This document shows, piece after piece, positions 1 through 64,000 of a stretch of 64,000 nucleotides of DNA (position 1 is the stretch's first letter; each line of letters opens with the position of its first letter). Below the pieces are notes generated by a model that was given only the letters and a program-made list of their open reading frames with translations, made no database searches and was not told the origin of the DNA. The position numbers and the translations under genes are program-made. The stretch covers positions 2,232,001-2,296,000 of the forward strand of contig NZ_CP132976.1 in NCBI RefSeq assembly GCF_030864005.1, in the 5' to 3' direction. Source of the stretch: Achromobacter seleniivolatilans (GTDB lineage Bacteria; Pseudomonadota; Gammaproteobacteria; Burkholderiales; Burkholderiaceae_B).

Positions 1-1047
1 CCACTTGTCGCCAATGGCGCGGTCGGTCTTCAGTTCGCGCAATTCCACCTGGTTCTTCGCATTCACGACCAGCGCCGTCGGCACGCCGCGCTGGTTGCGC
101 GTCACGCCGCGTTGCGGCACAAGCAGGCCATCGGCGGCGACGCCATCGGCCAGACGAGCGCGCACGAACATGCCGGGCAACAGGCGGCGGTCCGGATTGG
201 GGAACACCGCGCGCAACGTGATCGAACCCGTGCCCGGATCAACCGTGACTTCCGAGAACTGGAGCTTGCCGCTTTGCTTGTATTGCGAACCGTCTTCCAG
301 CGTCAGCGTGACCAGCGCGGCTTGTTCGCCGTCGGCCTTCTTCAACTGACCGCTGGCCAGCGCATCTTGCAAACGCAGCAGTTGGACGCTGGACTGTGTA
401 ACGTCCACATAGATCGGATCGATTTGCTGCACTGCGGCTAAAGCCGAGGTCTGGTTGGCCGTAACCAGCGCGCCTTCCGTCACTGCCGACCGGCCGATGA
501 TGCCGTCGATCGGCGACAGCACCTTGGTGTAGACCAGATTGATGCGAGCCGTATCCATGGCTGCCTTGGCCGACATCACATCGGCGGCAGCCTGGTCGCG
601 CGATGCCACGGCGTTGTCATAGGTCTGTTGGCTGACAGCGCGCGTGGACACCAGCGGCTTGTATCGCTCGGCCAGCAAGGCGGCCGTCTTCTGTTGCGCC
701 TGAGCGCGGGCCAGGGCTGCCTTCTGGCTGTCCAAGCTGGCCTGATAGAGCGCGGGATCAATCTGATAGAGCTGTTCGCCCGCCTTGACCTCACCGCCTT
801 CGGTGAACAGGCGCTTCTGGACGATGCCATTGACCTGGGGACGCACCTCGGCCACGCGGAAGGCCGACGTACGGCCCGGCAATTCGGTGGTCAGGGAAAC
901 GGGCTGCGTAGTCAGGGTTACAACCGTGACTTGAGGCTTGCCCGCCTGGGGCGCGTCTTGCTTCTTGCCGCAAGCGGCCAAGGTGAGAGCCGATGCCGTC
1001 AGCGTGACGACTGCCGCGCTGCGCCACATAGCGCTTTTCTTATTCAT
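1..1047 (-). CDS. RND efflux periplasmic adaptor lipoprotein (AcrA/MexA type), truncated by window edge
   Basis: The first 349 codons of a membrane-fusion protein are visible and the reading frame runs off the left edge. It starts with a lipoprotein signal (MNKKSAMWRS, then a LAAC lipobox around residues 23-26), so the mature protein should be anchored to the inner membrane by acylated Cys. The order is barrel-sandwich start (VSLTTELPGRTSAFRVAEVRPQ), alpha-helical hairpin, second lipoyl half (SPIDGIIGRSAVTEG), then beta-barrel ending in TDRAIGDKW, which matches AcrA/MexA layout. Known role: it bridges an RND pump and an outer-membrane channel for drug export; those partner genes would lie left of the window. 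The LysR gene at 1288 is divergent and a likely regulator. It resembles Achromobacter AxyA, but without the pump gene I do not assign a symbol. Confidence 0.9.
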   Translation of the reverse strand, partial: MNKKSAMWRSAAVVTLTASALTLAACGKKQDAPQAGKPQVTVVTLTTQPVSLTTELPGRTSAFRVAEVRPQVNGIVQKRLFTEGGEVKAGEQLYQIDPALYQASLDSQKAALARAQAQQKTAALLAERYKPLVSTRAVSQQTYDNAVASRDQAAADVMSAKAAMDTARINLVYTKVLSPIDGIIGRSAVTEGALVTANQTSALAAVQQIDPIYVDVTQSSVQLLRLQDALASGQLKKADGEQAALVTLTLEDGSQYKQSGKLQFSEVTVDPGTGSITLRAVFPNPDRRLLPGMFVRARLADGVAADGLLVPQRGVTRNQRGVPTALVVNAKNQVELRELKTDRAIGDKW

Positions 1048-1287
1048 AAGTAGCATTCCCGATTTCCAACAAAAAAAAGAAGCCCGCCCTGTGCCCTGCT
1101 AGTGCAAGGTAGGTGTGCATCGACTGGGTGGATTCGCGTTGAACACGCAGGCTGGGCTTTGTCGCATTGCTGCATTGCAGAACTCGCATTTTGAGTTATG
1201 CCGCCCAGGAAACAAAGAGGCACATTGAGAAAACATCATTCCATTTATGGGACAATCCTCTCACGCCCAATGTGACAAAATCTCGCC
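1048..1287. promoter_or_regulatory. Divergent promoter region between RND adaptor and LysR gene
   Basis: This 240-base non-coding space separates two divergent starts. It becomes AT-rich towards the LysR gene (AAAACATCATTCCATTTATG at 1230-1249) and holds the small dyad CTGCATTGCAG at 1170-1180. LysR-type regulators commonly bind such shared regions and control both directions. No operator can be fixed from one sequence. Confidence 0.5.
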
Positions 1288-2211
1288 ATGAAACGCTTAC
1301 AAGGCATGGAACTCTTCGTAGAGGTCGCCAAAACGCATAGTTTTAGCCGCGCGGCGGCGACACTAGGCGTCCCGAAATCCACCTTGTCTCGCCAGGTGGC
1401 CGAATTGGAGCGATCTGTGGGGTTGCGCCTGTTGAGCCGCACCACCCGCAAAGTGGAACTGACCGATGCCGGCCGGCTGTACTTTGAACGCTGCCAGCGC
1501 ATCGTGGCCGAAGCGCAGATTGCCCATGAAGAGCTGCAAAAGCTGGTCGACACGCCTGCCGGGCCGCTACGGGTGAATATGCCCGCGGATTTCGGCACCG
1601 ACTTTCTGGCTGAGTCATTCATGGAGTTCTCCCGCCGCTATCCCGACGTCACCTTTTTCCTGGATCTGGCCAACCCGGACCATGCTTCGCGCGTGTTCCA
1701 GACCTGCGACATTTCCATCGAGATCGGCGACCTGCCCGATTCGACACAGATTGCGAGACTGCTGGGCATGCTGCCAGCCCATCTATACGCCTCGCACGAA
1801 TACTTGGAGAAACACGGCGAACCCCGGCACCCCAGCGACTTGACCCGCCATGAGTGCATTGAGTTCCGCGCCGAAGGCGCAGGCCGCGTAACACGCTGGC
1901 CCCTCAGCAACGGTGACCAGCACATTGAGTTCACCCCGGGTAACCGGTTTTCAGTCAATGGAGTCGCCATGGCGCGCCGCCTGGCCATGCTGGGCGCAGG
2001 CATCGCAGTGCTGGTGGGAGGTCAGACGGCCGAGCAACAATCCCGCCAGTTAAAGCGCGTGCTGCCAGACTGGCAGTTGGGGCCATTTCCGGTCTACGCG
2101 GTCACCGAAACGCGGCTCCTGCCCGCCAAGACCCGGATCTTCATCGAATTTCTGATGGAGCGCCTGGGCAGCAACGGGCAGGCGAAGGATACTCCCGCTT
2201 TTATGAAATAA
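1288..2211 (+). CDS. LysR-family transcriptional regulator, divergent from RND efflux genes
   Basis: A 307-residue protein with the N-terminal winged helix-turn-helix of LysR regulators (residues about 5-63; FSRAAATLGVPKSTLSRQVAELE) and a C-terminal effector-binding domain starting near residue 90 (GPLRVNMPADFG). Length is typical of the family. It is transcribed away from the RND adaptor, the usual arrangement for a LysR protein that controls the neighbouring operon, so regulation of the efflux genes is inferred. The inducer cannot be read from the sequence. Confidence 0.9.
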   Translation: MKRLQGMELFVEVAKTHSFSRAAATLGVPKSTLSRQVAELERSVGLRLLSRTTRKVELTDAGRLYFERCQRIVAEAQIAHEELQKLVDTPAGPLRVNMPADFGTDFLAESFMEFSRRYPDVTFFLDLANPDHASRVFQTCDISIEIGDLPDSTQIARLLGMLPAHLYASHEYLEKHGEPRHPSDLTRHECIEFRAEGAGRVTRWPLSNGDQHIEFTPGNRFSVNGVAMARRLAMLGAGIAVLVGGQTAEQQSRQLKRVLPDWQLGPFPVYAVTETRLLPAKTRIFIEFLMERLGSNGQAKDTPAFMK

Positions 2212-2225
2212 AGCGGGGATAGAAA

Positions 2226-2267
2226 CAGATTGAAAAATCTGAAGGCGGCCGACATCAGTTGTCGGCC
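2226..2267. terminator. Tandem hairpins between convergent LysR and rluF genes
   Basis: Two inverted repeats lie in the convergent gap: CAGATT-GAAA-AATCTG (2226-2241) and GGCCGACA-TCAGT-TGTCGGCC (2247-2267). On the minus strand the second is followed by a short T-rich stretch. They plausibly end both transcripts, but neither has a full canonical U-tract. Confidence 0.45.
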
Positions 2268-2299
2268 TGTACGATCAATTGGCGATCAAGCGATCGCCA

Positions 2300-3031
2300 T
2301 CAAAAGGCTTCGTCGTCGCGCAGATAGCGCCACTGCCCCAGCGGCAGATCGCCCAGCGATACGCGGCCGATCCGTACGCGCTTCAAGCCCACCACCTTTA
2401 ACCCGACCAGTTCGCACATGCGGCGAATCTGACGCTTCTTGCCTTCGCGCAGCACAAAACGCAGCTGATCGTGATTCTGCCAGCGCACGATTGCGGGCTT
2501 GAGCTTCTTGCCGTCCAGCGACAGGCCATGATTCAACAGCGCCAACCCCTGGTCGGACAGGTCGCCCTGTACGCGCACCAGGTATTCCTTGTCGACGCTT
2601 GAGTCTTCACCGATCAGGTGCTTGGCTATGCGGCCGTCCTGCGTCAGCACCAGCAAGCCTTGGGAATCAATATCCAGGCGGCCGGCCACGGCCAGCCCTT
2701 CCAGATGCCCGCGGTCAAAGCGTTGAGGATGGCGATCGCCAGCAAAGCGCGAGCGCGCGTCGATCAGCGCCACGGCAGGCGTATAGCCTTTTTCGGCCTG
2801 GCCGGACACATAACCCACGGGCTTATTGATCAGAATGGTGACACGCGAAGTCTGGCGCGCCTGCGCGGCGCGCTCAAGCGTGATGACCTGGTCGGGAAAG
2901 GCCCGGGCGCCCAATTCGGACACCACAACCCCGTCCACGCGGACCCAGCCGCGTTCGATATAGCTGTCGGCCTCGCGGCGCGAACAGAGTCCGCGCTCGG
3001 ACATGAGCTTGGAGATTCGTACTTTTTCCAT
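2300..3031 (-). CDS. rluF: RluF/RsuA-family pseudouridine synthase
   Basis: A 243-residue protein starting at [14 protein letters not shown]. Residues about 3-60 form an S4 RNA-binding domain ([28 protein letters not shown]). The catalytic domain follows, with the family motif [14 protein letters not shown] carrying the nucleophilic Asp, and the C-terminal [22 protein letters not shown] segment. Known role: isomerisation of a uridine in 23S rRNA (RluF class, U2604 in E. coli). The open frame continues upstream to 3484, but that extension lies antisense to ubiC and has no family similarity, so the Met at 3031 is preferred. It is divergent from ubiC by 87 bases. The subfamily is likely rather than proven. 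Confidence 0.85.
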
Positions 3032-3118
3032 GGGCGGTATTGTATGCGGATGCCGGGCTGCCCCTGCGGCACTGCGCCGCATAGGGGCTGTCAGCCGGGC
3101 TTGGCATAATACGCAGCC

Positions 3119-3739
3119 ATGATGAAACCCGCAGCACATCACCCTCCCCTTGCCATGGGCTGGCTGGCGCAAGCCCCGGCCATCCTGCCCGCCGCCCAAC
3201 GCCACTGGCTGTTCCGGCCGGGCGCGCTGACCGCTGGCCTGCGCCAGCTTGGCCACGTCCGCCTGCGCGTGCTGGCCGAATACGCCGATGGCGCGCCGTT
3301 GGACGAAGCCCAGGCCATGGGCATTGCGCCCGGATCGCCCGTCTGGATACGTGAAGTGCTGATGTCGGTGAACGGCGTGGACAGCGTGCCGGCGCGTAGC
3401 CTGACGCCGTTGCGCGCCTCGCATGGCGCCTGGCAGGGCATGCGCCGCCTCTTGACGCGGCCGCTGGCCGACATGCTGTATCACGACAGCACCGTCATCC
3501 GCTCGCCATTCGCGTGCCGCCGCCTGGCATCACCGGTGCCGTTTCACGCATCGGCGCACGGTGTCTTGCCGGCAGAACGCAGGGATCAGGACGGCAGCCG
3601 GATCTGGGCGCGCCGCTCGGTTTTCTGGCGCCAGGGCCAGCCGCTATTGGTAGCTGAGTGTTTTCTGCCCGGATTCTGGGACTTGATCAACGGCCAGCCC
3701 GTGCCGCCGCTGGTGCCGCATCAACGCACGGCGCGCTAA
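3119..3739 (+). CDS. ubiC: Chorismate--pyruvate lyase
   Basis: A 206-residue protein matching Ubi[17 protein letters not shown] lies near the N-terminus and [20 protein letters not shown] is the conserved central block of the chorismate lyase fold. Known reaction: chorismate to 4-hydroxybenzoate plus pyruvate, the first committed step of ubiquinone synthesis, in the cytoplasm. The start has two adjacent ATG codons (3119 and 3122), and a weak -10-like GCATAAT sits just upstream. It converges on the hypothetical gene at 3754 with only 14 bases between. Confidence 0.88.
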
Positions 3740-3753
3740 GCGCAGGGCTGCGG

Positions 3754-4251
3754 TCAGCACCCCATTTGCTTGCGGAACGTCACCAGGTAGCTCGCCTTTT
3801 CGTCGCTAGACAGTTTCTTTGTTGCTGCCTCGAACATCGGCCCGCCTGTGGCGCAGGCCGTTTGCATGGCCCGTTCCTGCTGGATGCCCTCGTAGTGGTG
3901 ATAGCACCGCATCAGCACCATGGCCAGCAGGCCAACCGCGAGCACGACGCCCCACGGATTTGGGCGCAATCTGGGCGCAGGCATTACCGCTTGCGGGGCA
4001 CGCGGAAGGTAAATTGCTTCAGCCGCCACCGTGGCAGTTGCCGCCGCGGTGGTTGCGGCCGTGGTGGTTGCGGCCGCAGCAGGCTCTGCACCCACAGGCG
4101 AGCCATACTTCACGAAAAATTCGGCGACACGCTCGACGCCGTAAGTACGCTCAGCCCGCGACCACCAATCCCCAGGCAGCAAGATGAAGTTCAGGCAATC
4201 TCCAATGCCATCCTGCGCCGGCAATCTGAAGGCATATCCTGGCGCCAGCAT
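3754..4251 (-). CDS. Hypothetical single-span membrane protein, possibly 5'-truncated
   Basis: A 165-residue frame I do not recognise. The N-terminal part (DGIGDCLNFILLPGDWWSRAERTYGVERVAEFF) looks globular. An Ala/Thr-rich linker (about 58-80) follows, then one hydrophobic span (NPWGVVLAVGLLAMVLMRCY, about 100-120) and a short polar tail ending in Cys. The proposed ATG sits exactly at the edge of the G-depleted tract, and the codon immediately before it is an in-frame TAG. The apparent start may therefore be an internal Met of a longer gene cut by that tract or by a sequence error. The coding call rests on the normal codon texture up to 4251. Confidence 0.6.
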   Translation of the reverse strand: MLAPGYAFRLPAQDGIGDCLNFILLPGDWWSRAERTYGVERVAEFFVKYGSPVGAEPAAAATTTAATTAAATATVAAEAIYLPRAPQAVMPAPRLRPNPWGVVLAVGLLAMVLMRCYHHYEGIQQERAMQTACATGGPMFEAATKKLSSDEKASYLVTFRKQMGC

Positions 4252-4864
4252 CTACACCTCATCCATCCAAACCTATACTCCCCCACCTAGCCCCATCCTA
4301 TAACCCCTTACCCAATACACTACCAATACTTCAACCTTCAATTCCCCAATTTCACCTCCTAAATCACCCTCCCACCCCCTTCCTCCACACCCCCCTTCCT
4401 CCCCCTCAACCTAATCTCCCACCACCACTCCATACTCCTATCAAACAACAACAATATACTACTTCACTCTAACACATACTCTAATCTAAAACCATAATCC
4501 ATTCACCTACTCCCTTTCATCTTCATCAACGCTCCGTCCATCATTATCACTCAATAATTAACATCTTACAACCCACACACTCTCATAAAAAACCCTATTC
4601 TCATAGACCAACAATATAACTCTTCATTCCTCAATCACTTATTCCTCCCCAACCCCTCCTTCCTCAACCACACAAATCCTAAACCCATACCTCTACAACT
4701 CAATTCACCCCCTCACAAACCACTTAACTAAACTTACTAATCCTCACTTTCCTTCATCCCTACCACCTTAATCAACCCCCCAAATAAATTTATTATAAAC
4801 CCCCCCCCCCCCACCCAACCCCCACTTTTTATTAAAAAATAAATCCACCCACCCCCAACAATTT
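4249..4864. other. G-depleted tract, four G in 616 bases, no coding frame
   Basis: Between the last G of the upstream gene (4248) and the G at 4865 the plus strand contains G only at 4290, 4531, 4536 and 4616. Five 60-base lines that I counted (300 bases) give 131 C, 88 A and 81 T. There is a run of 12 C at 4801-4812, flanked by AT-rich stretches. No frame of 60 codons or more exists on either strand. Both borders are abrupt, with ordinary high-GC coding sequence on each side. The minus strand is almost free of C and has many G runs. An assembly or base-calling artefact is the leading explanation; a genuine low-complexity insertion is the alternative. Confidence 0.95.
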
Positions 4865-4902
4865 GCGCTTTGCTGCGCAGGCAAACGACTGGAACTGGCG
4901 AG

Positions 4903-6606
4903 CTACGCCATCAGCCATTCGATCCGGTTACGGCCCAGTTGCTTGGCGTTATAAAGCGCCTGGTCGCTGCGGCCCAACGCCAGTTCTGCATCCGCGTCCA
5001 GCGTGTGCATCGTAGCGATGCCTATGCTGACGGTCAGCGGAATACGCCGCCCCGCCGCAGAAAATGGCGCATCCGCAATGCGCCGCTGAACGCCGCGGGC
5101 AAACTGATGGGCGTCTTCAATGCCGGCATCCGGCAGCACGATGGCGAACTCTTCGCCCCCGATGCGCCCTACCAGATCGATCTCGCGCAATTGCGCGCGC
5201 AGCGTGTTCGCAAAATGCTGAAGCACGCCGTCGCCTATCGCGTGGCCCCAGGTGTCGTTGATGGATTTGAAGTGGTCAAGATCGCACATCAGCACCGCCG
5301 AATGGCGATTGCCTTCGCGCTTTAAGCGGGCCAGTTCGGCCGCGATGCGCGACATGAAATGGCGGCGGTTGGGCAGCATCGTCAAGGCGTCGGTGACGGC
5401 CAGTTCCAGCAGTTCGAAATCAGCGCGCTTGCGGTCGGTAATGTCAGTGACAAAGCCATGCCAGACCACTGAGCCGTCGGCGGCGCGGCGCGGGCTGGCG
5501 TCGCCACGGCGCCAGCGCAGGCCTTGCAGGGGCAGGCAGACGCGAAACTCCAGCTGCCAGGGTGATTGTTCCAGGGTGGCAACGCGCAATGACTCGCGAT
5601 AGGCCGTCAAATCGTCGGCGTGAACCCGGTGTTCAATCGCCAGGGTGCTGGCTTGCACATCGTTCGCGGTCAGTTCGAACATGTCCCAGATGCCCGCGCT
5701 GACGTAGGAAAAGCGCGCTCCGCCCTCGGGAAGCGCAATGCACTGGAAAACCAGGCCGGGCACGGCGTCAGTCAGGTTCACGACCAGATCGGCCGTCTGT
5801 TGCACGCGTTGCGCCATGGCGCGCAGGGCGCTGATGTCGGTGGTAGTGCCCATCATGCGCAAGGCACGGCCGGATTCATCGCGGCTGACGACCTTGCCCC
5901 GGCTGCAAATCCATTTGTAGCTGCCGTCCTTGCAGCGGATGCGGTGCTCGACCTCGTAACTCTCGGTCTTGCCGTCAAAATGGGCCTGCATTGATTCGCG
6001 CACATAAGCGGCGTCATCAGGATGCAAACGCGAATAGGCTTCTTCGATGCGAGTGGACAGTTCGTCTTCGCTATAACCCAGCAGCGCCTTCCAGCCGGGC
6101 GAGTAGCGGATTTCGCCTGTCACCACGTTGCGGTCCCAGACGCCTGTGCCGCTGCCGGCAATTGCCAGGGACAATTTGCGCGCTTCGTCACGCCAACCGT
6201 CTTCGCCTGCCCGGTCCAAGGCCATCGCCTGGCGCTTTTCGATGGCCGTGGCGGCCAGGGCGGCGAAATCATGGAGCGCCCGCCTGTCGCCATCATCAAA
6301 GCCCCGCTCTTGACTGTGCAGAAGACGAAAAGCGCCTAATTGCCGGCCGTCGCGGGCGCGCAACGGACACTCGGCCACAAAGGGAAATGCGGTGACGGCT
6401 GTGTCTATAGCCAGGTCGCCCGCTTGAGCCTGCCACACGCCATCGGCATCAATGCAAGCGACCCGCACGATATCCACGCCGAAATAACGTCTTGCCAGAC
6501 GCGCCAGCCTATCTAAGGGGCCGTCCTGATCCAGCAGGCAGTCAGAAGAAATATCCGGACTATCCGTTGGCGCAGGAGCAGAGGGAACATCACCTGAAGC
6601 GGGCAT
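4903..6606 (-). CDS. Diguanylate cyclase with GAF and two PAS domains
   Basis: A 567-residue cytoplasmic signalling protein with no membrane spans. The order is GAF-like domain (about 25-140), PAS 1 with PAC (about 148-260; GVWDRNVVTGEIRYSPGWKA), a divergent PAS 2 (about 275-395), then GGDEF domain (about 400-567; TDALTMLPNRRHF, DLDHFKSINDTWGH). The active-site loop is GGEEF at 483-487, a functional variant of GGDEF. The inhibitory RxxD site is present (REID, 474-477, five residues before the loop), so product inhibition by c-di-GMP is expected. Known reaction: 2 GTP to c-di-GMP. The 3' end lies about 40 bases from the G-depleted tract, and no EAL domain is present. Confidence 0.93.
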   Translation of the reverse strand: MPASGDVPSAPAPTDSPDISSDCLLDQDGPLDRLARLARRYFGVDIVRVACIDADGVWQAQAGDLAIDTAVTAFPFVAECPLRARDGRQLGAFRLLHSQERGFDDGDRRALHDFAALAATAIEKRQAMALDRAGEDGWRDEARKLSLAIAGSGTGVWDRNVVTGEIRYSPGWKALLGYSEDELSTRIEEAYSRLHPDDAAYVRESMQAHFDGKTESYEVEHRIRCKDGSYKWICSRGKVVSRDESGRALRMMGTTTDISALRAMAQRVQQTADLVVNLTDAVPGLVFQCIALPEGGARFSYVSAGIWDMFELTANDVQASTLAIEHRVHADDLTAYRESLRVATLEQSPWQLEFRVCLPLQGLRWRRGDASPRRAADGSVVWHGFVTDITDRKRADFELLELAVTDALTMLPNRRHFMSRIAAELARLKREGNRHSAVLMCDLDHFKSINDTWGHAIGDGVLQHFANTLRAQLREIDLVGRIGGEEFAIVLPDAGIEDAHQFARGVQRRIADAPFSAAGRRIPLTVSIGIATMHTLDADAELALGRSDQALYNAKQLGRNRIEWLMA

Positions 6607-6730
6607 TTCCAGACCTGATCAATACGCAATTCATAAGTCCAACCAAGCGCACATGCTACCCGCTTCGGATGACATTTTGTCACTTTCGCACGCAAAATAG
6701 CAGTACTTTGGGAGATATCATCGCTCCCCT
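6607..6730. promoter_or_regulatory. Divergent promoter region with dyads TGACA-TTT-TGTCA and GGGAG-N9-CTCCC
   Basis: This 124-base gap separates the cyclase and the exported-protein gene. It holds an operator-like dyad at 6670-6682 and a GGGAG/CTCCC inverted repeat at 6710-6728 directly before the ATG at 6731. The second could form a hairpin that hides the only purine-rich ribosome-site candidate. This is inferred from sequence alone. Confidence 0.35.
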
Positions 6731-7372
6731 ATGCGTACATACCGTTACACAGCAGCCCTCTGGCTGCGGCCCTTTTTTCTGTTGGCCTTGGCGGGTCTGG
6801 TGACCGTGTACGCCGGGGTTTGCAGCGCCCAATCCTTTGACCGTCAGGCCGAGAATCAGCGCTATCAGCAATGGCTGCATGACTTCCAGCAGGACTTCCA
6901 GCAATTGCTGCTGGCGCCCGATCCCAAAACTGCCGACGTGGACGCGCTCTTCGCCAAAACCCTGGTGCCCGGCTCACGAGCTACCCAGGCAGTCAGGGAA
7001 TTGGCACAGGCTCCGCGCGGCAGCACGCAGGGGCAAATCCGCTTCGTGGGCATTCAACGCGTGTTCATGGCCGCGCTGGCCAGCTCGGTGGTAGCGGGTG
7101 ACGGCGGGATCTATCCCGACACCCATGCCGGCTACAAGAAAGACGCGCTGCGGGTCCGTTACATGCACGTGGACGGCGGCGGGCGGCTGGAACGTTATTT
7201 CAGCAACCCTGAAATCTTCAAACCCTACCGCTTGCCAGACCCAGGCGAGTTCGCGCGCGATGCCTACCCATTCCTGCTGTTTGAAGACCATCAGGGCAAA
7301 CTGCGGCTGGGCGGCATATCCAAGGAATTCTGGGATCTGGTGAAGTTCATGGACACGCTCCAATATGCTTAA
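6731..7372 (+). CDS. Exported protein of unknown function
   Basis: A 213-residue protein with a Sec-type signal peptide (WLRPFFLLALAGLVTVYAGVCSAQ, cleavage expected near residue 33). The mature part starts with a Gln-rich helix (QRYQQWLHDFQQDFQQLLL) and ends with a charged alpha/beta region. I do not recognise a family. It overlaps the next gene by 8 bases, so the two are probably translated together and may act together in the periplasm. There is no good ribosome site next to the ATG; the nearest GGGAG is 17-21 bases upstream. Confidence 0.75.
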   Translation: MRTYRYTAALWLRPFFLLALAGLVTVYAGVCSAQSFDRQAENQRYQQWLHDFQQDFQQLLLAPDPKTADVDALFAKTLVPGSRATQAVRELAQAPRGSTQGQIRFVGIQRVFMAALASSVVAGDGGIYPDTHAGYKKDALRVRYMHVDGGGRLERYFSNPEIFKPYRLPDPGEFARDAYPFLLFEDHQGKLRLGGISKEFWDLVKFMDTLQYA

Positions 7373-8495
7373 GCGCCTGCCTATGGCCATCGCGCTGGCA
7401 GCCGCCGCACACGCCGCACCCGCACTGGCGAGCTGCGGCCCTGCGAATTCGGATTTCTCTGTTGCGCCGGCATTGCCGGCCATGTCTGTCTCCGTCAACC
7501 TCAGCGACGAACGGGTGTTGCTTGGCCGGCATGGCGAACGCGTTCCGACGCGCAGCAAACTGGTGTGGACCGAAGATACTGGCGATCTGACCCCGCAAAC
7601 GTGGGCCGACAAGGTCGATTGGCCTGCCTATCAAGTCTTGGACAAGTCGGTCCGGCCGGCCCCAACCAAGCTGTATTTCGATCCAGAAGGCCGGTTGTGC
7701 CGCGTGGAGCGCTACACACAGGCCAGGGGCAAACCGTTGCTGACTGGCGGCTACCTGCTGGCGTATGACGCTTCTGGCGCGCTGACCCACGCCACGGAGT
7801 ACGACATGGGCTCGGGCGGCACCTCTGACCAGCTGTCTTACACGGCAACACGCAACGCTTGCCTTGTCCGCAACGCGCAAGGCGCGCTGACGGCTTATAT
7901 CGACGACCTTTGCGGCGATCCCAAAGGGCCGGGCATCAGCCGGCACTATGTGCGCAATGAAGCGGGTCAGTTGCTTCGCGTGATTGACACCCTGACACCG
8001 GGCCAGCCGCTGGCCGTTCAGACGTTCGATCCGCAAGGCAAGCCGGGCCAGCGTTATTTGACGCAGCATTCCGCCCGTGGAGCGCCAGCCGTGGGCCAAG
8101 GAACCTACGGCTACCCTGCCCCGCCGTCCAAGCAAGACCGCGCGTATCCGCTGCAAAAAGAAAGTTTGGCGGCGCTATCGGGCGAAATTCCTGGCATGCA
8201 ATGGCGCATCGTGCGCATTGCGGACGATGTCCCCATGGACGGAGAAGATCAATCATCCTGGGACCCCGATCTGCAAATCGTGCTGGCCAAGGGTGAGACC
8301 GATCCCCAAGGGGTGGCGCGGCTGACGCCACAGGCCCAAGAGCAGATTTGGCAGGCCATGCACGCCCATCCGGGCCGGGTACTGTTTTATTTCGATCCGA
8401 TGGGACGCGTTGTGCTGCTGCCAGCCCTGACGCAGGCGCGTTGGCAAGCTTGCGGCGATCCGGCGAACCTGACGCCGGATGCTTGCGGCGGCTGA
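7365..8495 (+). CDS. Exported protein of unknown function with YD-repeat-like segments
   Basis: A 376-residue protein with an N-terminal signal peptide (MLKRLPMAIALAAAAHAAPALAS, cleavage near residue 22). The middle contains several strand-turn units resembling Rhs/YD repeats: YFDPEGRLCRVERY, AYDASGALTHATEYD, YVRNEAGQLLRVIDTL and TFDPQGKPGQRYL. No toxin domain or Rhs core is visible and the protein is far shorter than Rhs proteins. Cysteines are spread in the mature part (CGPAN, LCRVE, NACLV, DLCGD, ACGD, DACGG), suggesting disulfides. It is coupled to the upstream exported gene by an 8-base overlap. The function is unknown. Confidence 0.75.
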   Translation: MLKRLPMAIALAAAAHAAPALASCGPANSDFSVAPALPAMSVSVNLSDERVLLGRHGERVPTRSKLVWTEDTGDLTPQTWADKVDWPAYQVLDKSVRPAPTKLYFDPEGRLCRVERYTQARGKPLLTGGYLLAYDASGALTHATEYDMGSGGTSDQLSYTATRNACLVRNAQGALTAYIDDLCGDPKGPGISRHYVRNEAGQLLRVIDTLTPGQPLAVQTFDPQGKPGQRYLTQHSARGAPAVGQGTYGYPAPPSKQDRAYPLQKESLAALSGEIPGMQWRIVRIADDVPMDGEDQSSWDPDLQIVLAKGETDPQGVARLTPQAQEQIWQAMHAHPGRVLFYFDPMGRVVLLPALTQARWQACGDPANLTPDACGG

Positions 8496-8547
8496 AAGCG
8501 CGCCCGGCTACGTGTTGCGCGCCCCGGTTTGCGCCGGGACGAGCCCT

Positions 8548-10008
8548 TCACTTTTTGCTTGGCCGCGTATCCACCGCCAGGCACAACACCGCAGTCAGCA
8601 AGGCCAGGCCCACGTGCGCCATGTACAACGGTGAAAACGCCGCATGGCTGGCTTCCCCATGGCCCAGCATCAGCACCGTAATCGCGACTCCCAGCACGCC
8701 TCCGATCTGGCGCGTGGCCTGATTGACGGCGCTGCCCACGGCATAGTGCTGCGCCGGCAATCGGCTGACGGCAGCTCCCGACAAAGACGGCAACACCATG
8801 CCCACGCCTATGCCGCTGAGTAGCAAGCCCGGCAGCCATTGCGTCAGATAGGCCGGCTGTTCGCCCGGCACCAGCAAAAACCACAGGCCGCTGGCCGCGT
8901 AGATCAGCGACCCGCCCACCAGAAAGGGCCGGTGCCCCATGCGCGCCGCCAAGCGCCCGGTCAAGATAGCCGTGGGCATCACCAGCAGCGGCCCAGGCGT
9001 TACCGCCAGACCGGCCCGCGGCAGGCTGTAGTGCCACACGCCCGTCATGTAAAAGAAGAACGCAAAGAACATCATGGCAAACGCAATCCCGAAGCTCAAC
9101 GTAGCCAGGTTCACATACCGGTAAGTGCGGTGCTTGAACAACGCCAAGTCCACCAGGGGATGCGGCGTGGCGCGCGCCCAGGCCACGAAGGCCGCCAGCG
9201 CGACAACGCCCATCGTGGCCACGACGCCCAATTCCAGACGGCTCCAGGACGGCGATTCAGACTGCACGATCGCCAGCGCCATCGCGCCTACGGCCACCAT
9301 CAGCAGCGCCATGCCTACGCCATCCACACGCCGGCGGGCGTCGGGCTTCACGGATTCCTTAAGCAGGCTCGCGCCGTACCAAAGCGACAAGGCTCCCAAA
9401 GGCAGATTGATGTAGAACGCCCAAGGCCAGCCGGCCGTATCCACCACGAAAGCCCCCAGGCTGGGACCAACCGCGGCCGCCAGGCCGCCCACGGCGCCCC
9501 AAAGACTGACCGCCACGGCCCGCTGCGACACGGGAAATGCCGCCAGCACGATCGATAGCGACGCGGGCGTCAACAAGGCCGCGCCAATCGCCTGCAACAC
9601 ACGAGCGGCGATCAGCCAGGCCACGCTGCCTGCCAGACCGCAGGCCGCTGAGGCCGCCAGAAAAAGCACCACCCCCACCATGAACATCCGCTTGCGTCCG
9701 TGGGTGTCAGCCAAGCCGCCTGAAGGGATCAGCATTGCCGCGAAGACGACGGTATAGGCGTTAAGCACCCAGGACATATCCGCGGCAGTTGCCTCGGGAA
9801 ATCCGGCGCGCAGCGCGCCGAACGCGGCGTACAACATGGTGCTGTCCAACGACACCAGAAAGACAGCGATGCTGGACACCCAGAATATGGGCCATGGAGA
9901 CGCCGTGGCAGGCGCGTGGGCTGGCGGTTGGCCAGGCGCAAGCGCTGGCTCATTCGCGGCGGCATTTGCAGATAGCGGCGCTGGCGCGGATCGGGCGGTG
10001 GCGTGCAT
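8548..10008 (-). CDS. MFS drug:proton antiporter, DHA2 (14-span) type
   Basis: A 486-residue membrane protein with a Pro/Ala-rich cytoplasmic N-terminus followed by about 14 hydrophobic spans. The antiporter motif A is seen in the loop between spans 2 and 3 (SGGLADTHGRKRMFMVG), and a motif-C-like stretch occurs in span 5 (GAVGGLAAAVGPSLGAFVVD). Known family role: proton-driven export of drugs or other organic molecules. It follows the SDR gene by 7 bases on the same strand and is probably under the TetR-type repressor encoded upstream. The substrate is unknown. Confidence 0.9.
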   Translation of the reverse strand: MHATARSAPAPLSANAAANEPALAPGQPPAHAPATASPWPIFWVSSIAVFLVSLDSTMLYAAFGALRAGFPEATAADMSWVLNAYTVVFAAMLIPSGGLADTHGRKRMFMVGVVLFLAASAACGLAGSVAWLIAARVLQAIGAALLTPASLSIVLAAFPVSQRAVAVSLWGAVGGLAAAVGPSLGAFVVDTAGWPWAFYINLPLGALSLWYGASLLKESVKPDARRRVDGVGMALLMVAVGAMALAIVQSESPSWSRLELGVVATMGVVALAAFVAWARATPHPLVDLALFKHRTYRYVNLATLSFGIAFAMMFFAFFFYMTGVWHYSLPRAGLAVTPGPLLVMPTAILTGRLAARMGHRPFLVGGSLIYAASGLWFLLVPGEQPAYLTQWLPGLLLSGIGVGMVLPSLSGAAVSRLPAQHYAVGSAVNQATRQIGGVLGVAITVLMLGHGEASHAAFSPLYMAHVGLALLTAVLCLAVDTRPSKK

Positions 10009-10015
10009 GATGGTC

Positions 10016-10720
10016 TTATCCCAATGCCTTCAAATACACCGCCGGCTCGGCGGACAAGCCCTGCTTTACCTGGCGGGTCAGCTCATCGGCCAGCACTTCC
10101 TCGGCGCCCGCTTCCAGACCGTCAAACGCCTGGCTCACGATGGCTTGCGGCGTGGACTTGGGACCGTCAATACCCTTCGTCAGGTCCGTATCAACAAAGC
10201 CCATATGCAAACCCAGCACCTGGGTTTTTTGAGCGCGGAATTCATTGCGCAAGCCATTCGTCATGGCCCACGCGGCAGATTTGCTCATGGCGTAGACGCC
10301 CAGCAGCGGACCATTGATCCAGCTGGCGATCGACAGCACGTTCAGCAATGCCCCGCCGCCGTTGGCGGCCAGCACCGGCGCAAATGCCTGAGCGACGCGT
10401 AATGAACCGAACAGATTGGTGTCCAGGTGACGCTGCGCCGATTCGATGCTGCCGGGCGCCATGAAGCCGCCAAAATCGGCAATGCCCGCGTTGTTGATCA
10501 CCAGGGTGACATCCGTGGCGTAGGCGGCTGCGGCGGCCACGTCCTCGGGGCTGGTCACATCCAGCTTGATCGGCTCCACGCCTTCCAACGTAATAGAGGA
10601 CGGGTTGCGCGCGCCGGCATAGACCTTGCGTGCGCCGCGCGCCAAGGCTTCGCGGGCAAACGCCAGTCCCAGGCCACGGTTGGCGCCGGTAATCAGTACG
10701 ACTGCATTCTTGAGATCCAT
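10016..10720 (-). CDS. Short-chain dehydrogenase/reductase (SDR)
   Basis: A 234-residue classical SDR. It has an N-terminal Rossmann motif TGANRGLGLAFA (about 11-22), the structural NNAG motif (INNAGIADFG), Ser in the LSIAS block, and the catalytic YAMSK. The cofactor is NAD(P)H; the substrate cannot be assigned. A perfect palindrome identical in half-sites to the one before the TetR gene lies 40 bases upstream of the start, so the gene is likely repressed by that regulator and induced together with the MFS gene. Confidence 0.9.
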   Translation of the reverse strand: MDLKNAVVLITGANRGLGLAFAREALARGARKVYAGARNPSSITLEGVEPIKLDVTSPEDVAAAAAYATDVTLVINNAGIADFGGFMAPGSIESAQRHLDTNLFGSLRVAQAFAPVLAANGGGALLNVLSIASWINGPLLGVYAMSKSAAWAMTNGLRNEFRAQKTQVLGLHMGFVDTDLTKGIDGPKSTPQAIVSQAFDGLEAGAEEVLADELTRQVKQGLSAEPAVYLKALG

Positions 10721-10760
10721 GACGGATATTCCTGATGAAAGTGACTGCTACGAATAAACA

Positions 10761-10780
10761 AATATGATGATCATCATATT
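10761..10780. promoter_or_regulatory. TetR-type operator upstream of the SDR-MFS genes
   Basis: AATATGATGATCATCATATT is a perfect 20-base palindrome (half-sites AATATGAT and ATCATATT with spacer GATC) 40 bases before the SDR start. The same half-sites and spacing recur at 11441-11460 before the TetR gene. This is very likely the binding site of that repressor. Confidence 0.75.
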
Positions 10781-10826
10781 TTGTGGGGGTAAAAAGACCG
10801 CGCAAGGCGGCCTCGGGAATTGCGGT

Positions 10827-11426
10827 TTATTGAGACGTGCTGACGGCCTCGTGGTCGTATTGATCCAGGATGGCTTTGCGGGCGGACGCCAGCACGGCGC
10901 GTCCTTGCGGGTTGTCGCCAAACGCCCGGGCCAGTTGCAAGGCGCCCACCAATGTACTGGTGACCGCCACGCCGGCATGCTCATCCGCCGTGGCGGGCAG
11001 CGCTTGTTGAACGGCTTCGAGCAGCCGTTGAACACGTGTTGCAGAGACTTCGCGCACTTCGGCAGATTGGCGCGGAATCTCCGAGGCCAAGGCCGACACG
11101 GGGCACCCGCCTTCGCAACCCACGAGATGGCTATCGCCCAGATAGGCTTCCACCCAGGCACGCAACGGGCTTGCGCCTTCGGCACGGCGTTGCGCCATGT
11201 TCTTGGACATCCGGGCCGCGCCGTCACGGCCGGCGCGTTCCATCGCGGCGGCCAGCAGCGCGTCGCGCGATGGAAAATGGGCGTAGAACCCGCCGTGGGT
11301 CAGACCCGCTTCTTTCATGACGTCTGCGACGCCCACCCCCGCGTACCCTTCGCGGCGAATCGCACGCGCGGCCGCATCAACGATGCGTTCGTGAGACAGC
11401 TCTTTGCGGTTTGACGGGGGGCACAT
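10827..11426 (-). CDS. TetR/AcrR-family repressor
   Basis: A 199-residue protein with an N-terminal TetR helix-turn-helix (residues about 10-58; AAARAIRREGYAGVGVADVMKEAGLTHGGFYAHF) and an alpha-helical ligand domain that contains CEGGCPVSALASEI, a Cys-containing segment seen in many homologues of this subgroup. It is encoded upstream of, and on the same strand as, the SDR and MFS genes. Matching palindromes before its own start and before the SDR gene imply autorepression and control of the downstream pair. The inducing compound is unknown; a reactive electrophile is possible but not shown. Confidence 0.9.
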   Translation of the reverse strand: MCPPSNRKELSHERIVDAAARAIRREGYAGVGVADVMKEAGLTHGGFYAHFPSRDALLAAAMERAGRDGAARMSKNMAQRRAEGASPLRAWVEAYLGDSHLVGCEGGCPVSALASEIPRQSAEVREVSATRVQRLLEAVQQALPATADEHAGVAVTSTLVGALQLARAFGDNPQGRAVLASARKAILDQYDHEAVSTSQ

Positions 11427-11440
11427 GATCGGATGCCTTA

Positions 11441-11460
11441 AATATGATGAAGATCATATT
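11441..11460. promoter_or_regulatory. TetR-type operator upstream of the TetR gene
   Basis: AATATGATGAAGATCATATT has the same 8-base half-sites as the 10761 operator, with spacer GAAG instead of GATC. It lies 14 bases upstream of the TetR ATG, where a bound repressor would block its own transcription. Confidence 0.7.
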
Positions 11461-11530
11461 AATCCTGGAAAAAACCCACGTGCAAGAAAAATCTTTGGGT
11501 GAGTTGTAACCGGTCAGTTCAGGCGCGTTT

Positions 11531-12067
11531 TCAGCGCCACACTTCCGGTTCGACGCTGACTTCGCCCTTGTCGGCCGAAAAGTACACAATGCCGTCCGAA
11601 ATATTGGCATTGAGCTGCATCGTGCGCTCGGCCAGCTTGGCCAGCGCGCGGGTCTGATCCGACGGCAGATTGATGATCTTCAGGTTGCGGGTGCGTTCCA
11701 GCTTATTGCGCACCCCGTCCCACCAGATCTTGCTTGCCGACCCGCCGTAGCAATAGACGATGACTTCGTCGGCACGGCCACAGGCGCGCAGAATGCGGCG
11801 TTCTTCGGGCTGGCCCACTTCAATCCACAGTTTGACCGCGCCCGTCAGATCCTTGACCCACAGATCAGGCTCGTCGGTGTCGCTCAAGCCTTTGGTGAAC
11901 GCCAGATCTTCCTGCGCATGCAGCGCAAAGGCGACCAGGCGCACCATCAGGCGTTCGTCGGTTTCCGAGGGGTGGCGGGCGACCGTCAGCGAGTGGCTGC
12001 CGTAATAGTGGCGGTCGGTATCGGCGACGTTGAGTTCGGCCTTGTAGATAGTGGCGCGCAGGGCCAT
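11531..12067 (-). CDS. yaeQ: YaeQ-family protein
   Basis: A 178-residue protein from MALRATIYKAELNVADTDRHYY, close to the 181 residues of E. coli YaeQ. Conserved stretches visible are TVARHPSETDERLMVRLVAFALHA, the DLTGAVKLWIEVGQPEERRI block (PD-(D/E)XK-like core) and VIVYCYG. The frame is open further upstream to 12169, but family similarity starts at the Met at 12067. The fold is nuclease-like. The function is not settled; early reports of a link to RfaH are disputed. It is divergent from the LysE gene by 140 bases. Confidence 0.85.
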   Translation of the reverse strand: MALRATIYKAELNVADTDRHYYGSHSLTVARHPSETDERLMVRLVAFALHAQEDLAFTKGLSDTDEPDLWVKDLTGAVKLWIEVGQPEERRILRACGRADEVIVYCYGGSASKIWWDGVRNKLERTRNLKIINLPSDQTRALAKLAERTMQLNANISDGIVYFSADKGEVSVEPEVWR

Positions 12068-12207
12068 GGCGAAAAATCCGGTAGATAAAGCGAATTGCGT
12101 GAAGGCCGCCATGATACCGCCTTGCAGCGGCCCGGCGCGCACAACGGCGCTACACTCCGCCTGCGGCACTGCCCGCCGCTCATCGTCTTGATCCGTCGCG
12201 CCGACCC

Positions 12208-12885
12208 ATGACCGCCACTGCTGCCCTGCTCGCCTTCACGCTAGCCGCCGCCATTCTTACCATTACGCCCGGCCTGGACAATGCCTTGGTGTTACGCACT
12301 GCTGCCGTCGAGGGCGGACGGCGCGCACTGATGGCTGGCCTGGGCATCAGCGCCGGCTGCCTGCTCTGGGGCGCCATCGCCGCGCTGGGCCTGGGGTCCC
12401 TGCTGGCGGTTTCCACCTTGGCTTACGACGTGCTGCGTGTCTGCGCGGCGATCTATCTGTTCTATCTGGGGGCGAAGCTGCTTTGGCGCACGCTGCCCGG
12501 GCGTAAATCTGCCGGGGTTGTTGCGGCTGCCGGCATGTCTGCGGGGCGAGCGCCTGCCGCGTCCTACGCCGCCCCGCGCAACACCAGCGCGACCGGCTGG
12601 TTTCTGCGCGGCTGCCTGACCAACGCGTTGAACCCCAAGGTTGGCGTCTTCTACATCACCTTCCTGCCCCAGTTCATCCCCGCCGGCACAGACGTGTTGA
12701 GCTTCAGCTTGCTGCTGTCTGCCGTTCACGCGATGGTGGGAATGGCCTGGTTTGCCTTACTGGTTGCCGCGACCCGGCCATTGGCAAGATGGTTATCCCG
12801 CCCAGCGGTCATGACGGGTCTGGACCGTATGACCGGGGCGGTGTTTATTGCTTTTGGATTGCGGCTGGCGCTGGAAAAGCGTTAA
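12208..12885 (+). CDS. LysE/RhtB-family amino acid exporter
   Basis: A 225-residue membrane protein with about six spans and the family N-terminus ([47 protein letters not shown]). Known role: export of amino acids or derivatives such as homoserine or threonine; the substrate is not readable here. A Pro/Ala-rich segment (about residues 108-128) between spans 3 and 4 is probably a cytoplasmic loop. Its stop codon overlaps the convergent gsiA stop by four bases. Confidence 0.85.
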
Positions 12886-14759
12886 TAAACCCCGATGGCG
12901 TGCCGGGCGACAAAATGCCCGTCTCCCACGGCAACCAAGGGTTCTACCAGCGGATCGTCTCCCAGCTTGCGCATCGGGCTCGGAATCTCGTCCACCAGCA
13001 ACGACCGCTCGCGGTGCCGGCGCTGCGGATCGGCAATTGGCACAGCGGCCATCAGCTTCTTGGTATAGGGATGCTGCGGGTTTTCGAAGATTGCCCGGCG
13101 CGGCCCGATCTCGACGATCTGGCCCAGGTACATCACCGCCACACGGTGGCTCACCCGTTCCACCACCGCCATATCGTGCGAAATGAACAGGAACGACACG
13201 CCCAGTTCACGTTGCAGGTCCAGCAGCAGATTCACGATCTGCGCCTGAATCGACACGTCCAGCGCTGACACGGATTCATCCGCAATCACCACCTTGGGAT
13301 TCAGCGCCAACGCGCGCGCAATGCAGATGCGCTGGCGTTGACCGCCCGAAAATTCATGCGGATAGCGGTCGATCATTTCGGGCAGCAGCCCGCACTTGTC
13401 CATCAGCCAGCGCACGCGGTCCTGCGCTGCCTTGCCGCGCGCCACGTTGTGGATCAGCAAGGGTTCCATGATGGAATAGCCCACCGTCATCCGCGGATCC
13501 AGTGACGCAAAAGGATCTTGGAAGATGAACTGGATGTGCTGGCGCAGCGTCTGCATGGCGCTGCCGCGCAGGGCGCCGATGTTCTGGCCGTCGAACTCGA
13601 TCGTGCCGCTCTTGCTCTTGACCAGTTGCAGCAGCGAACGGCCCGTCGTAGTCTTGCCGCAACCGGATTCCCCCACCAGCGAAAGCGTTTCGCCGGGGTA
13701 GAGATCAAAGCTGACCTTTTCCACTGCGTGCACGCGCTTTTGCACCCTGCCAAGAATGCCGCCCGTGATGTCAAAGCTGGTCGTCAGGTCGCGCACCTTC
13801 AGCACCGGACCGTTTTCACGGCGCACGGTGGACGGGGCGGCCACAGGGGAATCCACCAACTGCGCCGGGTTGGGCACGCTGGCGGCTTCATCCACCTTCA
13901 GGAGCGGGAACGGCGCGGGTTCGTCCGTGCCGTGCATGGCGCCCAGACGCGGCACGGCAGACAGCAAGGCGCGGGTGTAGGGGTGCTTCGGGGCCGCGAA
14001 AATCTCGTCCGAACCGCCCTCTTCGACCTTGTCGCCGCGATACATGACCAGCACGCGATCAGCCACTTCCGCCACCACGCCCATATCGTGCGTGATGAAA
14101 ATCACGCCCATGTCCATTTCTTCTTGCAGCTGACGGATCAGTTGCAGGATCTGGGCCTGGATGGTGACGTCCAGCGCGGTCGTGGGTTCGTCCGCAATGA
14201 GCAGCTGAGGCTTGCAGGACAGCGCCATGGCGATCATCACGCGCTGACGCATGCCGCCCGACAACTGGTGCGGATAACGGTCCAGAATGGCGCGCGCTTC
14301 AGGAATGCGCACACGTTCCAGCATGCGCAAGGTTTCAGCGCGCGCACCCGCCGCGTCCAAGCCCTGATGCAGTTGCAGCGCTTCGGCAATCTGATTGCCA
14401 GCCGTGAAGCTGGGGTTCAGCGAGGTCATGGGTTCTTGGAAGATCATCGCCACGTCAGCGCCGCGCACGCGTTGCAGCGTGGTGTCCGACGCATTGGCCA
14501 GATCCAGCACATCGCCGCTGCGGCGGCGCAGCAGCATGCCGCCATTGACGATCTTGCCGCCGCCGTATTCCACCAGGCGCATCAGCGCCAGCGACGTGAC
14601 GGACTTGCCCGAACCGGACTCGCCCACGATGGCCAGGGTTTCGCCGCGATCGACGTGGAACGAGACATTGCGCACGGCTTCCACCGTACGGTCAGGCGTC
14701 TTGAAGCGCACGGTCAGGTCATTGACCTGAACGACGCGTTTGGGGTCCATAGTTGCCAT
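12882..14759 (-). CDS. gsiA: Glutathione/peptide ABC importer, fused dual ATPase (GsiA type)
   Basis: A 625-residue protein (E. coli GsiA is 623) made of two ABC ATPase halves. Half 1 has Walker A GESGSGKS, signature LSGGMRQR and Walker [13 protein letters not shown]. Half 2 has [17 protein letters not shown] and [12 protein letters not shown]. Each half carries the oligopeptide-transporter C-terminal region. Start chosen at MATMDPKRV, since the upstream in-frame extension is not family-like. It lies 5 bases after gsiD and closes the operon. Known role: powering import of glutathione. Dipeptide import is an alternative, but the adjacent GGT gene favours glutathione. Confidence 0.88.
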
Positions 14760-14764
14760 AGTGA

Positions 14765-15643
14765 TTACTTTTCCTGACGCGGATCGAGCGCATCGCGCAG
14801 CCCGTCGCCCAGCAGATTGAAGCCCAGCACCACCAGGAAAATGGCCGATCCGGGGAAAATAGACATCCAGGGCGCCTGGGTCATGAAGTTCTTGGCCGTA
14901 TTCAGCATCGAGCCCCACGACGGCGTCGGCGGTTGCAGACCCAGACCCAGGAACGACAGGCTGGCTTCGGCAATGATGGCCGTGGCGATGGTGATGGTGG
15001 CTTGCACGATCAACGGCGGCATGACGTTGGGAAACACATGCCGGCCGATGATGCGCAGGTCAGACGCGCCCAGGGCGCGCGCGCTCTGCACATAGTCTTC
15101 GTTCTTGACCGCCAGCACCTGCCCGCGCGTCAGACGCACGAATTTTGGCGCGGCGGACACGCCGATGGCGATCATGGCATTGGTCAGGCTGGGTCCTAAA
15201 AAGGCAGCCAGCGCGATCGCCAGGATCAGGAACGGAATCGCCAGCAGCGCTTCGGTGGCGCGCGAGATGATGCTGTCAGTCCAGCCGCCGAAATAACCGG
15301 CGGCCAGACCAAACGGCACACCGACGACCAGCGCGATCAGCACTGATACCAGGCCCGCCATCAACGAGGCGCGGGCGCCATAGACCATGCGGCTGAAAAT
15401 ATCGCGGCCAAGTTCATCCGTGCCCAGCCAGTACGACGCCGACGGCGCTTTGCGGATGGTGGTGAAGCTGGTCTGCAAGGGATCATGGTTGGCGATGAAC
15501 GGCGCCAGAATGGCCAGCAGAACAAAGAACGCCACAATGCCAAGCCCGAGCATGGCAATGTGGTTGCGTTTGAATTTCCCCCAGGCGCGATTGCGGCTGC
15601 GGGGCGGCGGGACGGCTGCGGCCGTTGCAGGAAGTGCGCTCAT
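14765..15643 (-). CDS. gsiD: Glutathione/peptide ABC importer permease (GsiD type)
   Basis: A 292-residue inner-membrane permease of the DppC/GsiD group. It has an N-terminal span ([21 protein letters not shown]), the conserved [20 protein letters not shown] segment, and the EAA loop ([25 protein letters not shown]) that contacts the ATPase. It overlaps the end of gsiC by four bases (ATGA), so translation is coupled. It pairs with GsiC to form the pore. Confidence 0.88.
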
Positions 15644-16584
15644 GAGTGCCTCAGGCGGGGATTGACCAGGATGTAAAGAATGTCGGCCAGCAGGTTCATC
15701 AAAATGAAGCCCACCGCCACGCAGAGCACAACGCCCTGCACCACCGCGTAGTCACGCGTGAACACCGCATCCACCACCAGCTTGCCAAAACCGGGAATCG
15801 TGAAGACCTGCTCGGTCAGCACGGCGCCAGCCAGGAGTTCACCAAACAGCAAGGTCACGAGCGTGACGATAGGCATCAGCGCGTTGCGCAAGGCGTGGCG
15901 CAACACCACTTTGCGCGGCGACACGCCCTTGGCGCGCGCGGTGCGCACGTAGTCAGCGGACAGCGCTTCCAGCATGGACGAACGCGTGTGGCGCATCAGA
16001 TAGGCAGCGATTGCCGTCGACAGCACCAGCGACGGCATCAGCATGGTCTTGATCGACAGCCAGAAGTCTTCCGCTGGCGACACATAACCTGAAGCCGGCA
16101 GCAGCTTCCATTGCACCGACACCACCATGATCAGGATGATGCCCAGCCAGAAATTGGGAATCGACATGCCGGACAGCGCCGCGATGTTCGCCCCCATCTC
16201 AATGGGTTTGCCTTTGCGCACCGCGGCGATGATACCCATTGGGATACCCACCAGCAGCGCAAAGAACATGGCCATGGCGGCCAGTTGCAGCGTCACAGGC
16301 AACTTTTGCGCAATCAGCGTCGTGACGGGCACGTCGGTGCGCAGGGACTTGCCCAGATCGCCTTGCAGAACCTGACCGGCCCAGGCCGCATATTGCATCG
16401 GCAGCGGGTCGTTCAAGCGGTATTTGTCACGCAGATAGTCCAGGACGGCCGGGTCGCGCTCTTCTCCGGCCAGGGTCAGCACGGGGTCGCCGGGCAGGAT
16501 TTTTTGCAGCATGAAGACGATCATCGACACCAGTATCAGTGTCGGTATCGCGACGATCACGCGGCGCAAGATAAGTTTAAGCAT
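15640..16584 (-). CDS. gsiC: Glutathione/peptide ABC importer permease (GsiC type)
   Basis: A 314-residue permease of the DppB/GsiC group, starting at MLKLILRRVIVAIPTLILVS. It shows the family GDLGKSLRTDVPV segment, the EAA loop (ADYVRTARAKGVSPRKVVLRHALRN) and about six spans. The longer frame starting at 16653 includes a low-similarity region containing the intercistronic hairpin, so it is not used. It is separated from gsiB by 129 non-coding bases. Confidence 0.88.
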   Translation of the reverse strand: MLKLILRRVIVAIPTLILVSMIVFMLQKILPGDPVLTLAGEERDPAVLDYLRDKYRLNDPLPMQYAAWAGQVLQGDLGKSLRTDVPVTTLIAQKLPVTLQLAAMAMFFALLVGIPMGIIAAVRKGKPIEMGANIAALSGMSIPNFWLGIILIMVVSVQWKLLPASGYVSPAEDFWLSIKTMLMPSLVLSTAIAAYLMRHTRSSMLEALSADYVRTARAKGVSPRKVVLRHALRNALMPIVTLVTLLFGELLAGAVLTEQVFTIPGFGKLVVDAVFTRDYAVVQGVVLCVAVGFILMNLLADILYILVNPRLRHS

Positions 16585-16660
16585 GTGGGAAACCGTAAAA
16601 CAAAAACAACGGACGGTGCCGGGCGGACTTGGCGCGGTGCGCGCCCGCCGCAAAGAACAA

Positions 16661-16683
16661 CCGGACGCGCAAAGCGCGTCCGG
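16661..16683. promoter_or_regulatory. Perfect intercistronic hairpin between gsiB and gsiC
   Basis: CCGGACGCGC-AAA-GCGCGTCCGG forms a 10-base-pair, all-matched, GC-rich stem 30 bases after the gsiB stop. There is no U-tract. By analogy with other importer operons it could shield the binding-protein mRNA from 3' decay and partly limit read-through, so that the binding protein is made in excess. That role is inference. Confidence 0.6.
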
Positions 16684-16713
16684 CCAGCGCAGCGGAAAAC
16701 CGCCGCGCCACGA

Positions 16714-18225
16714 TCACTTCTGTGCGAACGTCACACCCTTCAGGCGGATCATGCCGTCGGGGTAAGGCGTGAAGCCCTTGACCTTCTTGGCCAGCGCGAA
16801 CGGCCACGGCTGGTAGTAGTTATACACCCCTGGCAATTCGTCCTGGATGATGGCTTGCGCCTGGTCATAGATGGCCTTGCGCTTGGCCTCGTCCGGCACG
16901 GTGCGGGCTTCGTTCAACAGCTTGTCCACTTCCGGATTGCAGTAGTGGCCATCGTTCAACGCGCCCTTGCAGGTGACAAAGGAGTGGATGTTGCCGTCGG
17001 GATCAACCCGGCCGGACCAGCCCAGCATCACGACCTGGAAATTACCGCCCGACGATTCTTTTTGCAGGGCCGCGTATTCCGTGGGGCGCAAAGACAGGTC
17101 GAAACCGGCTTCGGTCGCCATGGCCTGCACGATCTCGGCCACAGACGAGGTCGTGGTGTTGTTGCCGAACACCAGCTCTGCCTTCACGCGCTCAAAGCCC
17201 GCTTCCTTCAGCAAAGCGCGGGACTTGGCCACGTCACGCTTGGTGACCGGAAACTTGTCGCTGTGATAGGGGCTGGCAGGCGGGAACGGCTGTTGGGCCG
17301 GTTCAAAAATGCCGCCGCCGGCCACTTCATTGATGGCATTTCGGTCGATGGCGTACTGGAACGCCTGGCGCACCAGCTTGTTCTTGAACGGGTTGTCTTC
17401 AGCGCGTTTGCCGTTGCCCACGTTGAACATGAACTGCTGGAAACCCAGGCCGGCCACCGGCGCGAACGTCACGCTGGGGTCGTTCTTGACTTGGGGCGCA
17501 TCGGACGGGTTCAGGCGTTCCAGCATGTCCAGGTCGCCAGCGCGCAGGTTGGACAGGCGCACCGTCGTGTCCGGTATGGGCAGGAACGTCACGCGCTTGA
17601 AGGCGTAGTCCTTGGCATCGTAGTACTGATCAAACTTTTCCAGCACGACGCGATCGTTCTGGATTCGTTCAACGAACTTGTACGGCCCGGAGCAGACCGG
17701 CTTGCGGCCCACGGCGGCGGCGTCATCCGTGAAGGTCTTGGGCGACAGCATCATGCCGGCGCGGTCGGACAGCTGGGCCAGCAAAGTGGCGTCCGGCTTT
17801 TTCAAGGTCAGCACCAGCGTCGTGGCGTCCGGCGCTTCTACCTTTTCAACCGATGCCAGTTCGCCCTTGCGCAGGCTGTCCGGCAGAGTCATGGCGCGTT
17901 CCAGGTTGGCCTTGGCCGCGGCGGCGTCGAACTTGCTGCCGTCATGGAACAACGCGTCTTCACGCAGCTTGAAAGTCAGCACCTTGTTGTCGGGGCTGAA
18001 CGACCACGAAGTGGCCAGTTGCGGCACAAAGTGCAGCTTGGGATCAATGTCCACCAGCTTGTCGCACAGCGACGTGAACACAATCCGGCCAACATAGGTG
18101 CGGGCGCGATGCGGGTCCAGCACGTCCGGATCTTCCTGCAGGCCGATCCGGATGTTCTGGGCGGTAGCCGCGCCCGCGGCCAGCGCCAGCAAGCTGGCGC
18201 CGAAGGTCATGGTCAAGCGTTTCAT
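16714..18225 (-). CDS. gsiB: Glutathione/peptide-binding periplasmic protein (GsiB type)
   Basis: A 503-residue extracellular solute-binding protein of family 5 (GsiB is 512). The signal peptide is MKRLTMTFGASLLALAAGAATAQ, with cleavage at about residue 23. The mature start NIRIGLQEDPDVLDPHRARTYVGRIVF and the DKLVDIDPKLHFVPQLATSW block are typical of the family. It would deliver glutathione to GsiCD. It follows the GGT gene by 36 bases, so ligand capture and breakdown are co-expressed. Confidence 0.88.
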   Translation of the reverse strand: MKRLTMTFGASLLALAAGAATAQNIRIGLQEDPDVLDPHRARTYVGRIVFTSLCDKLVDIDPKLHFVPQLATSWSFSPDNKVLTFKLREDALFHDGSKFDAAAAKANLERAMTLPDSLRKGELASVEKVEAPDATTLVLTLKKPDATLLAQLSDRAGMMLSPKTFTDDAAAVGRKPVCSGPYKFVERIQNDRVVLEKFDQYYDAKDYAFKRVTFLPIPDTTVRLSNLRAGDLDMLERLNPSDAPQVKNDPSVTFAPVAGLGFQQFMFNVGNGKRAEDNPFKNKLVRQAFQYAIDRNAINEVAGGGIFEPAQQPFPPASPYHSDKFPVTKRDVAKSRALLKEAGFERVKAELVFGNNTTTSSVAEIVQAMATEAGFDLSLRPTEYAALQKESSGGNFQVVMLGWSGRVDPDGNIHSFVTCKGALNDGHYCNPEVDKLLNEARTVPDEAKRKAIYDQAQAIIQDELPGVYNYYQPWPFALAKKVKGFTPYPDGMIRLKGVTFAQK

Positions 18226-18261
18226 TATGTGGTTTCCCCTTGTTGCTTGCGTGCTTAACGA

Positions 18262-19890
18262 TTAGAAGCCGACCGCCTGGCCATCGCGGCGGCTGTCGCT
18301 GGCGGCGACATAACCCAGTTCGTTGTCGTTCTCGGACATGCGCCAGATGAACTGGCCGGCGCCGAAGTCCATATAGGGATCGTCAACGGACTTCAAAGCA
18401 TGCCCGAGGTCTTTCAGACCCGCAATGGTGGAAGCCTTCATGTTGGTTTCGATGTCCAGCGTGAAGTCGCGGTTGACCTTCCAGCGCGGCGCGCAGCATG
18501 CGGCCTGCGGGTTCTGGTGATAGTCGATCATGCGGACGACGGTCTGCATGTGGCCTTGCGGCTGCATGTCGCCGCCCATCACGCCAAAGCTCATGACCGG
18601 CTTGCCGCCGCGCGTCAGGAAACCCGGGATGATGGTGTGGAACGGACGCTTGCCGCCTTCGACCACGTTGGCCGACTTGGGGTCCATCGAGAAACCCACG
18701 CCGCGGTTCTGCATGCTGATGCCGGTGCCCGGCACAACCACGCCCGATCCAAAGCCCATGTAGTTGGACTGGATGAACGAGATCATCATGCCGTTCTCGT
18801 CGGCAGCGGTCAGGTAGATGGTGCCGCCGGCGTGCGGGCGGCCGGCTTCGAAATGCGTGGCCTGATCCAGGCGAATCAGCTTGGCGCGGCTGTCCAGATA
18901 GGCATCCGACAACATTTGCTCAGGCGTCACCTGCATCGCGCGCGGGTCGGCCACGTACTTGTACAGGTCGGCAAAAGCCAGTTTCATGGCTTCGATCTGA
19001 ATGTGCTGCGATTGCACCGAGTCGACCGGAATATCGGACATATCAAAGCGTTCGACGATACCCAGCGCAATCAGCGCGGCAATGCCTTGGCCGTTGGGCG
19101 GAATCTCGTGCAGCTCGTACCCACGGTACGACTTGGAGATGGGCTTGACCCATTCCGGACGGTAGTTGCGCAGATCTTCCAGCGTCATCGCGCCGCCGCA
19201 TTCCTTGCTGAAGGCGGCGATACGGTCAGCCAGTTCGCCTTCGTAGAAGTCGCGGCCCTTGGATGCTGCGATGCGGCGCAGCGTGTTGGCGGCGTCCGGG
19301 AAACGGAAGTGTTCGCCGACCTTGGGCGCGCGGCCCTCGGGCATGAAGGCTTGTGCATAGCCGGGCTGCGACTTCAGCTCTTCTGCGGCAGCGTTCCACT
19401 TGTGCGCCACGACCGGCGGCACGGCATAACCGCGCTCGGCGATTTCGATGGCGGGTTCAAACAATTGCTCAAACGGCAGCTTGCCCAGTTTTTCATGCAG
19501 CGCCGCCCAACCAGCGACCACGCCCGGCACCGTCACAGCGTCCCAGCCGCGCTTGGGCTGAATGGCCAAGCCATCGGCGCCCACGCCGTACTTGCGCTTG
19601 AAGTATTCGGTGTTCCACGCGGCGGGCGCCACGCCGGACGAATTCAGGCCATGCAATTCCTTGCCGTCCCAGACAATGGCGAAACAGTCGCCGCCCAGAC
19701 CGCAAGACACCGGTTCGACCAGGACAATCGTCGCGGCGGCCGCGATGGCGGCATCCACGGCGTTGCCGCCCTTGAGCATCATGCGCAGCCCTGCTTGAGC
19801 CGCCAGCGGATGCGACGTGGACACCACGTTGCGGGCAAACAGCGGAATGCGAACAGAAGGATACGGGTTGCCCCAGTCAAACGATTTCAT
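18262..19890 (-). CDS. Gamma-glutamyltransferase-like enzyme without signal peptide
   Basis: A 542-residue Ntn-hydrolase of the GGT family. Conserved blocks are STSHPLAAQAG (about 24-34), GGNAVDAAIAAA, PVSCGLGGDCF and GGTIYLTAAD; Thr357 in the last block is the expected self-cleavage and catalytic residue. There is no leader (start MKSFDWGNPYPSVR), unlike classical periplasmic GGT, so it is probably cytoplasmic like B. subtilis YwrD. As first gene of the operon before gsiBCDA it likely hydrolyses imported glutathione to glutamate and Cys-Gly. Hydrolysis of another gamma-glutamyl compound is possible. Confidence 0.87.
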   Translation of the reverse strand: MKSFDWGNPYPSVRIPLFARNVVSTSHPLAAQAGLRMMLKGGNAVDAAIAAAATIVLVEPVSCGLGGDCFAIVWDGKELHGLNSSGVAPAAWNTEYFKRKYGVGADGLAIQPKRGWDAVTVPGVVAGWAALHEKLGKLPFEQLFEPAIEIAERGYAVPPVVAHKWNAAAEELKSQPGYAQAFMPEGRAPKVGEHFRFPDAANTLRRIAASKGRDFYEGELADRIAAFSKECGGAMTLEDLRNYRPEWVKPISKSYRGYELHEIPPNGQGIAALIALGIVERFDMSDIPVDSVQSQHIQIEAMKLAFADLYKYVADPRAMQVTPEQMLSDAYLDSRAKLIRLDQATHFEAGRPHAGGTIYLTAADENGMMISFIQSNYMGFGSGVVVPGTGISMQNRGVGFSMDPKSANVVEGGKRPFHTIIPGFLTRGGKPVMSFGVMGGDMQPQGHMQTVVRMIDYHQNPQAACCAPRWKVNRDFTLDIETNMKASTIAGLKDLGHALKSVDDPYMDFGAGQFIWRMSENDNELGYVAASDSRRDGQAVGF

Positions 19891-19983
19891 GTGGCTAGTC
19901 TCATAACGGTTAAGCGGGCGAAGTTACTCCCGTGGTCTAATTAAATCAATTTGATTTTTTGTTCCGTCATAAAAGAAAATTTT

Positions 19984-20886
19984 ATGAGTACGATCCGTTT
20001 TTTACGCACTTTCCTGGCAGTGGCTCACCATGGCTCGTTTTCCGAAGCTGCGGAGCAAGTCGCCCTGACCCAAGCTGCCGTCAGCTTCCAGATGCGCTCC
20101 TTGGAAGCCGAGCTCGGCCGCGAGCTGTTCGACCGTAGCGGCCGTCTTGCCATTCTTAACGCAGCCGGGCGCGAATTACTACCTGAAATCAAGCATTTAC
20201 TGGATTTATACGACCGAATGCGGCGGCCGCGCACGATCCCCGGCGAATTGGCTGGCGCGGTATCCGTCGGCAGCATCGTGTCGTGCATGGGCACGCTATC
20301 CAAGGTGGTATCGGGGCTGAAAAAGGCCCATCCCAAGCTGGATGTGCGCATTCTGTCCGGCAAAGCCAGCGAGTTGGCGGGCAAGGTCGAGGACGGCGAG
20401 CTGGACGCAGCCTTCCTGGTGGAAGCGGGCCGCAAAATGGCCAGCACGCGCTGGACCCCTCTATATGAAGAGCAGCTTGTAGTGATTGCGCCTGCCTCGG
20501 CCGCGGGTAAGGACGCGCGTCAGGTGTTGGCCAGCAATCCCTTTCTGCGTTTTGACCGCACCCAGCGCACAGGATTGCAAATTGACCGGCTGCTGCGGCG
20601 CCTGGCGGTGCCGCTCAATGAGTTCCTGGAACTCAACGCCATTGAAACGCTGGTGGAGCTGGTGCGTCAGGAAGTGGGCGTCACCCTGCTGCCGCTCATC
20701 AATGGATCCAATTGGCAGCACAGCCCGGAATTGCGGATTCTGATGCTGCCGGAAGACTTAGGCCCGCTTTCGCGGGCCATTGGCATGCTGGAACGGCGCG
20801 AGCATGCGCGCCAGAGCATTACAGCGGCGATCTGCGAAGCGTGCGCCACGGCCTTCCGGACGCGCGAACCGCAAACCGCCGCTTAA
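19984..20886 (+). CDS. LysR-family regulator, divergent from the glutathione operon
   Basis: A 300-residue LysR protein from MSTIRFLRTFLAVAHHGSFSEAAEQVALTQAAVSFQMRSLEAELGRELFDRSG (HTH about 1-60), followed by an effector domain. The frame opens at 19951, but the Met at 19984 gives the standard N-terminus. It is divergent from the GGT gene by 93 AT-rich bases, which probably hold a shared operator. Regulation of glutathione uptake is inferred from position. Its stop lies 4 bases from the convergent phospholipase stop. Confidence 0.88.
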   Translation: MSTIRFLRTFLAVAHHGSFSEAAEQVALTQAAVSFQMRSLEAELGRELFDRSGRLAILNAAGRELLPEIKHLLDLYDRMRRPRTIPGELAGAVSVGSIVSCMGTLSKVVSGLKKAHPKLDVRILSGKASELAGKVEDGELDAAFLVEAGRKMASTRWTPLYEEQLVVIAPASAAGKDARQVLASNPFLRFDRTQRTGLQIDRLLRRLAVPLNEFLELNAIETLVELVRQEVGVTLLPLINGSNWQHSPELRILMLPEDLGPLSRAIGMLERREHARQSITAAICEACATAFRTREPQTAA

Positions 20887-20890
20887 CGCC

Positions 20891-23062
20891 TTACGTGGCC
20901 ATTGCCGGATCGGTCACCGACGATTTGCCGGTTTCGACGCGGCCGGCAAAGCGGCGCACGTAGGCGGGATCTTCCGCCAGGTGCACCGTGAAGTCATACC
21001 AGCTGCCGCTGCCGGCCAAGGCCCAGTGCTGTTCCACCTTGCTGCCTGCGGGCACCGTGAAGCTCCAGCGCTCGTTGTTGGTGTAGTAGGCGTTCGGCGT
21101 GACGTTGAACGTGCAGGCGTCCTTGCCGCTGTTGATGAAGCTGACATACACGTCGCCGTTGGCGATGTCGTAGCAGACGCGGATCTCGGCGTCGATCTGC
21201 GAGGTGCGGGCCAAAGCCAGATCGCCTGCAAAGTGACGGTGATAGCCGTTCGGACCCAATACCCACAGGTCGTACTTGCCGCCGTCGGCCGCCGTGTCCC
21301 AGCTGCCTTCCAATTGCTTGTCGGGCTCCACCGTATAACGGCGCGGCAGACGGTCCAGATGCAGGCGGTCGTAGACGTGGAACACCGCTGCCTGCTTGCC
21401 CGTGTTGGAGAACAGCAGCCACATATTGCCCATGCTGGGCTGGCTGCGGCCGCTGGTGTGCAATTCGTACGGCAAGGCGCGCGAGTAGCGATAGCCCTTT
21501 TCTTGCACGGGCTTGGCCTGCGTCGTCGTGTCCGGCAGCGGCACGGCGGTCAGCGCTTCCTGCGCGGCGCGCAACTGGTCCGAACCCGTACGCGTGAGCA
21601 GATTCAGATCAGGCAGTTTTTCGCTGTTGGGCGTTGCGAAGTTGAAGGCGGACGTCAGATCGCCCAGCACGGCGCGGCGCCACGGGCTGATGTTCTTTTC
21701 CGGCACGCCGAATCGCGCTTCCAGAAAACGCAGCACAGATGTGTGATCGAACGCCTGGGAGTTGACCCAGCCGCCACGGCTCCACGGCGACACCACGTAC
21801 ATGGGCACACGCGGGCCCGGACCGTAAACCCGGTTATCGGCCACGTCCTGGGCCGAGGCGCGAGTGTGACGTTCCAGATCGGTGTTGACCGTGGACGCGC
21901 CCGCCATCGAGTTGTCCGCATTCAAGGACGGCGCGGCGGGCGGTGGCACGTGGTCGAAGTAGCCGTCGTTTTCATCAAAATTGATCAACAGGACGGTCTT
22001 GCTCCACACATCAGGATTGGACGTCAGCGCGTCCAGCGTTTCCTGGATATACCAGGCGCCTTGGACGGGGCTGGACGGTCCGGGATGCTCGGAGTAAGTG
22101 GCGGGCGCCACAATCCACGACACCTGCGGCAAGGTTCCGTTGTTGACGTCGTCGCGCAGCGCTTGCAGGAAACCGCCATCAGGCATTGTGTTGGCCGTGC
22201 CCTTGTACAGCGGATTGGCGGCGTCCGCGCTGGGAGTCCAGGCCGGGTACGGCGAACCGCTGGCGGTGTTGCCCGCCTGCTCGTTGGCGCGCCGGTACTG
22301 CTGGAAACCCGCCAGCGGGTTGTCGCCAAAGTTCTCGGGCAGGTTTTGATAGACCTTCCAGGTCACGCCACTTTCCTGCAAGCGTTCAGGATAGGTCTTC
22401 CAGGTCCAGCCGGTAGTCGACGCGCCCAGGCTGTCCCATTGGTTGCGGGTGGACGGGCCGTTGCCTTGCGCCAGCGGATCGTTGGTGCCGGTCCAGTGGA
22501 ACAGGCGGTTGGTGTTGGTGCCGCCGTGGGTGGAACAGTGGTAGGCATCGCACAGGGTGAAGGCTTCAGCCAGCGCGAACTGGAACTCCACCTCTTTCTT
22601 GCGGTAGTAACCCATCGACTGGTTCTGCTTGTAGCGCGGCCACTGATACATGCGGCCGCCGTCCCAGGCCATCTGCGCATCCATGTAGTCATGCGGCGTG
22701 CCGGACACACGCTGCGCATTGCCTTGCGTGCTGTCCAAGTGATACGGCATCACCACGCGGGTACCGTTGGTCTGCTCCCAGACCGAGCGGTTTTGCAGCA
22801 ACGGAATGGTGATGCGATCACCAAAACCGCGCACGCCTTTAAACGTGCCGAAGTACATGTCGAACGAGCGGTTTTCCTGCATCAGGATGACCACGTGTTC
22901 AACGTCGTTGATCGTGCCAGTGCGGTTATTGGCCGGAATGGCCAGCGCACGGCGAATGGACGGCGGGAACATCGACAGCGCGGTCAGACCAGCAGTAGAG
23001 GCTGCCGCGTTACGCAGGAAGCGGCGTTTGCCGGCGTGGATCGGGTCTTTTTCGGACTTCAC
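20891..23062 (-). CDS. Phosphocholine-specific phospholipase C, Tat-exported
   Basis: A 723-residue PlcH/PlcN-type enzyme (family about 690-730). The twin-arginine leader is KRRFLRNAAASTAGLTALSM. The phosphoesterase domain shows the active-site region ILMQENRSFDMYFGTFKGVRGFGD, and two beta-rich C-terminal repeats of the family follow (from about residue 510). I chose GTG at 23062 because AGGA lies about 10 bases upstream; the alternative ATG at 23110 would overlap the preceding gene. Known reaction: phosphatidylcholine to diacylglycerol plus phosphocholine. PlcN-type enzymes go through Tat and then T2SS in Pseudomonas, and the gsp genes start 2.5 kb away, so T2SS export is a reasonable inference. 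Confidence 0.9.
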   Translation of the reverse strand: MKSEKDPIHAGKRRFLRNAAASTAGLTALSMFPPSIRRALAIPANNRTGTINDVEHVVILMQENRSFDMYFGTFKGVRGFGDRITIPLLQNRSVWEQTNGTRVVMPYHLDSTQGNAQRVSGTPHDYMDAQMAWDGGRMYQWPRYKQNQSMGYYRKKEVEFQFALAEAFTLCDAYHCSTHGGTNTNRLFHWTGTNDPLAQGNGPSTRNQWDSLGASTTGWTWKTYPERLQESGVTWKVYQNLPENFGDNPLAGFQQYRRANEQAGNTASGSPYPAWTPSADAANPLYKGTANTMPDGGFLQALRDDVNNGTLPQVSWIVAPATYSEHPGPSSPVQGAWYIQETLDALTSNPDVWSKTVLLINFDENDGYFDHVPPPAAPSLNADNSMAGASTVNTDLERHTRASAQDVADNRVYGPGPRVPMYVVSPWSRGGWVNSQAFDHTSVLRFLEARFGVPEKNISPWRRAVLGDLTSAFNFATPNSEKLPDLNLLTRTGSDQLRAAQEALTAVPLPDTTTQAKPVQEKGYRYSRALPYELHTSGRSQPSMGNMWLLFSNTGKQAAVFHVYDRLHLDRLPRRYTVEPDKQLEGSWDTAADGGKYDLWVLGPNGYHRHFAGDLALARTSQIDAEIRVCYDIANGDVYVSFINSGKDACTFNVTPNAYYTNNERWSFTVPAGSKVEQHWALAGSGSWYDFTVHLAEDPAYVRRFAGRVETGKSSVTDPAMAT

Positions 23063-23097
23063 GGATTTTTTTCCTATGACTCTGTAGGGAACGCGGC

Positions 23098-23286
23098 TTA
23101 AGGCGCGCAACGCAGTTCGGGCTTGGCCGGCGTGGGCGGCACAGGGGTCGGCGTTTCCGGCTGACCGCCGTTATCCGGCGGCGGGCTGTCATCGCCGTCA
23201 TCGCCGCCGCAGGCTGCCAGCGTCACGCTCAACATCAACACCGCGCCCAGGCGCAGGAAACCGCGCAAGATCATGGACTTACTCAT
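23098..23286 (-). CDS. Small Pro-rich lipoprotein
   Basis: A 62-residue protein with a clear lipoprotein signal (GAVLMLSVTLAAC, Cys at residue 26) followed by a GGDDGDD acidic stretch and a Pro-rich tail ending RCAP. It has no domain I recognise. It lies 21 bases after the phosphodiesterase-like gene and 35 bases before the phospholipase start, on the same strand, so the three form one unit. It could help retain or assemble the secreted phospholipase; that is conjecture. Confidence 0.7.
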   Translation of the reverse strand: MSKSMILRGFLRLGAVLMLSVTLAACGGDDGDDSPPPDNGGQPETPTPVPPTPAKPELRCAP

Positions 23287-23307
23287 GGTTTATCTATCCT
23301 AGAAACT

Positions 23308-25314
23308 TCAGGGAAACAGGTCGGAAACGGACTTGCCGGACATGGCCAGGGACTTCACTTCCGCCTCGGTCAACGCCCGCGACCAAAAGGCCAGGTCATC
23401 GAAATACATCGTGTACGGGCCCTTGGTGCCGGCGCAGCAGACGCCGTAGGTGCCCTTGCCGTCTTCGTTCAAGCCCAGGTGCGGCCCGAACAGACCGGCC
23501 ACCTTGGTCAGATCGACGGCGGCGGTGGGAACGGAGCGGCTGATAAAACCCAACTCGGGGTCGTAGACATAGGCCGCCATGGTCTTAGCCGTCTTGTTGA
23601 CGGTCATGGCCACGTAGACCGGTTTGTTGGGCGTGAATTTCACGCCATTGATATCGACGCGCGTGCCGCCCGCCAGGTTGAAGCGCAGCTCGGGGCCGGC
23701 CCACTGGGCGATGGTGATGCCAGGATTTGCGCCCGAGTTGTAGTCCTTGTTGCCCAGGATGGAACGGTCATTGGCCGTGCCGTCCGACTGGAACCAGAAG
23801 CCGATGGTGAAGGCCTGGACGGAATCCAGCAGGCCCGCCGGGTAATCCAGCTTGAACGCGCCCATGGGGTCCGCGCTGCGGTCGTTCTTGAACATCTTGC
23901 CGAACACGCCCGCGTTCGCGTAAGCCGGAACCTGCGCGCCGTCATACGGGGTGATCACGCCCCCGCCCGCAGCCAGATCGTTGGTGTTGCCTTCAAACGG
24001 GAACAACATCGTCAGACCCGTGCGCAACGAAGCCAGCAACGGCACGGGCTTGGCGTAAACCACCGTGGCGCGCGTGGCGCTGGTGGCGTGGCCCGCGGAC
24101 ACGCTGTAGTTCAGGGCATGCACGCCTTCCGCGTCAAACGTGAAACCGGTGTCCGTGTATTCCGCCGCTGTGCCTGGCACACGCGCCACTTCGGCGCCAT
24201 CGCGGCTGACCACGATGTCGCCATCCGGTTCGCCCACGCGCACCCAGTTCAAGGTCACGGTCTTGTTATCCATGGATGTGCGGGCCGACAGCCGGCGCAA
24301 CGCCAAGGGCTCGGCCAGCGACGTGCCGGCCATGTCGTATTGACCCGTTGCCGGCAGCGCTTGCAAGTGCGACAGCAGCGTCGGTGTCACATCAGCAGCG
24401 CTGGGCAGCGCATACCAATTGGCGTCCCACACGCCGTCAAACGACGCGTCATCCGCACTGCCGCCCAACTGTGCCGGCTGATTGCTGGCCAGCCAGATGG
24501 TCTTGTTGGCCGACAGGGGCAACCCGTCGCCCACCCCGGTCTTGCCCAGGCCATGGCTGGAAGCCACCACCAGCAGCCAGTTCTCGTTGGGATGATCCGC
24601 GCGGCGGTCAGCAATCTGCTTGGCCAGGACGCCCACGGCGGCATCCGTCTGGTGAATGACCGCTTGATAGTTCGCGCCAAAGCCGCTTTCGGCCGCGGCG
24701 CGTTCGGGCGCGCCAAACTGCGCCACGACAACGTCGTAGCCTTCCGTAATGCGGTCGCGCGCTTGCGTCGCCACACAATCATCAACGCCCGCGCAATCGG
24801 TCAGGGTTTGCAGGTAACCGGCATCACGGTCATTGCCGACCAAGCTGGCCAGCACCGGCGAATTGAAAGCGCCTGCGGTGCGCGCCTCGGGATGCGCAGT
24901 CTTGACGCGCTGGAACAAGGTCGGCGACTTTGCTGCCTGCCCTTGCGCGTTGGAACGCACGCCATGCGTATCGGCCCACTGCCCCGTCAACAAGGTGGCC
25001 CAGCCCGGCGCCTCAAGCGTGGGTTGCTGAGTTACGTTGCCAGTCACCCCGCCCGTCCAGGCGCGAGTGACGTTCAGTTGACCGATGTTGGCCAGACTCT
25101 TGTCGGCCATGCCACGGCGCAACGCGTCGTAGGTCAAACCGTCGACACCAATGAAAAGCACCTTGTCGACGCTGGCTTGGCCAGGCTGGGTCACGGGCGG
25201 TTGCGGCGGCGGCGCCGGGGTGTCAGCCTCGTCATCATCACTTCCCCCACAGCCCGCCAATGCGCTGGTAGCCAGCAACATGGCGCACCATCTTCTCCAA
25301 CTCAATGCTTGCAT
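23308..25314 (-). CDS. Lipoprotein of the nucleotide pyrophosphatase/phosphodiesterase superfamily with LamG-like domain
   Basis: A 668-residue lipoprotein (leader MQALSWRRWCAMLLATSALAGC). Residues about 50-335 resemble type I phosphodiesterases of the alkaline phosphatase superfamily: VLFIGVDGLTYDAL, the nucleophile region QQPTLEAPGWATLLTGQWADTHGV, and a later VVASSHGLG where SDHG is usual. A fibronectin-like segment (about 340-420) and a concanavalin/LamG-like domain (about 440-660) follow. It is the first gene of the unit with the lipoprotein and phospholipase C, so a joint role in breaking down phosphorylated surface molecules is inferred. Loss of the usual metal-ligand Asp leaves activity uncertain. 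Confidence 0.78.
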   Translation of the reverse strand: MQALSWRRWCAMLLATSALAGCGGSDDDEADTPAPPPQPPVTQPGQASVDKVLFIGVDGLTYDALRRGMADKSLANIGQLNVTRAWTGGVTGNVTQQPTLEAPGWATLLTGQWADTHGVRSNAQGQAAKSPTLFQRVKTAHPEARTAGAFNSPVLASLVGNDRDAGYLQTLTDCAGVDDCVATQARDRITEGYDVVVAQFGAPERAAAESGFGANYQAVIHQTDAAVGVLAKQIADRRADHPNENWLLVVASSHGLGKTGVGDGLPLSANKTIWLASNQPAQLGGSADDASFDGVWDANWYALPSAADVTPTLLSHLQALPATGQYDMAGTSLAEPLALRRLSARTSMDNKTVTLNWVRVGEPDGDIVVSRDGAEVARVPGTAAEYTDTGFTFDAEGVHALNYSVSAGHATSATRATVVYAKPVPLLASLRTGLTMLFPFEGNTNDLAAGGGVITPYDGAQVPAYANAGVFGKMFKNDRSADPMGAFKLDYPAGLLDSVQAFTIGFWFQSDGTANDRSILGNKDYNSGANPGITIAQWAGPELRFNLAGGTRVDINGVKFTPNKPVYVAMTVNKTAKTMAAYVYDPELGFISRSVPTAAVDLTKVAGLFGPHLGLNEDGKGTYGVCCAGTKGPYTMYFDDLAFWSRALTEAEVKSLAMSGKSVSDLFP

Positions 25315-25404
25315 GTTTGTCTTCTCGTTTCATGAACAGGTTTTTACGCTGCGCACATAGTGGAGGCCCAACGTGAAGGACCCGTGAAACGAGGAACAGA
25401 AACG

Positions 25405-25420
25405 TTGATCGACAGATCAA
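25405..25420. promoter_or_regulatory. Palindrome TTGATC-GACA-GATCAA in the phosphodiesterase/gspC divergent region
   Basis: A 6+4+6 perfect dyad lies in the 239-base non-coding space between the divergent phosphodiesterase-like gene (start 25314) and gspC (start 25554). It is operator-like in size and placement; no regulator is assigned. Confidence 0.4.
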
Positions 25421-25553
25421 GATTCTTTTGCGTCGCGTATGGCGTGCAGGGGAAAATCGCCGTCGGCTAAGGCGCCGTGATCGCTGATCGCGGGCTTGTC
25501 ATGAAACGCCTCTATAGTCGGGCGCGTTGCAATCTGCCTTAACCATTGACGCC

Positions 25554-25997
25554 ATGCCCTTGTCCTTCCGCCCTGCTCTGCCCGCCGCGCCTGCGGTGTT
25601 TCGCGTTATTGCCGTATTGGGGCTTGCGGCCGGACTGGGCGTGTGGGCTTCGGTGCTGCTGGCGCCGCGTCCGGGCGCGCTGCCGCCTGCTGTCTCAGCA
25701 GCCGCGCCGCGCGCAGCCGACAACACGCCGGTGGCATTGTGGTTTGGCAAGGATGAGGTGATGCGCACGCAGATTTCGGTGCTGGGCCTGATTGCGGCCG
25801 GTCCCGATGGCGCCGCCGTGCTTAGTGTGGACGGCGGCCCGCCCCTGGCGTATCGCGCGGGCGGTGAAGTTGCACCCGGCATCGTGCTGCGCGAAATCGC
25901 CGCAGACGCCGTGACGGTGGAACAGGGGGGAAGATTGAATCGGCTGGCAACGCCCGCGGCGTTGGACGCGCCGGGGGGCATTACACAGGTACCTTGA
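25554..25997 (+). CDS. gspC: Type II secretion protein C, short form without PDZ domain
   Basis: A 147-residue protein with one N-terminal span (FRVIAVLGLAAGLGVWASVLL) and a periplasmic homology-region-like segment (VALWFGKDEVMRTQISVLGLIAAGPDGAAVLSVDGGPPLAYRAGGEVAPGIVLREIAADAVTVEQGGRLNRL). Full-length GspC proteins are near 270 residues because of a PDZ or coiled-coil end, which is absent here. The start at 25554 places the span right after a short basic N-terminus. It is separated from gspG by about 1.5 kb of unrelated genes. Known role: linking the inner-membrane platform to the secretin. Confidence 0.82.
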   Translation: MPLSFRPALPAAPAVFRVIAVLGLAAGLGVWASVLLAPRPGALPPAVSAAAPRAADNTPVALWFGKDEVMRTQISVLGLIAAGPDGAAVLSVDGGPPLAYRAGGEVAPGIVLREIAADAVTVEQGGRLNRLATPAALDAPGGITQVP

Positions 25998-26044
25998 AGA
26001 CGTGCGGGTGAGTCTGGCGGCGCTCCTTTTCTAGCGCCCGCCGG

Positions 26045-26206
26045 TCAGCGCTTGCGTCCTGCTGGCCGGCCCATTTGCTTACGGCCTGCCAAATTCGACA
26101 GGGACGACCCTGCCGGTTTCTGGGTGGCGGCAGCCAACTTCTTTTGTTGAAGCGCCTTTTCCACCAACGCTGCCAACCCAGTCGAAGACTTCTCTTTTGT
26201 AGCCAT
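26045..26206 (-). CDS. Small basic protein of unknown function
   Basis: A 53-residue Lys/Ala-rich protein from MATKEKSSTGLAALVEKALQQKK, ending GRKQMGRPAGRKR. A good ribosome site (AAGGAG) lies about 8 bases before the ATG at 26206. The composition suggests nucleic acid binding, but no family is recognised. It is divergent from the SRAP gene. Confidence 0.55.
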   Translation of the reverse strand: MATKEKSSTGLAALVEKALQQKKLAAATQKPAGSSLSNLAGRKQMGRPAGRKR

Positions 26207-26374
26207 TACCACTCCTTGTAGATGGGCCATGGTAGCAGGCCAGCGTTTTGCTGGCCGGAAGCCGTATATTCGTGCAATGGTTCCTCACTTCCAGTCTGTG
26301 ATCGATTCGGGCCGCCAACGGGTCCGTACACACGGCTCTGGAAGGGCAACTGGACACTCCGCCGGGGTCTTTCG

Positions 26375-27046
26375 ATGTGCTCCCACTACCAGACGCTTAA
26401 AGATGCCGAGCTGCTGTTGCAGAAGTTTGGCGTGCGCACGCAATCCCTGTCCGGCAAGACCGACATGTGGCCGCGATACCAGGGGGTTTTCATCCGGCAG
26501 CCCGTAGAGCACGATGCGGGCGATGAGGCCGTGCCCCCACGCGAAGCCGTGACAGGCCGGTGGGGCTTGATCAGCGCCACGACCCCAGCCAGCGGCCTGG
26601 ACAAGGCCGGCAAGCTATCGACATTCAATGCTCGCAGCGAAACGGCGGCCAAATCATTCACCTTTGGCAACGCCTGGCGGCGGGCGCAGCACTGCATCAT
26701 TGCTGCCGATGCCATCTTTGAACCGGACTGGCGGACAGGTGTTGCGATTGCTACGCGCTTTACCCGAAGCGATGGCGCCCCGCTGGGTATCGCTGGCCTG
26801 TGGGACCGCTGGCGCGACGCAGCGGGCCAGCTTCAGGAAAGTTTCACGATGCTGACCATCAATGCGGACCACGACCCGCTATTTAGCCAATATCACCAGG
26901 CAGGGCACGAAAAACGGATGGTCGTCATGTTGCCGGAGGGGGCGTATGGAGACTGGCTGACGGCTTCAGCCGGGGACACCCGCGACTTTCTGCTGCCCTA
27001 CCCGGCAGATAAGTTGCTGGCCACGCCATTCAAAAAAAACGGCTAA
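26375..27046 (+). CDS. SOS response-associated peptidase (SRAP/HMCES family, YedK-like)
   Basis: A 223-residue SRAP protein beginning MCSHYQ, where Cys2 after Met removal is the catalytic residue that bonds to abasic sites. The other family residues are visible: Asn in FNARSE, Glu in IFEPDW, and His in AGHEKRMVVML. The frame is open upstream to 26222, but Cys must be N-terminal, which fixes the start. Known role: shielding abasic sites in single-stranded DNA by a thiazolidine crosslink, reversed by the same protein. It lies between gspC and gspG, and a LexA-box gene follows it, so a small DNA-damage island interrupts the secretion locus. Confidence 0.9.
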   Translation: MCSHYQTLKDAELLLQKFGVRTQSLSGKTDMWPRYQGVFIRQPVEHDAGDEAVPPREAVTGRWGLISATTPASGLDKAGKLSTFNARSETAAKSFTFGNAWRRAQHCIIAADAIFEPDWRTGVAIATRFTRSDGAPLGIAGLWDRWRDAAGQLQESFTMLTINADHDPLFSQYHQAGHEKRMVVMLPEGAYGDWLTASAGDTRDFLLPYPADKLLATPFKKNG

Positions 27047-27076
27047 GACTTGCCGCCCCCATTTTTCTGACGATTA

Positions 27077-27096
27077 TACTGGATGCATAACCAGTG
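27077..27096 (+). promoter_or_regulatory. LexA (SOS) box overlapping a -10 element
   Basis: TACTGGATGCATAACCAGTG has the CTG-N10-CAG core of LexA boxes with TACTG and CAGTG arms, as in E. coli-type sites. TATACT at 27075-27080 overlaps its left arm and TTGCCG lies 19 bases further upstream, so LexA would block the promoter. The ATG of the next gene follows at 27106. Confidence 0.7.
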
Positions 27097-27105
27097 TTTT
27101 CGACT

Positions 27106-27399
27106 ATGCCGTTCAAAGCCCCTCTTACCCACGCCGACCTGCGGATCATCCGCGAGCGCCAGCCCTGGAATCCCGACGTGATCGCCCTGCTCTGGGAGGT
27201 CAAGCGCCTGCGCTCGGTCCTGCTGCGCGCCTATCAGTTGTCGGGCGACTTCAAACGGCCGGCCGGCATCACAGGGGAACTCTATGACGACTTCATGAAA
27301 GGCCTGCGTCTTGAACCCTGTGTGCTGGAGCGCGATGACATGACGGCGGCACTCATGGAGTCCCCCGCCAAGCTCAGAAAGGGGATGGCTCCGCGCTAG
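27106..27399 (+). CDS. Small protein of unknown function under a LexA box
   Basis: A 97-residue predicted soluble protein (MPFKAPLTHADLRIIRERQPWNPDVIALLWEVKRLRSVLLRAYQLSG...), rich in Arg and Leu, with a helical centre. No known domain is recognised. An SOS box sits directly before the ATG, implying expression on DNA damage. Its upstream neighbour on the same strand is the SRAP gene, 59 bases away. A GTG start at 27094 would lie inside the operator, so the ATG is preferred. Confidence 0.72.
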   Translation: MPFKAPLTHADLRIIRERQPWNPDVIALLWEVKRLRSVLLRAYQLSGDFKRPAGITGELYDDFMKGLRLEPCVLERDDMTAALMESPAKLRKGMAPR

Positions 27400-27466
27400 C
27401 GTCAGCATTACTGTCATATTTCATGTCCACAATTCCCGGCTTCTACAGAAAGACCGGAGTTGTAAA

Positions 27467-27895
27467 GTGCGTCAGTTTCCGCGTGGGCTTGCCCGCCAGC
27501 AAGGTTTCACCCTGATCGAGATCATGGTGGTGATTGTGATCATGGGGATTCTGGCGGCCCTGATTGTGCCCCGCGTGCTAGACCGCCCCGACCAGGCCCG
27601 GCAAGTCGCCGCGCGCCAGGACATCGCGGGCATCATGCAGGCGCTCAAACTCTACCGGCTGGACAACGGCCGCTACCCCACGACTTCGCAAGGACTGCGC
27701 GCGCTGGCTGAAAAGCCCGAAGGCGCAGCCAACTGGCGCGGCTATCTGGACAAGCTGCCCAATGATCCCTGGGGTCATCCGTATCAATACCTGAGCCCAG
27801 GCGTCAAGGGCGATATCGATGTGTTCTCGTTCGGCGCCGACAACAAGCCCGGGGGAGAAAACGGTGATGCCGACATCGGTTCCTGGGAACTCTGA
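27467..27895 (+). CDS. gspG: Type II secretion major pseudopilin
   Basis: A 142-residue pseudopilin with prepilin cleavage site QQG/FTLIEIMVVIVIMGILAALIVPRVLDRPD, including Glu at +5. The GspG hallmark C-terminal region is present (YPTTSQGLRALAEKP, LPNDPWGHPYQYLSPG, DVFSFGADNKPGGENGDADIGSW, the calcium-binding loop). The start is GTG at 27467 with GGAG seven bases upstream. It is the first gene of the gspGHIJKLMN run and forms the main shaft of the pseudopilus. Confidence 0.95.
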   Translation: MRQFPRGLARQQGFTLIEIMVVIVIMGILAALIVPRVLDRPDQARQVAARQDIAGIMQALKLYRLDNGRYPTTSQGLRALAEKPEGAANWRGYLDKLPNDPWGHPYQYLSPGVKGDIDVFSFGADNKPGGENGDADIGSWEL

Positions 27896-28355
27896 ACGCG
27901 GCTTCACGCTGGTTGAGGTGCTGGTGGTGCTGGTGATTGTGGCTATCGCGGCCAGCATGGTCAGCCTGTCCATCGGCAAGCGCGACAACGGTTTGCGCGG
28001 CGACGCGCAACGTCTGGCGGATGCCTTCACCGTGGCGCAAAGCGAAGCACGCAGCGACGGGCGGCCCATCCGCTGGCTTGCCAATGACCAGGGCTGGTCG
28101 TTTGAACGGCCGGGCCGTCTGCCGGGCATCAGCGCGCAAGACGATGCGCCCGTGCCCGCCGACCGCTTGGAGCGCGACGAGGTATTGCGCCCGCAAGCCT
28201 GGCGCGCCGCGCCTGTGCAACTAAGGCTGGACCCAGATCGTCCGCTGATATTCAACACGGAATGGGTGGCCAGCCCGATCACGCTGACCCTGCGTGCGGG
28301 CGACACCAGCGTCACCTTGCAACGCGATGCCGCGGGCCGTTATGACCTTCATTGA
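27867..28355 (+). CDS. gspH: Type II secretion minor pseudopilin
   Basis: A 162-residue protein with cleavage site ERG/FTLVEVLVVLVIVAIAASMVSLS and a beta-rich GspH-type domain (AQRLADAFTVAQSEARSDGRPIRWLANDQGWSF). The start at MPTSVPGNSERG overlaps the end of gspG; a GTG one codon earlier is possible. Known role: minor component near the pseudopilus tip. Confidence 0.9.
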   Translation: MPTSVPGNSERGFTLVEVLVVLVIVAIAASMVSLSIGKRDNGLRGDAQRLADAFTVAQSEARSDGRPIRWLANDQGWSFERPGRLPGISAQDDAPVPADRLERDEVLRPQAWRAAPVQLRLDPDRPLIFNTEWVASPITLTLRAGDTSVTLQRDAAGRYDLH

Positions 28356-28743
28356 ACCGCCCCGCGCCGCCAACCGCGAACGCGGCTTCACGCTGATCGA
28401 AGTGTTGGTGGCCTTGGCCATCATCGCCGTGGCGATGGCCGCTGCCCTGCGCGCCACCGGCGTCATGGCGGCCAACAACCGCGCTTTGGAAGACAAGACG
28501 CTGGCGCTGCTCGCTGCGCAAAACGCGCTGACGCAATTACGGCTGGAACAGACCCTGCCGCGCGCGGGCACGCAGACCGTGCCCTGCCCGCAAGGGGGCC
28601 GCGCGCTGCAATGCGAATTGGTCTTTACGAATTCAATGAACCGCAGCTTCCGGCAGGTTACGGTGAACGTCCACGACTCGGCCTCGGCACGCCCTGACGC
28701 GGTGTTGTTGCAGCTGGACGGCCTGTTGGCCACCTTGCGATAA
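28342..28743 (+). CDS. gspI: Type II secretion minor pseudopilin
   Basis: A 133-residue protein with cleavage site ERG/FTLIEVLVALAIIAVAMAAALRATG and the GspI-like NNRALEDKTLALLAAQNALTQLRLEQ helix. It overlaps the end of gspH by 14 bases. GspI nucleates the tip complex with GspJ and GspK in known systems. Confidence 0.9.
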   Translation: MTFIEPPRAANRERGFTLIEVLVALAIIAVAMAAALRATGVMAANNRALEDKTLALLAAQNALTQLRLEQTLPRAGTQTVPCPQGGRALQCELVFTNSMNRSFRQVTVNVHDSASARPDAVLLQLDGLLATLR

Positions 28744-28745
28744 CG

Positions 28746-29372
28746 ATGCGCCGCCGCTCCACTTCTACCGCCACACCTGCCGGTGCCCAAGCCGGCTTCA
28801 CCTTGATTGAGGTGCTGGTGGCCTTGGCGCTGATGGCGCTGGTCAGTCTGATGGCCTGGCGCGGCCTGGACAGCGTGTCCAGCGCGCGCGACTGGATTGA
28901 ACAGCAGGCCGACGACACCGACGCCATCGTCCGCACCCTGGGCCAGATGGCGCGAGATGTGGAGCTGTCATATACCGGCCCCAGCTTTGATGCAGCGGGC
29001 AAGGACGATCTGACCTTTACCAGCGGCCTGCGGCTATTGCGCCGGGCAAGCGGCGGCCAAACATTGGAACTGTTGCGGCCGGACCCCGACGGCAACGGAC
29101 TGTGGCAGCGTGTGCACTGGCAGGTGCGTGCGGATGGCTTATGGCGCGCCACCGGACCCGCGGCTGCGCAGAGCCCTTTGCCCGCCGCCGTCGACGGCGC
29201 GCTGCTGCTGGCAGGCGTGCGATCACTGAAGCTGCGCGCCTGGGTGCCGGGCATTGGCTGGGTAGATGCAAACAGCAGCTTCGCCGCCACGCCCACCGGC
29301 ATTGAAATCACCTTGGAACGCGGCGCTGCCAGCGCGCCGCAGCGCTACGTGCGCGTGCTGGAGTTGCCATGA
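28746..29372 (+). CDS. gspJ: Type II secretion minor pseudopilin
   Basis: A 208-residue protein with cleavage site QAG/FTLIEVLVALALMALVSLMAWRGLDSV, followed by the GspJ-type region (QMARDVELSYTG, LTFTSGLRLLRRASGG, LLAGVRSLKLRAWVPGIGW). It starts two bases after gspI and overlaps gspK by four bases (ATGA). Confidence 0.92.
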   Translation: MRRRSTSTATPAGAQAGFTLIEVLVALALMALVSLMAWRGLDSVSSARDWIEQQADDTDAIVRTLGQMARDVELSYTGPSFDAAGKDDLTFTSGLRLLRRASGGQTLELLRPDPDGNGLWQRVHWQVRADGLWRATGPAAAQSPLPAAVDGALLLAGVRSLKLRAWVPGIGWVDANSSFAATPTGIEITLERGAASAPQRYVRVLELP

Positions 29373-30319
29373 CGCAAGCCCGCAATCAGGAACGGGGCGC
29401 TGCGGTCATCAGCGCGCTCATCATCGTGGCCATCGTCGCGGCGCTCACGACCAGCCTGTTCCAGCGTCAGACCGCGAGTACCCGCCGCGTGGAAAATGAA
29501 ATGGCCCGGGTGCAGGCCCGCGTGATGCTGGCGGGCGGTATCGACTGGGCGCGTCTGGTGGTGCGCGATCACGGCCGGCGTGAAACCACGACACGCGGCG
29601 ACCAAATCTGGGCCACACCGGTGCTGGATACCCGTATCGAGCGGCCAGGCGACGACCGCGTCGCCGTGTTCTCGGGCCGGGTCGAAGACGAACAAGGCAA
29701 GTACAACCTGAGCAATCTGGCACGCAATGGCGTGCCGCAACCTGAACAAGAGCGCGTGTTGCGCCGTTTGCTGAACACGCTGCAACTGCCAGATACGCTG
29801 GCCATACGCATCGTGGACATCATCGCCATGGCCCAGCCGCCCGCGCTGCCCGCCGACGCCCCGGCGGCGCCCAACGGGCAGCCCGCAGCCACGCCCGACG
29901 CGCGCGCGCCACTGCCTCGCGGCGTGGACGAAATTGCTGCATTGCTGGCATTGGAACCGCCCGTGCGAAATGCGCTGCGACGCACGATGACCGTGTTGCC
30001 TGCCGCCACCAGTGTCAACGTCAATACCGCGCCCGCTGAAGTCATCGCTGCACTGGTGCCCGGCTTGTCGATCAGCCAGGCGCGTTCCATCACGGGCGAA
30101 CGCGACCGCGGCAACTGGTTCAACAATGCGGGCGACTTTGCCAACCGGCTGGCGGGCACCGGCGTGGAAGGCCCCGCGCCCTCTGTCACCACCGCCAGCG
30201 GCTGGTTCCTGGCAAGCGGCACCGTCGTCTACGAACGGGCACGCGTATCCATGCAAGCCCTGGTGCGCAGCGCCCCGCCCGCGGCGCCCGACACAATCTG
30301 GACTAGAGAAATCCCTTGA
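29369..30319 (+). CDS. gspK: Type II secretion minor pseudopilin K
   Basis: A 316-residue protein with N-terminus NQERG/AAVISALIIVAIVAALTTSLF; Glu at +5 is absent, as is normal for GspK at the pilus tip. The large alpha domain with helix-hairpin-helix-like repeats is present (DEQGKYNLSNLA, LPAATSVNVNTAPAEVIAALVPGLSISQARSI). A Pro/Ala-rich insertion (about 154-180) interrupts it. The start is coupled to gspJ. Confidence 0.92.
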   Translation: MTQARNQERGAAVISALIIVAIVAALTTSLFQRQTASTRRVENEMARVQARVMLAGGIDWARLVVRDHGRRETTTRGDQIWATPVLDTRIERPGDDRVAVFSGRVEDEQGKYNLSNLARNGVPQPEQERVLRRLLNTLQLPDTLAIRIVDIIAMAQPPALPADAPAAPNGQPAATPDARAPLPRGVDEIAALLALEPPVRNALRRTMTVLPAATSVNVNTAPAEVIAALVPGLSISQARSITGERDRGNWFNNAGDFANRLAGTGVEGPAPSVTTASGWFLASGTVVYERARVSMQALVRSAPPAAPDTIWTREIP

Positions 30320-31323
30320 AAAACACCCTGCGCATCGCGCTTCCTGCGCTGGACGAATTCAGTACCGATTCGCCCTTGGCCTATGCCTGGTTCGACCGGC
30401 GCGGCCGCTGCACTCAGCAAGGCGAACTAACGCTACGCGCCATGGGCAATGCCTATCCGCAAGCCGCTTGCGAAGCCGTATTGCATCCTGCCGACGTCAT
30501 TGCCACGACCGTGCAGATTCCCGCCGTAGCCCGCGCACGCTTTGCCGCCGCAGTACACAGTGCGCTGGAACCCCTGGTATTGAGCGATCTGAGCACGCTG
30601 GCCATCGGGCACGGGCCACGCCGCCCCGACGGCTCGGTCGCGCTGGCATGGTCACCCCGTGAACCCGTGCGCCGCGCCTGGAGCTTGTTAAGCGCGCAAA
30701 ACCTGCGCGTGCATGCGTTGATCGCGCCGCAAACGCTGGCAGCTGAATCCTCCACTTCAGCACTACCAACCCCATTACGCGATCCTGCCGACCCGCGCTG
30801 GCAGGCGCCGTCGCCTTCATGGTCGCTGGCCATGCCCCAGCTTGCGCCCGCCCGCGTGTCGCGCTGGCGGCCGGTCTGGCGTTGGGGCACGGCGGCGGCG
30901 CTTGTCTGGATAGCGGGCTTGAATATTCATGCCTCGCAACTGCGGGCCGAAGCCGACGCGCTGCGTAACGGCATGCGCCAACAGGTGTTGACAGCGTTTC
31001 CCGACCTGCCCGTGGTGCTGGACCCCGTGCGTCAGGCGCAACAGGGCTTGGATGAGCTAGCAGCCAATCGCGGCGCGGCGAACGCGGCTGATTTTCTGCC
31101 TTTGGCGCGCGCCGCTGCCCAGACGCTGCCCTTTGCCGCCGACAAGGTGGCACGCCTGACTTACGCCGATCAAGCACTGACCTTGCAGCTGGCCGACGCT
31201 GGCGAAAACTCGCAACGCGTCGCCGAAACCCCCGCGCTGATCCAACAAGCGGCCGCATTGGGCTTGAAGCTGGAGCGCGGCGACACCGATAACACCTGGC
31301 GCATCCTGCGCAAGCAACCATGA
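30316..31323 (+). CDS. gspL: Type II secretion inner-membrane protein L
   Basis: A 335-residue GspL with a cytoplasmic actin-like domain (about 1-185), one span (WGTAAALVWIAGLNIHA, about 194-212) and a periplasmic ferredoxin-like end. It starts with TTG at 30316, overlapping the gspK stop by four bases. Known role: anchoring the GspE ATPase to the membrane and binding GspM. Confidence 0.87.
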   Translation: MKNTLRIALPALDEFSTDSPLAYAWFDRRGRCTQQGELTLRAMGNAYPQAACEAVLHPADVIATTVQIPAVARARFAAAVHSALEPLVLSDLSTLAIGHGPRRPDGSVALAWSPREPVRRAWSLLSAQNLRVHALIAPQTLAAESSTSALPTPLRDPADPRWQAPSPSWSLAMPQLAPARVSRWRPVWRWGTAAALVWIAGLNIHASQLRAEADALRNGMRQQVLTAFPDLPVVLDPVRQAQQGLDELAANRGAANAADFLPLARAAAQTLPFAADKVARLTYADQALTLQLADAGENSQRVAETPALIQQAAALGLKLERGDTDNTWRILRKQP

Positions 31324-31907
31324 TCCCGTTTCAACGTCTGCATGCCGCCTGGCACTCCGTCCGCAAACCTCTGGACCCCGCACTCACGCGCGCCCGTCAG
31401 CGCTTCCTGGCCCTGGCCCCGCGCGAACGCCGGCTGGTGACCGGTGCCGCCCTGCTGCTGGGCGCTGCAATCGTATTCCTCGGCCTGATCGAACCGCCTT
31501 TGAATGCCATGCGCAAAGCACAAGCTGAATTACCGGCGCTGCGCGGCCAAGCCGCAACCGTGGCGGACCTGACGGCACAAGCCCGAGCGATGCGCCACCG
31601 GTCTGCCGCCCCAGCCACCACGCTGCCCGCAACCGCAGAACTCAGCGCCAGTCTGGAACGCGCAGGCTTGCCCGCCGCTCAGTGGAGCTTAGGCCAGCCT
31701 GAAACTGGCGCGGGCGTTGAACTGACGCTGAATCAAGCGGCATCATCCGCGCTGCTGCGCTGGCTGGACGCAGCAGGCCGCGACTGGGGACTGGTTATTC
31801 GCAGCGTGGAACTGACGCGCGCCGCGAACGTCAATGGCCGGCCATTGCCCGGACTGGTCAATGGTCATGTCACGCTGGCATTGCCGGACACGGCGGGAAA
31901 CCGCTGA
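31320..31907 (+). CDS. gspM: Type II secretion inner-membrane protein M
   Basis: A 195-residue protein with the typical GspM start (ALAPRERRLVTGAALLLGAAIVFLGLIEPP: basic stretch then single span), a coiled-coil (about 68-95) and a small periplasmic domain. Its start overlaps the gspL stop by four bases and its stop overlaps gspN by one. It partners GspL. Confidence 0.87.
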   Translation: MIPFQRLHAAWHSVRKPLDPALTRARQRFLALAPRERRLVTGAALLLGAAIVFLGLIEPPLNAMRKAQAELPALRGQAATVADLTAQARAMRHRSAAPATTLPATAELSASLERAGLPAAQWSLGQPETGAGVELTLNQAASSALLRWLDAAGRDWGLVIRSVELTRAANVNGRPLPGLVNGHVTLALPDTAGNR

Positions 31908-32665
31908 TGTCTGTGTTCCGAATCAACAAGCGATCCGCAGCGCTGCTGACTGCGGGCGTCTTCTGTGCCATTGCCGCAGGCGTTTGCGTGCTGCCCGCAA
32001 GTTGGCTGCTGGTCATGTTGCCCGGCAAGTCTCCCGTCACGCTGGCGGATGCCAGCGGCACCCTCTGGCACGGCAGCGCGTGGGTCGCGCTGGGTCCGCC
32101 CGGCGCGCAACGCGTATTGCCGCAAGCCGTGCAATGGCAATGGCGCTGGGATGCCATGGCGCTTGATATCTCGCACCCCTGGCTGCAAGGGCCGTTGCGC
32201 GCCCGCGTGGGATGGGGTGGCCTGTCGATTCCCGCGCAGTCGCTGCGCGTGCCTGCAACGGTCCTGCCTGCGCTGGGCGCGCCATGGAATACGATCGCGC
32301 CCGAAGGCATGCTGGAAATCAGCTGGCAGGCGTTACGTCTGGGCGGCGATCTTCCGGCTGGTCCGGTGGCCGATCTGCGCTGGCGCAATGCCAGCACCGC
32401 GTTGTCTTCGGTCGCGCCGATCGGGACCTATCTGCTGCGGGTGCAAGGCACAGGCAAGCCGGGCGCGACACTCACTCTCAGCACCGAAAGCGGCTTGTTG
32501 ACCGTCACGGGCCAAGGCAGCGTCAATGCGCGCGGCATGAATTTCCAGGGACAGGCTACCTACGCGCCAGCGGCCACTGTGGCCGACCGTGCGGCACTGG
32601 ACGGACTGTTGTCGACCTTGGGCCGCCGCTCGGACGACACCGTGGTCTTTGGCACCGGCAAGTAA
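31907..32665 (+). CDS. gspN: Type II secretion protein N
   Basis: A 252-residue protein with one N-terminal span (LLTAGVFCAIAAGVCVLPASWLLVML) and the GspN periplasmic region (SGTLWHGSAWVALGPPGAQRVLPQAVQWQWRWDAMALDISHPWLQG). GspN is an accessory component, missing from many T2SS. It is the last gene of the plus-strand gsp run and converges on gspE with 7 bases between. Confidence 0.87.
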   Translation: MSVFRINKRSAALLTAGVFCAIAAGVCVLPASWLLVMLPGKSPVTLADASGTLWHGSAWVALGPPGAQRVLPQAVQWQWRWDAMALDISHPWLQGPLRARVGWGGLSIPAQSLRVPATVLPALGAPWNTIAPEGMLEISWQALRLGGDLPAGPVADLRWRNASTALSSVAPIGTYLLRVQGTGKPGATLTLSTESGLLTVTGQGSVNARGMNFQGQATYAPAATVADRAALDGLLSTLGRRSDDTVVFGTGK

Positions 32666-32672
32666 TACGGGC

Positions 32673-34100
32673 CTAAGCGTCGCGCGTGACCCGCACGATT
32701 TCCTCGGGCGAGGTCTGACCGCCTTCGACCCAGCGCTGGCCATCCTGTCGCATGGTCCGCATGCCGCTGGCGGTGGCCGCCTGGCGTAGTTCGCGCTCGT
32801 CACGGCCTTCGTGAATCAATCTGCGGGCTTCGTCGTCCACGGTAAACAGTTCGTGGATACCTGAGCGGCCGCTGTAGCCGGTGTGATTGCAGGCGGCGCA
32901 ACCGACAGGATGAAAGACGCGCACGCCGTCCTGCATGGACGGCTTCTTGCATTCCGGACACAGCTTGCGCACCAGCCGTTGAGCCAACACGCCCAGCAAG
33001 GAAGATGCCAGCAGGAAAGGCTCCACGCCCATATCGGTCAGACGCGTCACGGCGGACACTGCATCATTGGTGTGCAGCGTGGCCAGCACCAGATGGCCCG
33101 TCAGCGACGCCTGCACAGCGATCTGCGCGGTCTCCAGATCCCGGATTTCGCCGATCATGATCACGTCAGGGTCTTGCCGCAGAATCGCTCGCAAGGCCAG
33201 CGCAAAACTCATGTCGATCTTGGCGTTGACCTGCGTCTGGCTGATGCCAGACAGGTCGTATTCAATGGGGTCTTCGACGGTCAGGATATTGCAGGTGGAC
33301 GCATCCAGACGGCTCAATGCCGCGTACAGCGTCGTAGTCTTGCCGCTACCGGTCGGTCCCGTCACCAGCACGATGCCGTGCGGTTGACGAATCAGGCGAT
33401 CCAGCTGCGTGAGCACGCCAGCGCTCATCCCCAGACGTTCCAGCTGCAAGCGGCCCGCCTCTTTGTCCAGCAAACGCAATACGGCGCGTTCGCCATGCCC
33501 CGTGGGCAGGGTCGATACCCGCACGTCAATCGGCCGCCCGCCCACGCGCAAGGCGATACGCCCGTCTTGCGGCAGCCGTTTTTCCGCGATGTCCAGGTGG
33601 GCCATGATCTTGATGCGGGAAATCAGCGCGGCGTGCAACGCCTTGCGCGGCGACACCACATCGCGCAGCGTGCCGTCAACGCGGTAGCGCACAACGGAAT
33701 GCGTCTCGAACGGCTCGATGTGGATATCGCTGGCGCCGTCACGCGCCGCTTGCGAAAACAACGCATTGATCATGCGGATCACCGGTGCGCCGTCCTGCGC
33801 TTCCAGCAAGTCTGCCACTTCGGGCATGTCTTGCAGCAAACGATCCAGATCGATCTCGTTTTCCGCCACCCCCATGACCGACGCCGCATCCTCGGAATGG
33901 CTGTAGGCGGCGGTCAGCAGCGTTTCCAGCGCATCGTCGTCCACATGCGCCATCGCAATATCGCCATGGCAGCGGCGGATCTCGCGCACCGCCCAGTCGG
34001 GCGTGCGCGGGCTGACCGTCAACTGCGCCTGCCCCGAACGCAGCGACAAGACGGCGCGTTGAGTGCGTGCCCAGGCGTAGGGCAAGGGGTGCGCGCTCAT
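32673..34100 (-). CDS. gspE: Type II secretion ATPase
   Basis: A 475-residue secretion ATPase. It has Walker [11 protein letters not shown], Asp box ([19 protein letters not shown]), Walker [23 protein letters not shown], the His box (LATLHTNDA) and the tetracysteine zinc motif (CPECKK...[12 protein letters not shown]). The N-terminal domain that binds GspL is present. It lies downstream of gspD with a four-base overlap. It powers pseudopilus assembly from the cytoplasmic face. Confidence 0.95.
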
Positions 34101-36472
34101 AGCAGCGACTCGGGGTCCACCGCCACGCTCGACATCAGCGCCTGGTTCACCCGTATCGGCGACGACACATCGCGACCAAGCTGCGTGCCCGGATACTGCC
34201 GCACCGCGAAAGATTCGACGGTGACGGGCGCCGGGCGGCGCATTGTGGCCTCCAGCTGATCCGGCCGCATGTCGTAGGCATTGTTGGACACGGACGGCGC
34301 CGAGCCCGGCGGCGGCAGCATGGGCGCCTGCATATCGGGCAACGCCCAGTGTTCGCCCGGCTGCGCAACGCCTTGAGCCCGGCGCATGTAGTCGTAGCGG
34401 TCCATCGTGACGCTGGCGCTGCGCCGCGCATCACGCACAACGTAGGGGCGCAGGAACACCATCAGGTTGGTCTTGGTGCGTTTGCGCGTGTCGTAACGGA
34501 ACAGTGAACCAATCACGGGCAGCGAACCCAGGCCCGGCACACTATTGGAGGTCAGCGATACGTTGTCTTCAATCAAGCCGCCCAGCACAATGATCTGGCC
34601 GTCATCGACCAGCACACTGGTATCGATGGCACGCTTGTTCGTCACAATGCCCGTCGTGGGCGTGGAGCGGCTTTCGTCGATGCTGCTGACTTCCTGATAG
34701 ATGTCCAGCTTTACGGCTCCGCCTTCCGAGATCTGCGGACGTATGTTCAGTTTCAGACCCACGTCCTCGCGTTCAATCGTCTGGAACGGATTCGAGCTGC
34801 CGTTGCTGCCAGAGGTCACATACTGACCCGTCACAAAGGGCACGGTCTTGCCAACAAGAATGCTGGCTGACTGGTTGTCCAGCGTCAGCAGATTTGGCGT
34901 GGACAGAATATTGGCCTCGCCGGTGTTCTGCATGGCGCGGGCCAACACGCCCAGATTGATGACCTTATTGCCCAGCACATCGACCGTGCCCTTGACCACG
35001 CCCAGACTCAAGCCGCCGCCCAAGGCATCAATGGACGTAGGCCCATTACCGGTAATGCCGCTGCCGCCAAGGTTGGTGCCGCCGATGAAGCTCGTGCCGC
35101 CGCTGTTGATATTGCCTGCGCCCGTCATCCACTGGATGCCGAATTCCGCAGCCTTCGCCTCGCTGACTTCGACGATCAGGCTTTCGACCAGCACCTGCGC
35201 ACGGCGCTGATCCAGCTGGTCAATCACTTCGCGCAGGCTTCGATACAAGGGTTCCGGCGCAGAAATAATCAGCGAGTTGGTCGCCGGATCGGCCTGCACG
35301 GTAGCGCCGCCCGCCGAATACGACACGGCCTGCGAATTATTGTCTTCACGAGCAATGCGTTCCTGCTCGCCCGACAAGCCGCCCTTGGATGAGCCCAATT
35401 GGCTGGACATGCCCTGCCCTGTCTGGCCGCCATTATTCGCCGACGAGTTCTGCGCACGTCCGCCATTTTGCGAGGTACCGCCACTGGTGGCTCCCGCGCC
35501 CGCGTTCGTGCCCGGCGCGGAATTCGCCTGGCCCGACAACAACCCGCCCAGCACTTCCGCAATGCGCGTGGCTTGCGCATTGCGCATGTACACCACGTGC
35601 AGATTGCCCGCACGGTTCTGCTGCGCATCCAGCTTTTGAATCAGGTCACGCGCCAGCCGCGTGCGCGCCGGGCTGCCGGAACGCACCAGCACGCTGTTGC
35701 TGCGCGGATCGGCCACGACAGCGATGCGCTGCGTAGGGTCGCTGCTTTGCGTGTCCAGCAACTGCGAGGCCAGGATGGCGATGTCGGTGGCAATGCCTGA
35801 TTGCACCGGCACCACATCTGTGTCGATGGAGCTGGGCACATCGATGCGGGCGATGACTTGCGCAATCCGTTCCAGGTTATCGGCGTAGTCGGTCACCACC
35901 AGCGTGTTGTTGCCGGGGTAGGCATTGATGGGATTGTTCGGCGGCACCATGGGGCGCAGCACCGGCACCAGGTTCGCGGCGTTCTCGTACTTGAGCGGAA
36001 ATACGCGAGTCAGCATTTCACCGCTGCTGCCGCCGCTCTTGGCAAACGCCGACACGGGCACCGGCCCGCGGGCCGCCCCGCCCACCGCCGTACTGGCGGG
36101 AGCACGCGAGCTGCCAACCACAGCGCTGCCTTGCAGCTTGGCATCGGCTTCAGGCACCACCCGCGTCACGCCATCGACATCGACGATTGCAAAGCCCTGC
36201 AAACGCAGCGCGCCGGTCAGCATGGCCAGCGCCTGTCCGCCGTCTACCGGCCGGTCCGACACCAGCGTGAGTTTGCCCTTGACGCGAGGGTCCACCAAGA
36301 AGTTGCGCTGCGTGAACAGAGACAGCGCACGCAAGACGGCGGGGATATCGGTGTCGACGAAATTCAGGCTGACGCGAGAGTCTGCCTGTTGAGCATGAGC
36401 CGTGCTGGCTGCGGGTCCGAGTTGGCTTGCCGCAAGCAGGATTGCAAGGCTGAATTGCGCGATGTGACGCAT
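34097..36472 (-). CDS. gspD: Type II secretion outer-membrane secretin
   Basis: A 791-residue secretin from [28 protein letters not shown] (signal peptide). N0 domain [30 protein letters not shown]1-N3 repeats, then the secretin channel domain ([67 protein letters not shown]). N3 has a Ser/Gly/Asn/Gln-rich insertion of about 50 residues ([16 protein letters not shown] onwards), and the C-terminus extends about 100 residues past the channel. The frame opens at 36562, but the Met at 36472 begins the signal peptide. The start is divergent from gspF. Confidence 0.95.
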
Positions 36473-36648
36473 GACGAGATAGATGCCTGAGACGTGAAAT
36501 CGTGTGAAAAAACGTGAAAGCGCGTCGGAGTATACGGGGTGACAGTGCAACACTACGGTCATAATTGGAAGGCAAGGTGACGGGCTGGAAACCCTTTAAA
36601 TTCGGGGCTTGGCACGTTTCATTTCGCGCGCAGCCCCTCATCGCCACC

Positions 36649-37854
36649 ATGCCTTCTTTCCGTTACGAAGCCACCGACGCGCTAGGAAAAATCGTGCGCG
36701 GCACGATCGATGCAGACTCCGAACGCGGCGCCCGCAATCAGTTGCGCGGCCGGGGCTTGTTGCCGCTGTCTACATCGCTGGCCGCTCGCGCTGAAGGCCT
36801 GAGCGCAGCATTGCGCACGCGCTTATCGGACGCCGATCTGGCGTGGCTGACGCGTCAATTGGCCAGCCTGCTGGCCGCGCGCTTGCCGCTGGACGCCGCG
36901 CTTTCTGCCACCTTGGAACAGGCAGAAAAAAAACATATCGCCGCCACCTTGGGCAGCGTGCGCGACGATGTGCGCGCCGGCCACCGGCTGTCCACCGCAT
37001 TGGCGGCCAGACCGCGCGATTTTCCAGAGATTTACCGCGCGCTGATCGGTGCGGGCGAGGAATCCGGCGACTTGGCACAGGTGATGGAAAAGCTGGCGGA
37101 CTACATCGAAGAACGCAACACCTTGCGCAGCAAAGTCATGACGGCGTTCATCTACCCCGCCGTGGTCGCCAGCGTCTCGGTGATCATCGTGATCTTTCTG
37201 CTGGGGTATGTGGTGCCGCAGGTGGTATCGGCTTTCAATCACGCCAAACAACAGCTGCCATTGCTGACCCGCATCATGCTGGCCTTGTCCGACTACGTAC
37301 GTGAATGGGGCGCGGTGACGGGTGTGACGCTGGTGCTGGCCGTTGTGCTGTGGCGCTATACGCTGCGGGCGCCGGCGGCGCGTCGGGCATGGCATGCACG
37401 CGTGCTGCGTCTGCCGTTGGCCGGACGCTTTGTGCTGGGCGTGAACGCCGCGCGTTTTGCCTCCACGCTGGCGATTCTTTGCGGTAGCGGCGTTGCGCTG
37501 TTGACCGCATTGGAAGCCGCCCGCCGCACCTTGGGCAATGACGTCTTGCGCCTGGCAGTGGACGAAGCCGCCGCGCGCGTGCGTGAAGGCGCGGCCTTGT
37601 CCTCGTCGCTCGCCGCGCAGAAGGTCTTTCCGTCGCTACTGATACACCTGATCGCCAGCGGCGAAAAGACAGGCCGTCTGCCCGAACTGCTGGACCGGGG
37701 CGCGCAGAATTTGTCCCGCGATCTGGAGCGGCGCGCCATGGCCATGACCGCGCTGCTGGAGCCTCTGCTGATTCTGCTGATGGGGGGATTTGTCTTGCTG
37801 ATCGTGCTGGCGGTGATGATGCCGATTCTGGAGATGAATCAGCTTATCCGTTGA
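36649..37854 (+). CDS. gspF: Type II secretion inner-membrane platform protein
   Basis: A 401-residue GspF from MPSFRYEATDALGKIVRGTIDADS. Two cytoplasmic helical bundles are separated by three spans (FIYPAVVASVSVIIVIFLLGYVVPQVV, GVTLVLAVVLWRY, LLEPLLILLMGGFVLLIVLAVMMPILEMNQLI). The upstream extension of the frame to 36565 is not family-like. It is alone on the plus strand, split from gspG-N by gspE and gspD, and divergent from gspD by 176 bases, a likely two-way promoter. Confidence 0.93.
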   Translation: MPSFRYEATDALGKIVRGTIDADSERGARNQLRGRGLLPLSTSLAARAEGLSAALRTRLSDADLAWLTRQLASLLAARLPLDAALSATLEQAEKKHIAATLGSVRDDVRAGHRLSTALAARPRDFPEIYRALIGAGEESGDLAQVMEKLADYIEERNTLRSKVMTAFIYPAVVASVSVIIVIFLLGYVVPQVVSAFNHAKQQLPLLTRIMLALSDYVREWGAVTGVTLVLAVVLWRYTLRAPAARRAWHARVLRLPLAGRFVLGVNAARFASTLAILCGSGVALLTALEAARRTLGNDVLRLAVDEAAARVREGAALSSSLAAQKVFPSLLIHLIASGEKTGRLPELLDRGAQNLSRDLERRAMAMTALLEPLLILLMGGFVLLIVLAVMMPILEMNQLIR

Positions 37855-37959
37855 TGCGCGTCCCGGATCAGGCGCTGGTCGCGCAAACGCCACTGTTTGG
37901 CGCCCCGGTGGCACGGCCCGGCAAAAGCTGCGCGCGCCGCCACCGGCATGTGTCCGATA

Positions 37960-37977
37960 CGCCCGCCTGAGCGGGCG
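37960..37977. terminator. GC-rich hairpin between convergent gspF and PII genes
   Basis: CGCCCGC-CTGA-GCGGGCG is a perfect 7-base-pair stem in the 152-base gap between gspF and the PII gene. There is no U-tract, so it is a weak or Rho-assisted terminator at best. Confidence 0.4.
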
Positions 37978-38006
37978 ATGACGCTATACCCGGCTACAGG
38001 CAGCGA

Positions 38007-40551
<2,545 letters not shown>

Positions 40552-40605
40552 TTAAGACTGAGTTCCAACCGCTGGATTATCTCACGGCCCCCGTGCCGCC
40601 ACCGT

Positions 40606-41970
40606 CTAGCGCGGCATCTTGCCTTCGGTCAGGCCGAGTTCGGGCGGCATGCCCTGCCCGCCTGGCAAGCCGCCCTGCCAGTCACGCTCTGCCGCCATCG
40701 CGGTCTGGATGGCGCTTTCGCGCAGTTGGCTGCCCATGGCGCCGATATCCGCCCCGGACGGATGCTGATACAGGCGCAGGCCCAGTTCCGGCAAGATAGC
40801 CAGCAGGTGGTCAAAGACATCACCCTGAATACGCTCGTACTCGACCCAGGCGGTGATTGCCGTAAAGCAATAGACCTCGACCGGGATGCCTTCGGACGTG
40901 GGTTCCATCATGCGGACCATCATTGCCATGTCCTGGCGAATTTCCGGATTCTGCTTCAGGAATGCCACGGCGTAGGCCCGCAGCGTGCCGATATTGGTCA
41001 GACGGCGCCGGTTGGCAGGCACGCTGGCAAGTTCGCCCATGGTCTGGTTGGCCTGGGCAATGTCGAGCGTCTTGGCTTGCAGATAGTCGTGCAACAAACG
41101 AAAGCGCATCAGGCGCTGGGCCTCGTCATCCGTCAGGAAACGCACGCTTGCCGCATCAATGCGCAGGGTGCGTTTGATCCGGCGGCCGCCGGATTCAAAC
41201 ATATGGCGATAGTTGCGATAGCTTTCCGAGAACAGCTTGTACGTGGGCACCGTGGTGACGGTGTTGTCCCAGTTCTGGACCTTGACCGTATGCAGCGCGA
41301 TATCTTTCACGAAGCCATCGGCGTTGGACTGCGGCATTTCGATCCAGTCGCCAATGCGCAGCATGTCGTTGCTGGTCAGCTGCGTGCTGGCCACCAGCGA
41401 CAGCAGCGTGTCCTTGAACACCAGCAACAGCACCGCCGACAACGCGCCCAGGCCAGAGATCATCCACAGGGGCGACCGGTCGATCAGAATCGACAGCACC
41501 AAAACCGTGCATACCGCCATCAAGACCAGTTTGCTGATCTGGACATAACCCTTGATTGAGCGGGTTTGCGCCCGTGTTGTCGCGGAATAGGTGTCCTGCC
41601 AGGCGCTCAATACCCCCGAAAACGCCACAAACACGCAAATCCACGCGCCCGCGTGGGCCAGCCTGCCCACCACGGCCGCCGCCCGCTCCACGTGCGGCAC
41701 CAAGTCAATTCCCATCGACACCACCGCAAACGGCACGGCATACCAAAGGTTCTGATAGGCGCGACGGCGCAGCAGCGCCTTGTCCCAGTCGCCCCGGCCG
41801 CTGACCACCAGCAGGCGGTGGGCCAGAATCAGCACGATCCGGGCGACCACCCACTGGACGAACAGCGCCGTCAGGACCAGGACGCCAATGCCGACCAGGG
41901 TCTGGGCCCAGGGTTCGTGCGGCATGTGGGTGTCAAGTTGAGTGACCAGCTCTTCCCATTCCAGGGGCAT
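40606..41970 (-). CDS. Small-conductance mechanosensitive channel, YbdG type
   Basis: A 454-residue inner-membrane protein with about five N-terminal spans, the pore-lining span near [26 protein letters not shown], and the MscS beta-domain ([44 protein letters not shown]). The insert [25 protein letters not shown] is typical of YbdG rather than MscS. Known role: relief of osmotic downshock at low conductance. It is divergent from argH by 168 bases. Confidence 0.88.
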
Positions 41971-42138
41971 AAGGTTGGATCTCGCTCTAAGTTCATGAAA
42001 CTAACGTGGGATTATCCGACAAGTCGCGCCGGGACGACGTTCCTTGCTCAAAAACCGGGGCCAGGTCAGGGGCACTCAGGGGGACAACAACCGCCCGCAT
42101 GGGCCGGGCCGGCGCAAGGCCCTATAATTCCGCCCATC

Positions 42139-43560
42139 ATGGCAAACACTCCCTCCTCCGATCAAAACCAGTTCGCCAATAAGGCGCAGGCCTGGTCCGC
42201 CCGGTTCTCGGAACCGGTTTCTGAACTCGTCAAACGCTATACGGCGTCCGTGGATTTCGACAAGCGCCTGGCGCGTCACGACATCCAGGGCTCGCTCGCG
42301 CATGCGGACATGCTGGCCGCCCAAGGCATCATCGGCGCCCAGGATCTGGCCGATATCCAGCGCGGCATGACGCAAATCCTGTCCGAAATCGATGCTGGCA
42401 GCTTCCAATGGCTGCTGGATCTTGAAGACGTCCACCTGAATATCGAAAAGCGTCTGGTGGAATTGGTGGGCGATGCGGGCAAGCGCCTGCACACCGGCCG
42501 TTCGCGCAACGATCAGGTCGCCACCGACATCCGCCTGTGGCTGCGCGATGAAATCGACGTCATCGAAGACTTGCTGCGCCAGTTGCGTTTCGCGCTGGCC
42601 ACCGTCGCCCTGGACAACGCCGGCACCATCATGCCGGGCTTCACGCACTTGCAGGTCGCCCAGCCCGTCACTTTCGGCCACCATCTGCTGGCTTACGCTG
42701 AAATGTTCGGCCGTGATGCCGAGCGCCTGGCCGACTGCCGCCGCCGCGTGAACCGCCTGCCGCTAGGCGCTGCCGCCCTGGCCGGCACCTCGTTCCCCAT
42801 CGACCGCGAACGCGTGGCCAAGACGCTGGGCTTTGATGGCGTGTGCCGCAATTCGCTGGACGCTGTGTCCGATCGCGACTTCGCTATCGAATTCTGCGCC
42901 GCTGGCGCGCTGATCATGACGCACGTGTCGCGCCTGTCCGAAGAGCTGGTGCTCTGGATGAGTCCGCGCGTGGGCTTCATTGACCTGGCCGACCGCTTCT
43001 GCACCGGCAGCTCGATCATGCCGCAAAAGAAGAACCCCGACGTGCCCGAGCTGGCCCGTGGCAAGACCGGTCGTGTGAACGGCAATCTGGTCGCCCTGCT
43101 GACCCTGATGAAAGGCCAGCCCCTGGCCTACAACAAGGACAACCAGGAAGACAAGGAAGGCTTGTTCGACACCGTGGACACCGTGCGCGACACGCTGACC
43201 ATCTTTGCCGACATGGCTGGCGGCATCAAGGTCAAGGCCGACAACATGCGCGCCGCCGCCCTGCAAGGCTTCGCTACCGCCACCGATCTGGCCGATTACC
43301 TGGTCAAGCGCGGTGTGCCCTTCCGCGACGCCCATGAAGTGGTGGCCCACGCCGTGCGCGATTGCGAACAGCGCGGCTGCGATCTGGCTGATCTGTCCAC
43401 CGACGAACTGAAGGCCTACCACGCCCAGATCGGCGACGACGTCCACCAGGTGCTGACCCTGGAAGGCTCGGTTGCTGCCCGCAAGCACGTGGGCGGCACG
43501 GCGCCTGAGCGCGTGGCTGAAGAAGCCCGCCGCGTCCTGGCGGAAACAGCGCAAAGCTGA
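42139..43560 (+). CDS. argH: Argininosuccinate lyase
   Basis: A 473-residue fumarase/aspartase-superfamily enzyme from [23 protein letters not shown]. It shows the tripartite signature: [13 protein letters not shown], the [18 protein letters not shown] block, and [12 protein letters not shown] with the catalytic Ser loop. Known reaction: argininosuccinate to arginine plus fumarate, the last step of arginine synthesis. The open frame continues upstream antisense to the channel gene, but the family start is at 42139. A strong terminator follows. Confidence 0.96.
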
Positions 43561-43593
43561 TTTCCACGCAAGGCCGGCCCTACGCAAGGGAAA

Positions 43594-43627
43594 TGCCAGT
43601 CAGTTATTAACTGACTGGCATTTTTTT
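43594..43627 (+). terminator. Strong Rho-independent terminator after argH
   Basis: TGCCAGTCAGTTA-T-TAACTGACTGGCA is a perfect 13-base-pair inverted repeat, followed at once by seven T. It is the clearest intrinsic terminator in the window and isolates argH from the lower-GC pair downstream. Confidence 0.93.
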
Positions 43628-43795
43628 GATGGGTACAGACGAATGCCCGCGTCCTGGGCGCTTCACATCAGACAAAGCTGATCGACTCTCGGTGAATTTT
43701 TCATCACATTAAACGGTTGCCAGAATGACTCACACATCTGGCCACGGTTCGCCAGCGTGCTGGCCACATGGAAAAATCAACCGAGAAGGTCTGAT

Positions 43796-44533
43796 ATGGC
43801 AGTTCAAGCACCAACAAAGACAAACTTCGAGAAATGGCAAGACGGCATAAACAAGGCCGTAAGCGATGCCAGATGGAACGCCTGGGATTGTGAAATTCAG
43901 TTGGCAGTTAGTGAGTACAACCGCCATCTTTCTGGCTCGGCAGGATACAGGCAACTCGATTGGCAACTTATCAAAGCCATAGCCTGGGTCGAGACAGGCG
44001 CCTCAAACAAAAAGTGGGGTTCAAATCCGATGCAAATAGGCAATCCTGGCGATCCGGGACTGCGTTCTTTTTTGTCGGCTAATGAAGGCGGAGAGCTGAT
44101 TATTGCTCCGGAGTGGAAGAAGCGATTGACCCTGGGCAGCGCTGTCACTATCCCGGCTCACAATATCCGCGCGGGCATCGGCTACCTGTTAATGCGCATG
44201 GCGAACTTTGCGATCCAGACCGTTCCAGACGCAGACCAGACGATTTATGAAGTGACTGTGGAGAAAGGAGGCAACATTGCGAAGATCGCCGCGGCACAAG
44301 GCAGCACCATCGAAATAATGCAAAAGCTCAACCCCACCGCGCGCGTATTGAAACCGGGCCAAGTGCTGAAATATCGGAAAGCGACGATTGCGAAGGGCAT
44401 CACGAGCTGGAAGCTCATCACGACATCAAGTATTGCAACATACTATAACGTTGGCGATTCAAATTACGCCAAGAAGCTTGACTATGCGCTGTCGTTGATA
44501 CGAAACGGAAAGGCCGCAATATGCGCGCGCTAA
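43796..44533 (+). CDS. Lytic transglycosylase-like protein with LysM domain, candidate antibacterial effector
   Basis: A 245-residue protein with no signal peptide. Residues about 50-140 have a lysozyme-like core: WQLIKAIAWVETGASNKKW places Glu66 as the likely catalytic acid, followed by NPMQIGNPGDPG and the helix NIRAGIGYLLMRMANFAI. A LysM-like peptidoglycan-binding segment follows (about 150-195; TVEKGGNIAKIAAAQGSTIEIMQKLNP). Base composition is visibly less GC-rich than its neighbours. The gene overlaps the next, a small periplasmic protein, by 13 bases. A leaderless wall hydrolase paired with a periplasmic partner is typical of type VI secretion effectors, but no vgrG, hcp or PAAR gene is nearby. 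A phage-type or housekeeping wall enzyme is the alternative. Confidence 0.75.
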   Translation: MAVQAPTKTNFEKWQDGINKAVSDARWNAWDCEIQLAVSEYNRHLSGSAGYRQLDWQLIKAIAWVETGASNKKWGSNPMQIGNPGDPGLRSFLSANEGGELIIAPEWKKRLTLGSAVTIPAHNIRAGIGYLLMRMANFAIQTVPDADQTIYEVTVEKGGNIAKIAAAQGSTIEIMQKLNPTARVLKPGQVLKYRKATIAKGITSWKLITTSSIATYYNVGDSNYAKKLDYALSLIRNGKAAICAR

Positions 44534-44946
44534 TGGTCTTGGCGGTGTGTGTTTCCATCGCAGGTCTATCCGGTTCAGCGGTTGCTGCTGATGGCGTTTT
44601 TGCAGGCGTTTTCCAAGGAACTGGCAGAGCCTGCTCTGGCGCACTCCATGTCCGCGCCAACGCAATCGAATGGAATTCAAGCTATAGCACGTGCAAATCT
44701 ACGGCATATGAAGTCCTCGAAAGCCACACCGACACCGAACACGAACGCTTTGCTTTTCGTTTGAAAAAACCTGGTAGTCAGTGCCGCTATCCCGTGATCG
44801 AAGTAGAGCATGACAGTGACTACAACTGGAATGTGAATGGCTACCAGTCTTTGGAAGGCTTCGAAAAGAAAGATTTGCCTGACTGGAGCAACTCCCCCTT
44901 GCCCGAAAGACAGACGTTGTCGTGCCCGATGATCAAGCAGGATTAA
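44521..44946 (+). CDS. Small periplasmic Cys-rich protein, candidate immunity protein
   Basis: A 141-residue protein with a Sec signal peptide (MRALMVLAVCVSIAGLSGSAVAA, cleavage near residue 23). The mature part has four Cys (38, 58, 88, 135), fitting two disulfides, and a beta-rich pattern (GVFQGTGRACSGALHVRANAIEW). No catalytic motif is recognised. It overlaps the transglycosylase-like gene by 13 bases and shares its lower GC, so the two moved and are expressed together. Neutralising that enzyme in the periplasm is the best inference. Confidence 0.72.
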   Translation: MRALMVLAVCVSIAGLSGSAVAADGVFAGVFQGTGRACSGALHVRANAIEWNSSYSTCKSTAYEVLESHTDTEHERFAFRLKKPGSQCRYPVIEVEHDSDYNWNVNGYQSLEGFEKKDLPDWSNSPLPERQTLSCPMIKQD

Positions 44947-45010
44947 GGGCGTCTGACTAAGCCAACTATCCGCCCATCCGCGTCATCCTGGCGGGCATCG
45001 ATAGCTGATC

Positions 45011-45035
45011 GGCAAGGCCCGCAAGGGGCCTTGCC
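45011..45035. terminator. GC-rich hairpin between convergent units
   Basis: GGCAAGGCCC-GCAAG-GGGCCTTGCC is a perfect 10-base-pair stem with a 5-base loop, between the candidate immunity gene and the end of the exporter operon. No U-tract is present. It probably serves both directions. Confidence 0.6.
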
Positions 45036-45041
45036 GCACTC

Positions 45042-45539
45042 TCAGACCGTCCGCACAAACAAGGCGCGCAGCTTGCTCCAGAAGTCGCCGCCAAGCACGA
45101 AGAAGCTGGCGATCAGCATGACGTCGCCCAAGAGCTGAACCTGCCACAGATTCGGCCGCAGGCCCGGCCAGAATGCGTCCACATAGGGCTCCAGCATTGA
45201 CGACAGCAGCGGCAGCACGAACATCACCAGACCAATGACGTGGCGGGCAGGACCGACTTTTTCTGCCGGAGCCAGGCGCTTGGCATGTCCGAACACCATG
45301 CTCTTGAGCTGCTGAAACCCTTCCTTGCCCATGACGGCAATGCAAGTCAGCAGCAGGACTTTGTTGGCGATGAATATCGAGCCTGTCAGCGCTGCGATGC
45401 GTGAGCCCGGCACATCCATGGATGCTGCGATCGGAATCAACAGCCACAACGCGAATGCAATGATGAAAAGCCCGATTCCGCACTTGAAACGCCACCCGCG
45501 TGCGGGGGCCGGCTGGGTTGGATTGTCTGGCAATGTCAT
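45042..45539 (-). CDS. Four-span membrane protein, exporter-operon accessory
   Basis: A 165-residue protein with about four hydrophobic spans (CGIGLFIIAFALWLLIPIAA, IFIANKVLLLTCIAVMG, VIGLVMFVLPLLSSML, LLGDVMLIASFFVLGG). It resembles the small proteins annotated as transporter-suffix-domain proteins; the role is not established. It is last in the exporter operon and overlaps the DUF2955-type gene by four bases. Confidence 0.7.
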   Translation of the reverse strand: MTLPDNPTQPAPARGWRFKCGIGLFIIAFALWLLIPIAASMDVPGSRIAALTGSIFIANKVLLLTCIAVMGKEGFQQLKSMVFGHAKRLAPAEKVGPARHVIGLVMFVLPLLSSMLEPYVDAFWPGLRPNLWQVQLLGDVMLIASFFVLGGDFWSKLRALFVRTV

Positions 45540-46624
45540 GATTGACTCCTTTTTAGGCGTCCAAACACGTGGTTGGCAAAAAAACCGGGTTTGCGCCGCC
45601 GCGGGCGCTGGGGTTCAAGCAAATACATCATCAAGCAGGCATAGAGCGTGACGGCGATGAACAACCCCATGCGTATGGCAAAGGCCGTGTACACATCCTT
45701 GCCGGCATAGCTGTCTTGCACCGACTGGCCAAGCAGGATGATGAGAGTGGCCAGCGTATTCAGCCAGAAGCTCGGCGGATGCCGCGACGGCGTCAGCCGG
45801 TACAGCTTGCGCCCAATCAGCAGACCGGCCAGCAGCATCCATAGAAAGAACATCCACAGATTCACAAACAGACTCAGCGAGCACCAGAACAAGACGGCCA
45901 GCACGCCGCCCAGCAAGGTGGACCCCAACAATTCGCGCGCCGCGCCACGCGCCGCCGTCGTGCAGGTCTGGCGGCCCAGACTGACTGCCTTCATGATGAT
46001 GGGCAGGTAGCCCAGCGGATCTGTCAGCGTCAACAGAAAGGCGGGCATCACGATCAAGGCCGCGCGCAATGCCATGCGGCTGGCCACGTCCTCTGGCGCG
46101 ACGGGGGGTGCAGCGGGCATGGGCGCATGTGACGGCTCGGGAAACAGCCAATGGCAAAAATTCAACACGAGGACGGCGACGAGGAGCCCCTTGGCCAGCG
46201 CATTGATCACCAGCAGGGCCAGCCCGAAATCGACGGTGCCCGCAGCAGAGATCATCGTCAATCCGATAGTCATGAATAGAGACACCAGCGCGTTGCCGCC
46301 ACGCAGGCCAAAACGAAAAGCCAGGAACAAACCCAGTCCAATCAGCAGCACCCCACTGAACGCGTAGTGACGCAGCAAGGGAATCAGCATCAGCCCCACG
46401 CCGGTCGTGAACATCACCATCAAGATCAATCCCAGCCCGGCCTTGAGTGACAAGGGGCGGTTCAGCGACGTCAGCAGAAATGCGCCGAGCACGGGCGCGA
46501 TCATGGGTATCGGCAAGGCAAAACCGAAGCTGATGGCCAGGCAAAGCGCCGTGCCCACGCCAAGCCGCAAGGACCGCTGGCCCCGAGGGTCCGGCGGTGC
46601 GGGCGAAAGCGGATCAGTAGGCAT
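45536..46624 (-). CDS. DUF2955-type inner-membrane exporter component (aromatic acid exporter-like)
   Basis: A 362-residue membrane protein with two clusters of hydrophobic spans and the N-terminal LGVGTALCLAISFGFALPIPMIAPVLGAFLL typical of the DUF2955 family, distantly related to AaeB/FUSC transporters. It overlaps the HlyD gene by 11 bases. With HlyD and the outer-membrane factor it would form a three-part exporter; the substrate is unknown and aromatic acids are only a guess from related systems. Confidence 0.78.
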   Translation of the reverse strand: MPTDPLSPAPPDPRGQRSLRLGVGTALCLAISFGFALPIPMIAPVLGAFLLTSLNRPLSLKAGLGLILMVMFTTGVGLMLIPLLRHYAFSGVLLIGLGLFLAFRFGLRGGNALVSLFMTIGLTMISAAGTVDFGLALLVINALAKGLLVAVLVLNFCHWLFPEPSHAPMPAAPPVAPEDVASRMALRAALIVMPAFLLTLTDPLGYLPIIMKAVSLGRQTCTTAARGAARELLGSTLLGGVLAVLFWCSLSLFVNLWMFFLWMLLAGLLIGRKLYRLTPSRHPPSFWLNTLATLIILLGQSVQDSYAGKDVYTAFAIRMGLFIAVTLYACLMMYLLEPQRPRRRKPGFFANHVFGRLKRSQS

Positions 46625-47771
46625 AGGAAAGCCAGCTCATCAAACGCAGATACACGCGGCCAAGCACGTTCAACGGATTGCCCGGGCTGGGAAATGCCAT
46701 CACTTCCGCCTGACCGCCCGCACGCACGCCGCGCAAGGTCTCCAGCTCTCCCGGATTGAATTCCACGATCACCGGAAAGCGCTGGGCGGGACGCAGCCAG
46801 TCGCGGCTGTTCTGCACGGTTGGCAAGCTGCCGGGCGGCGTGCTTGGCCCGACGTTGACGCCGTAGCCCACGCTGCGTACCCGGCCTTCAAAAATCTGCC
46901 CCGGCAGCGAGTCCAGAATGATCCCCACGGGCGTGCCCGCTTCGACATGGCCAAGATTGTTCTCCGTCATCTCGGCGTTGATCCACACGTCATGGATGGC
47001 GATCAGCGTCATGACCGGGTTGCCCGCGGCGGCAAACTGGCCCGTATCGGTGCGCAGGTCCGTGATCAAACCGGCTGACCGCGCACGGACCTGCGTGTTG
47101 GCCAGATCGAGTTCGGCTTTTTCCAAGGCCGTAGCGGCGCTGCGCAACTTGGCGTTCTCTTCCTCGCTTCCGCCCTCCTGCTCACGGGCCCGCTGCACCT
47201 CGGCCCGCCCCGCGGCCACCTGGCTGATGGCTTGTTCAAGATTGGCTCTGGCAATTTCCAAACGGCGCAAGGAAATCGTGCCCGAATCTTCGCGGTACAG
47301 CCGTTCCAATCGGCTGTTGTCCTGACGCGCCTTAAGCTCATTGGCTTGCGCGGCCCGCAGCGACGCCTGCGCAGAATCAATGCCGGCGGTACTAGCGCCA
47401 ATCTGCCGGCGGGTGGACTCCAGGTCCGCGCGGGCCCGGTCAACGGCGATCCGGTAATGATCCGGGTCAACATCAAACAAGACGGCGCCGGCCTGCACGT
47501 CTTGATTGTTCCGCACATAAACCTTGGTCACGCGTCCCGACACCTCCGCGGCCACAGGCACGATAAAAGCCTCCACCCGCGCTTGCTGCGTGTAGGGCGT
47601 GTAGCGGTCGGCCAGCAAGTACCAGACCAGGCTCACCACGATCAGCAGCACGACCCACTTGACCCCTTTCTTGGCGGGGTCAGCCGGCGCGGCCGGCGCC
47701 GCAGGCGAAGGCGACGAGGCAGGCGGAGTGGCAGGCGGTGGAGCGGCCGGGGGAGACGGGGTGTCACTCAT
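46614..47771 (-). CDS. HlyD/EmrA-type membrane-fusion protein
   Basis: A 385-residue adaptor with a Pro/Ala-rich cytoplasmic N-terminus, one span (VVLLIVVSLVWYLLADRY, about 36-53), a lipoyl half (VEAFIVPVAAEVSGRVTKVYVRNNQDVQAGAVLFDVDP), a long coiled-coil hairpin (about 110-225), a second lipoyl half (VRARSAGLITDLRTDTGQFAAAGNP) and a beta-barrel. It overlaps both neighbours, showing tight coupling in the exporter operon. Confidence 0.88.
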   Translation of the reverse strand: MSDTPSPPAAPPPATPPASSPSPAAPAAPADPAKKGVKWVVLLIVVSLVWYLLADRYTPYTQQARVEAFIVPVAAEVSGRVTKVYVRNNQDVQAGAVLFDVDPDHYRIAVDRARADLESTRRQIGASTAGIDSAQASLRAAQANELKARQDNSRLERLYREDSGTISLRRLEIARANLEQAISQVAAGRAEVQRAREQEGGSEEENAKLRSAATALEKAELDLANTQVRARSAGLITDLRTDTGQFAAAGNPVMTLIAIHDVWINAEMTENNLGHVEAGTPVGIILDSLPGQIFEGRVRSVGYGVNVGPSTPPGSLPTVQNSRDWLRPAQRFPVIVEFNPGELETLRGVRAGGQAEVMAFPSPGNPLNVLGRVYLRLMSWLSYAY

Positions 47772-49318
47772 CGGATCTCACCTTTTTGCATGGATGCAGC
47801 GGTGGCCGGACGGCCGGAATCGGACAGCAGGTCGCCCCAATCGGTGCGCTGCTGCATCTGCTGACGAGTCGCCGGGTCGAGCACCGGCTGGCCGCTATGC
47901 CAACCGCCACCCACCGCCTTATACAAGGCGATCAGATCGCTCACGGCATTGCCGCGATTCACCAGATAGGCATCTTGCTGGGCGGCCAACGCGCGCTGGG
48001 CGTCCAGCACGCGCTGAAAGTCGGAATACCCCTCGCGGTAAAGGGCATTGGCCAAAGTGAGGGAACGCTTGGCGGCCAACGCCGCATCCCGCAGAATCCC
48101 ATCGCGTTCCAGCGCTTTGATCAGCCCGCTGGCGGCATCGTCGGCCTCGCGAGCCGCCTGGCGCACATCGTCCTGATACGCCACGATCAACTGTTGAAGC
48201 CGCGCATCTTGCACGCGCACATTGTTCTTCAAGCGCCCATGATCGAAAATGTTCCAGCTCAGGCTCGGCCCCCCGATCAACGCCGCCGCGCCGGACGTTC
48301 CGGCCAGCGACGTCGCAGTCCAGACTATGCTGCCCAGCAATCTCAAAGAAGGGTAAAGATCCGCTTCGGCCACGCCGATCTGGGCCGACTGCGCGGCAAT
48401 CCGATACTCCGCGGCTCGGATATCCGGGCGGCGCAGCAGCAGATTGGCGGGCACGTCTTGCAGCACTGCACGATCGATCAGCGGAATGACTGCTTCTTTG
48501 GCCGACAGGTCCGGCAATTCCGGCATCGGATTGGGGGGACGGCCGATCAGAACGGCCAAGGCATTGCGGGTCCGCAATATCTGGCTTTCGAATTCTGGAA
48601 TGGTGGCCAGGGTGCCCAGATACTGGGTTTTTGCCTGCTGCAAATCAAGCTCATCGGTTTCGCCGCTTTTGAACAGGCGTTCCGTGATCTCGAAACTGCG
48701 TTTCTGTATGCCCGCGTTGTCGCGCGCGATACGCAGGCGCGCTTCGGCAGTGCGCAACGCGTAATAGCTATCGGCCAGTTGGGCGTGCAGCAGCACCAAT
48801 ACATCTTCACGATTGGCCTGGGCAGCAAAGTAAGCCGCGTCTGCAGACTCAATGGCGCGGCTGAAACGTCCCCAAAAATCCAGCTCCCAGCCTATGTCGA
48901 AACCCGCGCTGTATTGCCAGAAACTGCTGGGCCGTTGATTACCTTCAGCCGAACGCGACGAACGCCGCTGATACAGCGCGTCGGCGCCTGCAACCTGGCT
49001 TTGGGGGTATCGGCCGCTGCGGGCAATGCCCAGTTGGGCGCGAGCCTCCATGATCTGCAAACCGGCAATCTGCACGCCCGCGTTATGCGCGTCTGCCTGG
49101 GTAATCAGATCATCAAGCACTGGGTCATTGAAAACCTGCCACCACTGCCGCGCATCCGGCTCCGGGCGGGTTTCACTGGCCAGGGCAAGCGCCGGCGTGT
49201 TCCATTGCGCGGTCCACGCTTCCCGCTGCGGCTCGAAGTCCGGCCCCAGACGCGTGCAACCGCCGAGGCAGAGGGCGCCGAACAGCAACAGCCATTTCGA
49301 ACACGTCAACGTCGGCAT
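47768..49318 (-). CDS. Outer-membrane efflux lipoprotein (NodT/OprM family)
   Basis: A 516-residue TolC-type channel with a lipoprotein signal (LLLFGALCLGGC). Two outer-membrane-factor repeats are visible (SDPVLDDLITQADAHNAGVQIAGLQIMEARAQLGIARS-like and LLRRPDIRAAEYRIAAQSAQIGVAEADLYPSLRL). It is the first gene of the minus-strand exporter operon and overlaps the HlyD gene by four bases (ATGA). It forms the exit duct. Confidence 0.92.
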   Translation of the reverse strand: MPTLTCSKWLLLFGALCLGGCTRLGPDFEPQREAWTAQWNTPALALASETRPEPDARQWWQVFNDPVLDDLITQADAHNAGVQIAGLQIMEARAQLGIARSGRYPQSQVAGADALYQRRSSRSAEGNQRPSSFWQYSAGFDIGWELDFWGRFSRAIESADAAYFAAQANREDVLVLLHAQLADSYYALRTAEARLRIARDNAGIQKRSFEITERLFKSGETDELDLQQAKTQYLGTLATIPEFESQILRTRNALAVLIGRPPNPMPELPDLSAKEAVIPLIDRAVLQDVPANLLLRRPDIRAAEYRIAAQSAQIGVAEADLYPSLRLLGSIVWTATSLAGTSGAAALIGGPSLSWNIFDHGRLKNNVRVQDARLQQLIVAYQDDVRQAAREADDAASGLIKALERDGILRDAALAAKRSLTLANALYREGYSDFQRVLDAQRALAAQQDAYLVNRGNAVSDLIALYKAVGGGWHSGQPVLDPATRQQMQQRTDWGDLLSDSGRPATAASMQKGEIR

Positions 49319-49620
49319 TGGGTATCAGGTCGGCAAGGGCCTAACCACTACGATCCACGCAGCCGCTCTGCAATACAGAGCGTGCTGCATGAACGCCCGT
49401 CATGCAGGCGATGTCAGCATCGCTGCTTGATTCTATTAAGGTTCGTTCATTACCGCCATCAGCACAGATGCGTAGATGGCAGACGCCGCTCTCGTGCGCC
49501 GCTAGGGCTTAAGGATGGCTTGAGAAAGACAAGCTGCATGAAAACAACATGCCACCGCACCACAAATAAGAATGATTTACACTACCGCCTTTCGCCACCA
49601 CCCAGTTCCCCGACCCGTCC
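49319..49620. promoter_or_regulatory. Divergent non-coding region with Fur-like sequence before the sigma factor gene
   Basis: This 302-base gap lies between the exporter operon and the ECF sigma gene. It contains AATAAGAATGATTTAC (49565-49580), similar to half of a Fur box, about 40 bases before the sigma ATG. Iron repression of the sigma gene is expected for this class; the site is weak and needs testing. Nothing else recognisable is present. Confidence 0.4.
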
Positions 49621-50127
49621 ATGCCTCGCAGCGACCCTCAAGACAAAGGCTGGCTTGGCTGCTATGCAGACATGATCCGCGGATGGGTGCGCAAAGTGGG
49701 CAACACGCACGAGGCCGAAGATGCCCTGCAAGATGCCGCGGTCGGGCTGTTGAAGGCGGACAGCAACCATATCCTGGAACCGCAGGCCTACCTGTATCGC
49801 GCAAGCGTGAACAGTCTGGCCACCAATGCGCGCAGACAGGCGCGGTTACCCACCCTGCCCTTGCACGAAATCCACGAAGAAGATCATCCGCAAGACACCG
49901 ACAGCAGCGCAGGCGTTCGCAGCGCGCAGTTGGCCGACGCAGTGGAAGCCGCGCTTTTGCAATTGCCGGTCAAATGCCGCCAGGCCTATATCTGGCACCG
50001 CCTGGAAGGTTATTCTCAGCAGGAAGTTGCCACGCGTCTCGGCGTGTCTCTGAATTCTGTCGAACGCTATATCATGCGCGCCATGCGCCACTTGCGTGAA
50101 GTCCTGCACCGCTATGCGCCCGACTGA
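49621..50127 (+). CDS. ECF sigma factor, FecI type
   Basis: A 168-residue sigma factor. Region 2 is at about 10-75 (YADMIRGWVRKVGNTHEAEDALQDAAVGLL, YLYRASVNSLATNARR) and region 4 at about 105-165 (LPVKCRQAYIWHRLEGYSQQEVATRLGVSLNSVERYIMRAMRHL). The FecR-type gene overlaps its end and a TonB receptor with a signalling domain follows, the standard cell-surface signalling order. It should transcribe the receptor gene when its siderophore is bound. Confidence 0.92.
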   Translation: MPRSDPQDKGWLGCYADMIRGWVRKVGNTHEAEDALQDAAVGLLKADSNHILEPQAYLYRASVNSLATNARRQARLPTLPLHEIHEEDHPQDTDSSAGVRSAQLADAVEAALLQLPVKCRQAYIWHRLEGYSQQEVATRLGVSLNSVERYIMRAMRHLREVLHRYAPD

Positions 50128-51127
50128 GCCCGCTGCCCCCATGACCGATACCGGCCCTGTTCCGGCCTTTGACGACCCGCGTGATGCGGCCGCGTTCTGG
50201 TATGCGCGTGAACGCTCGGGCAGGATGAGCGATGCAGACCGCGAGGCGTTTGCCGTCTGGTTGCAACAGGCCCCGCTGCATGCCCGCGAATATGCGCTGC
50301 TGGATGACGTGTGGCGCGACACGTTGGCAGTGCCAGCGGAGCGGCTGCGCGCCCTGGCGCGTGAACCGGCCGCCGCGCCGGCGAGACGCCGTCTTGCAAA
50401 CTGGCCGGCCATTGCGATGGCCGGAGGCGCTGCTCTGGTGATCGGTCTGGCTGCCATTCCGCTGCTGCACAGCGCCGACCCTTCCTACAACGCGGAACTA
50501 TCCAGCGGCCATGGCGAACGCCGGCAAGTCGCCCTGTCCGATGATTCCGTGCTTGAACTGAACACGGATACCAAGGCCAGCGTGCGTTTTTACCCGGATC
50601 GACGCGAGGTAGATCTGGCGTCCGGCGAGATCACCTTTTCTGTCAAACCTGATGCAGACCGCCCGTTCATCGTGAGGACGGGCGACGCTCAGGTCCGGGT
50701 AACCGGCACGCGCTTCAATGTGCGCAGCAATAGCGGCGCAACCGAAGTCGCCGTGCTGTCCGGCTCGGTAGAGGTCAAGCCATCTGGCTGGAGGTTCTGG
50801 CAACGCGAGCAATTGGTACCCGGCCAGGGCCTGAGCGCCTCCGCTTCGGGGTTGAGCGCCGCGCAGGCCGTCGATACCGCAACGCTTACCGCATGGCACC
50901 AAGGGCGCATCGTCTTCAACAACACGCCGTTATCAGCCGCGATCGCCGAAATGAACCGATATGCGCCCTATTCGATCCGGCTGTCCGGCGCGGGATTGGA
51001 AAAGGTGCGAGTCGCCGGCGCACTCAGTATTGATCAGCCAGCCAGTTTCCTTGAACTGCTACCCCGTATCGCCCCCGTGCGCATCGAATCAGAAGGCGAT
51101 CACCGCTACGTAGTCAGGCCGCGCTAA
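50114..51127 (+). CDS. FecR-type anti-sigma factor / sigma regulator
   Basis: A 337-residue protein with the FecR N-terminal domain (DDPRDAAAFWYARERSGRMSDADREAFAVWLQQAPLHAREYALLDDVW), one span (about 99-117, AIAMAGGAALVIGLAAIPLL) and the periplasmic FecR domain (GERRQVALSDDSVLELNTDTKASVRFYPDRREVDLASGEITF), then a STN-like C-terminal part (IVFNNTPLSAAIAEMNRYAPYSIRLSG). It starts inside the end of the sigma gene (14-base overlap); ATG at 50141 is an alternative start. It relays the receptor signal to the sigma factor. Confidence 0.9.
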   Translation: MRPTEPAAPMTDTGPVPAFDDPRDAAAFWYARERSGRMSDADREAFAVWLQQAPLHAREYALLDDVWRDTLAVPAERLRALAREPAAAPARRRLANWPAIAMAGGAALVIGLAAIPLLHSADPSYNAELSSGHGERRQVALSDDSVLELNTDTKASVRFYPDRREVDLASGEITFSVKPDADRPFIVRTGDAQVRVTGTRFNVRSNSGATEVAVLSGSVEVKPSGWRFWQREQLVPGQGLSASASGLSAAQAVDTATLTAWHQGRIVFNNTPLSAAIAEMNRYAPYSIRLSGAGLEKVRVAGALSIDQPASFLELLPRIAPVRIESEGDHRYVVRPR

Positions 51128-51308
51128 CGCCGCCGCGATGCCCCCGGGCAACCAGCAACCACGGCCATTGGTTGCATTTGGTTTCATATCCGGCTCCGAA
51201 TTTCTTCAGGGTTTCCGCCCCATCCGCACTCTTTAGCTATGAGGGGCGGCCGCGCAGCGCGCCGGCCCGAGGAGACCTTTGGCCAAAGGGTAGCGCGGTA
51301 TTTGCCGC

Positions 51309-51333
51309 TGAGAATCATTATTGGAACTATTCT
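51309..51333 (+). promoter_or_regulatory. Fur-box-like site before the receptor start
   Basis: TGAGAATCATTATTGG (51309-51324) resembles the Fur consensus and forms AGAAT-N13-ATTCT with 51329-51333. It ends one base before the proposed GTG start at 51335, so bound Fur would block transcription or translation initiation. The placement also argues that the receptor frame does not start upstream. Confidence 0.5.
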
Positions 51334-51334
51334 T

Positions 51335-53848
51335 GTGAACCGTAGACTTTCCCGCGACGGCGCCGCCCTGCCGTTGCGACTGCGCGCACCACGCACAGCG
51401 ATTCGCACGCTGCCGCTGACGCTATCGCTGATGCTGGCGCTATGCCTGACCCAAGCCCCCCCTGCCCAGGCTCAAGACGCAGCCGTTCTCGTCAATACCG
51501 CACGGCAGCCCTTGCATGACGCGCTGGTGGAAATCAGCCGCCAAGCCGCTCTGGAAGTGCTTTACGCACCGGAACTCGTTGCAGGAAAAACGGCGCCGCC
51601 CGTATCGGGCCGCCTCACGCCGCAGCAAGCTCTGGATCGCATTCTGGCCGGCAGCGGCCTGATCGCCGTCATCCGCGGCAATACCGTCGTTATCGAACCG
51701 GAACCCTCCAACCTGGATGCCACGACCATGGCGGCAGTGACCGTCATCGCGCGCCGCGCGGCCGACGGCACGACCGAAGGCACGGGTTCCTACACCAGCC
51801 AGGTCACCAGCACGGCGTCCAAAACGGATCTGACCTTTCGTGAGGTGCCGCAATCGGTCTCGGTCGTGACCCGCCAACTGATCGACGATCAGCATCTGGT
51901 GAACGTGACCGACGCGATGAGCCGCGCGCCCGGTATCACGGTACGCCGCGTGAACTCCAATTCGTCGGATTTCTACTCGCGCGGGTTCCAGATCACGAGC
52001 ATGCAGGTGGATGGCGGCGCGCCGATGACGCTGGGGTCTTACACCTACAGCACAACGCAAGACATGGCGTTTTACGATCGCGTCGAAATCATGCGCGGGG
52101 CTTCTGGCCTGCTGGGCGGGATGGGCGACCCCGGTGGCATTATCAACCTGGTGCGCAAAAAGCCGCTGGCGGAAAACCAGCTGACGGTGGAAGCCTCTGC
52201 CGGCAGTTGGGACAACTACCGCAGCATGATCGACGCGACCGGTCCACTGGGATTCGATGGCAGGCTGCGCGGACGCGCGGTGGCCGTATATGGCGACGCG
52301 GGCTCGTACATGTCGCACAGCAGCACCGAGACCCCGCAGATCTATGGCGTACTTGAGGCAGACCTTACGCGCAGCACATTGCTGACCGTGGGCGGCAGCT
52401 TCAGCCGGCTGCGCGAACAAGGCAGCCGCAGCGGCCTGCCCCGCTACACCGACGGCGGCGACATCGGCCTGTCGCGCTCGACCAACCTGAGCCAGCCCTG
52501 GGCCTACGTCCATTCCGACACCAAGCAGATCTTTGCCCAGCTGGAACAACGCCTGGGCGACACCTGGCGCTTCAAAGCCAACTACACGCGCGAAGAAACC
52601 GATAGCAAATCGCTCACCGCGTTTGCCAACGGCGGCGTAGATCGCGCCACGGGTCTGGGCGCGACCTGGGGCGGCGGCCGCTATGCGATGAGCAACACCC
52701 AGAACCTGCTGGACGTAAACCTGTCCGGCAGCTTCGATTTGTTCGGCGGCACGCATGAAGCGCTGCTGGGCGCCGACTGGCAGCGCAGCGAAGGCACGTG
52801 GTCCGTCGCCAAGCCTTTGAATGAATGGACAGTGCCGGTCAATGTCTTTGACCGCAACGCCTGGAATCCCGATCTGAGCCTGCCCGAGAACGAACGCTAC
52901 GACCCGTGGGGACAAGAGCAGAAAGGCGTTTACGGCCTATTGCGGATCAACCCGACCGAGCGCCTGCATTTGATCGCCGGCGCGCGCTTGAGCTCCTATA
53001 AGTTCTTCCAGACCGTGTCGGAACCCAGCAATGGCGGCTGGGTTCCCTATTCAAAAACCGCCTACCGCGAACCCACTGCCACCACGCCCTACGGCGGCGT
53101 CATTTATGACCTGAGCGACGCGTGGTCGGCCTATGTCAGCTATGCCACCATCCATAAACCTCAAGGCCTGCTGAAGTCCGGCCCCCTGCCCGGCTCGTCG
53201 CTGCCCGCCATCAAAGGCAAGAGTTATGAAATGGGCTTCAAGGGTGAATTATTGGATGGGCGCCTGAACGCTACCTTCAGCCTGTTCAACGTCGAGCGCA
53301 CCGGCACCGGCGTGCTGGACCCCCGCTACCCGGAAGACTACGACGCCTGGGCCGGCAACTGCTGCTATCTGGCGCAAGGCAAAGTGGTCAGCCGCGGAGT
53401 GGACATGGAGATCGGCGGCGAAGTATCGCCGGGCTGGGAAGTCGCACTGGGCTACACCTTCAACAACACTCGCGACAAAACGGACGACTCGGTCTACAGC
53501 AGCATCACGCCGCGGCATCTGCTGAAGCTGTCTACCGTCTACACCTTGCCGGGCGATCTGTCGCGCTGGCGAATTGGCGGCAGCGCACAGGTGCAAAGCG
53601 CCAACTACGTCACCGGCACGGCGTATTCGCGGGACTCGGGAACATCCACGCCATACAAGTTCCAGCAGGCGGGCTACGCCACGGTCAACTTGATGGCGCA
53701 ATACCGTTTTGCGCCGCAATGGACCGCGACGGTGAACGTGAACAACCTGTTCGACAAGGTGTACTACGAGCGCGTCGGCGCCTCGAACGGCGGCAACTGG
53801 TACGGCGCGCCACGCAATGTCATGCTGACTTTACGCGGGACGTACTGA
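51335..53848 (+). CDS. TonB-dependent siderophore receptor with N-terminal signalling domain
   Basis: An 837-residue receptor. Signal peptide with hydrophobic core LPLTLSLMLALCLTQAPPAQAQ, then STN signalling domain (about 55-125; RQPLHDALVEISRQAALEVLYAPELV), plug (FREVPQSVSVVTRQLIDDQHLVNVTDAMSRAPGITV) and a 22-strand barrel ending in the aromatic terminal strand NVMLTLRGTY. I chose GTG at 51335 because it places the signal peptide correctly and follows the Fur-like site; an ATG at 51239 would add 32 unrelated residues. It is likely for a hydroxamate- or catechol-type ferric siderophore; the ligand is not readable. Confidence 0.92.
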   Translation: MNRRLSRDGAALPLRLRAPRTAIRTLPLTLSLMLALCLTQAPPAQAQDAAVLVNTARQPLHDALVEISRQAALEVLYAPELVAGKTAPPVSGRLTPQQALDRILAGSGLIAVIRGNTVVIEPEPSNLDATTMAAVTVIARRAADGTTEGTGSYTSQVTSTASKTDLTFREVPQSVSVVTRQLIDDQHLVNVTDAMSRAPGITVRRVNSNSSDFYSRGFQITSMQVDGGAPMTLGSYTYSTTQDMAFYDRVEIMRGASGLLGGMGDPGGIINLVRKKPLAENQLTVEASAGSWDNYRSMIDATGPLGFDGRLRGRAVAVYGDAGSYMSHSSTETPQIYGVLEADLTRSTLLTVGGSFSRLREQGSRSGLPRYTDGGDIGLSRSTNLSQPWAYVHSDTKQIFAQLEQRLGDTWRFKANYTREETDSKSLTAFANGGVDRATGLGATWGGGRYAMSNTQNLLDVNLSGSFDLFGGTHEALLGADWQRSEGTWSVAKPLNEWTVPVNVFDRNAWNPDLSLPENERYDPWGQEQKGVYGLLRINPTERLHLIAGARLSSYKFFQTVSEPSNGGWVPYSKTAYREPTATTPYGGVIYDLSDAWSAYVSYATIHKPQGLLKSGPLPGSSLPAIKGKSYEMGFKGELLDGRLNATFSLFNVERTGTGVLDPRYPEDYDAWAGNCCYLAQGKVVSRGVDMEIGGEVSPGWEVALGYTFNNTRDKTDDSVYSSITPRHLLKLSTVYTLPGDLSRWRIGGSAQVQSANYVTGTAYSRDSGTSTPYKFQQAGYATVNLMAQYRFAPQWTATVNVNNLFDKVYYERVGASNGGNWYGAPRNVMLTLRGTY

Positions 53849-54216
53849 CAAGAGCTGCGGCTAGGGGCGTTTGCGCGCTCCTGCCCTAGCTTGGGCCGCA
53901 TGCGCTGCCGCATATCGGCCCATCATTCGTAGGCAGAAATAAAAAATGCAGAGGCAGCAGATGCTCCCCCTGCACAAAGGCCCTACGAAATATCGTTGCC
54001 GTCCATGCGCACATGAAGGCCGCGCTATCGCATCGCCGGCGCGGCATATAGCCGAGCGCAAATTACACGGGATTTGCGGGCTTTTGTGTATCCCTGAAAT
54101 TGGGTATTTTTTTGAGCGATTTGGATATATAGCTTGCTACATCCAGACACACACATCCACGGCAACGCCCGAGCGCTCCGATATCATCGCAACTCTCTGC
54201 ATCCGGCCAGCCTTTC
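53849..54216. other. Non-coding interval after the siderophore receptor
   Basis: These 368 bases hold no convincing gene. GCTAGGG at 53860-53866 pairs with CCCTAGC at 53884-53890 with an inner GCG/CGC pairing, a possible terminator for the receptor gene. The part from about 54090 to 54150 is AT-rich (GGGTATTTTTTTGAGCG, GGATATATAGC) and may carry the promoter of the dikinase-like gene. Confidence 0.5.
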
Positions 54217-56223
54217 ATGCGTCCTTTGCCTGCATCACGCGGTCTTACCCGCCCTAGCCTGATCGTCCTAACCGCGCTCGGCCTATTGACCGCCAGCATC
54301 GCCCCCGCGGCACAGGCGCAAACCGCCCGCAAACCTTCGCCCTATGAAAATCAGCGGCCGCTGCGCCCTGACGAGCGCGAAGCGCGGCAGGCAGAAAATG
54401 CCAAGCATGCCGGTCCGGCCTTTCTTGGCCAGATCACAAGCCAAGCCGAATTCCAGCAATTGGCCCGCGTGTATAACGCCGGCACGCCGCTGGAAATTCC
54501 TCATGTGCTGTTTGTGATCGACCGGCAACGCGGCGACCGCATTTACTACATCGATACGCCGCGCTACACGCTGCACGAGAACTTTGCCCGTGAACGCCGT
54601 CTATTGCCCGGCCAGGACAAGGACACGCTGATTGCGCAATACAAGGACCCGAACCGCCGCCTGCTCTTCGGCACCCTGAGTTGGCAGCGCGACCTGCCCG
54701 GCTACACGTATGAATTCTGGGAAGGCGACCGCTTGACCCCCGAATTGCTGGCCCTGACGGGTGAACGGCTGCGCGCCACGTTCTATGAGCCCTTGCGCTT
54801 CAAGGCCAACTCCACGATGCACGAGCAGACAGCGCAAGGGGCGGGTGTGGAGTACGTAACGCAGGAAGCCTTGTTGCGCGAGCAGACCTTTTTGCCGCTG
54901 AACACAGGCCGCGCGCAAGGGCGGATGCGCATCGTCGCGTCCGTGGAAGACACGCCCGATCTGGCGCCGACCGACATCGTGGTCCTGGACGAAGTGCCGG
55001 TCGCCCTGCCGCCGGTTGCGGGGCTGGTCACGCAACGGCCGTCCACGCTGCTATCGCACGTAAACTTGCTGGCCAAGGGCTGGCGCATCCCCAATGCTTA
55101 TGTGCGCGACGCCGTGGCAGCGCTGCGCGAGCATGACGGCCAGTGGGTGGAATTGACCGTGACCAGCAACGGCTACCAGGTGCAGCGCATCGCCAAACCC
55201 GACGTGTCCGCGACACCCGTGAAGACAGCCGCCCTGCCGCTGCCCAAGCCCGACCTGAGCGTCAAGGCAATCAAGCCGTTGACCGGCATGTCCACGCGCG
55301 ACAGCCGCCATTGCGGCGTCAAGGCGGCAAACCTGGGTGCGCTGAAGTCCGCGCTGCCGCCGTTGGCCAGCGTGCCTGATGGCTTCTGCATCCCATTCGC
55401 GCAGTACGCGGCGTTCATGGCGCAGTTGCACGTGCCCGAACGCATCGCCGCGCTGGAACAGCGGCCGGACTTCGCCAGCGACGCCACCGTCCGCCGCGCC
55501 GAACTTGCCGCGCTGCGCCAGGACATCGTTCAAGCCAAACCCGACCCGGCGCTTGCTGCCGCGTGGCACGACAGCTGGCAGAAGCAATTGCAGGGCCGTG
55601 GCGTCTTCGTACGCAGCTCGTCCAATTCCGAGGATCTGCCCGGTTTCAGCGGCGCGGGCCTCTACACCACGGTGCCCAACGTGACGCAGGCCGACGCGCT
55701 TACGCAAGCGGTGAAAACAGTATGGGCGTCGGTCTACAACTTTGAAGCCTACGAGGCGCGGCGCGCAGCGGGCATCGGCCAGGATGGCGTGGTGATGGCC
55801 GTGCTGGTGCAGCAAGCCGCCGCGTCGGACAGCTCGGGCGTGATGATCACGCGCGATCCTTTCGATGCCTCGCGCCGGTATGTCACCTACATTTCCGCCA
55901 AACGCGGTTTGGGCATCAAAGTGGTGGAAGGCAAGCGCCAGGCTGAACAGATCATGTATTCCAGCTGGTCCAAAGCCGTGCAGGTGCTGAGCCGGTCGGC
56001 CGAAGATACCCAGCTTGTGGCAGATGCCGCAGGCGGCGTGCGCGAAGTGCCCATTGAAGGTTCGCGCCAGGTATTGAATGATGCGCTGGTTGCCCGGCTG
56101 GCAACGGTAGGCAGCCAGATCAAACTGCGCCTGGGCAATGCCGATCAAGATATCGAATGGGCCGTGCAGGGGGACAAGATCCTGATCCTGCAGGCCCGGC
56201 CGTACGTCGACGGAAGCCGGTAG
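54217..56223 (+). CDS. Exported PEP synthase/dikinase-like protein (swivel His domain plus ATP-grasp)
   Basis: A 668-residue protein with a signal peptide (SLIVLTALGLLTASIAPAAQAQ, cleavage near residue 35). Residues about 65-240 form a region I do not recognise. About 250-300 resembles the phosphohistidine swivel domain of dikinases (VTQRPSTLLSHVNLLAKGWRIPN), with His281 as candidate phosphoacceptor. Residues about 355-668 match the PEP synthase/PPDK ATP-grasp domain (CGVKAANLGALK, VFVRSSSNSEDLPGFSGAGLY, SSGVMITRDPF, IEWAVQGDKILILQARPY). This order (swivel then nucleotide-binding) is that of glucan water dikinase rather than PPDK. A leader on an ATP-dependent enzyme is odd, since the periplasm lacks ATP. 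The biochemical role is unknown. Confidence 0.82.
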   Translation: MRPLPASRGLTRPSLIVLTALGLLTASIAPAAQAQTARKPSPYENQRPLRPDEREARQAENAKHAGPAFLGQITSQAEFQQLARVYNAGTPLEIPHVLFVIDRQRGDRIYYIDTPRYTLHENFARERRLLPGQDKDTLIAQYKDPNRRLLFGTLSWQRDLPGYTYEFWEGDRLTPELLALTGERLRATFYEPLRFKANSTMHEQTAQGAGVEYVTQEALLREQTFLPLNTGRAQGRMRIVASVEDTPDLAPTDIVVLDEVPVALPPVAGLVTQRPSTLLSHVNLLAKGWRIPNAYVRDAVAALREHDGQWVELTVTSNGYQVQRIAKPDVSATPVKTAALPLPKPDLSVKAIKPLTGMSTRDSRHCGVKAANLGALKSALPPLASVPDGFCIPFAQYAAFMAQLHVPERIAALEQRPDFASDATVRRAELAALRQDIVQAKPDPALAAAWHDSWQKQLQGRGVFVRSSSNSEDLPGFSGAGLYTTVPNVTQADALTQAVKTVWASVYNFEAYEARRAAGIGQDGVVMAVLVQQAAASDSSGVMITRDPFDASRRYVTYISAKRGLGIKVVEGKRQAEQIMYSSWSKAVQVLSRSAEDTQLVADAAGGVREVPIEGSRQVLNDALVARLATVGSQIKLRLGNADQDIEWAVQGDKILILQARPYVDGSR

Positions 56224-56261
56224 CGGCAGACGCCGCCCCGGACTTACCCGCACGCGCTTTA

Positions 56262-57665
56262 CTAGATGTGCAGCGCGTGCCCCAACGCCTTGAGCGCCGC
56301 TTCCTGCACGGCTTCGCCCAATGTCGGGTGCGCATGAATGGTGCCCGCTACATCTTCCAGCGTAGCGCCCATTTCCAGCGACTGGCCAAACGCTGTCGAC
56401 AGTTCCGACACGCCGCGCCCCACCGCCTGCCATCCCACGATCAAATGGTTGTCGCGCCGGGCCACCACGCGCACAAAGCCGTCAGTGGACTCCAGCGTCA
56501 TGGCGCGGCCATTCGCGGCAAACGGGAAAGACGCCGCCAGGCAATCCAGCCCCGCGCTTTCCGCCTCGGAAGGCGAAAGGCCCGCCACCACGACTTCCGG
56601 GTCGGTAAAGCACACGGCAGGAATCGAAGCTGGCTGGAAATGGCGGCGCTTGCCGGCCACCAGTTCAGCCACCATCTCGCCTTGCGCCATGGCCCGATGC
56701 GCCAGCATGGGTTCACCGGCAATATCACCAATGGCCCACACGTCGCGCATGGAAGTGCGGCATTGATCGTCAATGCGCAGCGCATTGCCCTTGCGATCCA
56801 GTTGCAGGGTTTCCAGCCCCCAGCCTTGCGTGCGCGGACGGCGTCCCACGGCGATCAGCACGCGGTCGGCTGGCAACAGCGTTTCGGCGCCCGACGCATC
56901 CTGCACGCGCACCGCGTTGCCCGCGCCATTCAAGCCCAACACTTTGCGGCCCAGATGCAGCTCCACGCCCAGCTTGGCCAGTGACGCTGCAACGGGTTTG
57001 GTGAGCTCGGCGTCATAGGTCGGCAGGATGCGGTCTTGAGCTTCCACAACGGCCACGTCAGAACCCAGCTTGCGATACACCGTGCCCAATTCCAGGCCGA
57101 TATATCCGCCGCCGACCACCACAAGCTGCTTGGGGATGGACGTAGGCGACAACGCTTCGGTGGACGACACCACCATGCCGCCAAACGGCATCGACACCAG
57201 CGGCGTGGGCTCGGACCCGGCCGCCAGCAACAGGTGATCGCACTGGATGCGAAGGCTGCCGCCTTCGGCCGTAGCCACTTCAACCGTCTTGCCGTCCAGC
57301 AGGCTGGCCCAGCCCTGCACCACTTCTACGCCATTCTTCTTCAACAAAGCGCCCACGCCACCGGTCAGCTTGCCGACGATGCCGTCCTTCCAGGCCACCG
57401 TCTGCGCAATGTCGATGGCGGGCGTGGACACCGAAATGCCCAGGGCTGATTTGCCTGCATAGTGGCGCGTCTTGTCGAATTCTTCGGCTGCGTGGATCAG
57501 TGCCTTTGACGGGATGCAGCCGACGTTCAAGCAGGTGCCGCCCAATTGGGCGCCTTCAACCAATATGGTCGGCACACCCAGTTGACCAGCGCGGATGGCG
57601 GCCACATACCCGCCGGGGCCGCCGCCGATCACCAGCAAAGTCGTCGTTTTTGTGATCTGGCTCAT
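56262..57665 (-). CDS. lpdV: Dihydrolipoyl dehydrogenase (E3) of the branched-chain keto acid complex
   Basis: A 467-residue flavoprotein. FAD motif [19 protein letters not shown], redox pair [15 protein letters not shown] (Cys45/Cys50), NAD-binding [13 protein letters not shown], second FAD motif [17 protein letters not shown], and the catalytic [10 protein letters not shown] near the C-terminus. It reoxidises the lipoyl group of E2 with NAD+. It is last in the operon, three bases after E2, so it is the complex-specific E3. Confidence 0.95.
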
Positions 57666-57667
57666 GC

Positions 57668-59020
57668 TTACTCCACGAAAAGCAGCGCGGGTTGTTCCAG
57701 CAACGCACGCACCGCCTGAATGAATCGCGCCGCGTCCATGCCGTCCACCACGCGGTGGTCAAAAGACGAGGAAAGATTCATCAGCTTGCGTGCAACCACC
57801 GCGCCGTTGCGGATGGCGGGCCGTTCAACAATGCGGTTCACGCCCACAATGCCGACTTCGGGGTGGTTGATCACCGGAGTGGTGACGATGCCGCCCAAGG
57901 GGCCCAGGCTGGTGATGGTGATGGTGGAACCAGACAGCTCGTCGCGTCCCGCACTGCCGCTACGCACGGCCTGCGCCAGCCGCCCGATTTCGGCGGCAAT
58001 GGACCACAGGTCGCGGGCTTCGGCGTGGCGCAACACCGGCACCATCAGACCGCCATCGCTTTGCGTGGCGATGCCGATATGAACGGCGCCATAGCGCGTC
58101 ACCACACCTGCTTCATCGTCATAGCGAGCGTTGATCTGCGGAAAGTCTCGCAGCGCCACCACCATGGCACGGGCCAACAGCGGCAACAAGGTCAGCTTGC
58201 CGCGCGACTCACCCCATTTCAGGTTCAACTGCACGCGCAGGTCTTCCAATTCAGTCACATCGATTTCCTCGACATAGCTGAAATGCGGAATGCGGCGCTT
58301 GGATTCCGCCATCTTCTGCGCGATCTTCCTGCGCAGACCGATGACAGGCACCGCCTCTTCATCGTTGCGTTCGGCATAGGCCGAAGCGGCGCGCGCGCTG
58401 CTTCCCGAACCCTGCGATTGCAAGTACGCGTCCAGATCCTCATGCATGACGCGGCCGGCTGGCCCGCTGCCCTGCACATAACGCAGCTCTACGCCCAAAT
58501 CCCAGGCGCGCTTGCGCACGGCCGGAGACGCGAGCGGCTTGTCACCCGGTTGACGCGCTACGACCGGTGCTGACGGCGCAGAGCGCGCAGCCGGTGCTTT
58601 AGCGGGCGCAGGCGACGGCGATGCCATGGATGCCGCAATTTGCCCGCCAACGCCACCGGCCGATGCAGACTGGCCTGCGGCGGCTTTGGGCGCTACGGCG
58701 GGTTCGGAAGCCGCCGGGGCGGAGGGCTTCTGTGCCGCGGCAGGCGCCGCGCCAGCCCCGGCCTTCAGATTGCCTTCGCCTTCCACTTCCAGGCGTATCA
58801 GTTCACCGCCCACGGCCATGACCTGGCCCACATCGCCGCCCAGCGCAATTACCTTGCCAACGACCGGCGACGGAATTTCTACCGTAGCCTTGTCGGTCAT
58901 GACGTCCGCCAGCGGCTGGTCTTCGGCGACGGTGTCGCCCACCTTGACGTGCCAGCCTACGAGTTCAACTTCTGCAATGCCTTCGCCGATGTCCGGCATC
59001 TTGATGACATGAATGCCCAT
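57668..59020 (-). CDS. bkdB: Branched-chain keto acid dehydrogenase E2 (dihydrolipoyl acyltransferase)
   Basis: A 450-residue E2 with one lipoyl domain (about 1-80; [15 protein letters not shown], lipoyl Lys in TDKAT), an Ala/Pro-rich linker, a peripheral-subunit-binding domain (about 170-205; [34 protein letters not shown]) and the acyltransferase core with [15 protein letters not shown] (catalytic His and Asp). The start at 59020 begins [19 protein letters not shown]; the frame's further upstream part overlaps E1b. It transfers isobutyryl-type groups to CoA. Confidence 0.94.
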
Positions 59021-59021
59021 C

Positions 59022-60065
59022 TCAAACCTCCATCGCGCGTTTGAACGCTTCGCCAACCCGGCGCGGGCCGGGGAAGTACGCCCATTCCTGCGCGTGCGGA
59101 TAGGGAGTGTCCCAACCGGTCACGCGCTCAACAGGCGCCTCCAGGTGATGGAAGCAGTGCTCTTGCACCAGGGCAATCAGCTCGGCGCCATAACCGCAGG
59201 TACGTGTGGCTTCGTGCACCACCACGCAGCGGCCGGTCTTTTTCACCGAGTTCACGATGGTTTCCAGATCCAGCGGCCACAGGCTGCGCAGGTCTATGAC
59301 TTCGGCATCGATGCCGGTTTCTTCGGCGGCGGTCAACGAGACATACACGGTGGTGCCATAGGTCAGCACGGTCAGCGCATTGCCCGGCCGCACAATGGCG
59401 GCCGTATCCAGCGGCACGGTGTAATACCCCGTGGGCACCACACTGCCGGGGCGTCCCGTCCATGGCGTCACCGGACGGTCATGGTGGCCGTCGAACGGGC
59501 CGTTATATAGCCGCTTGGGTTCCAGGAAAATAACCGGATCATCGTTCTCGATGGACGCGATCAACAAGCCTTTGGCGTCATACGGATTGGACGGCATCAC
59601 CGTGCGCAAACCGCAAACCTGCGTGAACATCGCCTCGGGACTCTGGCTGTGCGTCTGCCCGCCATAGATACCGCCGCCGCAAGGCATGCGGATGGTCATC
59701 GGCGCAATGAATTCGCCTACCGAGCGGTAGCGCAGGCGCGCGGCTTCAGACACGATCTGGTCCGAGGCCGGATAGAAGTAATCGGCAAACTGGATCTCGC
59801 ACACGGGCCGCAAGCCGTAGGCGCCCATGCCTACCGCGACGCCCACGATGCCGCCTTCGGAAATCGGCGTGTCGAACACGCGCGAGCTGCCGTATTTTGT
59901 CTGCAAGCCCTCGGTGCAGCGGAACACGCCGCCAAAATATCCGACGTCTTGCCCGAACACCACGACGTTGTTGTCACGTTCCAGCATCACATCCATGGCC
60001 GAACGCAATGCCTGGATCATGGTCATCGGCGCAGAGGCCGGACCAGCGTTGTTATCGATTGCCAT
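59022..60065 (-). CDS. bkdA2: Branched-chain keto acid dehydrogenase E1 beta
   Basis: A 347-residue E1 beta subunit with the transketolase pyrimidine domain (VVVFGQDVGYFGGVFRCTEGLQTKYG, DTPISEGGIVGVAVGMGAYGLRPVCEIQFADYFYPA) and C-terminal domain (IDLRSLWPLDLETIVNSVKKTGRCVVVHEATRTCGYGAEL). It pairs with E1 alpha to decarboxylate keto acids of Val, Leu and Ile. It lies two bases after E1a and one base before E2. Confidence 0.94.
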   Translation of the reverse strand: MAIDNNAGPASAPMTMIQALRSAMDVMLERDNNVVVFGQDVGYFGGVFRCTEGLQTKYGSSRVFDTPISEGGIVGVAVGMGAYGLRPVCEIQFADYFYPASDQIVSEAARLRYRSVGEFIAPMTIRMPCGGGIYGGQTHSQSPEAMFTQVCGLRTVMPSNPYDAKGLLIASIENDDPVIFLEPKRLYNGPFDGHHDRPVTPWTGRPGSVVPTGYYTVPLDTAAIVRPGNALTVLTYGTTVYVSLTAAEETGIDAEVIDLRSLWPLDLETIVNSVKKTGRCVVVHEATRTCGYGAELIALVQEHCFHHLEAPVERVTGWDTPYPHAQEWAYFPGPRRVGEAFKRAMEV

Positions 60066-60067
60066 GA

Positions 60068-61324
<1,257 letters not shown>

Positions 61325-61485
61325 TCACGCGTTTTTTTCCTACCAAGACATTGCCAAAGGCGTGTGACCTCAAGCGCTGCCATCGTCGGCCCGCGCATAG
61401 GGATATATATGCGTGGCCGTTGACGAATTTAGCACAGGGGACGGGTCGTGGAGACAGGCAAATCAGGGTTCGGGTGCGGGCTTGT

Positions 61486-62079
61486 TCAGACCGGCCCAGT
61501 CCACTCCGTCACAAAGTCGGAGAAGTTGGGCCGGTTGGCCGGCGGCACCGCGCAAGCAGGTGTGCCCACGGCCAGGAAGCCCAGGAAACGGTAGTCCAGC
61601 GAATCCAGGCCCAGCGCATTTTGCACGTCTTCGACGTAGGTGCCCATGCCCGTGCTCCAGAACGCGCCGTAGCCCAGCATATGCACGGCGTTCAGGATGT
61701 TCATCGTGGCGCAGCCGGCCGCCAGCAGTTGTTCCTGTTCAGGAATCTTCGTGTTGTCATGCGCAATCTTCTGCGCCAGACCGATGAACAAAGGCACCGC
61801 CGACATCCATTCACGCACCGACTTTTCTTTCTCGGGCGTCATGCGCGGATCACCGCTGCGCTTGACGGCTTCCAGCGCCACGTCGGCCAGCTTTCCGATA
61901 GCCTCGCCCTGGATCACAACAAACCGCCAGGGTCGCAAGGCGCCATGATCAGGCGCCGACATGGCGGCTTGCAGAATCTGTTCAAGCTCGTCGGGCTTGG
62001 GCGCGGGCGCGCGCAGAAACTTGACGGAGCGGCGTGTGGCCAGGGCGTGCAACGGGGTAGCAGTGGTGGATACGGTCAT
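61486..62079 (-). CDS. Nitroreductase-family FMN oxidoreductase (YdjA-like)
   Basis: A 197-residue protein with the family core: FMN-binding LATRRSVKFLRAPAPKPDELEQILQAAMSAPDHGALRPWRFVVIQG, and GYGAFWSTG towards the C-terminus. The length and the short helical insert match YdjA-type minimal nitroreductases. It reduces nitro or related compounds with NAD(P)H; the natural substrate is unknown. It stands alone between the bkd operon and the cadmium locus. Confidence 0.88.
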   Translation of the reverse strand: MTVSTTATPLHALATRRSVKFLRAPAPKPDELEQILQAAMSAPDHGALRPWRFVVIQGEAIGKLADVALEAVKRSGDPRMTPEKEKSVREWMSAVPLFIGLAQKIAHDNTKIPEQEQLLAAGCATMNILNAVHMLGYGAFWSTGMGTYVEDVQNALGLDSLDYRFLGFLAVGTPACAVPPANRPNFSDFVTEWTGPV

Positions 62080-62191
62080 TGAGTCGGGCGCAAATGGGAA
62101 AGAAACAGATTCTCATATTAAGCGATTGCCGCAGCCGGGGCCTGTATCCCCCGCCCTGCAGCAAGGGCATCCATACCTGGTCTGACGCTGT

Positions 62192-62626
62192 TCAGCCCAG
62201 GTGCGTGTGCCGTTCCTGGCGTTCTTCGACCTGCATTTCGCTCAGGCCATGCAGGATGCCGCAGTTTTCTGCGTCGGGGTGCGCAGACAGGCAGCGCTGA
62301 CGCAGCTCGGTCAACTGGGTCTTCAATTGCGTCAATTCCGCGATGCGCTCATCCACGTGTGAGATGTGCTCGTCGAACAATTCATTAATGGGGCCGCAAC
62401 CAGATTGATGATTGTCGGCAAGAGAAAGAATGGCGCGGATTTCGTCCTGCGTCATATCGAGCGCGCGGCAGTTTCGTATTAGCCGCAGACGTTCCAGATG
62501 GGATTGCCCATAACTGCGGTAATTGTTCAAACCCCGGTCCGGGGCGGGCAACAGCCCTTCTTTCTCGTAGTACCTCACGGTTTCGACCGTGGTACCGGCC
62601 GCCGTGGCCAATTCGCCAATACGCAT
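62192..62626 (-). CDS. cadR: CadR/PbrR-type MerR regulator (Cd/Pb responsive)
   Basis: A 144-residue MerR protein with winged HTH (MRIGELATAAGTTVETVRYYEKEGLLPAPDR) and a dimerisation helix. The metal-site cysteines are at 77 (QSGCGP), 112 and 122, as in CadR, and the tail ends with a His-bearing HTHLG. It is divergent from the P-type ATPase gene and should twist its promoter into activity when Cd or Pb binds. Confidence 0.9.
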   Translation of the reverse strand: MRIGELATAAGTTVETVRYYEKEGLLPAPDRGLNNYRSYGQSHLERLRLIRNCRALDMTQDEIRAILSLADNHQSGCGPINELFDEHISHVDERIAELTQLKTQLTELRQRCLSAHPDAENCGILHGLSEMQVEERQERHTHLG

Positions 62627-62666
62627 TGCTGCCTCCTGGATCGCATCCGATTGATTTAGGGGGTTG

Positions 62667-62695
62667 ACCCTATAGTAACTCCAAGGTGTGGAATA
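62667..62695 (+). promoter_or_regulatory. MerR-type operator and promoter of the P-type ATPase gene
   Basis: TTGACC (62664-62669) is a -35 element; TGGAAT (62689-62694) is a -10 candidate with an over-long 19-base spacer typical of MerR promoters. Between them lies the imperfect dyad ACCCTATAGTAACTCCAAGG (62667-62686), close to known CadR/PbrR operators. The ATPase ATG follows at 62725. Confidence 0.8.
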
Positions 62696-62724
62696 CGGTC
62701 ATAGCTTATTGGGAGGCGATAGAA

Positions 62725-64000
62725 ATGTCTTTACCTACGGTCAAACCACACGAACTTCAACCTTCGGGGCATGGCACTGCCTGCTGCAACGGCGACGGGC
62801 ACGCGCATGACCAAAAGGGAAACGACGCGGCCATGGTCAAACATGACCACGCTGGACATGATCACACTGACCACGGTCAAGGACATGAGCACGCCGACCA
62901 CGACCACGCTGGCCACGATCACGGCCATGACCACGCTCACGATCACGTCAGCGCCAACGGCGACGATCACACTCACAGCCACGCGGCACCGGACGCCGGC
63001 TGCTGCGGCCAAAATCACGACACGCAGAATTTCGCCTTTACTGGCGGCGCTGCCGCCGCAAGCACATTGACAGCCGGCCCGGGCCAGTTGCTGGCGCGCC
63101 TGCGCATCGGTCAGATGGACTGCCCGACCGAAGAAACATTGATCCGTAAAAAGCTCAACGCGCTCGATGGCGTGCATGCACTGGATTTCAACCTGATGCA
63201 GCGCATCTTGACCGTGGTCCACGCCGAAGGCGCGCTGGACCGCATCATTGCGGCCATCAAGTCGCTCGACATGACCCCCGAACCCTTGGCCGACGGCGCG
63301 GCGAACGCGCCCGCCCCCGAGGCCAAGCGCGTGAACTGGTGGCTGATCGGCGGCTCGGGCCTGCTCGCGGCCATGTCGGAGTTCTCGCACTTTGCAGATT
63401 GGCCGCTGGCGATCACTGCGGCGCTGGCTGTCGCCTCCATCCTGGCCTGCGGCCTCACGACGTATCGCAAGGGCTGGATTGCCGTGCGCAACGGCAACCT
63501 CAATATCAACGCGTTGATGAGCATCGCCGTCACGGGCGCCGTAATGATCGGACAGTGGCCCGAGGCCGCCATGGTGATGTTCCTCTTCACCATCGCCGAG
63601 CTGATCGAGGCCCGGTCCCTGGACCGCGCCCGCAACGCTATCCGGGGCTTACTGGACCTGGCGCCCGAAACCGCCACGGTGCGGCAGGCTGACGGCAGCT
63701 GGGCCGAAGTGCCGGCGGCACAACTCCAGGTGGGCGCTATCGTCCGTGTGCGCCCGGGCGAACGCATTGCCGCCGACGGCATCATTGTCAGCGGCAGCTC
63801 AGCGATTGATCAATCGCCCATTACCGGTGAAAGCCTGCCCGTGGAAAAGGCCCAGGACGACCCCGTCTTTGCGGCCACCGTGAACGCGGCGGGTTCGTTC
63901 GAATACCGCGTGACGGCTGCGGCCGGCAACACGACGCTGGCCCGCATCATCCACGCCGTGGAACAGGCGCAAGGCGCTCGCGCGCCCACCCAGCGTTTCA
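62725..64000 (+). CDS. cadA: Cd/Zn/Pb-translocating P1B-type ATPase with His-rich N-terminus, truncated by window edge
   Basis: The first 425 codons are visible. Residues 1-100 hold 23 His and two Cys-Cys pairs (20-21 and 93-94), a metal-binding tail. A heavy-metal-associated domain (about 124-190) follows with MDCPTEE at 131-137. The spans start near residue 206 (WWLIGGSGLLAAMSEF), and the actuator-domain TGES motif is seen in SPITGESLPVEKAQ. The phosphorylation domain lies outside the window. The start ATG at 62725 has GGGAGG about 10 bases upstream. Known role: Cd2+, Zn2+ or Pb2+ export at the inner membrane, induced through CadR. Confidence 0.92.
   Translation, partial: MSLPTVKPHELQPSGHGTACCNGDGHAHDQKGNDAAMVKHDHAGHDHTDHGQGHEHADHDHAGHDHGHDHAHDHVSANGDDHTHSHAAPDAGCCGQNHDTQNFAFTGGAAAASTLTAGPGQLLARLRIGQMDCPTEETLIRKKLNALDGVHALDFNLMQRILTVVHAEGALDRIIAAIKSLDMTPEPLADGAANAPAPEAKRVNWWLIGGSGLLAAMSEFSHFADWPLAITAALAVASILACGLTTYRKGWIAVRNGNLNINALMSIAVTGAVMIGQWPEAAMVMFLFTIAELIEARSLDRARNAIRGLLDLAPETATVRQADGSWAEVPAAQLQVGAIVRVRPGERIAADGIIVSGSSAIDQSPITGESLPVEKAQDDPVFAATVNAAGSFEYRVTAAAGNTTLARIIHAVEQAQGARAPTQRF

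Follow-up and report, generated by a model that had tools for sequence, protein, structure and literature searches.

Composition and borders of the tract

Within the 64,000-nucleotide stretch of Achromobacter seleniivolatilans DNA that was analyzed (the window), a tract almost free of G lies between a chorismate-lyase family gene and the gene of a PAS/GGDEF diguanylate cyclase, where it overlaps the start of a short open reading frame, ORF165 (Table 1). By direct count the 616 nt comprise 262 C, 195 A, 155 T and 4 G, i.e. 42.5% C, 31.7% A, 25.2% T and 0.6% G, while G accounts for 30.3% of the bases in the window overall. The binomial chance of finding at most four G in 616 positions at the G frequency of the window is about 10^-88. 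Elsewhere in the window, G-free runs reach at most 21 nt, and no second G-free or C-free run of at least 70 nt was detected in 2,061,774 bases, which is 30% of the strain's own 6,862,680-base genome. The bases flanking the tract, 4248 and 4865, are both G, so the borders are abrupt, and stops occur in all six frames. An earlier note on this DNA had described an almost G-free tract of 616 bases with abrupt borders and no coding frame, and had judged a pure G-to-A process not to fit; the counts and the composition of the tract bear this out. Three of the G positions given there (4290, 4531 and 4536) were right, but the fourth is 4606 instead of 4616, and the run described as C12 has 13 bases.

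Table 1. Coordinates of the G-poor tract, its parts and its neighbours
Feature	Position	Strand	Basis
Left-hand neighbour, a gene of the chorismate-lyase family; DNA homology with relatives stops near 3735-3743	3119..3739	+	comparison with relatives
ORF165, 5'-truncated phrog_9800 relative; residue 1 at family-alignment column 129	3754..4251	-	profile match, alignment
G-free tract (616 nt, 4 G; C-free on minus strand)	4249..4864	+	base count
Retained G	4290; others 4531, 4536, 4606	+	base count
Random-like part, bases drawn almost independently from A, C and T; self-transition 0.326	4249..4774	+	entropy tests (on 4249-4778), change point
Run-rich part; self-transition 0.633	4775..4864	+	change-point analysis
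C13 run (G13 on minus strand)	4800..4812	+	base count
Ordinary linker, 38 nt, tract to end of GGDEF gene	4865..4902		sequence
Gene of a PAS/GGDEF diguanylate cyclase; DNA homology with relatives stops near 4914-4919	4903..6606	-	comparison with relatives

With regard to the potential for G4 formation on the minus strand, which had also been proposed, four runs of at least three G with G-free loops were not found; by inspection, the arrangement G5-TT-G3-T-G13 qualifies as G4 only when the G13 run is split. A perfect TATAAT was noticed by inspection on the minus strand (4797-4792), closely 3' of the G13 run (interval 4792-4812). With its homopolymer next to a -10 box, the arrangement resembles the fim promoters of Bordetella, which are phase-variable through poly-C. 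The TATAAT motif was absent from the output of the promoter scan, which gave three promoter-like sites versus 0.8 in shuffles; terminator-like sites numbered one versus 1.1. No match to known RNA families was obtained between 3000 and 7000. Elsewhere in the window, 142 bases (25555-25696) are very poor in A, with A-free runs of 53 and 62, a skew milder than that of the tract.

Neighbouring genes and the variable junction

The tract opens with the three bases that form the ATG of ORF165. A search of 5.8 billion proteins with the sequence of ORF165 itself retrieved only ORF165 among 880 candidates, and by its own sequence the protein had no counterpart in 40 relatives. One weak plasmid match together with a match in PHROGs led to the family phrog_9800, a hypothetical protein of 272 aa from Salmonella, Pectobacterium and Brenneria. 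The PHROGs match starts at profile position 127 (127-176, E 3.2e-7). When 15 of the 19 family proteins found were aligned (P0005, P0010, P0011 and P0020 were omitted), the first 128 alignment columns were present in all 15 relatives and absent from ORF165, whose identity to the family is 34% on average over its first 54 columns and 21% overall. ORF165 is collinear with the C-terminal ~150 residues of the family, but it comprises only this part of the full-length protein. The alignment suggests that the tract now occupies the place of a missing first part of the gene, of about 125 codons. ORF165 was detected in one of 43 genomes of the genus and in one of 399 genomes of the order, both times the strain's own. 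It is a distant phrog_9800 relative outside the Enterobacterales. One Salmonella member of the family (L218, OX345322.1, 2620-3438), which is absent from the gene table of its record, lies upstream of umuD/umuC-like genes.

The interval between the lyase and GGDEF genes (3740-4902) is a variable junction whose content and length differ among the genomes of the genus. The two genes are adjacent in G049 (49 nt); in G003, about 800 nt containing a single long reading frame lie between them. The distance is about 14 kb in G017 and G050, and in G005 and G009 it reaches about 21 kb and about 290 kb, respectively, while in G014, G052 and G053 the GGDEF gene is missing between the lyase gene and the next shared gene. 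An ortholog of the tract-bearing interval was not found in the relatives of the genus examined, so that the comparison of syntenic intervals recommended in the earlier note returned a variable junction and no counterpart. At the right side, the last residues of the GGDEF protein differ from those of relatives because the DNA homology ends within the gene, and rewriting may have affected this side of the junction as well. The protein ends with ...IEWLMA, while many relatives have a tail of about eight residues of the SAPSVFSR type (4903-4920).

Occurrence of the tract in other genomes

Among 300 genomes of the order, similarity search detected the full-length tract in a single one, which was its own. 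Matches at E values up to 10 were obtained in 272 of the 300 genomes; all except that to the own genome reached at most 41 bits and were taken as chance. A second copy in the own genome was not found. Among 72,556 plasmid records two matches of 31 nt and nothing longer were detected, 50,697 phage records gave no match, and one 25-mer of the tract was absent from IMG/VR. No comparable tract was seen around the GGDEF gene in 29 loci of the genus (L003-L031, with up to 1.5 kb per side). The same tract, which the earlier note had advised to seek in related strains, was thus not encountered in 43 genomes of the genus and 300 of the order apart from its own.

Order of bases inside the tract

The order of bases from 4249 to 4778 is random-like, yet the tract has a weak three-base phase and a run-rich end. 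Conditional entropies of 4249-4778 lie within 1.13 sd of shuffles, the base composition stays even from one end of the tract to the other (p 0.45), and the longest internal repeat, 12 nt, equals chance expectation. A change point was located at 4774 with a log-likelihood gain of 15.0, the last 90 nt not being random-like. Three-base periodicity was weak in the base-by-phase test (p 0.018, 0.019 and 0.014; 0.007 for the first 530 nt). The best coding-phase model gained 5.56 nats, which was equalled in 0.75% of 400 shuffles, in a frame antisense to that of ORF165; ORF165's own frame gained 0.87 nats. Lag-1 mutual information did not discriminate, as 16% of masked ordinary windows were as low as the tract. 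RNA of the plus strand is almost unstructured (-0.8 kcal/mol), and RNA of the minus strand folds no better than shuffles.

Origin of the tract

We tentatively prefer, among the explanations considered, that the tract is untemplated random DNA from a polymerase refusing dGTP, which was captured at a break and replaced the 5' part of a gene. With somewhat greater reserve, it may be regarded as a chromosomal fossil of template-free synthesis, in which several hundred new bases written by a G-refusing polymerase became fixed at a repaired break. We place captured untemplated DNA slightly ahead of an assembly artefact, which is nearly as likely. In a first step, such a polymerase, possibly a reverse transcriptase of the Class 1 UG/Abi type, would make a plus strand of several hundred bases in the 5'->3' direction without a template. 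A break would then occur in the gene of ORF165 near its 125th codon and behind the GGDEF gene, with loss of the intervening DNA; the polymer would serve as filler, its second strand would be copied and both ends would be joined in a Ku-dependent manner. The polymerase gene may have been lost later, or may have acted from a phage or plasmid, and the run-rich last 90 nt could represent a stuttering phase at one end of synthesis. The present state consists of two sharp borders, a headless open reading frame and no full-length match elsewhere in the collections searched. The four G fit a few later A-to-G or C-to-G changes, and the event would therefore be recent; so small a number would mean either that the event is recent on the mutational scale or that the tract is under strong constraint.

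Features of end joining are present at the locus, namely the lack of long microhomology and an apparent loss of flanking DNA, ORF165 being without the head of its family. Over the 20 nt next to each border, the repeat common to both joins does not exceed 5 nt, and the genome contains a Ku gene (E 4.2e-46), as end joining would want. With regard to the putative writer, no RVT_1 reverse transcriptase was detected in the strain's own genome, while RVT_1 matches occurred in 16 of 43 genomes of the genus. Eight of these reverse transcriptases, taken from 33 listed RVT_1 places, were scanned against PADLOC; one was Drt4/Drt6-like (G005), two were Drt1a-like (G002 and G043, with reading frames cut by the ends of the loci), two Drt8-like and three of the retron type. 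For the Drt8-like enzymes (L230 and L231, in G058 and G006), the accessible part of the literature describes the mechanism of DRT8 as not yet established. Against capture it has to be considered that RVT_1 is lacking in the genome at present, that integration requires second-strand synthesis, that the last 90 nt are not random-like and that the weak three-base periodicity (p 0.007-0.019) is unexpected of a random polymer.

Should the tract instead be an artefact, the deposited consensus would be wrong over the interval and the organism would have ordinary DNA there, a possibility hardly weaker than that of captured DNA. The tract is present in one assembly only, the accessible portions of the literature yielded nothing relevant on G-free tracts in bacterial chromosomes and hence no natural precedent, and its left border lies inside a gene that is longer in relatives, so that the missing 5' part might be present in the true sequence. 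On the other hand, the assembly has two contigs, is rated 100% complete and is apparently finished; the tract lies far from the ends within a contig of 6,676,907 bases, and nothing similar was seen in 2.06 Mb of the same genome. Moreover, the 165-aa product beginning at the tract border is contained in the protein collection, assigned to a contig of this length, which places the tract in the public record, beyond the window alone. We know of no ordinary error process that strips G alone over 616 nt with sharp borders. Of the two options named in the earlier note, a striking artefact and an extreme three-letter insertion, the insertion is favoured here, joined to a truncated gene.

Less likely origins, including ordinary DNA with G lost or replaced

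The earlier note had suggested from its counts that G calls were lost from ordinary DNA. In the form considered here, nearly all plus-strand G of the 5' part of ORF165's gene and of the DNA upstream would have been replaced in situ by A, C and T, for example by damage during exposure of one strand or by copying without dGTP. We regard this as unlikely. The bulk composition of the tract does fit random replacement, since ordinary windows in which G was substituted average A.289, C.418 and T.292, and the weak three-base phase, which is in the register of ORF165, also agrees with it (P 0.0075 by shuffling). In addition, an anchored C-blind extension from ORF165 into the tract gave p 0.065, and in a profile search reading through stops the ORF165 match extended slightly into the tract, by 26 positions, with an increase from 31.2 to 32.3 bits. 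By contrast, the G-blind profile, the codon structure and the search for the missing gene part spoke against it.

A G-blind profile of 4252-4531, scoring 270 bits on itself, had best other matches of 21.4 bits in the 43 genus genomes and 23.8 bits in the 300 order genomes (G158, E 5.2e-5 for one genome), both taken as chance matches to C-rich DNA, in whole-genome searches whose stricter filters lose weak matches. As a positive control, a G-masked piece of the GGDEF gene recovered loci of the genus at 83-105 bits (among the matches listed, 35 of 49), these loci being 74-79% identical to the GGDEF gene and searched with nhmmer after fetching, while whole genomes were searched with Infernal for the tract. 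The adjoining piece, 4532-4811, gave nothing better than E 2.8 in the fetched loci. Alignment of the non-G positions to a homolog, which had been recommended as a check, consequently disclosed no source for 4252-4531 in these genomes.

The codon-based tests were directed at the coding part. When the missing 5' part was represented by a C-blind codon model, the tract scored 11.7, at the level of shuffles (mean 12.7, sd 1.8, 150 shuffles). In simulations with relatives lacking indels, 30 per identity level, this model exceeded 16 in 97%, 87% and 50% of the runs at 33%, 27% and 20% identity, respectively. An in-frame translation of the tract that seemed by eye to keep family residues found no support in the same model. 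The codon-joint z was -1.46 and -1.32 in the two frames of the ORF165 register and +1.25 in the best of six, while 300 masked real genes ranged from 0.2 to 5.6 (5-95%) and their antisense strands from 0.2 to 4.2. In a joint test, tract-like values appeared in 6 of 1500 shuffles versus about 1 of 1200 masked coding pieces. Furthermore, masked ORF165 prefers its sense frame, which the tract does not, favouring the antisense frame. A codon test assuming deletion of G gave 142 versus 136 in shuffles (sd 5, 60 shuffles), but simulated relatives of 33% identity reach just 144.5 in it. Replacement of coding DNA is disfavoured by these results, and would be conceivable above all if the missing part were very divergent.

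Improbable as well, and somewhat more so, is a selected G-free element such as a very long Rho-loading (rut-type) region or a C-free leader of ORF165. Rho prefers C-rich and unstructured RNA, and the plus-strand RNA of the tract, being C-rich, G-poor and almost without structure, has features of the rut type. The tract is situated downstream of a plus-strand gene and faces two minus-strand genes, so a rut-type region would stop antisense transcription coming from the chorismate-lyase side. However, rut sites are far shorter than the tract, the element was not found in the relatives searched, and it is implausible that selection kept G away from about 600 sites while no motif is conserved. The least probable origin is foreign or synthetic three-letter DNA, either a G-less cassette made by design or a mobile element that has not been sequenced, for although laboratories do possess G-less cassettes and three-letter codes and the adjoining ORF165 is foreign to the genus too, it is opposed by the border repeats of at most 5 nt and by the results from plasmids (matches of at most 31 nt), phages and IMG/VR.

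The observation itself stands, the reading as lost G is mostly not supported, and captured DNA and an artefact remain the main alternatives. Defence-associated reverse transcriptases make random DNA in cells, and a report of such a polymer integrated and fixed in a chromosome was not found in the accessible portions of the literature. A real tract would mean that long sequence can be acquired by bacteria without a template, and the base bias kept in the chromosome would point to the writing enzyme; an artefact would be a caution concerning a reference genome that is apparently finished.

Comparison with known systems

For captured untemplated DNA, several systems offer partial parallels. The variable region of diversity-generating retroelements shows a base-specific saturation of a gene stretch, a trait that the tract would share. 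In these elements, however, adenines are changed, a template copy is kept and a reverse transcriptase is required, and the genome yielded neither RVT_1 nor another copy of the tract. The inserts left at junctions by TdT, polymerase theta and bacterial Ku/LigD are untemplated break filler, and the tract, too, adjoins a truncated gene without long microhomology. To our knowledge, end-joining insertions are short (a few bases) and contain G, so that 616 nt would be far beyond them.

Closer in the mode of synthesis are reverse transcriptases of the defence-associated and abortive-infection types, as far as the accessible parts of the reports describe them. The product of DRT3b is poly(dCdA), dTTP and dGTP being excluded (PMC13174585), DRT1 forms A-rich semirandom adducts (PMC13275509), and the product of DRT4 is random single-stranded DNA (PMC13213688). 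DRT3b and DRT1 synthesize DNA that is template-free, protein-primed and strongly biased in its bases, and the tract shares a strong base bias; on the other hand, neither the alternating CA of DRT3b nor the A-rich DNA of DRT1 resembles its mixture of A, C and T. AbiK uses all four bases, whereas AbiA extends with dATP, dCTP and less dTTP and without dGTP, its sequenced products consisting almost only of A and C with an average length of ~100 nt in vitro (PMC11077055). In the parts of these reports that were accessible, the exact A/C/T mixture of the tract is not reported for AbiA, AbiK, DRT3b, DRT1 or DRT4. Both the T content of the tract, compared to the nearly T-free products of AbiA, and its length of 616 nt, compared to their average, count against capture of a polymer of exactly this kind. 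The AbiA product is furthermore single-stranded and linked to protein, while the tract is chromosomal and lies in a genome without RVT_1. According to the accessible descriptions, this abortive-infection reverse transcriptase of Lactococcus makes a template-free polymer without G, and a random order is reported for Abi products; the tract is likewise poor in G, and its order is random-like from 4249 to 4778, with the weak three-base phase and the run-rich end as exceptions.
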